This document shows, one piece after another, positions 1 through 38,032 of a stretch of 38,032 nucleotides of DNA. The stretch spans positions 1 through 38,032 of the forward strand of contig JAGOON010000004.1 of the NCBI GenBank assembly GCA_017992505.1, read 5' to 3'. Each line of letters starts with the position of its first letter. The first letter of the stretch is position 1. Source of the DNA: Minisyncoccota bacterium. Lineage in GTDB: Bacteria > Patescibacteriota > Minisyncoccia > Phycocordibacterales > UBA918. The notes under the pieces are model-generated. The model was not told the DNA's origin. It was given only the letters and a program-made list of their open reading frames with translations, and searched no databases. The translations under genes were made by a program, and so were the position numbers.

Positions 1-1103
1 TTTTCAGCAATTGCTAGCAGACCATCGGCGTCGGGATCATCGTACGTTATGTTGTTTTGTAAGATAATTGAAGGATTAGCACCTGTACTGTCCGTACCCG
101 CAGCCGCAATGGTTACTTTCTGATCAACTTCACCCTGAAGCCATACTTTGTCATCAACATACACAAGCGGGCAGTCTTCATTTATTGGGTACGTGCCATA
201 AAGACTGTCTGTCTGGATTATGTTTCGTTCGGTATGATTACCGTCTTCAGTTGAATATGCAGTGTACGACCGTACCGCTGTTACCCTTCTAGCTGTAAAC
301 GTACCGTTACCATTAAAAGTAATTCGGTATCCATACACTCCTGAAGAAGGTAAATATACCCCCCCAGCAGTCTGTGCTTTTGTTTGCATATTTGCGAGAT
401 CAACCGTGATATTTGTGAAGTTTATTGGCGGTGATGGATATGAAAAAAGGAGTGGATTTGCATTTGCAGTGGTGGTGAACACCCCGTCGCGCGTAGCCGA
501 AGGAGAACAGCCAAAACTCGAAGTACAAGTCCAGGTACTGAGACCACTTGTTACTGTTGAATAATTGGTACCATCCATTCGAATCCCCTGATTGGAGTGA
601 TACGGGCCAATAAAGTTTTGTGTCGAACCGGCCCACACACTGGCATTGATAATGTAGGCATATTCAGCCACAGTCGGTTGCATGTATCGAGCGGTAATTG
701 TACGCGCAACAGTAGGATCCTCATATGTGTGACCTGTCGAAGTGACGTCAATAGAAGCAACATCACCACAGTACGTACTACTTGCTACAGAAAGAGAAAA
801 TTCGCCAATTGCACCCAATTCTGGGTCGGAATAAACGTGAACATAAGGTCCAGGAGTACCAGTGCCATTAGTAACGTCATGTGGGTAGTGAGCCAAAAAC
901 CATCGATAGTAATTGAGTCCAGCTTCAGCAATTTCAGATGCTTTTTCCAGCTGATAACGTTGTTCAACCAATTGACCTTGCGTGATTATATATCCTATAA
1001 ATGAGCCAATAATGGCAAAGAACACCATCCCAATCACCAAAACAAAAACGAGTAAATACCCACCCTTAGAGTTTTGAAAGCGAGACTGTTGTGATGTGCT
1101 CAT
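1..1103 (-). CDS. PilX-like pilus assembly protein, partial (C-terminus beyond window)
   Basis: An open frame runs from an ATG at 1103 to the window edge without a stop, about 367 codons. The N-terminus is a short polar stretch followed by a hydrophobic segment (GGYLLVFVLVIGMVFFAIIG, about residues 14-33) and then a helix containing EIAEAGLNYYRW. This is the layout of PilX N-terminal-type minor pilins. The rest is Ser/Thr/Asn-rich and beta-like, as expected for an exported domain. The ATG overlaps the TGA of the upstream prepilin gene (ATGA), so translation is probably coupled. It is the last visible gene of the pilB-pilC-prepilin operon. The family call is from the N-terminus and context only. 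Confidence 0.75.
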   Translation of the reverse strand, partial: MSTSQQSRFQNSKGGYLLVFVLVIGMVFFAIIGSFIGYIITQGQLVEQRYQLEKASEIAEAGLNYYRWFLAHYPHDVTNGTGTPGPYVHVYSDPELGAIGEFSLSVASSTYCGDVASIDVTSTGHTYEDPTVARTITARYMQPTVAEYAYIINASVWAGSTQNFIGPYHSNQGIRMDGTNYSTVTSGLSTWTCTSSFGCSPSATRDGVFTTTANANPLLFSYPSPPINFTNITVDLANMQTKAQTAGGVYLPSSGVYGYRITFNGNGTFTARRVTAVRSYTAYSTEDGNHTERNIIQTDSLYGTYPINEDCPLVYVDDKVWLQGEVDQKVTIAAAGTDSTGANPSIILQNNITYDDPDADGLLAIAE

Positions 1104-1705
1104 AAGTTGTCTTTTAAGTTTCGTGGTGCGACTCCCGAACGGAGGAGAAATTCTCCTGGATCACGAATCGGATTAATGTTCACAATAAGCTGAATTTTGA
1201 TATACCGAACATCGGTAAGTAGTGCCCCTGTCCCCAATGATACTCCATCACTATCATAGTAATAAAACGTCGATGTTGATTGGTTGATATTTTGTACATA
1301 TTCCGAAAGGATTTCTTCTTGGTCTGGTACAGAAAAATTGTATGCTGGAGGATTACCGATCGGGTTATAGGTGCGTTTGTAAAGCGTTGTTGTTGCAACT
1401 TCGTATTCTACGTACTCAACATTATTGTCTCTATCAATATCACTATAGAAAGCAATTGTGTGTGGGTCTTTCACAACAATCGGGAAGGCCCCATCTTCTG
1501 CGTAGGTCATTTCTCGCACATCTTGAGACCAGCGATACATACCTCGCATCGCGTGCTCGACTTCATTTGATTGAGCAAAAGTCGACGCGTTATAAAAATA
1601 AAGTGACTGCGCACTCGTAAATACAATCGTAGTTAAAACTGTGTACAAGCCAATAACGACCAGCATCTCCACCAATGTCATGCCTAACTGTCGTGTATAT
1701 TTCAT
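1100..1705 (-). CDS. Type IV prepilin-like protein (PilW/PilJ-like minor pilin)
   Basis: 201 aa. The N-terminus MKYTRQLGMTLVEMLVVIGL has a basic leader, a prepilin peptidase site after Gly8 and Glu at +5 of the mature protein, followed by a hydrophobic helix. The globular part is short and has no recognised domain. It starts two bases after the stop of the larger prepilin gene and overlaps the next gene by four bases, so it lies in the middle of the pilus operon. Role inferred: a minor pilin or pseudopilin involved in priming or decorating a type IV pilus used for attachment or DNA uptake. Confidence 0.8.
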   Translation of the reverse strand: MKYTRQLGMTLVEMLVVIGLYTVLTTIVFTSAQSLYFYNASTFAQSNEVEHAMRGMYRWSQDVREMTYAEDGAFPIVVKDPHTIAFYSDIDRDNNVEYVEYEVATTTLYKRTYNPIGNPPAYNFSVPDQEEILSEYVQNINQSTSTFYYYDSDGVSLGTGALLTDVRYIKIQLIVNINPIRDPGEFLLRSGVAPRNLKDNL

Positions 1706-1707
1706 AC

Positions 1708-3459
1708 TTACGACTCATTTAACATTATTACAGTAGTACTTTCCCCGGACAGATCGTATGGATTTATAGAGGCAGAATTGAAACCAGGCTTTGAAACATC
1801 AATTACATAATCACTCGCTGATGTCACACTCCCAAAGTACACTTGTCCGCAAGTGTTGGTGCTCGAGGTGTCGCTAAAACCAGTTCGAGATAGGGTCACA
1901 TCAACTCCTGGAATAAAGGTTCCTGTACTATCAGTGACACTCACTCGAAGCGAGTGAGCACTCCCTGATACATGTACAATCTCAGCAGTACTTGGAACTC
2001 CTGCATGGTGCTTTAATGGACTTTCAGAGCAAGCCGTTGCAATACGACGATCGGCCGGTAACGTGTATGTGTAGGTATCGAATTCAACATCTGAGAAAGA
2101 AATATTACCTGCCCCACTGGTGGTGTCGGTGAGGATAGTCTTATAGATTGGCGACATATCAGATTGATAACCAATTACCTTGGCTCCAGTGAGCGTAATA
2201 CTATCGCCCGAACGAGGAACACTCGATTCACGATAATACACAACGAGCTCAGAGACTTCTGGCGTTACTGAGGTATTTGTGGTTGAAAGGGAAAGTACAG
2301 GTACAATATTTGTATACACACTGGCATCAAGATTCTGAAGGGAAATAACACGCTCAGTAAAACCTGAACTGTTGTTTGGGAGATCACTATCGGGAATAAG
2401 CGTATAGATGCCACCGCTCTCAGTATAAAAGTGTACACGAAGACTGGTATTCACGGGCACTGTAGGTGCCAGCGTCACCGATTCCCAATGCTCAATGGTC
2501 GCAGGAGTGATAGTTTGAAGATACGCCATACCACTCGAATCATATACTCCAGCCGTATTTTCAAGCAGGAGATTACCCGAGGTAACAGTAACATTGCTAC
2601 TTGAAGCAACTCCCATCATGTCATCAAAATACTCGACATCTGAAGCTTCAGTGATAGAAGAATAGACCGTGACATCAATATCGCTCACTCTATCTACCTG
2701 AAAAGTAAGCGTGGAAATATCTGCTTCCAATACTGAGAAGGGGGCCGTCACAGGATTGGGATTTGTTGTTGTTGCTTCGTGTGTTTGATCAAAAGAGTAA
2801 CCCGCTTCCCCTACAATTACTTCGTAGTTACTAGCCACTGGCGCTCCAGAGAAAAGTGCTGAACCACTTACATCTGTTGCTTTGGTTATATTAATGGTTG
2901 AAGTGGTGGTGTTATTTATAATCGTCACATCTATACCAGGAAGCGGTGCGGCATTCTCATCAATCACATTGATGCGTATCGTTCCTCCACCATCAGTAGT
3001 TTCTATTGAGCGCGGGACAATATTACTCACGAGCGTCATTGATTTTGTCTCTTCCCGAAGCGTCCAAGAAATTTCTATTTTCACTCGCTTATAATCGGCA
3101 GGAATACCGTTTGAGTCTGTGGTGGTTGCCGTAAGCATTCCATCGGCTGGATCGTCTACATACTCGATCAATACCCTCTCGTCAAAAAGAAACCCATTGA
3201 AGCTTGAGGTGCTATTTTGTGGAATTAATCCCGCTGGGATACCTGACACTGTACCAACATCATCATATGAAAGTGATCTGATGTATTCCAGCCTATCATT
3301 TGCAATTGAGGTAGCTGAGGTTTTTGCGCGGGAATGGGCAATAAGTTTAAGTGTATATTCAAACGATGAAAGGAGACCGCCAAAAACGAGCACACTGATA
3401 GCAATCGATACCAGTACTTCAACGAGCGTAAAGCCTGGTTGTGTGCGTTTTCGCAACAT
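1708..3459 (-). CDS. Large prepilin with repeated carboxypeptidase-regulatory/Ig-like domains
   Basis: 583 aa, long for a pilin. The N-terminus MLRKRTQPGFTLVEVLVSIA is a class III signal: cleavage after Gly9, then FTLVE and a hydrophobic helix. The exported portion contains at least two similar modules, near residues 160-240 (RINVIDENAAPLPGIDVTI) and 495-575 (SVTDSTGTFIPGVDVTLSRT), resembling CarboxypepD_reg/Cna-B-like beta-sandwiches. Between them is a Ser/Thr-rich beta region. PilV-like minor pilin is the nearest label. It may be a pilus-tip adhesin, which is attractive for an epibiotic CPR cell, but that is inference. Confidence 0.78.
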   Translation of the reverse strand: MLRKRTQPGFTLVEVLVSIAISVLVFGGLLSSFEYTLKLIAHSRAKTSATSIANDRLEYIRSLSYDDVGTVSGIPAGLIPQNSTSSFNGFLFDERVLIEYVDDPADGMLTATTTDSNGIPADYKRVKIEISWTLREETKSMTLVSNIVPRSIETTDGGGTIRINVIDENAAPLPGIDVTIINNTTTSTINITKATDVSGSALFSGAPVASNYEVIVGEAGYSFDQTHEATTTNPNPVTAPFSVLEADISTLTFQVDRVSDIDVTVYSSITEASDVEYFDDMMGVASSSNVTVTSGNLLLENTAGVYDSSGMAYLQTITPATIEHWESVTLAPTVPVNTSLRVHFYTESGGIYTLIPDSDLPNNSSGFTERVISLQNLDASVYTNIVPVLSLSTTNTSVTPEVSELVVYYRESSVPRSGDSITLTGAKVIGYQSDMSPIYKTILTDTTSGAGNISFSDVEFDTYTYTLPADRRIATACSESPLKHHAGVPSTAEIVHVSGSAHSLRVSVTDSTGTFIPGVDVTLSRTGFSDTSSTNTCGQVYFGSVTSASDYVIDVSKPGFNSASINPYDLSGESTTVIMLNES

Positions 3460-3467
3460 AGTGACCT

Positions 3468-4697
3468 TTAATTAAGACCGTCTGAAATCGAATAAATAGG
3501 AGCGATGAGTGCGAGTGCGAAGAATCCCACACCACCTCCGATAACGACCATAAGAAGCGGTTCGATGATAGTAGAAAGATCTTTTGTCTTTCGCTCTACT
3601 TCTGTTTCATAGTACACAGCAAGCTCTCCAAGCATTCCAGCAATCTGTCCTGTCTCCTCACCAACAAGAATCATTTCTCCAACGAGAATTGGGTACATAT
3701 CACTACGTTCAATGAACACTTCTGAGAGCGCTGTTCCCTTTTCGACGCGCGTTGCCGCCTCACGTACAATCTTTTTATAAAATACGTTTTGAATTACTTC
3801 TTCAGTAATCTCAATTGAACGGAGTACTTCGACCCCCGAATTAAGGAGGGATGAGAGTGTCCGCGCAGTACGAGCTGCATTTGTCTCTTTTGCCATAGGG
3901 CCGATGACAGGGAGCCGAACGACAAGCCAAGAGGTGACTATCTTACCGATGCGCGAACGTAGAAAAGCGAGTGTTCCAATGACCGCCCCCGCAAAACCAA
4001 GGAGTACCAGAAGTGTATGCGCGGCCATAAAATCACTCGTAAAAATGAGAACCTTGGTCGTAGCCGGGAGTTCTTTATTCATTCCCTTAAATACACCTGT
4101 GATTTGTGGCATTACATAGATCATCATTAAAATACCAATACCAACCATCACTGTAATGACGATTGCGGGATAAATCATTGCGCCTTTAATTTTTTTCTTG
4201 AGATTACTCGATCGTTCCATCTGGACAGCCAACGTCTTTAGTGACTCTGCCAAACTACCACTCTCTTCCCCCGCCTTTACCATCGCAACATAAAGATTGT
4301 CGAAGACCTCTGGAAATTCAGAAAGCGCCTGATTAAACTGATCACCTTGATTGATACGCTCAACAATTCGCTTCGTAACTCCTCTAAGACGAGGATTCCT
4401 CGTTTGACGTTCAATAACCGAAAGTGCACGTGAGACTGTAAGACCAGCAGTAAGCATTGATCCTAGATTGCGTGTTACCATCACCAGTTCATCTTGCTTT
4501 ACTCTACTCAAAAAATAATTGATGCGCTCAACGTTGAGAAGTTTCTTAATGACGAGTCTTGAACCCTCATCAATTGATACGACTGTATGACCCTGATTGC
4601 GAGCAATGCTGTACACAGCAAACCGATCGTTCGCAGTGACGGTATTACTTACCTTTTCTCCTTCTCTATCTTCACCGTAATAGGTAAAAACTGGCAT
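3468..4697 (-). CDS. pilC: Type IV pilus inner-membrane platform protein PilC/GspF
   Basis: 409 aa, the usual length for PilC/GspF. Two T2SSF domains are visible, near residues 68-190 and 270-395; both carry the LTAGLTVSRAL / LLNSGVEVLRSIE type motif. Three hydrophobic segments lie around 172-196, 218-240 and 378-400. The protein forms the membrane platform that couples the PilB ATPase to pilin extrusion. The gene begins five bases after the pilB stop and is followed closely by the prepilins, so it is part of one minus-strand operon. Confidence 0.93.
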   Translation of the reverse strand: MPVFTYYGEDREGEKVSNTVTANDRFAVYSIARNQGHTVVSIDEGSRLVIKKLLNVERINYFLSRVKQDELVMVTRNLGSMLTAGLTVSRALSVIERQTRNPRLRGVTKRIVERINQGDQFNQALSEFPEVFDNLYVAMVKAGEESGSLAESLKTLAVQMERSSNLKKKIKGAMIYPAIVITVMVGIGILMMIYVMPQITGVFKGMNKELPATTKVLIFTSDFMAAHTLLVLLGFAGAVIGTLAFLRSRIGKIVTSWLVVRLPVIGPMAKETNAARTARTLSSLLNSGVEVLRSIEITEEVIQNVFYKKIVREAATRVEKGTALSEVFIERSDMYPILVGEMILVGEETGQIAGMLGELAVYYETEVERKTKDLSTIIEPLLMVVIGGGVGFFALALIAPIYSISDGLN

Positions 4698-4702
4698 AGT
4701 GA

Positions 4703-6454
4703 TTATTCATTTATAACACGAAGCACCTCCTCAATTGTGGTCATTCCTTGAGCTGCCTTGAAAATACCATCTTCAATCATTGTAAGCATTCCCTCCTTTT
4801 CTGCTTGCTCTTGCAAATCATCGCCAGTTTTTTCTGACATCACCATATCTTTGATTGTTGGTGACATTTCCAATACTTCGTGAATACCCATACGTCCAGT
4901 GTACCCCTCTTCTGTCTCACCATTTTCATTTGGATGATAGAACGGGATATCATTCCACGTAGCATCTTCTTTGACAATTTTCTCTTGCTTTAATGTTTTA
5001 AGAATTTTATCAAGGTCTACCTTTTCTGAAAGTTCGTCTCGCTCTGCTTTGGTAAGAATATATGGCTTGCGGTCACCAGAAAGCTTACGGACGAGACGCT
5101 GTCCAACCACAACGCGAAGTGTCGAAACCACAAGGAATGATTCTGCACCCATATCGAGAAGACGAGCGACAGTACCTGCAGCCGAATTCGTGTGGAGCGT
5201 GGCAAGTACGAGGTGGCCAGTGAGTGCGGCATTAATGGCAAGACTCGCTGTTTCTTCATCGCGAATTTCCCCCACCATAATAATGTCAGGGTCCTGACGC
5301 ATCAATGAACGAAGACCAGCAGCGAAGGTGAAGCCGATTTCTGGCTTTACCTGCGACTGATTGACGCGTGGCATCTGGTATTCAATTGGATCTTCAATGG
5401 TTGAAATGTTTACCTCTGGAGTATTGAGCAGGTCGAGAATCGTATAGAGCGTTGTTGATTTACCAGAACCAGTTGGACCAGTAACAAGAATAATACCTGT
5501 AGTCGAACGGGTTGCTTTGTGCACCCGCTCGAGCGTTGAACCGTGGAACCCAATCCCCTCAAGCGAGAACCCACTACGATTTTCTCGTAGCAAACGCATG
5601 ACAATTTTTTCACCATAGAAAATTGGAAGTACCGAGACACGGAAGGCGACTTTTTGTCCGTCCATCTCCATCTTGAAACGCCCGTCCTGCGGAAGGCGCT
5701 TTTGGTCAAGCTTAAGGTTTGAAAGCACCTTAATACGAGCAGCGACACTGTCTGAAGCAATCTTAGGAAGCTTCATGGCATCATTAAGAATACCGTCGAT
5801 GCGGTACCGAACAAGCACTTCTTCTTCCATTGGCTCTATATGAATATCAGAGGCACCCTGAATAATCGCATGACGAAGGAGTGTATCAACAATGCGTACC
5901 ACAGGTAGGTCTTCAGCTGCCTTTTTGAGGTCGCTCTCAGTGAGCTCGCTACCGTCTTCTTCTGCGAGTACTTTGAGGCTTGAAGCATCCTTCATAATAA
6001 TGTCACCGAATTCGTCCTTAAGATTCTTCTGGTACTGACGAAGCGCCATACGCATTGAGTCCGTATCAGTGAGTCGTGGTTGAATACGAAGCCCCACTTT
6101 CTTTTTAATGAAATCAATTGCTGGTAAGTCAGCCGTATCGAGCATTGCTACCTCAAGCGAATCTTCATTCTTCTTGTACGCAATAATATTATGATTACGA
6201 GCAACTGGCTCAGGGATGAGGGTGAGCGTCGCAAAATCAATCTTTGCGTCTTTGAGTGAAACAAAAGGAATACCAAGCACGTATGACTCAACTCGACGCA
6301 TATCGTCTTCCGTCATATGTCCATGCGCAATGAGCGCGTCCGCAAGCGAGCGATTCTCATCTTTAGCAATTTTGTCAGCCGCTACAATATCAGACTTTGT
6401 GATAAGCCCCGCGTCTAAAATGAATCGCTTGAGTTGTTCGTCTTGAATGCGCAC
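4703..6454 (-). CDS. pilB: Type IV pilus assembly ATPase PilB (GspE/PulE family)
   Basis: 583 aa. The N-terminal MshEN/GspE-N domain covers about residues 1-150. The C-terminal hexameric ATPase has Walker A GPTGSGKST starting near residue 326, an Asp box region (STIEDPIEYQ), Walker B (QDPDIIMVGEIRD) and a His box (GHLVLATLHTNSA). It lacks the tetracysteine zinc motif seen in many PilB proteins: the expected stretch has no paired Cys. First gene of the operon. The start is uncertain: the annotated codon is GTG at 6454, yet the only good Shine-Dalgarno (GGAGG, 6482-6486) lies about 27 bases upstream. An in-frame ATT at 6467-6469 lies 12 bases after it. Confidence 0.93.
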   Translation of the reverse strand: MRIQDEQLKRFILDAGLITKSDIVAADKIAKDENRSLADALIAHGHMTEDDMRRVESYVLGIPFVSLKDAKIDFATLTLIPEPVARNHNIIAYKKNEDSLEVAMLDTADLPAIDFIKKKVGLRIQPRLTDTDSMRMALRQYQKNLKDEFGDIIMKDASSLKVLAEEDGSELTESDLKKAAEDLPVVRIVDTLLRHAIIQGASDIHIEPMEEEVLVRYRIDGILNDAMKLPKIASDSVAARIKVLSNLKLDQKRLPQDGRFKMEMDGQKVAFRVSVLPIFYGEKIVMRLLRENRSGFSLEGIGFHGSTLERVHKATRSTTGIILVTGPTGSGKSTTLYTILDLLNTPEVNISTIEDPIEYQMPRVNQSQVKPEIGFTFAAGLRSLMRQDPDIIMVGEIRDEETASLAINAALTGHLVLATLHTNSAAGTVARLLDMGAESFLVVSTLRVVVGQRLVRKLSGDRKPYILTKAERDELSEKVDLDKILKTLKQEKIVKEDATWNDIPFYHPNENGETEEGYTGRMGIHEVLEMSPTIKDMVMSEKTGDDLQEQAEKEGMLTMIEDGIFKAAQGMTTIEEVLRVINE

Positions 6455-6481
6455 AGAAAGATCAAAAATGAACGTGTAATA

Positions 6482-6504
6482 CCTCCGTTGTTGTATTCAT
6501 TATA
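6482..6504 (-). promoter_or_regulatory. Promoter -10 box and Shine-Dalgarno for the pilus operon
   Basis: Reading the minus strand, TATAAT lies at 6499-6504 and GGAGG at 6482-6486. No clear -35 was found at the normal distance. An ATG at the -10 box opens a 12-codon frame that ends in TGA before pilB and is probably not translated. Confidence 0.5.
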
Positions 6505-6544
6505 TCACTCATCACAAAAATTTAAGTGAGATGTTCACGAAAAA

Positions 6545-6588
6545 TGCCCACGCTTTTTGAAATCTTAAGATTTCAAAAAGCGTGGGCA
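6545..6588 (-). terminator. 44-bp perfect palindrome, probable terminator
   Basis: Two perfect 22-base arms with no spacer, beginning TGCCCACGCTTTTTG and ending in its complement. On the minus strand the stem is followed by a T run (complement of 6540-6544), so it would end transcription of the small gene at 6601-6774 before the pilus promoter. A-runs flank both sides, so only the minus-strand direction looks productive. Confidence 0.7.
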
Positions 6589-6600
6589 AAAAACTTCACA

Positions 6601-6774
6601 TCACGATAGAACATTGAGACCAATCACTGTAAGAATGATAATCAAAACAAAAGCCATTATTCCAGTAGCAACGTAGAGGATGTCATTTTCTCGTGACATA
6701 TCCGCTATTCGCTGTTTTTCATTATCCTCTATCGACAAGAGCTCCCACCAAGGACCAGGATATCCATCTTCCAT
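6601..6774 (-). CDS. Small single-pass membrane protein (57 aa)
   Basis: An ATG at 6774 is preceded by a strong ribosome site (AGAAAGGAGG, seven bases upstream). The frame encodes 57 residues starting MEDGYPGPWWELLSIEDNEK, then a charged stretch and a C-terminal hydrophobic segment (ILYVATGIMAFVLIIILTVI) ending a few residues later. The topology suggests a tail-anchored or N-in single-pass protein. It has its own downstream terminator palindrome and sits divergently from nusA. No family recognised. The ribosome site and membrane segment make it a credible gene despite its size. Confidence 0.65.
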   Translation of the reverse strand: MEDGYPGPWWELLSIEDNEKQRIADMSRENDILYVATGIMAFVLIIILTVIGLNVLS

Positions 6775-6818
6775 CCTACACCCTCCTTTCTAGATGAATC
6801 ATACATGAGACCAGCTTT

Positions 6819-6846
6819 TTGACAAAAATATCAAAACGAGTACACT
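6819..6846 (+). promoter_or_regulatory. Sigma70-type promoter of nusA
   Basis: TTGACA at 6819-6824, a 16-base spacer, TACACT at 6841-6846. The same -10 hexamer and spacer length are seen upstream of tig. Confidence 0.7.
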
Positions 6847-6869
6847 ACTATCAACTCTGGATGATGACT

Positions 6870-6889
6870 GCTCGGCCACCTGGCCGGGC
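6870..6889 (+). other. Leader hairpin upstream of nusA
   Basis: GCTCGGCC, a four-base loop, then GGCCGGGC forms an 8-bp stem (one G-T pair) in the 5' leader, followed by a T-rich stretch. It could be an attenuator or a 5' stabiliser. In other bacteria nusA expression is often autoregulated, but nothing here proves it. Confidence 0.45.
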
Positions 6890-6940
6890 ATTCTTCGTTC
6901 TAGTTTTAGGAAATTACCACCATATTTAACAATAATTATC

Positions 6941-8311
6941 ATGTTTGACTTAAAAGTAATCAACGCCGTCCTTGGCGAAATGGAAGAAGAGCGTGGGATT
7001 CCGCGAGAACGTATGATTGACGCGATTGAACAGTCTCTCGCAACCGCATACAAAAAGGAGTTTGGGAAGCGTGGCCAAATCATTACCTGTAAATTTGATC
7101 TTGAGGGTGGCGACACTGTCTTCAACCAAGTAAAAATCGTCGTTGACGAAAGCATGCTCAAACCAGAGCTTGCAGAAGGAGAAGAGGAACCAGAGGAAGA
7201 AGAGACCGAAGAAGAAGGTGAGAAAAAAATTCGTTTTGATGAAGAAAAGCACATTATGCTCTCTACCGCCAAAATGATTAAGCGCGACGTCCAAGTTGGC
7301 GATGAGCTTAGCTTTCCCCTTGAGTCAAAGGATGATTTCGGACGTATTGCCGCCCAAACAGCGAAACAAGTCATCATGCAAAAGATTCGTGAGGCAGAAA
7401 AGGACTCTGCACTCGCTGAATTTGGTCAAAAAGCTGGCGATATCGTCATCGGTTTCGTACAACGCTTTGAACGTGGCAACCTCTACGTAGACCTCGGTCG
7501 CGTAACAGCTATCATGCCGTACGAAGAACAAATCCCCGGTGAACGCTTCAAACCAGGAGAACGCATTCGTGCCCTTCTTCTTGCCGTAGAAGAAACGCCA
7601 CGTGGTATTTTCCTTAAACTCTCTCGTTCACACGCAGATTTCCTTGTAAACCTCTTTGCTATAGAAGCTCCCGAACTCCAATCAGGTGCTGTTGAAGTAA
7701 AAGCTATCGCTCGTGAAGCTGGTGGTCGCTCAAAGATTGCTGTTTACGCACACGACCAACATATTGACCCCGTTGGTTCTCTTGTTGGGCAACGTGGCGT
7801 TCGTGTTTCGACAGTAATGAGCGAACTCGGCGGAGAAAAGATAGATATTATCGAGTGGTCTGAGGTGCCCGTTGAATTCATTGAAGATGCACTTTCTCCC
7901 GCGCAAGTTATGGACATTCGTGTTATCGAGGAACCAACCGAAGAAACCCGAGGCCACGTTGAAGTCGAAGTATCACCAGATCAACAGTCACTCGCCATTG
8001 GTCGTGGTGGACAGAATGTCCGTCTCGCTGCCAAGCTCACTGGTTGGAAAATTGACATCATGTCAGCATCAACTGGAGCCGAACTCGCTGAAGCAGATGC
8101 TGATGGTAATGTAGAAGTTGAAGCAAATACGAACGATGAGGACGGTGACGATGCTGACGTTCTTGAAAATGAAGACGCCACTACCACCAAGCCAGATCTC
8201 GACGAAGTACTCTCAGAAGAGGACGAAACCGCTGACCGCGACGCTGCCCTCGACACAGAAGAGGCGGACGAGGTTGATACCCCAGAAGAAGCTGAGAAGG
8301 AACTTGAGTAA
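6941..8311 (+). CDS. nusA: Transcription termination/antitermination factor NusA
   Basis: 456 aa. Order: NusA N-terminal domain (about 1-165), S1 domain (about 166-235, starting GDIVIGFVQRFERGNLYVDLG), KH1 and KH2 (about 240-380, with VGQRGVRVSTVMSELGGEKI and AIGRGGQNVRLAAKLTGWKI), then an acidic tail of about 70 residues. NusA binds RNA polymerase and nascent RNA and controls pausing, termination and antitermination. Unusual points are a run of Glu (about residues 77-95) inserted in the N-terminal domain and the long Asp/Glu C-terminal tail. No Shine-Dalgarno is visible before the ATG. The gene has its own promoter and terminator. Confidence 0.96.
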   Translation: MFDLKVINAVLGEMEEERGIPRERMIDAIEQSLATAYKKEFGKRGQIITCKFDLEGGDTVFNQVKIVVDESMLKPELAEGEEEPEEEETEEEGEKKIRFDEEKHIMLSTAKMIKRDVQVGDELSFPLESKDDFGRIAAQTAKQVIMQKIREAEKDSALAEFGQKAGDIVIGFVQRFERGNLYVDLGRVTAIMPYEEQIPGERFKPGERIRALLLAVEETPRGIFLKLSRSHADFLVNLFAIEAPELQSGAVEVKAIAREAGGRSKIAVYAHDQHIDPVGSLVGQRGVRVSTVMSELGGEKIDIIEWSEVPVEFIEDALSPAQVMDIRVIEEPTEETRGHVEVEVSPDQQSLAIGRGGQNVRLAAKLTGWKIDIMSASTGAELAEADADGNVEVEANTNDEDGDDADVLENEDATTTKPDLDEVLSEEDETADRDAALDTEEADEVDTPEEAEKELE

Positions 8312-8332
8312 TCAAGAAATATCGTGACAAAC

Positions 8333-8366
8333 AAAACAGCGGGACACCAAGATGTCCCGCTGTTTT
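8333..8366 (+). terminator. Terminator of nusA
   Basis: AAAACAGCGGGACA, six-base loop, TGTCCCGCTGTTTT: a 14-bp perfect stem ending in T residues. Confidence 0.88.
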
Positions 8367-8387
8367 ATTACTTACGCCAATGCGAAC

Positions 8388-8411
8388 AAAAACGCGACCA
8401 TTATGGCCGCG
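8388..8411 (-). terminator. Terminator of the 8419-8718 gene
   Basis: On the minus strand CGCGGCCA-TAA-TGGTCGCG is followed by TTTTTG, immediately downstream of the minus-strand gene. Confidence 0.7.
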
Positions 8412-8418
8412 CTTGCAT

Positions 8419-8718
8419 CTAGTTAATCTCCCCCTCTTCAGGAGTTAGTTTTTCAAAAAGCCGAAAAAGGGCATCTTCATCCGAAATATCGAATGCTTCT
8501 TGGGGGTGATTCTTGAGATAACGACCAAAAGAACCTGCATAGAGTGCCGCCCACTCCATACCAACGACATTACGGACTTCTGGTTTAGACATGTCAGGTT
8601 TCTCTCCATGTAACACTTCGTAGCTGACTTGCGCCAATCGAATTTGGACCATGTTAGAAAACATTTTCTCTCCTATCTTAGGTAAAGATTCTGAAGATGG
8701 TGCGTGTTCGTAACTCAT
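8419..8718 (-). CDS. Conserved-looking hypothetical protein (99 aa)
   Basis: 99 aa, acidic, soluble, predicted mainly helical, with no signal peptide or membrane segment. The N-terminus is MSYEHAPSSESLPKIGEKMF; the C-terminus is rich in Glu. It is a single gene with its own -10 box (TATAAT, complement of 8726-8731, 8 bases from the start) and its own terminator. No family recognised and no active-site motif visible. It is divergent from ppa. Confidence 0.7.
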   Translation of the reverse strand: MSYEHAPSSESLPKIGEKMFSNMVQIRLAQVSYEVLHGEKPDMSKPEVRNVVGMEWAALYAGSFGRYLKNHPQEAFDISDEDALFRLFEKLTPEEGEIN

Positions 8719-8828
8719 CCCTCTTATTATATGATGTTTACTGATATTTAACTCAAGTACCTGGGTTTATCCTCGGCTTTTCGTTTCTCGACATATATTG
8801 TAGGATACGGGAACGTAACTATATACAT

Positions 8829-9347
8829 ATGAATCTTTTACACGATATTAAAGCTGGTACCGCTGACGAAATGAACGTTATTATCGAAATTCCGAAGTAC
8901 TCAAAGAATAAGTACGAGATTGATAAAGAGACTGGTATCATTGCGCTCGATCGCGTAATGCACTCAGCACAAGATTATCCATTTGATTACGGGTTTGTAC
9001 CACAGACGCTCTTCGATGATGGTGACGCGCTCGATGTCGTACTTTTGACCACCTATCCACTCGCCCCAGGAATTCTCGTAAAGGCTCGCCCTGTTGCGAT
9101 TATGGAAATGGTTGATGGTGGTGACCGTGACGACAAGGTAATTGCCGTACCTGTCGACGACCCACGCTTCAATGAAACGAACGACCTCGCTGACCTCAAC
9201 AAACACTTCATCAAAGAAACCACTCACTTTTTTGAAACATACAAAAAGGTACAAAACAAAGAGGTAAAGATTGGTGCTTGGCTGGGTGCCCAAGCGGCCA
9301 AGGATGCTTTCACACGAAGTTGTGAAATGTACCAGGCTAAAAAGTAA
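8829..9347 (+). CDS. ppa: Inorganic pyrophosphatase (family I)
   Basis: 172 aa, the normal length for bacterial soluble family I PPase. The signature DGDALDVVLL (D-x-D-x-x-D metal-binding Asps) is intact near residues 65-74, preceded by YPFDYGFVPQT. Later family positions are present (VPVDDP, the HFFETYKK segment). It hydrolyses PPi to phosphate in the cytoplasm, driving biosynthetic reactions. Single-gene unit with a strong terminator. There is no good Shine-Dalgarno before the ATG, so initiation may be leaderless or weakly led. Confidence 0.97.
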   Translation: MNLLHDIKAGTADEMNVIIEIPKYSKNKYEIDKETGIIALDRVMHSAQDYPFDYGFVPQTLFDDGDALDVVLLTTYPLAPGILVKARPVAIMEMVDGGDRDDKVIAVPVDDPRFNETNDLADLNKHFIKETTHFFETYKKVQNKEVKIGAWLGAQAAKDAFTRSCEMYQAKK

Positions 9348-9372
9348 TTCACTTTTTAATCACACTTTCGCC

Positions 9373-9409
9373 AAGGCGCTCCGTAGAGTACAATCTACGG
9401 AGCGCCTTT
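9373..9409 (+). terminator. Terminator of ppa
   Basis: AAGGCGCTCCGTAGA, six-base loop, and its exact complement followed by TTTC: a 15-bp perfect stem. Confidence 0.88.
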
Positions 9410-9439
9410 CATTATGGTATGGCAGTTATTGATTTGCTT

Positions 9440-10036
9440 ATGAAACAATTTCACCTCTCATTCGTAGCACTCGTAGTCACTCTAACGATTACCTCTTTTG
9501 TACACGCACAAGAAAGCACCAGTACGGCAAGTACAACTGACAACGGTATTTTTTCCTCTCTTCGTGAAAACGTCGCCGAGATTAGAGAGAATGTGCAAGA
9601 AAGAGTAGAGAACCGCCAAGCAACCCTCGATGTTCGAGTACAAGAACGCATTACTAATCTTGCAGCCAATATCAGCAACCGTTTTGACGGTATCATTGCT
9701 CGATTGGAAAACATCGCTAACCGTCTTAATAAAAGAATCGAAAAAGAAGCGAGTGAGGGGAAAGATGTGACCACCGCAAAAGCATCGCTTGAGGCTGCCA
9801 AGAGCGCACTCAATAACGCAAAAAATCAAATGAGTGATGTCGACGAAATTGTGTCTGATGCACTTGGATCTACTAATCCACGCGAGGAGTGGAAGACCGT
9901 CCGTGCGACATTTTTAAATGCTCGCGACACTATCCAAACTGCTCATGCAGAACTCCGAAACACAGTTATTAACCTGAAGAATGCACCACAAGCCAATGAC
10001 GCCAGCGCCAGTAGCACAGAAGAAACTATTAATTAA
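9440..10036 (+). CDS. Secreted helical protein, unknown function
   Basis: 198 aa from the ATG at 9440. A further in-frame ATG at 9419 would add seven residues, but 9440 gives a cleaner signal peptide: MKQFHLSFVALVVTLTITSF followed by VHA-QES, an Ala-X-Ala-like cleavage site. The mature protein is almost entirely helical and heptad-like, with repeated NVxERVENRQ / RVQERITNLA segments, and probably forms a coiled coil. No enzymatic motif. It is followed six bases later by a membrane protein gene, so the two are probably co-transcribed. Envelope-associated structural role inferred only. Confidence 0.7.
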   Translation: MKQFHLSFVALVVTLTITSFVHAQESTSTASTTDNGIFSSLRENVAEIRENVQERVENRQATLDVRVQERITNLAANISNRFDGIIARLENIANRLNKRIEKEASEGKDVTTAKASLEAAKSALNNAKNQMSDVDEIVSDALGSTNPREEWKTVRATFLNARDTIQTAHAELRNTVINLKNAPQANDASASSTEETIN

Positions 10037-10042
10037 ATTATT

Positions 10043-10489
10043 ATGAGTACTGAACCAAACAAAAAAATTCTAAACCTAGATGAGACAGCAATGAAAATGC
10101 CTGAGCATCAAGTTTATGAACCAGAAAGCGTCACTAACGGGCCAATTCTCATTCTTTTGATTGCGCTTCTTTTGGCAGTACTTGGCGGTATGTTCTACTG
10201 GTTTTCGATGCTCGACAAAGGGGGTGTGGTAATTTCACCCACAAGCCTCAGACCAACAGCTGAGGAAAATAACGAGCCCGAAAGCACTACTGCCGAAGCT
10301 CGCACCGAAGCGTATGGAGTGGTCAGTACCTCTGACGAAATACCCGCTATTGAAGCTGATGTCGAAGGCACAAATCTTGATTCCCTTGATGGAGAGCTCG
10401 ATGCAATTGAGGCAGAACTTGACGCCGCTCTTAAAGCAGAAGCATCCGCAGAAACCACCCCAACCGAAGGAACGCCTATTGTGCAATAA
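10043..10489 (+). CDS. Single-pass membrane protein with acidic low-complexity C-terminus
   Basis: 148 aa. A cytoplasmic N-terminus of about 34 residues is followed by one strong membrane helix (ILILLIALLLAVLGGMFYWF) and an extracytoplasmic, Glu/Ala/Thr-rich tail containing the DSLDGELDAIEAELDAAL coiled-coil-like stretch. No known domain. It follows the secreted helical protein by six bases and precedes a terminator, forming a two-gene envelope unit. Confidence 0.72.
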   Translation: MSTEPNKKILNLDETAMKMPEHQVYEPESVTNGPILILLIALLLAVLGGMFYWFSMLDKGGVVISPTSLRPTAEENNEPESTTAEARTEAYGVVSTSDEIPAIEADVEGTNLDSLDGELDAIEAELDAALKAEASAETTPTEGTPIVQ

Positions 10490-10507
10490 AAAATACTCAC
10501 CTAAAGT

Positions 10508-10530
10508 AAAAGGCTCCATAGGAGCCTTTT
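10508..10530 (+). terminator. Terminator shared by convergent genes
   Basis: AAAGGCTCC-ATA-GGAGCCTTTT is symmetric, with A residues before and T residues after. It can serve the plus-strand pair and the minus-strand gene whose stop lies at 10529. Confidence 0.8.
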
Positions 10531-10744
10531 ATGATTTGAAATCGGTCTGCAAGATCAGCTCCCCCTCTTGGAGCACATCAATACATAGGGTTTTAATTTG
10601 CACCTCCATTCCGTAGATGTAGTGAGACATTCCTTCGGCAAAAGTCTCTTTGAGAGATTTAATGACTTCTTCCACCTCAGAAATGTCTGGAGCCTGCTGT
10701 TCTCTTAAAACATAACCTGCCCAATGTGCCTTAATTTCATACAT
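10529..10744 (-). CDS. Small hypothetical protein (71 aa)
   Basis: The frame is open further upstream to 10837. The ATG at 10744 is chosen because it is preceded by ACAGGAGGTTCAGTT, a strong Shine-Dalgarno at normal spacing, whereas 10837 has none and would overlap the tig promoter. The product (MYEIKAHWAGYVLREQQAPD...) is soluble and probably alpha/beta: a strand, a helix with SEVEEVIKSLKETF, then strands. No family recognised. Divergent from tig. Confidence 0.6.
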   Translation of the reverse strand: MYEIKAHWAGYVLREQQAPDISEVEEVIKSLKETFAEGMSHYIYGMEVQIKTLCIDVLQEGELILQTDFKS

Positions 10745-10800
10745 AACTGAACCTCCTGTCACGATAATACTTAAACTATGAAAATGGTCAACCTCAGTAG

Positions 10801-10828
10801 TTGCAAATTCCCAGTAATTACGTACACT
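10801..10828 (+). promoter_or_regulatory. Promoter of tig
   Basis: TTGCAA at 10801-10806, a 16-base spacer, TACACT at 10823-10828. It matches the nusA promoter design. It places the transcript start near 10835, so the more upstream in-frame start at 10801 cannot be used from this promoter. Confidence 0.6.
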
Positions 10829-10839
10829 GGCGGGCATCT

Positions 10840-11940
10840 ATGGAACATTCACACACCGTCAATTTTAAAACTGCTTTTACTATTACCCAGCTCCCTGATT
10901 CAGAAATCAAGATTTCAGGCGAACTTCCCTACGTCGAACTCGAGAGTGAACGAACCGCGGCTATTGTAGCGCTTGGACGTAATGTGGAAATTGATGGTTT
11001 TCGTAAGGGCAATGTGCCTCAAGCAGTACTCGAAAAACGCCTTGGTGAAATGACCATTCTTGCAGAAATGGCAGAACGAGCCATTGCTCACGCGTATCCT
11101 CATATATTGGAAGAGCATGACATAGAAGCGATTGGTCACCCTAAAATCGAAATTACCAAAATTGCTCCCGAAAATCCTCTTGGTTTCACTGCTACGGTCG
11201 CGGTGATTCCCACCTTTTCACTCCCTGACTACAGCACGCTTGCAAAAGAGGTAAATAAGCATCGTTCAACTGATGAAGTGACTGACGAAGAAATTGCTGA
11301 AAAGATTAATGATATTCTTCGCCAAAAGGCAGCCTATGAACGACTTCAAAGCAAAGTACAGGTATCAGAAGAAGACGTCATTCAAAATGAAGAAGACCTC
11401 GAAAACAAGTTAGTAATTCCAGAACTCACTGATGAGGTAGCGCAGTCTCTTGGACAACCAGGACAATTCACTGGGGTTGATGATTTGAAGACGAAGCTCC
11501 GTGAACATCTCGAAGTCGAAAAAAAGAATGAAAACGTTGCAAAACATCGAGGTGAGCTCACTGATAAAATTGTTGATGCGACTGAAATAACCCTTCCTAA
11601 AATTTTGATCGAATCAGAAATCCATCAAATGTTTGCACAAATGCAAGAAGACCTTGATCGGGCAAACCTCAAGATGGACGACTACCTTTCACATATCAAT
11701 AAAACACGTGAAGAGCTCACCACTGAATGGGAACCAGCTGCAGTAAAGCGCGCCAAACTCCAGCTTGTCCTCAATGAGATTGCCAAGAAAGAAAATCTCA
11801 CTCCCGACATGGAAAAAGTTGAAGAACAAACCAAAGTCCTCATAGAACGATTCAAAGATGCTGACCAACACCGAGTTCGTATCTACGTCGCTTCTGTCCT
11901 TATGAACGAGGAAGTGATGAAGAAATTGGAGTCATATTAA
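10840..11940 (+). CDS. tig: Trigger factor chaperone lacking the PPIase domain
   Basis: 366 aa from the ATG at 10840. A start at 10801 is in frame but lies inside the promoter. The N-terminal ribosome-binding domain carries the signature region as VEIDGFRKGNVPQAVLEKRLG (canonical GFRxGKxP, here GFRKGNVP). The C-terminal chaperone domain is helical (about residues 140-366). The FKBP-type PPIase domain, normally inserted around residues 150-245, is absent: the helix DEEIAEKINDILRQKAAYERL runs almost directly into the ELTDEVAQSLGQPG arm. Trigger factor binds the ribosome exit and shields nascent chains. Own promoter and terminator. It is far from clpP by one gene only, unlike the common tig-clpP-clpX order. 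Confidence 0.9.
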   Translation: MEHSHTVNFKTAFTITQLPDSEIKISGELPYVELESERTAAIVALGRNVEIDGFRKGNVPQAVLEKRLGEMTILAEMAERAIAHAYPHILEEHDIEAIGHPKIEITKIAPENPLGFTATVAVIPTFSLPDYSTLAKEVNKHRSTDEVTDEEIAEKINDILRQKAAYERLQSKVQVSEEDVIQNEEDLENKLVIPELTDEVAQSLGQPGQFTGVDDLKTKLREHLEVEKKNENVAKHRGELTDKIVDATEITLPKILIESEIHQMFAQMQEDLDRANLKMDDYLSHINKTREELTTEWEPAAVKRAKLQLVLNEIAKKENLTPDMEKVEEQTKVLIERFKDADQHRVRIYVASVLMNEEVMKKLESY

Positions 11941-11956
11941 ACACACTATCAAGCAG

Positions 11957-11991
11957 AAAACCGCCACGAACCTTAGCTCGTGGCGGTTTCT
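11957..11991 (+). terminator. Terminator of tig
   Basis: AAACCGCCACGA, eight-base loop, TCGTGGCGGTTT then TC: a 12-bp perfect stem. Confidence 0.85.
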
Positions 11992-11999
11992 ACATTTTA

Positions 12000-12030
12000 T
12001 TGACAAAACCCATAATTAATACACTATAAA
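12000..12030 (+). promoter_or_regulatory. Promoter of the Nudix gene
   Basis: TTGACA at 12000-12005. TACACTATAAA at 12020-12030 contains overlapping -10 candidates at spacings of 14 to 19. The gene start follows 29 bases later with AAAGGAGG at 12046-12053. Confidence 0.55.
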
Positions 12031-12058
12031 CACAAACGCTCTTTGAAAGGAGGTAGCC

Positions 12059-12517
12059 ATGTTGGTAAACAAAATGTCCATAGACAAGCGCGACTTCCAC
12101 GCATCAGGTCCAATAGTGCGGCCTGATTGCTCTATCGTTCTGATTCGTGATATGCGCAGATTAGATCCACACTGGAAATTTGCAGGTGGTAAGAAACAGC
12201 TCGTTAAGTCATTTGGTAAAAAGCTTCGCGGTGAAACCCCGATTGAATGTTACTTCCGCGAAGGGTACGAGGAGACCGGACTTCAGTTGAAGAAGCGTGA
12301 AACTGAGTACGTCACTACTGAGGATTTGGAGACTCATAATAAGCATTATTTCATATCCTTTATGGGTAACCAGAAGGAGCCAAATCCGATAAGTAAAGAA
12401 TACGAGGAGGCAAAATCGTTTACGCTCAATGAACTAAAGTGGTTGAGTAACTTCCATCGTAACTATCAAGCCGTTTTCTATGAACACATGTTACCCCTCA
12501 TTGAAATGAGGTTTTAA
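12059..12517 (+). CDS. Nudix hydrolase family protein
   Basis: 152 aa. The Nudix box fits the consensus G-x5-E-x7-REUxEExGU: GKKLRGETPIECYFREGYEE followed by TGL, with Gly about residue 54, the REGYEETGL Glu residues intact and one odd residue (Gly at the hydrophobic U position). Nudix enzymes cleave nucleoside diphosphates linked to another moiety; the substrate cannot be told. Upstream FAGGKKQL resembles the usual PGGxxE lead-in, with Phe-Ala replacing Pro. Strong Shine-Dalgarno (AAAGGAGGTAGCC before ATG). Single-gene unit with own promoter and terminator. Confidence 0.82.
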   Translation: MLVNKMSIDKRDFHASGPIVRPDCSIVLIRDMRRLDPHWKFAGGKKQLVKSFGKKLRGETPIECYFREGYEETGLQLKKRETEYVTTEDLETHNKHYFISFMGNQKEPNPISKEYEEAKSFTLNELKWLSNFHRNYQAVFYEHMLPLIEMRF

Positions 12518-12546
12518 CCGACGACAGTCATCTGTCGTCGGTTTTT
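12518..12546 (+). terminator. Terminator of the Nudix gene
   Basis: CCGACGACAG-TCAT-CTGTCGTCGG followed by TTTTT, directly after the stop codon. Confidence 0.92.
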
Positions 12547-12605
12547 CACTGTTCATTTCTCTTAATTCTGGTAGGATTTGCTAGTACCTAATTTTGAATT
12601 GAAAT

Positions 12606-13217
12606 ATGGAAATTAATAACAAACAGACCATCGCACCAAGTGCACAGCTCGTGCCCATGGTGATTGAAAAAACCCAGGGTGGCGAGCGCGCATTCGATAT
12701 CTTCTCTCGCCTTCTTAAAGAACGTATTATCTTCGTAACTGGCCCGATTGAAGACTACATGGCCAATCTTATCGTGGCGCAATTACTCTTTCTTGAGTCC
12801 GAAGACCCAAAGAAAGACATCTTCCTGTACATAAACTCTCCTGGTGGAAGCGTGACTGCGGGCCTCTCGATTATCGATACTATGCATCACATCAAGCCAC
12901 CTGTGGCAACCGTCTGTGTGGGCCTTGCAGCCTCAATGGGTTCACTCATTCTTTCGCAAGGACAGAAGGGCAAGCGCTTTGTGCTTCCAAACGCTGAGGT
13001 AATGATTCACCAACCATCAGGTGGAGCTTACGGACAAGCATCTGACATCGACATTACCGCCAAGCACATTTTGAAGACCCGAGATAAACTCAACAAGATG
13101 CTTGCAAAAGCAACGGGCCAAAAGCTCACTAAGATTGAGCAAGATGTTGACCGAGACTTCTTCATGGATGCTGAGGAGGCCCAAGCCTACGGTATTGTAG
13201 ATGGAATCTACAAATAA
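12606..13217 (+). CDS. clpP: ATP-dependent Clp protease proteolytic subunit
   Basis: 203 aa, the usual ClpP length. The catalytic triad is intact: Ser110 in GLAASMGS, His135 in MIHQPSGG, Asp184 in [10 protein letters not shown]. The handle region and the oxyanion glycine pair ([12 protein letters not shown]) are present. It forms a tetradecameric barrel that degrades substrates unfolded by ClpX, ClpA or ClpC; none of these is in the window. Single-gene unit with terminator. Confidence 0.97.
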
Positions 13218-13229
13218 CAAGTGACTAAG

Positions 13230-13260
13230 GTGGCGCGCCCATAGGGCGCGCCACTTTTTT
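13230..13260 (+). terminator. Terminator of clpP
   Basis: GTGGCGCGCCC-ATA-GGGCGCGCCAC followed by TTTTTT; an 11-bp GC-rich perfect stem. Confidence 0.93.
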
Positions 13261-13343
13261 ATTATAAAAACCCATGCTATATTCAAAAGTGACCCACCTC
13301 TATGAGGTCGAGGGTTATGTTCTACTTCAAAATGGAGATTTTG

Positions 13344-13475
13344 ATGGATTGTATCAAACCCCAAACTATCTGGCCGATAGAAGACGAACACGGCGGAGGA
13401 ACTGCTGGTATTTCCTCACCCAAACCGATCCCTGACTCAGCCATCCGAAAACTTGGTGGTGGCGTTACCGACTGA
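13344..13475 (+). CDS. Small hypothetical peptide (43 aa)
   Basis: Frame from ATG 13344, with GGAG eight bases upstream, to TGA at 13475. Two in-frame ATGs further upstream would extend it by up to nine codons. The peptide is polar and Gly/Pro-rich (IEDEHGGGTAGISSPKPIPD, then a GGG motif near the end). A TATATT -10-like hexamer lies at 13278-13283 and hairpins follow at 13497, so it has the outline of an independent transcription unit. No homologue known to me. Confidence 0.4.
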   Translation: MDCIKPQTIWPIEDEHGGGTAGISSPKPIPDSAIRKLGGGVTD

Positions 13476-13496
13476 CATCACCTTTCATACATTCTA

Positions 13497-13550
13497 GGGG
13501 CGGCTTAAAAGCCGCCCCACTCACAGCCACCTTTCGTAGGTGGCTTTTCT
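13497..13550 (+). terminator. Two consecutive hairpins, the second a terminator
   Basis: The first is the palindrome GGGGCGGCTT-AA-AAGCCGCCCC (13497-13518), not followed by T residues. The second is AGCCACCT-TTCGT-AGGTGGCT followed by TTTCT (13525-13550), a normal terminator. Both separate the small gene from rny. Confidence 0.75.
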
Positions 13551-13578
13551 GTACAAAGCTCCAAAACTCTAGTACAGT
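13550..13578 (+). promoter_or_regulatory. Promoter of rny
   Basis: TGTACA at 13550-13555, 17-base spacer, TACAGT at 13573-13578, about 38 bases before the ATG. Confidence 0.45.
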
Positions 13579-13615
13579 GCGTACGTACAACAGTTACGAA
13601 CATTAAGAAACATAT

Positions 13616-15145
13616 ATGCCACCAGGGATTTTTACGGTTGCGCTGGCACTTGCATTATTTATCGGAGCGGGAGCAGGTTATTACGGACGATACCTCCACG
13701 CTCTTTCCAAAAAATCTTCACTCGAACTACTGCTGAAAGAACGAGAACTCGAAGCAGAACAGAAAGCCCTAACGGTGCTTGAAAAAGCTGAAGAGAAGGC
13801 GGAAGCCATTGTGCAAGAGGCACGACAAAACCAGAAGCACTCAGAAGAAAAGCTAGACCAGAAGGAATCACACCTCACAAAGCGTGAGGAATTTCTTGAT
13901 AATCGTCAAATGGATATCGATTCTCAAAAGGAATCACTTCAAACAAAAGTTGAAGAAATTAAATCAATTAAAACTCGCATTGACGAACGCCAAGCTGAAA
14001 TTGAGCAAAAATACGAGGAAGTGGCAGGACTTACCCAGGAGGAAGCCGTAGCGGAGATTATCAAAAAGGCTGAACGAGAGCATGCTGAAGATCTGCGTGG
14101 TCGTCTTCAAAAGCTTGAACGACAAGGTTCAGAAGTATACGAAGAAGAGGCAAATAATCTTCTCCTGGCAGCCATTCACCGAGTCGGGAACAATATTCCG
14201 TCGAATGTTATGACAGCGCATGTCGAAATCCCTAGCGATGACCTCAAGGGTAAGGTGATTGGAAAAGAAGGTCGAAACGTTCGTGCGTTTGAACGAGCAA
14301 CGGGTGTCGATGTACTCATTGATGAGTCTCCAGGGTATATCGTACTTTCAAGCTTCGACCCTATCCGTCGCGAAATCGCGCGAGTCGCACTTGAAATGCT
14401 CATCAAAGACGGGCGTATCCAACCAGCTAAAATTGAGGAGCTCGTAGAAAAGGCTCGCAGTGAGGTTGCTAAAACCATCAAAGCTATGGGGGAAAAAGCA
14501 ACCTATGAAGCCAAGGTACCAAATCTTCACCCTGATCTTGTGATGATTCTTGGTCGTCTTCACTTCCGTACTAGCTACGGCCAAAATGTTCTTTGGCACT
14601 CAGTTGAAATGTCACACATTGCAGCCATGATTGCAGAAGAAGTGGGGGCTGATGTTGGTATTGCTCGCGCTGGTGCTCTTCTTCATGATATTGGAAAGTG
14701 TGTCAGTCATGAGGTCTCTGGGACTCACGTCGAAATTGGTATTCGTATACTTGAAAAGTATGGCGTAGATCAAAAGGTGATTCTCGCCATGCGGGCTCAC
14801 CATGAGGAATACCCATACGAAACACCCGAAAGTATCATCGTACAGGTCGCTGACGCTATCTCAGGCGGACGTCCAGGCGCTCGTCGCGACTCAATCGAAA
14901 ACTACATCAAGCGACTCTCTGATCTCGAAGGTATCGCGACAGGACTCGCCGGTGTCGATAAAGCATTTGCAATTGCCGCTGGCCGAGAAATTCGCGTACT
15001 TGTGAATCCAACAACTCTAAATGAATTTGAAACCAACGCACTTGCACGCACCATTGCTGCCACTATTGAAGAACGTCTCCGTTACCCTGGCGAAATCAAA
15101 GTCCACGTCATTCGTGAGACAAGAGTCATCAGCTACGCGCGGTAA
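13616..15145 (+). CDS. rny: Ribonuclease Y
   Basis: 509 aa, the usual length. Domains: an N-terminal membrane anchor (about 5-25), a long charged coiled coil (about 30-190, rich in EKAEEKAEA type heptads), a KH domain (about 195-260, with GKVIGKEGRNVRAFERATG), then an HD domain (about 320-420) with His-Asp in GALLHDIGKC and the later HHEEYPYETPE. This membrane-bound endoribonuclease starts mRNA decay in many bacteria lacking RNase E. The HD metal ligands look intact. Followed by its own terminator. Confidence 0.96.
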   Translation: MPPGIFTVALALALFIGAGAGYYGRYLHALSKKSSLELLLKERELEAEQKALTVLEKAEEKAEAIVQEARQNQKHSEEKLDQKESHLTKREEFLDNRQMDIDSQKESLQTKVEEIKSIKTRIDERQAEIEQKYEEVAGLTQEEAVAEIIKKAEREHAEDLRGRLQKLERQGSEVYEEEANNLLLAAIHRVGNNIPSNVMTAHVEIPSDDLKGKVIGKEGRNVRAFERATGVDVLIDESPGYIVLSSFDPIRREIARVALEMLIKDGRIQPAKIEELVEKARSEVAKTIKAMGEKATYEAKVPNLHPDLVMILGRLHFRTSYGQNVLWHSVEMSHIAAMIAEEVGADVGIARAGALLHDIGKCVSHEVSGTHVEIGIRILEKYGVDQKVILAMRAHHEEYPYETPESIIVQVADAISGGRPGARRDSIENYIKRLSDLEGIATGLAGVDKAFAIAAGREIRVLVNPTTLNEFETNALARTIAATIEERLRYPGEIKVHVIRETRVISYAR

Positions 15146-15161
15146 CATCAAGTACATGGGA

Positions 15162-15193
15162 AAAAATACCACACCCCAGGGTGTGGTATTTTC
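15162..15193 (+). terminator. Terminator of rny
   Basis: AAAATACCACACCC, a two-base apex, GGGTGTGGTATTTT; 14-bp symmetric stem. Confidence 0.85.
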
Positions 15194-15267
15194 TAACAAA
15201 CCATACGTGCATAATCCCCTTTCAAATTAAATTTCACTGTATACTTCAATATGGAGAGGAATTTTCC

Positions 15268-15447
15268 ATGAGAAAAGTATCAACCACTCACTGCAGTGCC
15301 TGCGCCAAACCGCACTCACTTGCAACTTCAATGTCTCATCCATTGTATTGGTATGTCTGGTGGCTTATGTTCTTCCCCTGTCCTCTATGTAATAGGTGGC
15401 CCCACGAACGCCCAAAGAAAAAGATTATCTCTGTCCCACGTGCTTAG
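15268..15447 (+). CDS. Small two-CxxC (zinc-ribbon-like) protein, 59 aa
   Basis: ATG at 15268 is preceded by GGAGAGGAATTTTCC, a good Shine-Dalgarno, and by a TATACT -10-like box at 15240-15245. The product has Cys pairs CSAC (about 9-12) and CPLC (about 39-42), spaced as in a small treble-clef or rubredoxin-like knuckle. Between them is a very aromatic stretch (HPLYWYVWWLMFF) that could alternatively be a short membrane segment. A Lys/Arg-rich tail follows. Its stop codon lies in the loop of the downstream terminator. Metal binding is inferred. Confidence 0.55.
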   Translation: MRKVSTTHCSACAKPHSLATSMSHPLYWYVWWLMFFPCPLCNRWPHERPKKKIISVPRA

Positions 15448-15462
15448 CGTGGGACTTCTCTT
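15433..15462 (+). terminator. Terminator overlapping the end of the small CxxC gene
   Basis: GTCCCACG, seven-base loop, CGTGGGAC, then TTCTCTTT. The 5' arm encodes the last residues of the preceding protein. Confidence 0.75.
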
Positions 15463-16028
15463 TATACCGCTCTTCGCTTTGCCACCACAAAAACAGTGTA
15501 ATTGAATTTCAAATCTTGAATTGATTCTTCAAGGACCTGGAGTCCGTAGAGTTCTGCTGCACGTCGTGGAGCAATTACGGCGGTGGTATCAGGTAATGTA
15601 CCGTTCGCTAAATCTTCTGCCGCTTTGGCAGTATCAGCGTAGGGGACGATTTCCGCATCGGGCCACACTCGCTTCAAATACATTCGACACTGTTTGAGCG
15701 CTTGATCGTGTGACGCAATTGTGTCGATATGTGAAGTAGTCGTTTGCGGCTTCACCAGGAGCATATGGTGTACATCAAGCTCAAACATCTGCTCAATCTC
15801 AAAATTGTGCTTTGCCATTGCGTACACCGCTTCAATCACTATTCCCCCATTGCTGTTTTCAATAGGGAAAATTCCTCTCTCAATTTCACCGTTATTTAAA
15901 GCCGTTAAAACGTTCTCGGCCGAAATAAGCGGGAGTATCTCTGTCTCTACAATGTTTTCTTTTTTTACATATAACTCACCCGCCTGTTCCGAAAAACTTC
16001 CACGAGCGCCCATAACACCAATTTTCAT
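15462..16028 (-). CDS. pheA: Prephenate dehydratase-like protein (catalytic domain only, altered TRF motif)
   Basis: 188 aa from the internal ATG 16028 (MKIGVMGARGSFSEQA); another in-frame ATG at 16040 adds four residues. The family motifs GxxGSFSEQA, FPIENSNGG, SHDQALKQC, DTAKAAE and APRRAAELYGL are present, which indicates a PDT fold of two periplasmic-binding-like lobes. In characterised enzymes the C-terminal motif is Thr-Arg-Phe; here it is NYTVF, with Val in place of Arg. The regulatory ACT domain is absent. Prephenate dehydratase makes phenylpyruvate for phenylalanine synthesis, yet no other aromatic-pathway gene is seen here. It may be a repurposed ligand-binding or regulatory protein. 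Confidence 0.82.
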   Translation of the reverse strand: MKIGVMGARGSFSEQAGELYVKKENIVETEILPLISAENVLTALNNGEIERGIFPIENSNGGIVIEAVYAMAKHNFEIEQMFELDVHHMLLVKPQTTTSHIDTIASHDQALKQCRMYLKRVWPDAEIVPYADTAKAAEDLANGTLPDTTAVIAPRRAAELYGLQVLEESIQDLKFNYTVFVVAKRRAV

Positions 16029-16098
16029 GTGTCGTATCATACACCATTTAAAAAAACCAAAATATATTACGACATAAAAATATAAGCATGTGTAGTCG

Positions 16099-16126
16099 TT
16101 GCATGGTAAAAGTGTTGCTATATAAT
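16099..16126 (+). promoter_or_regulatory. Promoter of the HU gene
   Basis: TTGCAT at 16099-16104, 16-base spacer, perfect TATAAT at 16121-16126. It leaves a leader of about 75 bases that contains two copies of AAAAATTAAT. Confidence 0.72.
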
Positions 16127-16207
16127 GATTTCAGCCATTTTTAGGCACCGTGCGGGCAAACGCTCAACACAAAAATTAATCGCCGTAAAAATTAATTTCT
16201 GAATAAT

Positions 16208-16480
16208 ATGAATAAAGCAGATATCATCAGCAAGGTACATGAAGTGCTTGGCACAACTAAGGCAGAAGCTGAACGTGCTGTAGACACCGTTTTTGATAGC
16301 ATTGAAAAAGCTCTTAAGGATGGTACTCAAGTATCAGTTGCTGGATTCGGTATCTTCGAAGCGAAGATGCGAGCAAAGCGAGAAGCTCGTAATCCACGTA
16401 CTGGAGAAACTGTAACCGTTGCTGCGATGCGCGTGCCAAAGTTCCGAGCTGCGAAGGCTCTCAAGGATTCTGTAAAGTAG
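16208..16480 (+). CDS. hup: DNA-binding protein HU
   Basis: 90 aa, exact family size. It starts MNKADIISKVHEVLG, typical HU. The central GFGIFEAKMRAKREARNPRTG matches the HU signature (GFGxFxxxxRxxRxxRNPxTG), and the arm and C-terminal helix are complete. Nucleoid-associated homodimer that bends DNA; also a usual host factor for site-specific recombination and pili regulation. Strong TATAAT promoter and strong terminator suggest high expression. Confidence 0.96.
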   Translation: MNKADIISKVHEVLGTTKAEAERAVDTVFDSIEKALKDGTQVSVAGFGIFEAKMRAKREARNPRTGETVTVAAMRVPKFRAAKALKDSVK

Positions 16481-16490
16481 TCCTACCTTG

Positions 16491-16526
16491 AAAAAGAGCG
16501 GTTCGCTTCGCGAACCGCTCTTTTTC
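16491..16526 (+). terminator. Terminator of the HU gene
   Basis: AAAAAGAGCGGTTCGC-TTC-GCGAACCGCTCTTTTT followed by CTTTT; a 16-bp stem, the strongest in the window. Confidence 0.95.
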
Positions 16527-16556
16527 TTTTCCACAGTTTGTTTCAAAAAAGCATGC

Positions 16557-16668
16557 TACAATATTTGAGTAGCGGAGGCAATAAAACGCTATGCGGAAAT
16601 ACGAATAGTATTCTCGCTATTTCCCATCACACACACCGTAAAAGCCCCTTAGCCTGGGGCTTTTACAT
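16557..16668 (+). other. Possible short transcript (promoter box to terminator, no proper ORF)
   Basis: TACAAT at 16557-16562 is followed by a well-formed GGAGG (16575-16579), a five-codon frame (MRKYE, stop), and then the terminator GTAAAAGCCCC-TTAGCCT-GGGGCTTTTAC at 16638-16666. It could be a small RNA, a leader remnant, or an extremely short peptide gene. No clear -35. Confidence 0.35.
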
Positions 16669-16712
16669 TTTCAAATTTTCTGTATAGTGTCTATCAGAAA
16701 CGGAGGTGACCT

Positions 16713-17072
16713 ATGTCAATTCAAGCATATGTTGCAATTGCAATCTTTCTTGCACTCGGATTGCGTACCCTGATGGTAAAACTACTCGATCGGGAACTCA
16801 AAAGGGTTAGAGAGGTACTGTCTTATAGGGAACTTCTTACCGACCGAATTGAAAGGCTTGAGCGTTGGCAACAAATTCGACCCTTCATTTATTTCGGTTA
16901 CTGTAGCTATGCACGTTCGCTCATTCTAGAAATGATTGAGATCTACGAATTTCTACTCGCACACAACTACGAAAAGGACCGTGAGACGCTCCATGCACTC
17001 CAAAGGCTCCTCTTTGAATTCCCACCTGACTACGACCCGCCACCTTCTGGCGGGTCTTTTCTTTATTTGTAA
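16713..17072 (+). CDS. Hypothetical protein with N-terminal membrane anchor (119 aa)
   Basis: ATG at 16713 is preceded by ACGGAGGTGACCT, a strong Shine-Dalgarno. The N-terminal 20 residues (SIQAYVAIAIFLALGLRTLM) form a single membrane helix; the rest is a basic and amphipathic helical domain (ELKRVREVLSYRELLTDRIE). The last 13 codons run through a terminator hairpin (17034-17060), so the C-terminus PPPSGGSFLYL may be dispensable. No family recognised. Confidence 0.65.
   Translation: MSIQAYVAIAIFLALGLRTLMVKLLDRELKRVREVLSYRELLTDRIERLERWQQIRPFIYFGYCSYARSLILEMIEIYEFLLAHNYEKDRETLHALQRLLFEFPPDYDPPPSGGSFLYL
17034..17060 (+). terminator. Terminator inside the 3' end of the preceding gene
   Basis: GACCCGCC, seven-base loop, GGCGGGTC, then TTTTC. 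It overlaps the coding region. Confidence 0.8.
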
Positions 17073-17094
17073 TAAAAGTCATTTGTGCTAGAAT
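17067..17094 (+). promoter_or_regulatory. Promoter of the tRNA-Gly unit
   Basis: TTGTAA at 17067-17072, 16-base spacer, TAGAAT at 17089-17094; transcript start expected near 17101, about 100 bases before the tRNA. Confidence 0.55.
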
Positions 17095-17100
17095 CGGTGC

Positions 17101-17197
17101 ACTTCACTTCGAGGTGAATCGAGTACCGCGGTGTAAGCAAAGCTTTCACCCGCTGCACTCGGAGCAAATATGTAAGCAAGCTTCCATATTTCTCCTC
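17101..17197 (+). ncRNA. Structured leader RNA upstream of tRNA-Gly with two similar hairpins
   Basis: Three hairpins can be drawn: TTCAC/GTGAA (17103-17118); GCGG/CCGC around TGTAAGCAAAGCTTTCA (17128-17153); and GGAG-AAATATG/CATATTT-CTCC (17161-17195) around TGTAAGCAAGCTTCCA. The last two carry nearly the same apical sequence on unrelated stems. It is probably co-transcribed with, and cleaved from, the tRNA. Function unknown. Confidence 0.45.
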
Positions 17198-17201
17198 GTT
17201 T

Positions 17202-17272
17202 GCGGGTGTAGTTTAGTGGTAAAACAACTGCCTTCCAAGCAGTGGTCGGGAGTTCGATTCTTCTCACCCGCA
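17202..17272 (+). tRNA. tRNA-Gly (anticodon TCC)
   Basis: 71 nt. Acceptor arms GCGGGTG and CACCCGC pair over seven bases. The D arm contains AGTGGTAA, the anticodon stem ACTGC/GCAGT carries loop CTTCCAA with anticodon TCC, and the T arm has TTCGATT. The 3' CCA is not encoded. The 3' 18 bases are part of the 19-bp repeat that marks the integration site of the island, so the tRNA has been restored by the left attachment site. Confidence 0.95.
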
Positions 17273-17273
17273 C
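17255..17273 (+). repeat. attL-like direct repeat (3' end of tRNA-Gly)
   Basis: The 19 bases CGATTCTTCTCACCCGCAC recur exactly at 35831-35849 in the same orientation; flanking bases differ on both sides. Confidence 0.85.
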
Positions 17274-17329
17274 AGTCTAGCGAGACCTACTGAGAGGCTT
17301 AAAACGCCTCACAAACATCAGTAAGTCCA

Positions 17330-17370
17330 ACTAACAATAAAACCACCCAATGGGTGGTTTTATTGTTAGT
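17330..17370. terminator. Bidirectional terminator between tRNA-Gly and mntH
   Basis: ACTAACAATAAAACCACCC-AAT and its exact complement: a 19-bp perfect stem with A/T-rich outer arms, usable from both sides. Confidence 0.85.
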
Positions 17371-17383
17371 GTTTAGATCCACT

Positions 17384-18745
17384 CTACCAAATGAATAGAC
17401 TACCGAGAAGCCACAGGTTTAGCGAAGCGATGATGATACCGATAATCCAAGACACGATATTCATGTTTCTTGAGTTGGCGAATTCACCCATAATCTTCTT
17501 GTCACCAGTGAACATAAGGAGTGGGAAAATGGCAAATGATAGCTGAAGACTAAGTACTACCTGACTGAAGATTAGAAGCTCAGTAGCAGCGTTTGCACCA
17601 TAAAGACCAATAAAGGCTACCGCAGGAATAATTGCTAAGAGTCGTGTAATGATTCTTCGTACCCACGGCTTTACCCGCAGATTTATGAACCCTTCCATAA
17701 TGATCTGACCAGCAAGTGTTCCAGTGATAGTTGCGTTTTGTCCAGCTGCAAGCAATGCGATTGCGAATAATGTACTGGCAATACTGACACCAACTAACGG
17801 AGAGAGTAGTTTGTACGCTTCTTCAATCGCAGCAATTTCACCGATACCGTTTGTGAAGAATACTGCTGCCGCGAGGATAAGAATTGAAGCATTTACAAAG
17901 AGTGCAATTGAGAGGGCGGCGGTTGAATCAATCGTAGCAAATTTAATCGCTTCCTTCTTTCCTTCTCTTGTTTCGGCGTAGCGTCGTGTCTGTACAATTG
18001 CAGAGTGCAGGTACAGATTGTGAGGCATTACAGTCGCACCGATAATACCAATAGCCAGATAGAGCATATCTGCATTGAATACGATTTGAGAAGTTGGAAT
18101 GAACCCAATCAACAACGGTGCGATAGCGGGAGCTGAGACAATAAGCTGGAAACCGAAAATGCCTACAATTGTAGCCATGAGTACAACGATTAGTGCTTCA
18201 AGGTAGCGGAATCCTTTATTTTGCAGATAAAGAATGACAAGTACATCTGCTGCTGTAATCAGAACACCAATAAGAATTGGAATATCGAACAAGAGGTAAA
18301 GGGCGATAGCAGAACCAATCACTTCCGCCAAGTCAGTGGCGATAATCATGATTTCAGCCATAATCCATAGAAGAATGGCAACTGGCTTAGGATACTTGTC
18401 TCGACACATTTGTGCCAAGTCGCGTCCCGTTACGATACCTAACTTCAGTGAAAGATGTTGAAGAATCATCGCAAAGATACTCGACATCAGCACTACCGTT
18501 AAGAGGGTGTACCCGAACTTAGAACCTCCGGCGAGACTGGTCGCCCAGTTACCTGGGTCCATATAGCCCACCGCCACAAGAAATCCTGGTCCTGCAAAGA
18601 GAAGGAGTTTCTTAAAAAATGATAATTCGGATGGAATTGCAATTGATCTATGTACTTCGGGAAGACTAGGAGTCAATTCATCTTCTCCCGCCTCCTTTGA
18701 AGCACCTTTCCAGCCAAGGGCCTTGAATAGGTTTGTTTGTGTCAT
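17384..18745 (-). CDS. mntH: Nramp-family divalent metal transporter (MntH-like)
   Basis: 453 aa with about 11 membrane helices. The metal-binding DPGN motif is present in VGYMDPGNWATSLAGGS (helix 1) and MPHNLYLHS (helix 6), and the GQNATITGTLAGQ segment is typical of Nramp. It imports Mn(II), possibly Fe(II), with protons across the cytoplasmic membrane. The N-terminus carries about 40 extra polar residues. It lies directly downstream of an MntR/DtxR-like regulator (29-base gap), so the pair is probably co-transcribed and metal-regulated. Confidence 0.93.
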   Translation of the reverse strand: MTQTNLFKALGWKGASKEAGEDELTPSLPEVHRSIAIPSELSFFKKLLLFAGPGFLVAVGYMDPGNWATSLAGGSKFGYTLLTVVLMSSIFAMILQHLSLKLGIVTGRDLAQMCRDKYPKPVAILLWIMAEIMIIATDLAEVIGSAIALYLLFDIPILIGVLITAADVLVILYLQNKGFRYLEALIVVLMATIVGIFGFQLIVSAPAIAPLLIGFIPTSQIVFNADMLYLAIGIIGATVMPHNLYLHSAIVQTRRYAETREGKKEAIKFATIDSTAALSIALFVNASILILAAAVFFTNGIGEIAAIEEAYKLLSPLVGVSIASTLFAIALLAAGQNATITGTLAGQIIMEGFINLRVKPWVRRIITRLLAIIPAVAFIGLYGANAATELLIFSQVVLSLQLSFAIFPLLMFTGDKKIMGEFANSRNMNIVSWIIGIIIASLNLWLLGSLFIW

Positions 18746-18774
18746 ATTTATTTTTTAAATGTAATTACTTTTAT

Positions 18775-19221
18775 TTATTTAGAGTTCCAGTCGGTGATTT
18801 TTGGAATTTCTGACCCATGTGGATCATTTGTTGGGTTACCCAAAAAAGTAGCGAGACGTTTAATCACATCATCACTAAACGCATGTTCTAAGCGTTCAGC
18901 TTCAGCATGAATCTTGTCTTTCGGGATGTGCAAGGAATTGTGCAAAAACACTTCAATGATTCGGTGCTTGTACGTCAATTTCTTGCCTACCTCGTTCCCT
19001 CGTTTGGTCAACTTCACTTTTCCGTATGGTTCAGACACTACCAACCCTTCGTTCACTAATTCGTTTACACGCTCGGAAACAGTGGACTTACTTAAACCAA
19101 GTCGATTGGCTATATCGGTCACTCCTGTCGTACCTTGAGTCGTATCCAAAATATAGATAGCACGAACGTAGTCTTCCTTTGTGGCAGTAATATGCGCTGA
19201 CTGACCTCCTTTTGTTCGCAT
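18775..19221 (-). CDS. mntR: DtxR/MntR-family metal-dependent repressor
   Basis: 148 aa. N-terminal winged helix (about 10-70) with TATKEDYVRAIYILD and the recognition helix LGLSKSTVSERVNELVNEGL, then a dimerisation/metal-binding domain with HRIIEVFLHNSLH and AERLEHAFSDDVIKRL. No SH3-like third domain, so it is MntR-like rather than DtxR-like. Expected to repress mntH when Mn is sufficient. A Shine-Dalgarno-like AAAAGGAGG lies inside codons 4-6. A 7-bp inverted repeat (19212-19231) covers the start codon and may be its own operator. Confidence 0.88.
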   Translation of the reverse strand: MRTKGGQSAHITATKEDYVRAIYILDTTQGTTGVTDIANRLGLSKSTVSERVNELVNEGLVVSEPYGKVKLTKRGNEVGKKLTYKHRIIEVFLHNSLHIPKDKIHAEAERLEHAFSDDVIKRLATFLGNPTNDPHGSEIPKITDWNSK

Positions 19222-19231
19222 TTACGAACAA
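19212..19231. promoter_or_regulatory. Inverted repeat over the mntR start, candidate operator
   Basis: TTGTTCG-CATTTA-CGAACAA, perfect 7-bp arms with the mntR ATG (minus strand) in the spacer. Confidence 0.45.
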
Positions 19232-19295
19232 TACACCCATGGTCACTTATTTGCAATACGATATCCCCTAACTTAAAGGGAGTGTTCTACATATT

Positions 19296-19323
19296 AAAAA
19301 TACCCTCACCATGAGGGTATTTT
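19296..19323. terminator. Terminator downstream of the P-type ATPase
   Basis: AAAATACCCTC, five-base loop, GAGGGTATTTT; symmetric, lying 15 bases after the ATPase stop on the minus strand and upstream of mntR. Confidence 0.82.
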
Positions 19324-19337
19324 GCAGTGTACGATGT

Positions 19338-21290
19338 TTACCGAGTAAACAACCTTAGACTTAGGAGAATCACAAGAATCGCAACCCCCGAATCGGCGGC
19401 AATAGCCATCACCAAGTTTGCCTGCCCAGTGATTACCAGGACGAGAAATACCAGTTTGGCAATCAAGGCTAGCGTGACATTAAACCTAATAGTCTGCATG
19501 GTTGCTCTAGCTAAGCGTATTGCTTGTGGAATAGTCGACAGATTGCCAGACAACAGAGCAACGTCAGCCGTTTCAATTGCCACATCAGTACCGCCTGCTC
19601 CAATCGCAATCCCTACATCAGCAGTAGCAAGTGAAGGTGCGTCGTTAATACCATCGCCAACCATAGCTACACTTCGGTACTGCTTTTGCAACATCACGAC
19701 ATTGTTGAGTTTATCTTCAGGAGAAAGGGCGGCTTTTGCTTCTGTAATACCTACTCTATCGGCCACGTATCGTGCGCTGTACTGATTATCACCAGTTAGC
19801 ATGACACTACTCACTCCTAATTTATTTAACTCAGCAATCACCATTTTTGCTTCTGTACGTATCTCATCTGCAATCGCAATCGCTCCGATAAGTTCCTTGT
19901 CAGAAGCAATCAAGACAACTGTTTGACCTTCTTTTTCAAGTCTTTCAATTGTGTCTATAAATCCATCGCTTACCACACCTGAGTCTGCCATTAACTTGTG
20001 GTTGCCGATATAGTGTCTAGCACTACACACCAGACAATGAGCATGCCCACCCTTACCTGCCACGTTTTCAAACGAGTCCATGGTATGCGGTGTGATGTTC
20101 TGAGCTTTTGCGTAGTCTAAGACAGCTTCAGCTAGTGGGTGTGAGGAGAAGAGTTCTATTCCAGCCGCGTCTGCGATCACCTCTTCTTTTGAGTGCGACC
20201 CAAAAGCAAATACTTCAGTCACGCTGTGACGACCATAAGTAAGGGTACGAGTTTTATCAAAAGCAATTGCTCGCACCGATGCTAGCTTCTCTAAATAGGC
20301 ACCGCCTTTAATCAGAATTCCATGCCTAGACGCCCCGCCAATAGCTGAAGCAATTGCCACTGGAGTAGATATCACCAACGCACAAGGGCAAGCAATAACC
20401 AAAAGAGTAATCGCACGATACAGCCAATCTTCAAAAGGAAGTCCTAGTAATAGCGTTGGAACTACTGCAACCAATAGTGAAATCACGACGATAAGTGGCG
20501 TGTAGTACCGAGCAAATTTCTCAATGAATGTATCAGTAACTGCTCGTGAGACCTGAGCCTTCTTTATTAGCGTAATAATGCGAGCAAACATTGAGTCACC
20601 GCTCGTCTTATCAACGGTTACCTCAAGGTACCCTTGAATATTCATTGTTCCCGCAAAAACACTGTTCCCAATGACTTTATCAACAGGAGCTGATTCACCC
20701 GTAATAGCTGACTCATCCACAGTTCCACCACCAACAGTAATAGTTCCATCAAGTGGAATTTGTTCGCCTGGCTTTACAACCACAACTACGCCAATAGCGA
20801 CTTCTTCCACAGGGACCATTTCACCTGACTGTAACCTAGCTACTTTAGGGGCACGTTTAAGCAGTGCCTCTACCGCTCGTCTTGAGCGCTCAATCCCAAA
20901 CGACTCAAAGAATTCCGCTAGTGAAAAGAGAAAGACCACAGCGGCTGCTTCACCGTATTCTCCAATGTAGACTGCGCCGAGAGCAGCAATTACTACGAGA
21001 AAACTAATATTGAGAAATCGTTTCCTGATGAGTCCGTTAAACGCACTACGCACGACAAACACTGAGCCGAAAATAATCGAAAGGATGTAGAAAAAATTAC
21101 CCCAAGCTTCCATATTTTCAGTAAAACTCCATGTAAATCCGATAAACATGAGGAGTCCAGAAAGGGGCGTAAAGAATCGTAACGCCACTTCATTTAAGGT
21201 AATTTGTCGAACATTCTCCTTTGGGCTGACCGTAGGAGCGTGATCATCACTATGGCAATGACCACACGAACTTTTTTGTTCATGTTCCAT
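19338..21290 (-). CDS. P1B-type heavy-metal ATPase, Zn/Cd-like, with a DKTRT phosphorylation motif
   Basis: 650 aa. The N-terminus is a short Cys/His-rich segment (CGHCHSDDH) rather than an HMA domain. Motifs: TGE loop (ITGES), CPC in the transport helix (ACPCALVISTP), the SSHPLAEA His-Pro, MLTGDN, and GDGINDAPSLATADVGIAIG. The final helices contain a Lys in ALIAKLVFLVL and ADSG, features of the Zn/Cd/Pb subgroup (ZntA/CadA). The phosphorylation loop reads D345-K-T-R-T instead of the nearly invariant DKTGT; the Arg codon is CGT, one base from GGT. Either activity is altered or lost, or a sequencing change occurred. It would export Zn(II) or Cd(II). Confidence 0.9.
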   Translation of the reverse strand: MEHEQKSSCGHCHSDDHAPTVSPKENVRQITLNEVALRFFTPLSGLLMFIGFTWSFTENMEAWGNFFYILSIIFGSVFVVRSAFNGLIRKRFLNISFLVVIAALGAVYIGEYGEAAAVVFLFSLAEFFESFGIERSRRAVEALLKRAPKVARLQSGEMVPVEEVAIGVVVVVKPGEQIPLDGTITVGGGTVDESAITGESAPVDKVIGNSVFAGTMNIQGYLEVTVDKTSGDSMFARIITLIKKAQVSRAVTDTFIEKFARYYTPLIVVISLLVAVVPTLLLGLPFEDWLYRAITLLVIACPCALVISTPVAIASAIGGASRHGILIKGGAYLEKLASVRAIAFDKTRTLTYGRHSVTEVFAFGSHSKEEVIADAAGIELFSSHPLAEAVLDYAKAQNITPHTMDSFENVAGKGGHAHCLVCSARHYIGNHKLMADSGVVSDGFIDTIERLEKEGQTVVLIASDKELIGAIAIADEIRTEAKMVIAELNKLGVSSVMLTGDNQYSARYVADRVGITEAKAALSPEDKLNNVVMLQKQYRSVAMVGDGINDAPSLATADVGIAIGAGGTDVAIETADVALLSGNLSTIPQAIRLARATMQTIRFNVTLALIAKLVFLVLVITGQANLVMAIAADSGVAILVILLSLRLFTR

Positions 21291-21382
21291 ATTTTATTGT
21301 ATTTAGTTGTTAATGAGTCCCGTGTGGGAAGGAGTTGGATACGCCCATACAGGATATCACACCATTTGGTCATTGAGAAAGA

Positions 21383-22642
21383 TTAGTAACGTACGTAGTA
21401 TTTTATCTCTGCTTTGTCGGTAACAGCGGTAATCCACGCTTGTGTCTCCATTTGGATTTTTTGTTGCTTAAGTTGCTCAGCTATTTCGGCATTGAGTTGT
21501 TCGGGCGTTTCATCTGGGTGAGCCTCGATACCGTTTTCAGCTAAATACGCGGTGACTTCCGCATCCGTTACTTTAGTTTTATCACCTAAGGCTTTCTCTA
21601 GTTTTAGTTGCGATTCTATCTGAGCTTCAAGCATCTTCATTGTCATACCTTGTTGCGCTAGCGCTTCTTCAAGTGTTCCTCCTTGAGCTGAAACTTGAGT
21701 TTCAATCTCGGCGATTCTTTCAGTCACCGCACCTGCCTCGATGGTGATACCGAGCTTTTCGAACTCTGTATTTAGCACTCGTTCATTTATCATTGCTTCA
21801 AGAGTTTTCTTGCCATCTTGATCCTCAAGTTTTGAGACAACAGCAAGCCAACTAATTGGTTGACCGTTGACCGTAGCAGCTACTATGTATCCTCGCGTAA
21901 AGAGAAAAGCAACAATAACCAGCAAAACAGCAACTGCAACTGCCCCATACAGCTTGTGCGGTGCAGGGCTGTTGGTAGTCACAGGTTCAGGTGAAGCGGT
22001 AACAATAGTCTCACTTTGAGTCGTTATGATTGTTTCTTGTTGGGTTGGAGTAGTGGCAAGAATATTTAGTAGAGATTCGCTTTCTGAGCTTTTCTGTTGT
22101 CTGACCTTGTATGCAAACCAAGTCAGAATAAGAAAACTACCAAACACCATCACTCCCAAAAATGGAATGGTCGAAAAACCAAAGACGAGAATCGGCGACT
22201 TGGTGCAAGCGGGCAGTAACCCTCCATAAGAACAAGGGAGACTCAGAGTTTTACCTAATACATAGCCTTGGAAGTGATAGTAATAATGGTAACAAGCGAT
22301 ATAGAATCCGAAGGCTGATAAGATTCCAGTTGTCACATGTGTTTCTCTGGTGCGGAACCAGAGTGCGACAACTGATATCACTGAAACTGGATAAAGAAAG
22401 ATCCGTTGCCACCAACAGAGTTCGCATACTGGCGTCTCGTACACTAGCTGGTACACCAATGAGAAAACTGTAGCGGTCAACGCAATCGCTCCAATCAGCG
22501 CAATGTATTGTTCATAACGAATTGAGCGCGCAAATTGTTTACCTGATTTTGTTGTACTACTCCAAATGAGTAGTCCTAACAAAACACCAAAAATACCAAT
22601 TGCTCCAATCGTCAAGATAACTGAATAGGTATGGATGTTCAT
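21383..22642 (-). CDS. DsbB-like oxidoreductase fused to a SurA-N-like chaperone domain
   Basis: 419 aa. Residues 1-180 form a DsbB/BdbC-type membrane domain with redox pairs C73-E-L-C76 (in CELCWWQR) and C137...C146. A polar linker (181-230), rich in Thr/Ser/Gln, follows. A further membrane helix lies at about 231-249. The extracytoplasmic domain (about 255-419), with NGQPISWLAVVSKLED and KTLEAMINERVLNTEFEK, resembles the SurA/PrsA N-terminal chaperone domain and has no parvulin domain. DsbB reoxidises DsbA by passing electrons to quinone. The start overlaps the preceding dsbA gene by four bases. Joining reoxidation and chaperone modules is unusual. Confidence 0.83.
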   Translation of the reverse strand: MNIHTYSVILTIGAIGIFGVLLGLLIWSSTTKSGKQFARSIRYEQYIALIGAIALTATVFSLVYQLVYETPVCELCWWQRIFLYPVSVISVVALWFRTRETHVTTGILSAFGFYIACYHYYYHFQGYVLGKTLSLPCSYGGLLPACTKSPILVFGFSTIPFLGVMVFGSFLILTWFAYKVRQQKSSESESLLNILATTPTQQETIITTQSETIVTASPEPVTTNSPAPHKLYGAVAVAVLLVIVAFLFTRGYIVAATVNGQPISWLAVVSKLEDQDGKKTLEAMINERVLNTEFEKLGITIEAGAVTERIAEIETQVSAQGGTLEEALAQQGMTMKMLEAQIESQLKLEKALGDKTKVTDAEVTAYLAENGIEAHPDETPEQLNAEIAEQLKQQKIQMETQAWITAVTDKAEIKYYVRY

Positions 22643-23322
22643 ACGCCAAACTCTACTTTAGTTGATTCAATTTCAGCCTGAATTGCCTGTTTGAACTCCT
22701 CGTAACTGTTAGGCTGAAGTTTCTTTCCGTTGAGATAGAAGGATGGTGTGCCGGTATTACCTAGAGCGTCTCCAGATTCCATGTCACGTTCAACTCGAGA
22801 CTTGGTTTCAGGCGAATTAACCGCTGCTTTATATTTTTCCATATCAAGCCCTAACTGCTGCGCGTAAGCTTCAAAGACTTCTGGTGTAGGTTTTTGTTTC
22901 TCTCCCCACTTTTTCTGTTCGGTGTAGAGTAGATCGTGCATCTCGAAAAACTTTCCTTGTTGTCCAGCGGCTTCTACCGCCAAGGCGGCAGTCATACCAT
23001 TGCGGTGTCCCGGGAGCGGAAAGTATCGAATCACAATTTGTAAGTCGTTACTGAAGTCTGTTTCGAGTTGCTTAACGAGTGGGAAAAATGCCGCACACGC
23101 TTCACACTCAAAGTCGACGTACTCAACCAGCGTCACTGGTCCACCTACTTTTCCTTTGATGTAATCATCAGGAGCAACAGTCAGTAATGTTCCTGCATCT
23201 TCACTTACAGCTGCTTTCTTTTCAGTGGGAGTACTTCCCGAACTCAACATCCAGATAAGACTTCCAACGATAGCGGTAATTACAATGGTCCACTGCAATG
23301 TTTTAATTTTTCTTGATTTCAT
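22639..23322 (-). CDS. DsbA-family thiol oxidoreductase (CEAC active site)
   Basis: 227 aa. An N-terminal anchor (about 10-27) is followed by a thioredoxin fold with active site C73-E-A-C76 in VDFECEACAAFF, a helical insert, and cis-Pro in NTGTPSFYLNG. It belongs to the Thioredoxin_4/BdbD-like group. It oxidises or isomerises cysteines in exported proteins and is the likely partner of the downstream DsbB-SurA fusion, whose ATG overlaps its stop (ATGA). It differs from the other DsbA in this operon at the CxxC dipeptide (EA versus PF), suggesting different redox potentials. Confidence 0.88.
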   Translation of the reverse strand: MKSRKIKTLQWTIVITAIVGSLIWMLSSGSTPTEKKAAVSEDAGTLLTVAPDDYIKGKVGGPVTLVEYVDFECEACAAFFPLVKQLETDFSNDLQIVIRYFPLPGHRNGMTAALAVEAAGQQGKFFEMHDLLYTEQKKWGEKQKPTPEVFEAYAQQLGLDMEKYKAAVNSPETKSRVERDMESGDALGNTGTPSFYLNGKKLQPNSYEEFKQAIQAEIESTKVEFGV

Positions 23323-23328
23323 ATGGAT

Positions 23329-23868
23329 TTAACTACAAATTAATGGTTCTTTAATTTTCTTACTAAGTGAATAAATGGCATAACACAATATTCCGACTCC
23401 TAGATAACCGAACTCTTTACCGCCAAAGGGTAGAAAGAGTAAGATTCCTGCTCCGCTCACAGTTAACACTGAGCTAATGATGAGGCTCCCACAAGCGGCA
23501 CACCCAACGCCAAGAAAACCGCTTATCACTCCACTCATACCCAACCAGCCAACTGACTGCACACCAGCCTCTTTTGCTCTTCTTGTACGAATATAATAAG
23601 CGAGTAGTGCTACATGTACTCCAAACAAAATGGCGATGAGTATCGTGTACGAAGCGGAGGCAATCGTAAAGTTAGTAATAATTGAGCCGTATAGACTCAA
23701 CACAAAACTGACTTTCTCCAGCACACCTGCGGTATCAGATAGCAGCACTTCTGCAATCAAGGCGAAGTTAGGCATCCACACAGCAATCGAGAATACAGTC
23801 AGTGTAACGAAGCCTGCCAAAAGTAGGTAGAGTGGTTGTTTAAAGATTGTGCTAAAAGTCTCTCTCAT
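23329..23868 (-). CDS. Multi-pass membrane protein with a GCAACG motif
   Basis: 179 aa with four to five hydrophobic helices. The sequence GFLGVGCAACGSLIISSVLT (Cys123, Cys126) places a CxxC pair within or at the edge of a membrane helix. It lies between two dsbA-like genes, with gaps of six and two bases, so it is in the same transcript. The intramembrane CxxC suggests it moves reducing equivalents, by analogy with CcdA/DsbD or VKOR, or binds a metal ion. Family not recognised. Confidence 0.7.
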   Translation of the reverse strand: MRETFSTIFKQPLYLLLAGFVTLTVFSIAVWMPNFALIAEVLLSDTAGVLEKVSFVLSLYGSIITNFTIASASYTILIAILFGVHVALLAYYIRTRRAKEAGVQSVGWLGMSGVISGFLGVGCAACGSLIISSVLTVSGAGILLFLPFGGKEFGYLGVGILCYAIYSLSKKIKEPLICS

Positions 23869-23870
23869 GA

Positions 23871-24611
23871 CTACTTTACCGTCTCCTTTTTAGCTAGGTT
23901 AATAAGTTGTTCAATTGACGCTAACGGTTGTGCACCGTTGATTGGGAACGTCTTGCCGTTTGGAGCAATCAGGATACTCCATGGTGTCCCACGTCCTCCT
24001 GTTTCGGTTGCATTGGCAATGTCCGCTTGGATATGTTCGTTATATTTTCCGCTTTTAGTACAGGCGAAAAATTCAGTTGTGTTAAGTCCCATTTCCTTAG
24101 CAATCTGAGGAATAACTACATCAGTATCAGTCCGATTGTTTGTGAGTGTAAGCTCGAAGTATCTATCGGTGAATTTCCAAAATCCATCATTACCAGCGAG
24201 TTCACTTGCACATTCCGATGCTACCGCTACAGCCTGAGCTTTCACTGGGTGAAGTTGTTCAAGTGGGAACTGTCTAAATACCCACGCCACTTCACCGCTG
24301 TCCACGTATTTCTTCATCAACTCATTCATAGTGTTATGAAATCGCTGGCAAAATGGGCATTCAAAGTCTGAATACGCCACGATTTTAATTGGAGCATCAG
24401 GATTACCTTTAATATGATCTGTTGCAGCGACTGGTCTGACTTTGCTGGTCGTATCACTTACTTGTTCTTGTGTTGGTGCAGGAGCTACCTTTTCCGCAGT
24501 TTTTACGTTATTCCCACCGAAGTAAAGGGCAGCTCCGATAATTCCCCCTGCCACTACTATCGCTAGCGGGGTGAGATATTGAGTTAATTTATTTTTTGTT
24601 GTATTTTCCAT
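23871..24611 (-). CDS. DsbA-family thiol oxidoreductase (CPFC active site)
   Basis: 246 aa from ATG 24611; a start at 24647 is in frame but overlaps the DUF305 stop by 31 bases, while 24611 leaves a four-base gap. Membrane anchor at about 12-31, then a thioredoxin fold with C85-P-F-C88 in SDFECPFCQRFH, a helical insert, and cis-Pro in GGRGTPWSI. Thioredoxin_4-type DsbA. Cys-Pro-Phe-Cys is a common strongly oxidising variant. Together with the CEAC protein and the DsbB fusion it makes a complete oxidative folding set in the envelope. Confidence 0.88.
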   Translation of the reverse strand: MENTTKNKLTQYLTPLAIVVAGGIIGAALYFGGNNVKTAEKVAPAPTQEQVSDTTSKVRPVAATDHIKGNPDAPIKIVAYSDFECPFCQRFHNTMNELMKKYVDSGEVAWVFRQFPLEQLHPVKAQAVAVASECASELAGNDGFWKFTDRYFELTLTNNRTDTDVVIPQIAKEMGLNTTEFFACTKSGKYNEHIQADIANATETGGRGTPWSILIAPNGKTFPINGAQPLASIEQLINLAKKETVK

Positions 24612-24615
24612 AAGT

Positions 24616-24993
24616 TTATAATCCGTACCACTTTTTAAGCCAACCATTCATAGTTTCAACTTCAGCACCTTGCGTGGCGATAATTTCTTCTGCCAATGCT
24701 TTCACTTCAGGACGTTTAGTTTGGTCGACTACCTTCTTCGCCATTTCAATTGCTCCTTCATGATGGACTATCATGTTCTCCACAAAGGCTCGGTCAAGTG
24801 CATTTCTTGTTTTATCGTCTAGCTCGCCGCTTAACTCCTTTACCTGTTCCTCCATCGACACTTCCTGGTTCATGGTAGTAGTCTCATGAGAGATTGAATC
24901 TGACTTTGGCTCTGACGATGCACTTATAGCGGTGCAGAGACCAAATCCGAGCGCTCCTGAAACCACCACTGCTCCAATTATTTTAATGTTCAT
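24616..24993 (-). CDS. DUF305 secreted or anchored protein
   Basis: 125 aa from ATG 24993 (an in-frame ATG at 25008 adds five residues). A hydrophobic N-terminus (IKIIGAVVVSGALGFGLCTA) serves as signal or anchor. The DUF305 signature is clear: FVENMIVHHEGAIEMAKKVV, a ferritin-like/four-helix arrangement with His-His-Glu. Such proteins are extracytoplasmic and frequently sit beside copper or other metal genes. First or second gene of the disulfide operon. Confidence 0.83.
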   Translation of the reverse strand: MNIKIIGAVVVSGALGFGLCTAISASSEPKSDSISHETTTMNQEVSMEEQVKELSGELDDKTRNALDRAFVENMIVHHEGAIEMAKKVVDQTKRPEVKALAEEIIATQGAEVETMNGWLKKWYGL

Positions 24994-25052
24994 GTAACTT
25001 AGACACACTAATAATAGCTACACCCGATATGGGCATAGGATATTACTTATGT

Positions 25053-25469
25053 CTAAAAGAGTTTGGGGTTCAAAATTCCGTCTGAAAATGCTTTGGTAAG
25101 ATAAGAGCTGAAACTTTGTTTTAGTGCAATAGAAGAGGGTGCTGGTTGAAAAAAGCGATTAGCTTGCACTGGCCATTTTTGCGGTAAGTGATTGAATATA
25201 AAAACTGAGAGTAAAATGAGTGACAGCAAGAGCGCAATTCCAAGCGCTGGAATTGCTACAAACATGTCTTGCCAAGCTTCAATGTGTTCAAGAGGACTCA
25301 TTGTGCAAAGCACAGGAACGCCATCGTTCATAAACGGACAACCTGGCATTGGCATATCGGTCGCCGACATACCTTGTGTATGAAAATAAGCAAACCCAAA
25401 AGATGTAAGCAGGAGCAAGAGAGAAAAGCCTCCTAGGAGTTTTTTAATCATAACCGTGCTTTTAAACAT
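25053..25469 (-). CDS. Hypothetical two-helix membrane protein with Cys/Met-rich loop
   Basis: 138 aa (ATG at 25469; ATG at 25451 also possible). Helix 1 is about 8-28 and helix 2 about 75-95. The loop between them, MPMPGCPFMNDGVPVLCTMS, is rich in Cys and Met, a metal-binding-like composition, and faces the envelope side. The tail is short. A TATAAT box (complement of 25476-25481) ends seven bases before the ATG at 25469, giving either a leaderless transcript or use of 25451. It heads the operon running to 21383. Copper handling is a guess from composition. Confidence 0.6.
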   Translation of the reverse strand: MFKSTVMIKKLLGGFSLLLLLTSFGFAYFHTQGMSATDMPMPGCPFMNDGVPVLCTMSPLEHIEAWQDMFVAIPALGIALLLSLILLSVFIFNHLPQKWPVQANRFFQPAPSSIALKQSFSSYLTKAFSDGILNPKLF

Positions 25470-25548
25470 GGCGGTATTATATCAAAACTGTGTAAATGCG
25501 GGTAGCTTATGTATTTCGTTGATTCAGACATGGTCTATTTTCCCGTCT

Positions 25549-26868
25549 TCATCCAAGCCAAACCTCTTTATTTGCCAACTTAATTTTGCTCCTTATACAT
25601 AAAAGTAGCTCTCTCTTTTCATAAATCTGTCCGTCACGAAGTATGTACTTCGCATAATTCCTAATATCTACATCAGACACTTTTACATTTGACTCTTTCT
25701 GTCCCAGCAGCCCAGACTGGAACTTCTTCAATCTCTCAATCTCGGCTTTGATTCGTTCCTTCATTCCAATACTGTCTAAGTCAATCTGATCCATGAGTCC
25801 CGCCAGTTGTTCAATAAGGTCGTCTTCGTTTATGTACCCACACTTACATTGCTTGTCGTTATGTTTGGTACACCCGTAGTAGACGTAGCGATGTACATTT
25901 CCGTTTTGCTGTACCTTGAACTTTTCATCAGCGGTGATGCTCGAACCACATAGCCCGCAAGACATCAGCTTTGTGAAGGCAAACTCCTTGCTGTCACCTT
26001 TCGTTATTTGCACCGCTATCTTTTCCTGTACTTGGTCAAAAAGGGCTTTGCTAATCAGTGGCGTATGTTTCCCTTGATACCACTGACCACCTCCTTGCGG
26101 ATATTCAAACGAACCGTAGTAGAAGTGATTGCGGAGAATGATGTATAGGTTGCCAAGATGTAGGTGTTTACCTGTCTTCGTCTTGAATTTTATTTCGTCT
26201 TTGAGCCAGAAGTATAATTTGCGACCGCTGTAGTTTTCATACGCTATCTTCTCGAACATTTTCTTTATGACATGTCCTCGGATGGGGTCGACTTCCACCT
26301 CGCATCGCTTGTCTCTGTTCTTGTTGCTCAGATATCCAGTTGGTGGACTACACGGCCAGAGTCCCATCTCGCACCTAGCTCGTAGTCCTCGTTTGATATT
26401 CACCATCTTGTTATCGTTCTCAAGCTTAGCCTGTGAGCCGAGAATCATAAGGAGGAACTTTTCGTTTGGATTGTTACTGAATCGTTGTCCGTAGGTGCGA
26501 ATGTCTTGCAGTACTCCTAAGTCCATGAGGTCCACTATTCTTCCCAAATCCCCAGCGTTTCTTGAAATACGGTCAGCTGCCCATGTAAGGATACCGTTGT
26601 ATTTTCCTTCCTTAATACCTTCCACCAACTCGTTGAATACTGGTCTTGCTCCTGCCTCTTTTGCAGAGTGAGATTCCTTCTTTATTTCTACAATCTCTAG
26701 ATTGTCCCGTTCTGCCATTGCCAGCATTTCCTTGATTTGTGAGTCGATGGATAGGATTTGCGCCTCTTCACTCTCCGTACTCTTTCTGGCGTATAGGCAA
26801 TATCGTACTGAGACCGCTACTGGCTCGATTCGCACTTTTGCTCCTATTGGTGCTTCTATTCTGCTCAT
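25549..26868 (-). CDS. Large-type serine recombinase/resolvase
   Basis: 439 aa. Resolvase catalytic domain (about 20-165) with nucleophile Ser30 in YCLYARKSTESEE and Arg residues in WAADRISRN. A Recombinase domain (about 185-285, with GYLSNKNRDKRCEVEVDP) is followed by a zinc-ribbon (CGLCGSS, then C-TKHNDKQCKC, about 308-347) and a C-terminal coiled coil. It catalyses site-specific recombination through a 5'-phosphoserine intermediate. Divergent from the AAA-ATPase gene. It is the only recombinase recognised in the island, but it sits about 8-10 kb from either att repeat. Confidence 0.93.
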   Translation of the reverse strand: MSRIEAPIGAKVRIEPVAVSVRYCLYARKSTESEEAQILSIDSQIKEMLAMAERDNLEIVEIKKESHSAKEAGARPVFNELVEGIKEGKYNGILTWAADRISRNAGDLGRIVDLMDLGVLQDIRTYGQRFSNNPNEKFLLMILGSQAKLENDNKMVNIKRGLRARCEMGLWPCSPPTGYLSNKNRDKRCEVEVDPIRGHVIKKMFEKIAYENYSGRKLYFWLKDEIKFKTKTGKHLHLGNLYIILRNHFYYGSFEYPQGGGQWYQGKHTPLISKALFDQVQEKIAVQITKGDSKEFAFTKLMSCGLCGSSITADEKFKVQQNGNVHRYVYYGCTKHNDKQCKCGYINEDDLIEQLAGLMDQIDLDSIGMKERIKAEIERLKKFQSGLLGQKESNVKVSDVDIRNYAKYILRDGQIYEKRELLLCIRSKIKLANKEVWLG

Positions 26869-26940
26869 ATACCACTACTAATGACGCAGTCTCTCCAGAG
26901 AGTCTAGGAGGGCTAGCTGTTGGTAACTATCGTCCATCTT

Positions 26941-26975
26941 GTTCGGTATTTGTAGTATAATTCTAATTACCGAAC
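26941..26975. promoter_or_regulatory. Inverted repeat between the recombinase and the AAA-ATPase gene
   Basis: GTTCGGTA at 26941-26948 and TACCGAAC at 26968-26975 with a 19-base spacer containing TATAAT (26956-26961). The arms flank a plus-strand -10 box, so a dimeric repressor could shut off the ATPase-protease operon. Confidence 0.55.
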
Positions 26976-27016
26976 AGCAGTAGGGTTATATATTAGTTCT
27001 TTTTTTGATATTTTGT

Positions 27017-28159
27017 ATGGTTAAAGATAAAAAGCTGGAAAACACAAGTAAAGTCGATGTCCACGAGAAGGCTCTTCCCGATCTTGTGATTGCGGCACTT
27101 AGTAACGACTTGACCGCTATTCAGTCCCTTTCAGTCAAAATAGCTCGTTCACTAAGCGAGAAAGATCCAATAGTGTCCTCAAAAATAATTAGCATTGTTA
27201 GTGATTTTTCTATATCCCGCAATCCTTTACGAGGTACAGGCACCCATCCAGTACCAACGGATACGGAAACGCAGTTAGAGATAGCCAACGTATCCACACC
27301 CAATAAGGCCTTGGACAGGAGGCCTATTCTTTCAAATGAGGTCAACAATCAAGTTTCTGTTTTTTTACAGGAATGGGCACAGCGTTCTTTGCTTCTTGAA
27401 AGAGGTCTGAATCCCAGTACAAATATCTTGCTTGTTGGTAAACCAGGAACAGGGAAAACGATGCTGGCAAAACATCTTGCAAATCAACTCGAGCTGAATC
27501 TCGTTACGCTAGATTTATCCGTGAGTATGTCGAGCCTTCTCGGAAAAACCGGTCAGAATTTAAGGAAAGTTTTTCAATATGTGAGACAAAATCCATGCGT
27601 ACTCTTGCTTGATGAATTCGACGCAATTGCTAAACGAAGAGACGACGTATCAGACTTGGGTGAAATAAAACGAATTGTAAATGTTCTTTTGATGGAATTA
27701 GACAACCTTCCTATAACATCTGTTGTTGTTGCGACAAGTAACCACCCCGAACTTCTCGACCCTGCAGTCTGGAGAAGATTTGACCGAGTCATTAATATAG
27801 ATATCCCTGGACAAGATGAACGTCAACAACTCTTAGTCAATGGCTTACTACCAATTTCTGACCTTCAGAGTAGTTCAACATCAAAAATAATTGACGTTGT
27901 TGTTGAAGTGATGAACGGACAAAGCGCTTCTGCCTTATGCCAATTTTCTGACAGAGTAAACAGAAGAGTGATTTTACAGCAAGTCGATTTAGACAAAGTG
28001 TTAGTTGAGGAGTTGGGCAATTATATAGACAATAAAAAAACGAAGGGGTTGATTTGTAAAGAATTGAAAGATGTTATGGGAGATCGTATAACAGTCAGAC
28101 AGCTATCAGATATTACCGGTCTTAGTCCTGCGGGAGTTCAGCACCACTTAGCTAAATAA
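27017..28159 (+). CDS. ietA: IetA-like AAA+ ATPase (antitoxin/defence partner)
   Basis: 380 aa from ATG 27017; a TTG at 27005 is in frame but less likely. An N-terminal helical region (1-100) precedes one AAA+ module: Walker A GKPGTGKT at 141-148, Walker B VLLLDEFDAI with D199-E200, sensor 1 in VVVATSNHPEL, and arginine-finger-like WRRFDR near 252. The C-terminus ends in a helix-turn-helix-like segment (TVRQLSDITGLSPAGVQHHL), which may bind DNA. It is the first gene of a pair, five bases from the subtilase gene. The ATPase plus subtilase order matches IetA-IetS, reported as a plasmid stability toxin-antitoxin system of pTiC58 and later among antiphage candidates. Confidence 0.82.
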   Translation: MVKDKKLENTSKVDVHEKALPDLVIAALSNDLTAIQSLSVKIARSLSEKDPIVSSKIISIVSDFSISRNPLRGTGTHPVPTDTETQLEIANVSTPNKALDRRPILSNEVNNQVSVFLQEWAQRSLLLERGLNPSTNILLVGKPGTGKTMLAKHLANQLELNLVTLDLSVSMSSLLGKTGQNLRKVFQYVRQNPCVLLLDEFDAIAKRRDDVSDLGEIKRIVNVLLMELDNLPITSVVVATSNHPELLDPAVWRRFDRVINIDIPGQDERQQLLVNGLLPISDLQSSSTSKIIDVVVEVMNGQSASALCQFSDRVNRRVILQQVDLDKVLVEELGNYIDNKKTKGLICKELKDVMGDRITVRQLSDITGLSPAGVQHHLAK

Positions 28160-28164
28160 CTATT

Positions 28165-30498
28165 ATGCCAAACGAAAACAATGAACGCCGACCAATGTTG
28201 CATAAAGGACAAGTGTACAGCAAGTCTGTTACGAAGAAATCTGGAGGTGGAGAAAAAACATATAGCCGCAGTTTTGATGAGGCCCTAAGTCATATAACCA
28301 CTAGTCTAGAATCTACTCTCGACACAGTCGCCTCACTACCACAAGAACATAGACTTCCAAATGAATTTGTTTTCTGTATAAGAATGGATCCTGATTTTAC
28401 AGCCAAAAGTTACTATCCCGAATCGTTTCTACGCGCTTTCGACAAAGCTGGAGCCATAACAGAAGTTGGTTCAAGAAAATGGACTGAGGATTTAGAAACT
28501 GATGAAGACCAAGCTTTAAAAACGACTCGCGAAGGAAAGCTCTTATTTATTCGCTCAAACCAAGAGACGTTAACTGGATTCGTAAATTCGCTTAAAAACG
28601 GTGGAGTCACTTTTAATGAAACCTTGCAGAATGAAATGCGTACTGTGGAAGAAATAAACCTCTTAACTCCTCAAGAACGACTTCAGGGCTTTGATAATGA
28701 GTGGGTCGAAGGACAAGTTGAAGTCGTAATACATCCGTTTGAAACTGACGGGGATGTTCTCACAAAACATTTTATCGACAAGCTTAAAAGTGCTGGAGTA
28801 AATCAGACAAGAGTTCGATTAAAGCATTATCCAGAAGGTCTAACTTTCGCTAGTTTTAAAGCAAGTAGAGCCAACCTCGAAGCACTGTCACAGTACAATC
28901 CGCTTCGATCAATGCACCCTCTAGAATTTAATGGTCTTCCGGAGATGCGTGCTTCATATGGAACCCAGATGCCGAATGTGACACCCTTAAGCGAAAAATC
29001 CTCTATTACCGTAGGTGTGTTTGATGGGGGTATTGATGATACAAACAATTATTTAAATAACCAGACTGAAGGTGTTGATCTGACCGCTAAAGCACCAGTT
29101 GCAAATGGTCTTATGCACGGAACAGCTGTAACGGGTTTAATTTTGTACGGTGAAATGAATCAATACCCTGCTGGACATCAACTTCCAACTCCTCCTGTGT
29201 CGGTAAGAAGTTTTAGAGTGTTTCCACTTGATGACGATACCGACATAGAAAATCAGGTTGAACTATATGAAATCATAGATAAAATCGAAGACACTGTTCC
29301 TAAACAAACCGATATAAAAGTTTATAACATTAGTTTCGGTCCATCTGGTCCAATTCTGGATGACTCGATCAATCGATTTACTTGGGCATTAGATAGATTG
29401 GCACATAAATATGGAATCTTATTTTGCGTAGCGGTTGGTAATGACGGAGAAAGGGTTCTTAATAGGGTTCAAGCTCCGTCTGATATGGTTAATGGACTTG
29501 GAGTTGGTGCATACAATAAAGTAAACGGCGTCATCGGCAGAGCCGCGTATAGCTGTGTGGGTCCAGGGCGTGAAGGAAATAAAATCAAACCCGACTTATG
29601 TGCATTTGGGGGTTGTGCACAAAATCCAATCCAGCTAGTTCCTATGGGCGGAAATAATCGGCTAGCCGACATGGGTACGAGCTACTCCTCTCCTCTTGTA
29701 GCTAGAGCTGCCGCTGAAATACTAGGAAGAAGTAGTGACGAAGTTGACCATCTTGCAGTACGAGCAATGCTGATACATTCAGCCCAAAAGTTAAACGATG
29801 ATGAATCTACTGACATAGAACACGGGCATGGCATTATGCCTGATACAGTCGAAGAAATTATGTCGTGCAAGCCTGGTTCTTACACACTACTCTACAGAGG
29901 TGCAATTGCTCCTGCAAAATATGCAGAATTACAGATACCCTGGGACCCAGCTGTAACTAGCGGTACTGCTAAAATGAAATGGACGCTTGTGACAGAAAGT
30001 GAGATTGACCCCAACAGTCCAGATGATTACACGACTTCGTCAGTAGAAATGACGCTATATCCGAATGCCCATAAATACCGTTTTGTGAGACTGAATGAGG
30101 CTGGCAAGAAAGAGACCCGGGACATAGACACTCGTGATGCTGCCCAACTTCTCGAAGTAGCTGGGTGGGAACAAAGTACCGTTCCAATTACAGCAACAGG
30201 AACTCCCACTTGGACTACAGAAGAAGAGTCTAGGCGCGATCTACTTAAATGGGATACTGTAGAGAAAAGAGTAAAGGGTTTCCGTGTCAGTTCAATCGCC
30301 AGTCCATGTTTTCACATACATGGCTTTAATAGAGGAATAAGAGCAGGTGCAAAATCAATTGATTATGCACTAGTACTTACGATTGAAATTACAAGTACAG
30401 ATATCGACCTATACTCTTCAGTGGTACACAATTTTGGTGCCTTACAACCAATCCGACTTGTAAACCAGAACGAACTTGTCATCAATATAAACAGTTGA
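28165..30498 (+). CDS. ietS: IetS-like subtilisin-family (S8) protease
   Basis: 777 aa, no signal peptide, so cytoplasmic. An N-terminal extension of about 280 residues has no recognised domain. The S8 catalytic domain follows, with Asp287 in VGVFDGGID, His318 in LMHGTAVTG and Ser506 in MGTSYSSPLVAR; the oxyanion region is AVGNDGERV. A C-terminal beta-rich part (about 570-777) is similar in layout to other large cytoplasmic subtilases. With the upstream AAA+ ATPase this fits IetS, the toxin component. All three catalytic residues look intact, so the protease should be active. Base composition is slightly AT-richer than the backbone genes. Confidence 0.85.
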   Translation: MPNENNERRPMLHKGQVYSKSVTKKSGGGEKTYSRSFDEALSHITTSLESTLDTVASLPQEHRLPNEFVFCIRMDPDFTAKSYYPESFLRAFDKAGAITEVGSRKWTEDLETDEDQALKTTREGKLLFIRSNQETLTGFVNSLKNGGVTFNETLQNEMRTVEEINLLTPQERLQGFDNEWVEGQVEVVIHPFETDGDVLTKHFIDKLKSAGVNQTRVRLKHYPEGLTFASFKASRANLEALSQYNPLRSMHPLEFNGLPEMRASYGTQMPNVTPLSEKSSITVGVFDGGIDDTNNYLNNQTEGVDLTAKAPVANGLMHGTAVTGLILYGEMNQYPAGHQLPTPPVSVRSFRVFPLDDDTDIENQVELYEIIDKIEDTVPKQTDIKVYNISFGPSGPILDDSINRFTWALDRLAHKYGILFCVAVGNDGERVLNRVQAPSDMVNGLGVGAYNKVNGVIGRAAYSCVGPGREGNKIKPDLCAFGGCAQNPIQLVPMGGNNRLADMGTSYSSPLVARAAAEILGRSSDEVDHLAVRAMLIHSAQKLNDDESTDIEHGHGIMPDTVEEIMSCKPGSYTLLYRGAIAPAKYAELQIPWDPAVTSGTAKMKWTLVTESEIDPNSPDDYTTSSVEMTLYPNAHKYRFVRLNEAGKKETRDIDTRDAAQLLEVAGWEQSTVPITATGTPTWTTEEESRRDLLKWDTVEKRVKGFRVSSIASPCFHIHGFNRGIRAGAKSIDYALVLTIEITSTDIDLYSSVVHNFGALQPIRLVNQNELVININS

Positions 30499-30542
30499 TA
30501 GCACCCCTTCGCAAGACCCGGTATGTAAGCTAAGGTACTGAC

Positions 30543-30767
30543 TAATAGCCCGATTTGAGCTATTATGTTCCTTACAACACCTAAACCAGAGAGTAATTTC
30601 TGGCATGGTTATAAAATCCTACGCAAATAGAAACGGCTACATAAGCCGGCACTTATTTGCGTAGGTTCGCACTCGAAAGGGTGCGGGATAATTCCGAAAG
30701 GAGTTGTCGTCGGTCTTGTGTAGCCTTTTGTGTTACCCAAGATTTTATAAGTAAAATCCTACGCAAA
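30543..30767 (+). ncRNA. Candidate structured RNA or small non-autonomous element with nested inverted repeats
   Basis: Pairings read from the sequence: AATAGC/GCTATT (30543-30563); CCAGA/TCTGG (30586-30603); CCTACGCAAATA (30618-30629) with TATTTGCGTAGG (30654-30665) around an inner CGGCT/AGCCG; CGCACTC-GAAA-GGGTGCG (30668-30685); ATTCC-GAAA-GGAGT (30691-30704). Long-range: TTATAAAATC (30609-30618) with GATTTTATAA (30741-30750), and GGCTACA (30635-30641) with TGTAGCC (30719-30725). TAAAATCCTACGCAAA is a direct repeat at 30612-30627 and 30752-30767. No protein frame fits. Confidence 0.5.
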
Positions 30768-30770
30768 AAT

Positions 30771-31271
30771 ATGCAGTCATTTAAACTGTCGTCTCCAGAA
30801 AAAGACGATACGCCTGTAAAGCCCAGAGGTACGCTCGCTAAAATCGGTCATGGTTTCAAGGTGTTTTTTACCAGCCTCCTTGTCATCTTTGTTTGTTTTA
30901 TATTTATCACTATCTTCAAACAGATTCTGGCTGAGGAAAGTAGACCTGACTCAAGCTCACAACCAACTCAAGCGGAAGAAAAGGTGGATACATACACAGA
31001 CTCTGAGGTGTATGTTGAATCGAAATTTATACTTGAGAAGTTTCTCAAGGCACCATCAACAGCTGAGTTTCCATCTTCGAGCTATGCAAGAATCGAACGC
31101 TTGAAAGACAACGGATTTAAGGTGACCTCTTATGTCGACTCTCAAAACGGCTTCGGTGCAATGATTCGAAGCGAATGGACTGTTCTCTTCCAATATGTTG
31201 GTGACCAAATCAAACTGTACCAAGTCATCATTGACGGAGAGGAAATGTATCGAGGGGACATAACTGAATAA
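30771..31271 (+). CDS. Single-pass membrane protein, unknown function (166 aa)
   Basis: The open frame extends upstream to a TTG at 30657, but that part translates the structured repeat element; the ATG at 30771 (MQSFKLSSPEKDDTPVKPRG) is preferred. A cytoplasmic N-terminus of about 30 residues, one membrane helix (FFTSLLVIFVCFIFITIF), a polar linker, and a small extracytoplasmic domain with KFILEKFLKAPSTAEFPSSS and VTSYVDSQNGFGAMIRSEW, a pattern I have seen in small bacterial lipoproteins. No clear Shine-Dalgarno. It could belong to the neighbouring IetAS unit, but nothing proves it. Confidence 0.62.
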   Translation: MQSFKLSSPEKDDTPVKPRGTLAKIGHGFKVFFTSLLVIFVCFIFITIFKQILAEESRPDSSSQPTQAEEKVDTYTDSEVYVESKFILEKFLKAPSTAEFPSSSYARIERLKDNGFKVTSYVDSQNGFGAMIRSEWTVLFQYVGDQIKLYQVIIDGEEMYRGDITE

Positions 31272-31310
31272 TATAAAACCACTGGCAGTGCCAGTGGTTT
31301 TATATTATTC
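31266..31310. terminator. Bidirectional terminator between convergent genes
   Basis: 22-base perfect arms around one central base, core ACTGGCA-G-TGCCAGT with AT-rich outer parts. It overlaps the ends of both neighbouring genes. Confidence 0.9.
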
Positions 31311-31745
31311 ATTCCAATCGTCAGGGTCTCCGCCTCTTTCAAGAAACTCTCGATATCGATTCAACTGAGCCATGATAGGAATCGAAGCAATAGTAATCGG
31401 TTGGGTCATCTCTTCAATTCGGAATGGCGAGGTCGTCTTCTTCGGATGATAGTCCTCATGACAATTAGCAAGCTGGAACTTAATCGCTCCCATATCACCG
31501 TTCTGGATGTTACGAATGAGTTGATTATGGGCAAGGTCATTCACGAACTCCTTCCCTGAGCCAATGGCTAGTACTACCTTATGAGCGAAATCATCACCTT
31601 CTTTTCGCCAACGGTAGTACGTATCTCGACTCACTCCCGCTTTCTTGCAGGCAAAGCTCACGTTACCTGACTCAGCGAGAGCTTCAAGCAGTTTCTCCTG
31701 CTGTCGTCTAATCCGAACGTCGATAGCTGAGGGTTTCTTCTCCAT
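31305..31745 (-). CDS. HTH protein resembling phage terminase small subunit (phBC6A51-like)
   Basis: 146 aa. The N-terminal 60 residues contain a helix-turn-helix: KLLEALAESGNVSFACKKAG followed by VSRDTYYRWRKEGDDF. The central helices (GSGKEFVNDLAHNQLIRNIQ then NGDMGAIKFQLANCHEDY) match the small-terminase-like family. In phages this subunit recognises DNA for packaging. No large terminase, portal or capsid gene is present, so it is a remnant or a co-opted DNA-binding protein. Overlaps the upstream methyltransferase gene by 38 bases. Confidence 0.72.
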   Translation of the reverse strand: MEKKPSAIDVRIRRQQEKLLEALAESGNVSFACKKAGVSRDTYYRWRKEGDDFAHKVVLAIGSGKEFVNDLAHNQLIRNIQNGDMGAIKFQLANCHEDYHPKKTTSPFRIEEMTQPITIASIPIMAQLNRYREFLERGGDPDDWNE

Positions 31746-32487
31746 ATCCAGTTAATGTGAGCCAGCGACGAATGATAGTCTCGCAGTATTCCGTATCCAT
31801 CTCGACCATGACGCACTTTCGTTTCGTGTGTTCACACGCAATCAAAGTCGAACCACTGCCACCAAACGGGTCGTAGACGGTGTCACCAACGTCTGTACTG
31901 TTGAGTATGAGTCGTCGCAACAATCCAATTGGTTTCATGGTCGGATGAAGTTTGCTCTGCTGAGGTTTTGGATGAAAAACAACCGACTTATCCTTACCTC
32001 GCTTGAAGTCATGTGTGCCTTTCCAGCCATACAAGATAAGTTCATGTTGAGGCATATAGTCGAGACGACCAATGATGGCTTTATCTTTCACCCAGATGAT
32101 GAGCTGTGCCACTTTCATACCCGCTTCTATACAAGCGTCTCGGAGAGCGAATATCATCTTGTCGCAGTTGAAGATGTAGATACTGTTCTTTTTGGTCAGT
32201 TGTGCCAGAGCAGGCGCTAGCCATCCTTTGGTGAAATCCACGTACGCCACGTCAGTCACAAAGCCGTCGTTCGCAATATCCTTATCTTTCGCTACAGCAT
32301 TCAACCCTCGCTTGCTCGCCACATAATCAATGCCATATGGCGGGTCAGTGAGGAGCAAATGGATATCGCCATGTTCTTTCAAGTTCACCTTCGAGGAGTC
32401 GCCACAGATAAGAGTATGGTCTCCGAGTGTGATGATGTCTCCAGCCTTAATTGAGTGAGACAGCCTTGGTGCCAGAGAATTTTTCAT
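31708..32487 (-). CDS. Site-specific DNA methyltransferase (N4/N6-type, DPPY)
   Basis: 259 aa. Catalytic motif IV LLLTDPPYGIDY comes before the SAM-binding motif I VYDPFGGSGSTLIACE, the order of beta-class N6-adenine/N4-cytosine methylases. The N-terminal IKAGDIITLGDHTLICGDSS is the usual lead. It modifies DNA; the recognition sequence is unknown. No restriction endonuclease is visible beside it. It overlaps the other methyltransferase by 41 bases and the HTH gene by 38 bases, so the three are tightly coupled. Confidence 0.88.
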   Translation of the reverse strand: MKNSLAPRLSHSIKAGDIITLGDHTLICGDSSKVNLKEHGDIHLLLTDPPYGIDYVASKRGLNAVAKDKDIANDGFVTDVAYVDFTKGWLAPALAQLTKKNSIYIFNCDKMIFALRDACIEAGMKVAQLIIWVKDKAIIGRLDYMPQHELILYGWKGTHDFKRGKDKSVVFHPKPQQSKLHPTMKPIGLLRRLILNSTDVGDTVYDPFGGSGSTLIACEHTKRKCVMVEMDTEYCETIIRRWLTLTGYGEETLSYRRSD

Positions 32488-33721
32488 AGCGGTTGATGAT
32501 TACCTGACAAAAGATGGGATTCATTTCGACCAAGAAGGCGTTACGCTTCATCTGCTCACACGCCAACAGTGTTGACCCGCTCCCTCCAAACAGATCTAGA
32601 ACATTGTGTCCAATCTTGGTACAACGACTGAGTGGTCGTTCATGCAAAGTGATTGGCTTCTGGGTTGGATGCTCATACGCATCACCTGCCACACGCTTGG
32701 CTAGCCAGATATCAATCATGTCGTTGATGTCATCTGCGGTAGCGTTACCAGTTCCAACTTCAGGATTTAGAATCTCATGGAACTTCTTATGTTTATCTGA
32801 GAGATACGGCTTGCCAGTTATTCCGTAGACGCACGGTTCGTAGCATTTATTGAAGGCAATCTTCGGAGTCGGATTGATACCGTTCTTCACCCAGAGTGCT
32901 GTTCGCTTATAAGCGATACCGAGTTCCTCATACAGGTTCTGGAGCATACCGACATATTTCTGGTCGCAGTACCAAAAGTGGTGAGCATCCTTCTCGCTAA
33001 CCGACAACGCACTTTGCATGACGGACTTGAGGAAGATGCGGAATTCAGTGTTTGTTTTCTTGTCATCAACCGTTCCGCCATAGTTGGCGTTGCCTCCGAC
33101 ACCTTTGTTGTAGTTGAGGGAGATGTTGTATGGCGGGTCACAGTAGACGGTCTGAATTTTCTGTTCACCGAGGAGTCGAGCGACAACATCTTTATCAGTG
33201 CTATCACCACAAACAAGGCGGTGATTCCCGAGAGCGAACATATCGCCAGTTTTAATGTCGGTCTTCTCAGCTTCCTTGACCGCTTTTTCTTCATTAAATT
33301 CGTCGTCTTGCAGTTCCAGTACATCATCCCAGATATCGGAGAGGTCGCCATCATCGAAGCCGATATCCAAAAGGAACGAGGTGTCGAAGCTCTTCAGGAG
33401 TTCGTAGTCCCACGAGCCTGTGTTGCGATTGGAACGCAGAAGATACTCCTCAAACTCTGACTTTGTGAGCAAGCGATTCGGGACACGGACTTCGATTTCT
33501 TCTTGCCCACGACCGAGTGCCTGCATAATCTTCAGTCGAGCGTGTCCTGCCACTACAGTATTGTCTGTATTGATAGCGGGAATCTCGACAAGATTAAATT
33601 TAGTAATACTTGCCTCAAGGTCACGGCGTTGCTTATCGGAAAGCGTACGCGGATTCTTCTCGTAGGGGATGAGGTCGTCAACGCGACGACTCTCGGTGTG
33701 CCATGTAAGTTTGGCTGACAT
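32447..33721 (-). CDS. ParB-like N-terminal domain fused to a DNA methyltransferase
   Basis: 424 aa. The N-terminus (about 10-110) is ParB/sulfiredoxin-like: VDDLIPYEKNPRTLSDKQ and VAGHARLKIMQALG. An acidic linker (about 120-160) follows. The methylase domain has VYCDPPYNIS (motif IV) before LDLFGGSGSTLLACE (motif I), beta-class. This fused architecture is common in phages and prophages, next to terminase genes. It would methylate adenine-N6 or cytosine-N4. The second methylase is immediately downstream and overlapping, and is not a close copy (different spacing and insert). Confidence 0.9.
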   Translation of the reverse strand: MSAKLTWHTESRRVDDLIPYEKNPRTLSDKQRRDLEASITKFNLVEIPAINTDNTVVAGHARLKIMQALGRGQEEIEVRVPNRLLTKSEFEEYLLRSNRNTGSWDYELLKSFDTSFLLDIGFDDGDLSDIWDDVLELQDDEFNEEKAVKEAEKTDIKTGDMFALGNHRLVCGDSTDKDVVARLLGEQKIQTVYCDPPYNISLNYNKGVGGNANYGGTVDDKKTNTEFRIFLKSVMQSALSVSEKDAHHFWYCDQKYVGMLQNLYEELGIAYKRTALWVKNGINPTPKIAFNKCYEPCVYGITGKPYLSDKHKKFHEILNPEVGTGNATADDINDMIDIWLAKRVAGDAYEHPTQKPITLHERPLSRCTKIGHNVLDLFGGSGSTLLACEQMKRNAFLVEMNPIFCQVIINRYEKFSGTKAVSLN

Positions 33722-33780
33722 AAAGTGTATAGAGGCTTGTTAGCTTCCTCTACACACCTCTGCTGAGATTTCAGTAGTGT

Positions 33781-34500
33781 CTAGTCATCAGAATAAATGT
33801 CGAGGTGTTGGTGTCCTGATGGGCGGAGTTCGCCGTCACCACGTAGAACTGGTTCAGGTCGAAGTCTAAACTTTGGTCGGTATCCTTGCTCTGGTGTGTA
33901 TTTTTCAAACGGCTCTTCTTGAATACCAAAAGCGAGACGGAGCGACATGGAGAGGCTACTCTTTTGCTTTTCAACTACGTTCTCATCCTTGCACTGAAAT
34001 ACATCCTTCAAGTGTCCTTTGGTCAGTACAACCTTTTTATCACTTACATACTCTTCTGCCATCGCCAGCATTTCCAACAGCAACCAGAGCTTATTGGGTG
34101 AGTTCATTTCTGTATTGCCCCGAGCAAACCCCAACTGCTCGTGACTGAAGACTCCCATTTTAGTGTCTTTATACTGCACTTCCACATCCTGACTATTCTT
34201 GAAAGTGATGGTGATGTCCGACCACTTTGCATCCGCAGGAAACTTTACCTTTGGCTCCATAAACAGCACGTCCTTCTTGTTCTTCGGCTTCTTCACTTGT
34301 ACCGTTGCCTTTTCTGGTAATTCTACTTCTTCAACCGTTGTCTCAGCTGTGCCGTATACGTCTTGATAGATCTTGTTCACTTCAGCAATAAAGCGGAGAG
34401 TGGGCATGATTGGCTCAAGGCTCTTGCGTACTTGGTCCTCAATTTTCTTCCTCTGTGTGAGAGCGTCACGGAGGAGGGAGAGTGTGTAATCGTTGTTCAT
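33781..34500 (-). CDS. Unknown protein, first gene of the methyltransferase module (239 aa)
   Basis: Soluble, 239 aa. The N-terminus (1-50) is helical; residues 80-140 look like an alpha/beta unit (SDITITFKNSQDVEVQYKDT); 140-215 are helical (NKLWLLLEMLAMAEEYVSDK, then SSLSMSLRLAFGIQEEPFEK), compatible with a winged-helix-like DNA-binding region; the tail is basic and Pro-rich. I do not recognise the family. A TATAAT box (complement of 34509-34514) precedes the start. A regulatory or phage-derived role is inferred from context only. Confidence 0.65.
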   Translation of the reverse strand: MNNDYTLSLLRDALTQRKKIEDQVRKSLEPIMPTLRFIAEVNKIYQDVYGTAETTVEEVELPEKATVQVKKPKNKKDVLFMEPKVKFPADAKWSDITITFKNSQDVEVQYKDTKMGVFSHEQLGFARGNTEMNSPNKLWLLLEMLAMAEEYVSDKKVVLTKGHLKDVFQCKDENVVEKQKSSLSMSLRLAFGIQEEPFEKYTPEQGYRPKFRLRPEPVLRGDGELRPSGHQHLDIYSDD

Positions 34501-34508
34501 ATACCTCT

Positions 34509-34559
34509 ATTATACTAAATTGCATTTCTGACTAGCGATTTCTGACATTTCAAATGCAA
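34509..34559 (-). promoter_or_regulatory. Promoter box and inverted repeat upstream of the methyltransferase module
   Basis: TATAAT on the minus strand (34509-34514), followed upstream by the inverted repeat TTGCATTT (34520-34527) / AAATGCAA (34552-34559), which covers the expected -35 region and could be an operator. Confidence 0.4.
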
Positions 34560-34742
34560 TACCCTTATTTTGAGCCTTGTAATGCAAAATCCCAGAAATG
34601 CCCTTGGGGTGTACGATATGTCAGATTTTCACATTTAAATGACCCTACTGAGAGGCTTCAATTTCAGAAGCGAAGATTCGCCAAGAAACGCTTACGGTGC
34701 TTGATGGCTACAATTCCGAGACTGAGAGGGGGCACAGACATT

Positions 34743-34770
34743 AGAAAAGCCGGCTTTTGCCGGCTTTTCT
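34743..34770. terminator. Terminator of the 34779-35582 gene
   Basis: AGAAAAGCCGGC-TTTT-GCCGGCTTTTCT, a perfect 12-bp stem, eight bases after the minus-strand stop. The rest of the 34560-34742 gap shows no convincing gene. Confidence 0.85.
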
Positions 34771-34778
34771 AATTCTCT

Positions 34779-35582
34779 CTATTGAACTAACTTGATCTCT
34801 TTCGTTTCTATAAAAGTGGTATCTGGCCATACTCCTTTTGAATATCTTTCAAAAATGAGAGTCTGTGTATTTAATCCCGTCCAGGAAAGCTTGCCGAAAC
34901 ACCCCAGCTCACAACCTTTTGCCAGTTGTACACTGGGGTCATTTTCTTCATACAAGACTGTTTTTATGTTTTTAACATAATCATACAAAACAAGTTTTGT
35001 TGCCTCATTAGCATCTCCTTCAATGGATGCGAGTCTTGCTTCGTTATTTTCACTTAACACCCACATCTCTGGCCCAGTAACCCCAGGTTCTGGACCTTCA
35101 CTAATTTCTCTAACTATTTCGTGAGTTGAATCTTTAACGAGGAAAGCTCTAATGTAATTACTTGGCAGAATGTCCATAGAGATGGATGCTACAACATGTA
35201 CATGCTCTTTATCTACTCTAGTGACAGTGATAGGCATACCTTCACCGATTGATGGTATTTTTAAAAATGTTGTTATAGATTTTTCAAAATCTATATACTC
35301 GCTTGAGGGGTTTGTTAACTCTATGGTTTTTCCAAGTGGAAAGGTAGTGTTGTTAGAAACTGCTGAACTTGTGGCTTGGTTTACTAAAAATTTTTGAACA
35401 TTAGTTTCTGCGACCTGGGATGTTTCAACTGGTGCTACATGATACCCGACTAAACCTCCAATGAAGGGCATTGTAACAAACAGAAATAGTGCGAAATACT
35501 TTGATAAGGTGGTAACCTCAAAAACTGGATGTTTTTTACTTATAATTTCAGGAGTTACTTGATTTTCTAATTCAGGATTCAT
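34779..35582 (-). CDS. Membrane-anchored protein of unknown function (267 aa)
   Basis: A cytoplasmic N-terminus (about 1-27) is followed by one membrane helix (YFALFLFVTMPFIGGLVGYH) and an extracytoplasmic domain of about 215 residues, predicted beta-rich, with one Cys pair (CELGC, near 243-247) that could be a substrate of the island's Dsb proteins. No catalytic motif recognised. Single gene with its own terminator, nearest to the right end of the island. Confidence 0.65.
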   Translation of the reverse strand: MNPELENQVTPEIISKKHPVFEVTTLSKYFALFLFVTMPFIGGLVGYHVAPVETSQVAETNVQKFLVNQATSSAVSNNTTFPLGKTIELTNPSSEYIDFEKSITTFLKIPSIGEGMPITVTRVDKEHVHVVASISMDILPSNYIRAFLVKDSTHEIVREISEGPEPGVTGPEMWVLSENNEARLASIEGDANEATKLVLYDYVKNIKTVLYEENDPSVQLAKGCELGCFGKLSWTGLNTQTLIFERYSKGVWPDTTFIETKEIKLVQ

Positions 35583-35635
35583 AAAGAAATTGTATCACTA
35601 TCAGTTAGTAAAGTTCGAACATCGTTGAATAGGGT

Positions 35636-35733
35636 GCACAGCCAACATGAAAAGCCGTCCCATTAGGGATGGCTTTTCTGTTGTTGCTGTGCGGAGTGAA
35701 GAAAGTGCCCTGCGGCACTTTCGTGAAGAATCG
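35636..35733. other. Hairpin-rich region at the right end of the island
   Basis: The 309-base gap between 35582 and 35892 has no credible gene. It contains an outer stem GCACAGC (35636-35642) / GCTGTGC (35686-35692) around a terminator-like AAAAGCC...GGCTTTT hairpin (35650-35677), and then GAAAGTGCC/GGCACTTTC (35701-35722). GAAGAATCG at 35725-35733 is an inverted copy of part of the att repeat. Confidence 0.5.
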
Positions 35734-35830
35734 AAAGCCACAGTCATACCGTAAGGCGAACGAGGCGGGGTCGAGAACACTTAGTATATCTGGAGTTGAA
35801 GACGAACAAATATACTTAGTGATTCGTGAC

Positions 35831-35849
35831 CGATTCTTCTCACCCGCAC
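35831..35849 (+). repeat. attR-like direct repeat of the tRNA-Gly 3' end
   Basis: Exact copy of the 19 bases at 17255-17273. No other part of a tRNA is present here. It is immediately followed by a strong symmetric terminator, as would fit the original 3' side of the tRNA gene. Confidence 0.85.
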
Positions 35850-35850
35850 T

Positions 35851-35886
35851 AAAACAAAAAGAGCCTATATAGGCTCTTTTTGTTTT
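35851..35886. terminator. Bidirectional terminator, probably the original tRNA-Gly terminator
   Basis: An 18-base arm AAAACAAAAAGAGCCTAT and its exact complement with no spacer. It also serves mscS, whose stop is at 35892 on the minus strand. Confidence 0.85.
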
Positions 35887-35891
35887 TTCTG

Positions 35892-36752
35892 TCATTTCTT
35901 CTTCGCTTTCCTTAACTTCCCCTCTTTCACAATATGAATGTTGTGATGTGGATATGGAATGGTAATACCAGCGCCATCAAGTGCTTCTTTGCATGTTTCG
36001 GTGAGTAAAAAGAAGTATTTTTGTTCGAAGCCTGGCTTATCAACCCAAATCCGTACCAAGAGCTCCACACCGTGTTCCCCGAGTTTATTAACCACCACGG
36101 TTGGCTCTGGCTTTTTGAGTACACCCTTTACTTTTTTAATTGATTCAAGGAGTGCCTCACGAGCAATTTCCACCGATTCGTCATATGGAATATGTACGTG
36201 TGCAGTAATGCGAAGCGTTCCCTCTTCTGAGTAATTGGTGACAGGGGAGCTCGTCACAAGTGAATTAGGTACGCTGATGTATGTATTATCGAGTGTACGA
36301 ATCTTGGTCGTACGAAGAGAGATGCTCACGACTTCCCCGTAATGATCTGCCACTCTCACCCAATCCCCCGCCGAATATAGTCTATCGACAAAAATACCGA
36401 AACCAGAAAAGATGTTAGCGATGGTCTGCTGGGCAGCAAATCCAACTGCAATACCTAAGACACCGATACCAGCGACCGCTGCGGTCACATTGATACCAAG
36501 CTTACTCAACACTAAAATAAGTCCAACAATAATGACAACTCCTCGATATAGCGACCGCACACTAATTTGTATGAGTGACTCCTGCATCGTCGTCTTGCGG
36601 AGTGTAGCTTCGAAAATGCGCGCCGTAATTATGTAGAAAATAATGACGAGGAAAATCGTAATGAACGCCGAAAACAAATTTGGAACAAATGAAACCAAAA
36701 GCTCATCTGCTGACATTTCACTCAGTCCAATATGTGAAAGAAGGTACTCCAT
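35892..36752 (-). CDS. mscS: Small-conductance mechanosensitive channel (MscS family)
   Basis: 286 aa from ATG 36752. The frame opens at 36797, but a TATACT box (in the GTTTGTATACTTAG stretch) lies inside those extra codons, so the inner start is preferred. Three membrane helices (about 20-130), the pore helix GVLGIAVGFAAQQTIANIFS then GF, beta domain and C-terminal alpha/beta domain ending in ITIPYPHHNIHIV. Releases solutes on hypo-osmotic shock. Backbone gene just outside the island. Confidence 0.94.
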   Translation of the reverse strand: MEYLLSHIGLSEMSADELLVSFVPNLFSAFITIFLVIIFYIITARIFEATLRKTTMQESLIQISVRSLYRGVVIIVGLILVLSKLGINVTAAVAGIGVLGIAVGFAAQQTIANIFSGFGIFVDRLYSAGDWVRVADHYGEVVSISLRTTKIRTLDNTYISVPNSLVTSSPVTNYSEEGTLRITAHVHIPYDESVEIAREALLESIKKVKGVLKKPEPTVVVNKLGEHGVELLVRIWVDKPGFEQKYFFLLTETCKEALDGAGITIPYPHHNIHIVKEGKLRKAKKK

Positions 36753-36816
36753 ACGTTTAACTCTAAGTATACAAACAAATTCTAAATTCGTGGACAATTG
36801 TCTGCGGACAAAATGA

Positions 36817-36822
36817 TATACT
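36817..36822 (+). promoter_or_regulatory. -10 box for a leaderless protease transcript
   Basis: TATACT ends seven bases before the ATG at 36829, so transcription should begin at or next to the start codon. A GACAATTGTC palindrome (36793-36802) lies upstream. Confidence 0.5.
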
Positions 36823-36828
36823 GCTTAT

Positions 36829-37911
36829 ATGAGTATTTTTGTTGATGCAATTATCTTTATTCTGACCTCGTATCTCGCCTTTACGAATACGTTGGCAACT
36901 TTAATTTCAGATATTCTTCCAAACGAAGAACCTGTGACTCTCTCCGAAGAAGTTGAGGCGAACATGGTTGAATTACCGAGTATTTTGAAACAATCTATTC
37001 CTGACATTCTCTTACGAAACAGTGACTATCAAAATGCAGCTCTTGGTGCAGCGGTGGGATTAACTGGCACTACCGCAAATGATCCAATCGAAGCACTTGT
37101 TAATATCTTTTGTACGTTTAAAACTAAGGACTACATTAGAACAACAACGGGAAGTGGGTTTTTCATTGATCCTGACGGGGTCATTATGACAAATGCACAC
37201 ATTGCACAATTCCTTCTCCTTGAAAAAACTGATTCTTTCGGGCAAGCTCAGTGTATTGTACGGACTGGTAGTCCAGCCGCTTCAAAATACACCGCCGATC
37301 TTCTCTATCTACCCCCAACGTGGATCCAGGAAAATGCTGAACTTATCAATGACAGCGCTCCTATGGGCACAGGAGAGCGAGACTACGCTCTTTTATATGT
37401 GAGTGGCACTGTCGATAACGAACCGCTCCCAGCGGTATTCCCTGCCCTTAGCTTTGACAGTGATTTACTTCCCGTCTCTACTAAAGACGCCTCTGTTACT
37501 GCAGCAGGATATCCTGCACATGACTTAATAGAAAATGGCGCAAGTACCGACTTACTCGCACGCAAGGCAATTACTTCAATCTCTGAACTATACACTTTTG
37601 GTTCCAACTATGCTGATGTCTTTTCAGTCCGTGGGAGCGCTATTGGTGCAGAAGGTTCTTCAGGTGGCCCGATTATTAACGAGGATGGTGAGGTGATCGG
37701 AATGATTGCTACTCGAGGTGATGATGACACTGACGGTGCTGGAAGCTTGCGCGCAATTACCCTTTCTCACGTTAACCGCACTATCAAAGAAGAGACTGGT
37801 TTTAGTTTAGCAGAAAACCTTAATGGCAATCTTTCATATCGATCCGAAATTTTTGCAAACACCATGACGCCGTTTCTCATAGAACTCCTTGAGGACGGAC
37901 GAGACTCATAA
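36829..37911 (+). CDS. Membrane-anchored trypsin-like serine protease
   Basis: 360 aa. N-terminal signal or anchor (about 3-27), then a linker of about 70 residues and a trypsin-like (S1C/Trypsin_2) domain. Catalytic triad: His124 in MTNAHIAQ, Asp185 in GERDYALLYV, Ser278 in AEGSSGGPI. No PDZ domain follows; the C-terminal 60 residues are helical. It acts outside the cytoplasm, DegP-like in fold but lacking the PDZ module, probably in envelope protein quality control or processing of surface proteins. A likely leaderless mRNA. Convergent with the partial gene at the window end. Confidence 0.88.
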   Translation: MSIFVDAIIFILTSYLAFTNTLATLISDILPNEEPVTLSEEVEANMVELPSILKQSIPDILLRNSDYQNAALGAAVGLTGTTANDPIEALVNIFCTFKTKDYIRTTTGSGFFIDPDGVIMTNAHIAQFLLLEKTDSFGQAQCIVRTGSPAASKYTADLLYLPPTWIQENAELINDSAPMGTGERDYALLYVSGTVDNEPLPAVFPALSFDSDLLPVSTKDASVTAAGYPAHDLIENGASTDLLARKAITSISELYTFGSNYADVFSVRGSAIGAEGSSGGPIINEDGEVIGMIATRGDDDTDGAGSLRAITLSHVNRTIKEETGFSLAENLNGNLSYRSEIFANTMTPFLIELLEDGRDS

Positions 37912-37917
37912 AACAAA

Positions 37918-37946
37918 AGGCGCGCCGTGAGGGCGCGCCTGTTTTT
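37918..37946. terminator. Terminator of the protease gene
   Basis: AGGCGCGCC, five-base loop, GGCGCGCCT followed by GTTTTT. Confidence 0.88.
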
Positions 37947-37954
37947 ATAGAGAA

Positions 37955-38032
37955 TCAGTGACTGGTTTCCGAAACGACTCCGTTTTTTGATTTGGTACTG
38001 GCAGGTTCCAAATCAAATGTATCAGACTCCGC
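37955..38032 (-). CDS. C-terminal end of a gene entering from the right (partial)
   Basis: On the minus strand an open frame runs from the window edge to TGA at 37955-37957, giving 25 residues ending STKSKNGVVSETSH. The polar, low-complexity tail and the position just before a terminator fit the end of a gene. Too short to identify. Confidence 0.4.
   Translation of the reverse strand, partial: AESDTFDLEPASTKSKNGVVSETSH

Follow-up and report, generated by a model that had tools for sequence, protein, structure and literature searches.

Does this locus encode a single protein in which DsbB is joined to a SurA-like chaperone, and would such a protein tie disulfide reoxidation to client capture, as an earlier note on this DNA had proposed? 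In the window, by which we mean the whole analyzed stretch of 38,032 nt, positions 21383-22642 of the (-) strand form an uninterrupted open reading frame of 419 codons encoding DsbB, a linker, a membrane helix and a PPIase-less SurA/PrsA-type chaperone core. All window coordinates given below refer to the (-) strand. Two Pfam families exceeded their curated cut-offs on the deduced protein, DsbB (PF02600) at residues 46-125 (E 4.1e-8, 34.2 bits versus 22.1) and SurA_N_3 (PF13624) at residues 278-350 (E 1.2e-7, 32.1 bits versus 27.2). The analysis confirmed that the single-frame fusion is real and intact; it is singular so far, and both parent families were already known. No prior description of a DsbB-chaperone fusion was found in the open-licence literature of PMC, a scope that gives this result little weight. 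The gene looks like a lineage-specific merger of two operon neighbours from a recurring patescibacterial cassette.

The two halves of the protein

The DsbB domain covers residues 1-182 (22097..22642). Its best NCBIfam model was the disulfide oxidoreductase PRK03113 (residues 42-176, E 7.3e-16, below the cut-off of this model), and its closest relative was a stand-alone DsbB of 187 aa from genome G224 (55% identity). Both proteins possess an extra N-terminal helix, which in the fusion lies at about residues 8-26 ahead of the four DsbB helices. The earlier note had correctly recognized the DsbB domain but had missed this additional helix. The hydropathy threshold was passed only by the extra helix and two of the DsbB helices; helices 2 and 3 were assigned by homology, not by simple hydropathy.

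Cysteines occur only at positions 73, 76, 117, 137 and 146, none of them in the chaperone half. The two redox pairs named before, C73-x-x-C76 (22415..22426) and C137 to C146 (22205..22234), withstood comparison with other sequences: in an alignment of nine DsbB proteins all four residues were invariant (9/9). The same was true of R80 (22403..22405), which is part of a CxxCxxxR motif and which we take to occupy the position of the quinone-contact arginine of DsbB (R48 in E. coli). Judged by the profile, the two cysteine pairs and the CxxCxxxR motif, this half belongs to the DsbB family, and oxidation of DsbA and reduction of quinone by the fusion are predicted from its sequence. Positive charges in the loops 27-45 and 178-185 suggest that both loops are cytoplasmic, which would place both cysteine pairs outside and the DsbB C-terminus inside. 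The chaperone would then need a membrane helix of its own, and the merger would leave both topologies intact. A hydrophobic helix, corresponding to the second membrane part that had been postulated after DsbB, was detected by hydropathy at residues 231-249 (21896..21952); the same helix is present in stand-alone homologues of the chaperone.

In the source genome (94.4% complete) the fusion was the sole match to PF02600 at E values up to 1, VKOR gave no match, and five proteins contained Thioredoxin_4. If these five carriers are recharged by DsbB or VKOR, the fusion would be the only candidate found for this task.

The chaperone core comprises residues 253-419 (21386..21886) and was recognized by profiles, by a model and by structure matches. 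An AlphaFold2 model of the C-terminal half, built with 47 homologous sequences, reached a pLDDT of 92.0; a model of the full-length fusion from the single sequence was poor (pLDDT 55.7) and gives no relative placement of the halves. In a Foldseek search against the PDB, rows 1-5 were SurA-like chaperones (E 1.4e-4 to 4.6e-4), and the best 28 rows were SurA-, PrsA- or parvulin-type folding proteins with the exception of row 6, an integrative YRVJ-YACD model. VIA-align returned the same kind of proteins in rows 1-26 with Z scores from 12.5 down to 6.7 (LIC12922 12.5, Cj1289 and PrsA 10.4, SurA about 10, PpiD 8.3), it being understood that helical folds with Z under about 13, as here, can share only their arrangement. 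Model residues 28-194 paired with SurA 27-427, the isomerase domains of which were bridged, and with PrsA chains. A profile built from 12 homologous sequences matched PrsA 6vj4 (E 5.7e-8) and SurA 2pv3 (E 1.3e-5) in the PDB, and SurA_N_3 was matched by 12 of 12 homologues scanned (E up to 0.1).

No rotamase family was matched by the fusion in Pfam at E values up to 10, and none was among the 25 families shown for the 12 scanned homologues. The closest NCBIfam models were peptidylprolyl isomerases of the PrsA kind, below cut-off; the domain of 167 residues has no room for a rotamase domain and is not a member of the parvulin-type PPIases. Structure prediction and profile search of the C-terminal part upheld the suggested SurA relationship as regards the family but not its extent: instead of a SurA-N-like domain, the protein contains the whole PPIase-less core of N-domain and C-terminal helix. 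The core matches lacking an isomerase domain, together with the anchor, argue for a core-only, membrane-anchored SurA/PrsA-type chaperone, the predicted topology and layout of which are PpiD-like. Its chaperone activity is predicted by analogy. Stand-alone homologues of 202-269 aa occur across the phylum; common to them are a tail that is short and polar, a single membrane helix, the segment AATVNGxPIS and, at the C-terminus, a helix plus strand. The source genome contains a second SurA_N_3 protein of 335 aa (G000:C41, L001:1285-2292, (-) strand), which did not match a rotamase family either and has a long acidic tail ahead of its membrane helix.

Gene cassette and distribution of the fusion

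The start of the fusion gene overlaps by ATGA with the gene of a DsbA-like thioredoxin, DsbA2 (22639..23322, Thioredoxin_4 E 8.9e-27). It is accompanied by the membrane protein MP179 (23329..23868), by a further DsbA-like thioredoxin, DsbA1 (23871..24647, Thioredoxin_4 E 9.7e-24), and by a P-type ATPase with a His-rich N-terminus (19338..21290, E1-E2_ATPase E 1.6e-48), which recurs beside the cassette. An NRAMP-type transporter, a DtxR-type regulator and a DUF305/CopM-like protein are also located nearby. The cassette, consisting of DsbA, CxxC membrane protein, DsbA, DsbB, chaperone and heavy-metal-type ATPase, recurs in Patescibacteria. Of 22 loci in a first set, 20 carry the chaperone, seven of these with DsbA and/or the P-type ATPase beside it; in a second set this applied to six of the best 80 loci, one contig (L154 = L094) being common to both sets. 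DsbB is placed before DsbA2 in the cassettes L034, L153 and L156 and is missing in L036, L037 and L169.

Several other features of these cassettes were recorded. MP179, which matched no Pfam or NCBIfam family, has a GCAACG-type CxxC within a hydrophobic segment and a further Cys at the C-terminus, and all three cysteines are invariant in 9/9 cassette homologues; it is possibly a member of an unnamed thiol-redox membrane family. In L152 (4768-5949) and L154 (1-807, cut by the contig end) DsbA2 is extended at the C-terminus by a stretch containing several Cys and His residues. A DsbB-DsbA fusion, suspected from the 393-aa DsbA2-like ORF in L152, was discarded, as only thioredoxin families were matched. 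The same-genus cassettes L036, L037, L038 and L039 contain a DUF3105-like protein in place of DsbB/DsbA2 and an additional M23-type peptidase, and three of the four a longer DUF305 protein; the M23 peptidase is also present in L091, L094 and L169. A serine-recombinase-like gene (about 60% identical) adjoins the cassette in the window (25549-26868), in L037 (1-729) and in L156 (1212-2564), so the cassette may be mobile.

The notion that the fusion recurs in other CPR genomes was not borne out, since the two parts were separate genes in every relative examined. Among the matches listed for the family, order, class and phylum samples, only the source genome gave a match spanning residues 1-419 in one frame. 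No fusion was found in 146 relatives, in 49 genomes of the family, among the matches listed for 397 genomes of the order, in 383 genomes of the class and 379 of the phylum (both at E 1e-20) or in 52 genomes of the genus of G224 (E 1e-10); the samples overlap, and these numbers do not sum to distinct genomes. Nearly all other matches in the samples covered either the chaperone or the DsbB half. Long-ORF DsbB matches read singly (G140, G044, G053, G136, G037, G079 and G098) did not carry a chaperone, nor did ten further DsbB loci inspected in the same way. A match to residues 1-254 in G398 was rejected because it passes the DsbB end via six stop codons into unrelated sequence. Of the 80 loci listed, beyond which more relatives exist, 73 had the chaperone ORF and seven did not (blastp limit 1e-4), and in none of these loci did it include DsbB. 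Viral contigs yielded no match to the fusion, and the ten plasmid records that matched did so with the DsbB part only.

In G224 both halves were matched, as two places. The gene order there is MP179, DsbA2, DsbB (55%), a gap of 34 nt, chaperone (38%), M23 peptidase and P-type ATPase, an unfused, ancestor-like version of the order in the source genome. We therefore read the fusion as a merger of adjacent cassette genes that is so far confined to a single genome, and not as a recurring enzyme design. In the same-genus genomes G002, G010, G013 and G020 the chaperone showed 40-43% identity and DsbB was not beside it. Neither function requires the fusion, since many complete relatives either lack DsbB or encode the two parts separately, and with no second genome containing it, selection for keeping the genes fused cannot be demonstrated.

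Proposed mechanism and the clients of the cassette

We consider it probable that the fusion is a bifunctional inner-membrane protein derived from two merged genes of an oxidative-folding cassette. In DsbB, electrons generally pass from DsbA to the second cysteine pair, then to the first pair and finally to quinone. The DsbB half would accept electrons from the neighbouring DsbA2/DsbA1 via C137/C146 and pass them through C73/C76 to quinone, which is named as final acceptor in PMC4555120. Behind DsbB the chain would return to the cytoplasm, run through the linker of 48 residues and cross the membrane a second time. Its extracytoplasmic end, the PPIase-less SurA/PrsA-type domain, would hold exported chains that are unfolded, a role like that of membrane-anchored PpiD. 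According to PMC2956729, PpiD is still active as a chaperone when the PPIase domain is missing, and its effects in surA skp cells require membrane anchoring; for SurA, chaperone activity has been assigned mainly to the core of N- plus C-terminal parts (PMC2556385). With both halves on one chain, recharged DsbA and freshly exported clients that bear cysteines would be kept at one spot, and it is by such tethering that disulfide reoxidation may be tied to client capture. Expression as one chain, the topology, the use of quinone and a benefit of tethering are thus proposed features of the fusion.

Known systems resemble the protein in parts. Like E. coli PpiD, it has a SurA-type chaperone core behind one membrane helix, and PpiD of the PpiD-YfgM structure aligned at Z 8.3 over 123 residues (VIA-align); unlike PpiD, it lacks a parvulin domain and carries a complete DsbB ahead of the anchor on the same chain. 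The core fold of N-domain and C-terminal helix is shared with the foldases SurA, which is soluble, and PrsA, a lipoprotein, but both of these contain the parvulin domains missing here. With the quinone-linked thiol oxidases DsbB/BdbC it has in common two cysteine pairs, CxxCxxxR, the helices and adjacent DsbA-like genes, whereas the extra N-terminal helix and the C-terminal chaperone set it apart. VKOR-thioredoxin fusions join a quinone-linked oxidase to a functional partner as well; their partner is the thiol carrier, unlike the putative client-holding chaperone of the DsbB fusion. A DsbB-type enzyme with a large extracytoplasmic domain is also represented by DsbI of Helicobacter/Campylobacter; the added domain of DsbI is a propeller, however, HpDsbI being described in PMC4597128 as a membrane protein with beta-propeller structure, and the NCBIfam DsbI model gave only E 0.37 on the fusion.

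Gene fusions report functional partnership. In this case the partner of DsbB is a chaperone, and stand-alone homologues of it are repeatedly located next to Dsb genes in other Patescibacteria, which points to a coupling of thiol oxidation and client holding in cells with very small genomes. The weight of the fusion is limited by its occurrence in one assembly, and the recurring cassette as a whole has the broader reach. The fusion nevertheless offers a compact construct for asking whether a tethered DsbB and PpiD-like holder work better. Taken together with the cassette, it might tentatively be pictured as a membrane-tethered oxidative-folding workstation of Patescibacteria with two DsbA-like carriers, a DsbB recharging them, MP179 acting as another thiol channel or as a gate for electrons, and a holder of the PPIase-less, PpiD-like kind; in the source organism DsbB and holder would be hard-wired as one enzyme so that held clients are oxidized. 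We regard this picture as speculative.

The neighbouring genes also allow an unlikely reading, in which the cassette is primarily a metal or thiol stress module whose DsbB and chaperone serve to fold the metal-binding proteins (DUF305/CopM type) that the cassette itself encodes for export, and not general oxidative folding. It is favoured by the P-type ATPase with its His-rich N-terminus, the NRAMP-type transporter, the DtxR-type regulator and the DUF305/CopM-like protein near the fusion, and by the DsbA and/or P-type ATPase genes beside the chaperone in the 7/20 and 6/80 loci, sets with one contig in common. Most homologues of the chaperone half, however, lie outside any such cassette in the best 80 loci. 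As this reading concerns the clients, it is compatible with a bifunctional protein as our main explanation.

Linker and junction

The polar linker (residues 183-230, 21953..22096), predicted to be cytoplasmic, connects the C-terminus of DsbB with the N-terminal tail that the once separate chaperone gene contributed. Being long, polar and low in structure, it might be cleaved, or the merger might be neutral without any coupling, so that the translated fusion works as two proteins. The membrane anchor shared by stand-alone homologues, with which each half could work alone, and a merger so recent that the sample contains no second one fit this improbable case, but the linker sequence points to no particular protease site and keeps an open, coding-like frame. 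Improbable as well is an error of the single metagenomic assembly, in which one frame was opened by a wrong base or an indel although the cell has two genes, like those of G224: the fusion was seen in one genome only, with separate genes in all relatives examined, but one error would not delete a stop plus a start, and both the missing start and the coding score of the linker speak against it.

These features of the junction favour the fusion as one intact frame, as had been claimed from the outset, and make a frame artefact unlikely. The other two frames of the same strand contain stops across the DsbB/chaperone junction, and no in-frame ATG exists between codons 165 and 284, so the second gene lacks its own ATG. 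Other common start codons are limited, from codon 186 to codon 284, to GTG 221 and TTG 240, for which no obvious ribosome site was seen. Linker codons 186-230 scored 8.9 as coding in the fused frame versus -30.1 and -28.0 in the off frames (references: median 11.9 for 161 real gene segments, 95th percentile 3.7 for 84 intergenic segments). There is some circularity in this score, as the part inherited from the chaperone gene's tail (about residues 200-230) would be coding with or without a fusion; the absent start codon is the stronger argument for the fusion.

Follow-up and report, generated by a model that had tools for sequence, protein, structure and literature searches.

Identity of the structured intergenic region

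A sequence-only reading of 38,032 nucleotides of DNA from a Minisyncoccota bacterium (contig JAGOON010000004.1, hereafter the window) had singled out an intergenic region at 30543-30767 with far more structure than a simple terminator. The question was whether this region encodes a structured RNA linked to the neighboring IetAS pair, serves as a leader of the next gene, or is a non-autonomous mobile element. Folding of the (+) strand gave a minimum free energy of -80.6 kcal/mol, compared with -49.7 ± 4.4 kcal/mol for 200 dinucleotide shuffles (z -7.1; 0/200 equally stable), and the - strand gave a z of -4.9. All parts that had been described were recovered: five hairpins (a palindrome at 30543-30565, P1, P2 with an inner stem, P3 and P4), GAAA loops capping both P3 and P4, the 12-bp inverted copy (30618-30629 / 30654-30665), and a 16-bp direct repeat, TAAAATCCTACGCAAA, at 30612-30627 and 30752-30767, of which no further copy was present in the window. 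The 7-bp long-range block (GGCTACA/TGTAGCC) proved to be the core of a longer helix of 14/15 pairs.

The structured region corresponds to LOOT, a bacterial RNA that is already catalogued. Positions 30578-30708 (+) matched the Rfam family RF03000 with 75.6 bits (gathering cut-off 46.4; E 1.2e-12) over its full length of 121 model positions, and P1-P4 were present in the window alignment together with CCUAAAC/GCAUGG and the GAAA loop. The earlier reading had missed that the RNA belongs to a catalogued family; the covariation test that it suggested was positive among homologues. LOOT is one of the metagenome-based families that Rfam adopted from the Weinberg data (PMC7779021), and it was highlighted in a structure-prediction study for 28 cross-covariations (PMC7657543). 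A literature search, which did not cover the founding 2017 paper, returned no published function. The functional unit extends past RF03000 as far as the start codon (30771). Not covered by the Rfam model are the 3' strand of a pseudoknot (PSI), the U-tract and x2, the downstream copy of the repeat (Table 1).

Table 1. Coordinates of the LOOT RNA, its cargo gene and the surrounding element in the window
Feature	Position	Strand	Evidence
Large serine integrase of host element (PF00239, PF07508, PF13408; phrog_95 integrase)	25549..26868	-	homologues near 69/139 LOOT loci
Sigma-70 type promoter, CTGACT-17-TATTAT	30538..30566	+	read in sequence; kept in G011; -10-like box enriched across loci
Palindrome TAATAGC-N9-GCTATTA between -35 and -10, operator-like	30543..30565	.	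arms read in sequence
LOOT RNA (RF03000), core P1-P4	30578..30708	+	covariance-model match, 75.6 bits
P1 with CCUAAAC / CAUGG, 11-nt GAAA-receptor-like internal loop	30580..30608	+	CCUAA in ~130/139 loci
x, P2 5' strand	30618..30630	+	repeat and pairing analysis
PSI 5' strand, P2 apical loop	30631..30645	+	pairs with 30715-30729
x', P2 3' strand, complementary to x and x2	30653..30665	+	x:x' -17.4, x2:x' -14.8 kcal/mol
P3 hairpin, GAAA loop 30675-30678	30667..30686	+	fold; GAAA 3' of P2 in 139/139 loci
P4 hairpin, GAAA here; UUCG, GCAA, GUAA at other loci	30687..30708	+	fold and locus comparison
PSI 3' strand and U-tract, beyond Rfam model	30715..30729	+	pairs with 30631-30645
x2, copy of x, first base 13 nt from AUG	30758..30767	+	same arrangement in 5/40 loci outside the order
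Cargo gene, 166 aa, putative membrane protein, no Pfam match	30771..31271	+	profile search
Terminase-small-subunit-like HTH protein	31305..31745	-	phrog_4044, 2.5e-10; cluster near 33 LOOT loci
Two N6_N4 DNA methyltransferases of element	31708..33721	-	profile search

The presence of LOOT was counted in relatives of the window's genome, in samples of its order and phylum, and in control genomes. Carriers made up 23 of the 59 relatives, 161 of the 397 order genomes (41%) and 83 of the 380 phylum genomes (22%), and none of the 14 control genomes carried it. Copy numbers reached up to seven per genome. The patchy distribution and the small genomes would be in keeping with candidate-phyla bacteria. 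The window's genome contains three LOOTs, two above the cut-off and one just under it, and the two further ones are diverged from the window copy. For comparative analysis we used 139 distinct oriented loci within the order and 40 loci outside it (~180 copies). Eight pattern matches on IMG/VR viral contigs comprised three with LOOT, one group I intron and four chance matches.

A copy of the P2 5' strand in front of the start codon

One unit of the direct repeat is x, the P2 5' strand, and the other is its copy x2, located just 5' of the AUG of the next gene. Across the comparative set, exact identity between the P2 5' strand and the sequence downstream extended over at least 10 nt at 39 of 140 loci, compared with 1.6% of swapped pairs. 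Mismatches were counted over 9 positions of x after the P2 helix had been delimited solely by pairing: 38 of the 139 loci had 0/9 mismatches, 13 had one and 4 had two, and the rest had 3-5. On these sequence counts, about 50 of the 139 loci were assigned to an x2 class. Identity between x and x2 falls off past position 9. The distance from the first base of x2 to the ATG was 13-14 nt in 29 of 51 x2 loci, and this spacing was not a selection criterion.

There were 38 distinct x sequences, several positions showed each of the four Watson-Crick pairs, and x2 varied from locus to locus together with P2. Pairing of x' with x2 reached 95%, compared with 50% for shuffled and 27-41% for slid partners, a comparison that is partly circular because the x2 loci were picked by their match to x. 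Pairs were counted by script, as MAFFT alignment of the composite strands shifted registers. Non-circular support came from the spacing, the bimodal mismatch counts, the swapped controls and the second set of loci. In that second set, the same rule applied to the 40 loci outside the order gave three exact and four one-mismatch x2 copies against 0.5 expected (swapped null for at most one mismatch, 1.3%); five of the cases were convincing, with the AUG at +12 to +15. x2 was missing in 63% of the loci within the order and in most of those outside it, so that a ribosome lock would be optional.

Over the x2 class, the median energies of x:x' and x2:x' were -18.3 and -15.2 kcal/mol. Since x:x' is the more stable pairing, here as in the window, a switch between the two would need a trigger. 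Copies of x elsewhere in the elements were near chance (nine matches, several of them overlapping, against 4.3 expected), and CCTACGCAAA-N(0-12)-ATG occurred at one site in the window's own genome; trans targets of x were rejected on these grounds. We likewise rejected a conserved upstream reading frame starting from an AUG in P1, the length and sequence of which vary (judged by eye).

Pseudoknot and receptor-like motif

The long-range helix PSI joins the 5' half of the P2 apical loop to a strand starting a few nucleotides past P4 and running into the U-tract. As this pairing crosses P2, it forms a pseudoknot. One mismatch over 15-21 columns is typical of PSI, as in the pairing of ATAAAGAACCCATCATATGGG to CCCATGTGGTGGGCTTTTTGT; in the window, the helix joins AAACGGCTACATAAG to CTTGTGTAGCCTTTT. 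The median PSI score over the 139 loci was 35.4 with a locus's own downstream strand and 18.0 when partners were swapped between loci. On average, the own partner outscored 95% of those from other loci, over many different core sequences. By this comparison, the PSI pairing is locus-specific across the 139 loci. PSI has the form of a pseudoknotted intrinsic terminator, at which transcription would probably end. The idea that terminators differ in strength between loci with and without x2 was considered and rejected, the PSI scores being equal (p 0.13); the U-tracts differed marginally (p ~0.04), an unreliable value because the U-tract is counted within the PSI score.

P1 contained CCUAA at ~130 of 139 loci, in most cases facing YAUGG, and every one of the 139 loci has a GAAA 3' of P2. 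The canonical 11-nt GAAA receptor is CCUAAG/UAUGG (PMC11381326), which the P1 motif matches save for the last position. Because of this departure, docking of the P3 GAAA loop into the P1 receptor-like loop is put forward as a prediction only.

Promoter and operator-like palindromes

A -10-like box (at most one mismatch, within 46 nt 5' of LOOT) was found at 124 of 138 loci, compared with 34 of 138 for a control stretch 200 nt further up. In the window, the palindrome at 30543-30565 overlaps the -35/-10 promoter and is therefore most likely untranscribed promoter DNA and not RNA. Upstream palindromes with arms of at least 7 occurred at 22% of loci, compared with 6% after shuffling. Those near the -35/-10 region differ in sequence among loci, e.g., the window, L021, L012, L073 and L128. 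They are perhaps repressor operators that also serve the divergent integrase gene.

Cargo genes and exchange of the module

A same-strand gene follows LOOT in nearly all of the 139 loci, usually within 20-75 nt, and a leader of the next gene was the best fit among the three earlier proposals. The 134 cargo genes fall into 92 protein clusters and match 72 Pfam families, including a superinfection immunity protein (PF14373) and a host cell surface-exposed lipoprotein (PF07553), and also include nucleases, methylases and many small membrane proteins. Cargo without a common function is unusual for a metabolite sensor. One cargo family of ~245 aa (FWGYGN...WFVGMEEG) was observed after LOOTs with different x (L062, L065, L100, L001, L008, L025, L080 and L141).

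LOOT modules were found ahead of unrelated genes in 34 pairs that are at least 85% identical. The homology usually starts within ~40 nt of the LOOT start and stops 30-40 nt before the AUG or at the AUG. For example, the window and G009 are 92% identical between the -10 box and the AUG (30561-30773) and continue into unrelated genes beyond that point. In G011 the element itself is the same (85-88% identity), but the LOOT is a different one in which x, x' and x2 are all changed; G011 keeps the window's promoter and the first 13 codons.

Serine-integrase elements as the genomic context

Of 72 integrase matches, 64 were upstream of LOOT and divergent from it, 24 of these within 200 nt. Integrase relatives were also present in the fetched flanks of 15 of the 40 loci outside the order. 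The neighborhoods differed between x2 loci and the others: methyltransferases (28/51 vs 15/88) and terminase-small-like genes (24/51 vs 9/88) were frequent in the x2 class, and D5-primase-like genes (0 vs 14/88) occurred only outside it. Three short IMG/VR contigs (L163, L164 and L167) combined LOOT with integrase or terminase genes, lacked an obvious capsid gene over the part examined, and are possible satellites. A reverse-transcriptase-like cluster (~340 aa, named from sequence only) was located a few hundred bases from LOOT in L116, L140, L073, L098 and L108; in L116 the gene is on the opposite strand, directly after x2.

An AAA ATPase and subtilase pair at 27005-30498, resembling the IetAS defence, is situated inside the element, and G011 has the same pair. 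Full-length IetS relatives stood next to LOOT at no locus other than those of the window and G011, and L110 had one that was partial; an RNA linked to IetAS was rejected, other LOOTs having other neighbors. The mobile-element proposal fared differently. A MITE with many copies was dismissed, since the suggested search for other genomic copies (BLAST) returned this DNA only once in the genome and the other two LOOTs are diverged; the proposal was nonetheless correct in spirit, as LOOT occurs in serine-integrase elements and near-identical copies precede unrelated genes. A direct-repeat search for the ends of the element gave no clear att pair, and flank searches met a dispersed repeat. This repeat of ~75 bp (35761-35833), with a neighbor of ~100 bp (35636-35735), has many copies, several per genome, is present in 30 of 35 genomes of the genus, and resembles a REP or MITE family.

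Proposed mechanism and rival explanations

We consider it somewhat probable that LOOT serves as a modular, mobile leader placed 5' of one cargo gene, whose transcription it attenuates, and that in the x2 class it would also act as a ribosome-site lock. Judging from the -10 box, transcription would start shortly 5' of P1. After folding of P1, P2, P3 and P4, probably stabilized by the P3 GAAA loop docking into P1, the P2 apical loop would pair with the strand just before and into the U-tract, forming the pseudoknotted intrinsic terminator. Most transcripts would end as a ~150-nt RNA, and only read-through would get to the cargo gene. In the x2 class, the cargo mRNA would carry the copy of x at about -14 to -5 of the AUG. 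Pairing of x' with x would leave the ribosome site free, and pairing with x2 would shut it. In such a strand-exchange switch, the x:x' state would be favored by ~2-3 kcal/mol and the ribosome site open by default, and anything removing or occupying x would close it. The LOOT module would move between genes and elements.

The main rival holds that LOOT is a trans-acting antisense immunity RNA like P4 CI or P1/P7 C4: through x', the RNA of a resident element would pair with both x and x2 in a related, incoming element, shutting the leader gene of the latter, and the diversity of x would represent heteroimmunity. The parts stand in the same order as in P4, where the CI RNA pairs with seqA upstream and seqC downstream and the antisense strand is likewise flanked on both sides by target copies within one mobile-element leader (PMC4825925); in LOOT, this arrangement was found in the x2 class only. 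C4 is also a mobile-element RNA with variable complementary segments, one of them over a ribosome site; it covers ribosome sites, and 4-nt differences restrict its cross-action (PMC5320573). The mobile-element context, with LOOT swapped in elements otherwise 85-88% identical, would agree with immunity as well. However, a 10-13 bp stem within the same RNA sequesters x' and no processing site is evident, the downstream gene is cargo and not replication or lytic control, and extra copies of x in the elements are not clearly beyond chance. One genome has two LOOTs that share their x, and a frequency of 1/42 among pairs within genomes, compared with 1.6% between genomes, gives no sign of exclusion, though the pairs are few. 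The known RNAs differ too: no sequence relation to P4 CI was seen, the LOOT antisense strand is stem-locked and the terminator is part of the RNA, whereas C4 has another fold and is excised by RNase P. The Rfam C4 model had no match in the window, where only LOOT and one tRNA passed. We regard the immunity explanation as unlikely.

An independent sRNA with its own promoter and terminator, found near genes through moron-like cassettes and with another role for x2, appears quite unlikely. Rfam classes LOOT as an sRNA, the promoter and terminator signatures are strong, and x2 is missing in most loci; against this, the gene in x2 loci starts ~40 nt past PSI, too close for an ordinary second promoter, and the position of x2 is tied to the start codon. 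Alternatively, x and x2 could be DNA recombination repeats for cassette exchange or phase switching, with the RNA fold secondary. Borders of module exchange do lie near the transcription start and the start codon, with an integrase next door, but x must also match x' and PSI its far strand, neither of which DNA repeats need, and exchanged modules carry different x. Repeats this short and variable are not known to be used by serine integrases. We judge this explanation highly improbable.

The leader and attenuator favored here has parallels in other systems. The short RNA IsrK of the Gifsy-1 prophage also ends at a terminator, has a read-through mRNA and involves translation set by alternative structures (PMC4825925), but its sequence is unrelated and it opens a ribosome site in trans. 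LOOT resembles P4 immunity, C4 and IsrK in layout; membership is not claimed, because processing and trans action are only putative and the controlled genes differ. Like riboswitch-type leaders, LOOT has a conserved fold ahead of genes, with a same-strand gene directly downstream and a possible expression platform offering terminator-type and ribosome-site-type outputs; unlike them, its cargo genes have no common function and no ligand is known. It is also conceivable, though rather improbable, that LOOT is a widespread, horizontally exchanged RNA switch carried by mobile elements of very small bacteria, in which x diversifies because LOOT RNAs act in trans as immunity determinants between elements as well. 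If so, two identical partners, the first lying upstream and the second covering the ribosome site, would compete for a single strand.

What appears to be new is the x2 class, together with the pseudoknotted terminator, the match to the receptor and the setting of mobile cargo, although the founding 2017 description may already draw PSI or the receptor. With the leader proposed here, LOOT, a catalogued orphan RNA, becomes a testable regulator of cargo genes in hard-to-culture bacteria and would offer a ready-made, reprogrammable strand-exchange leader.
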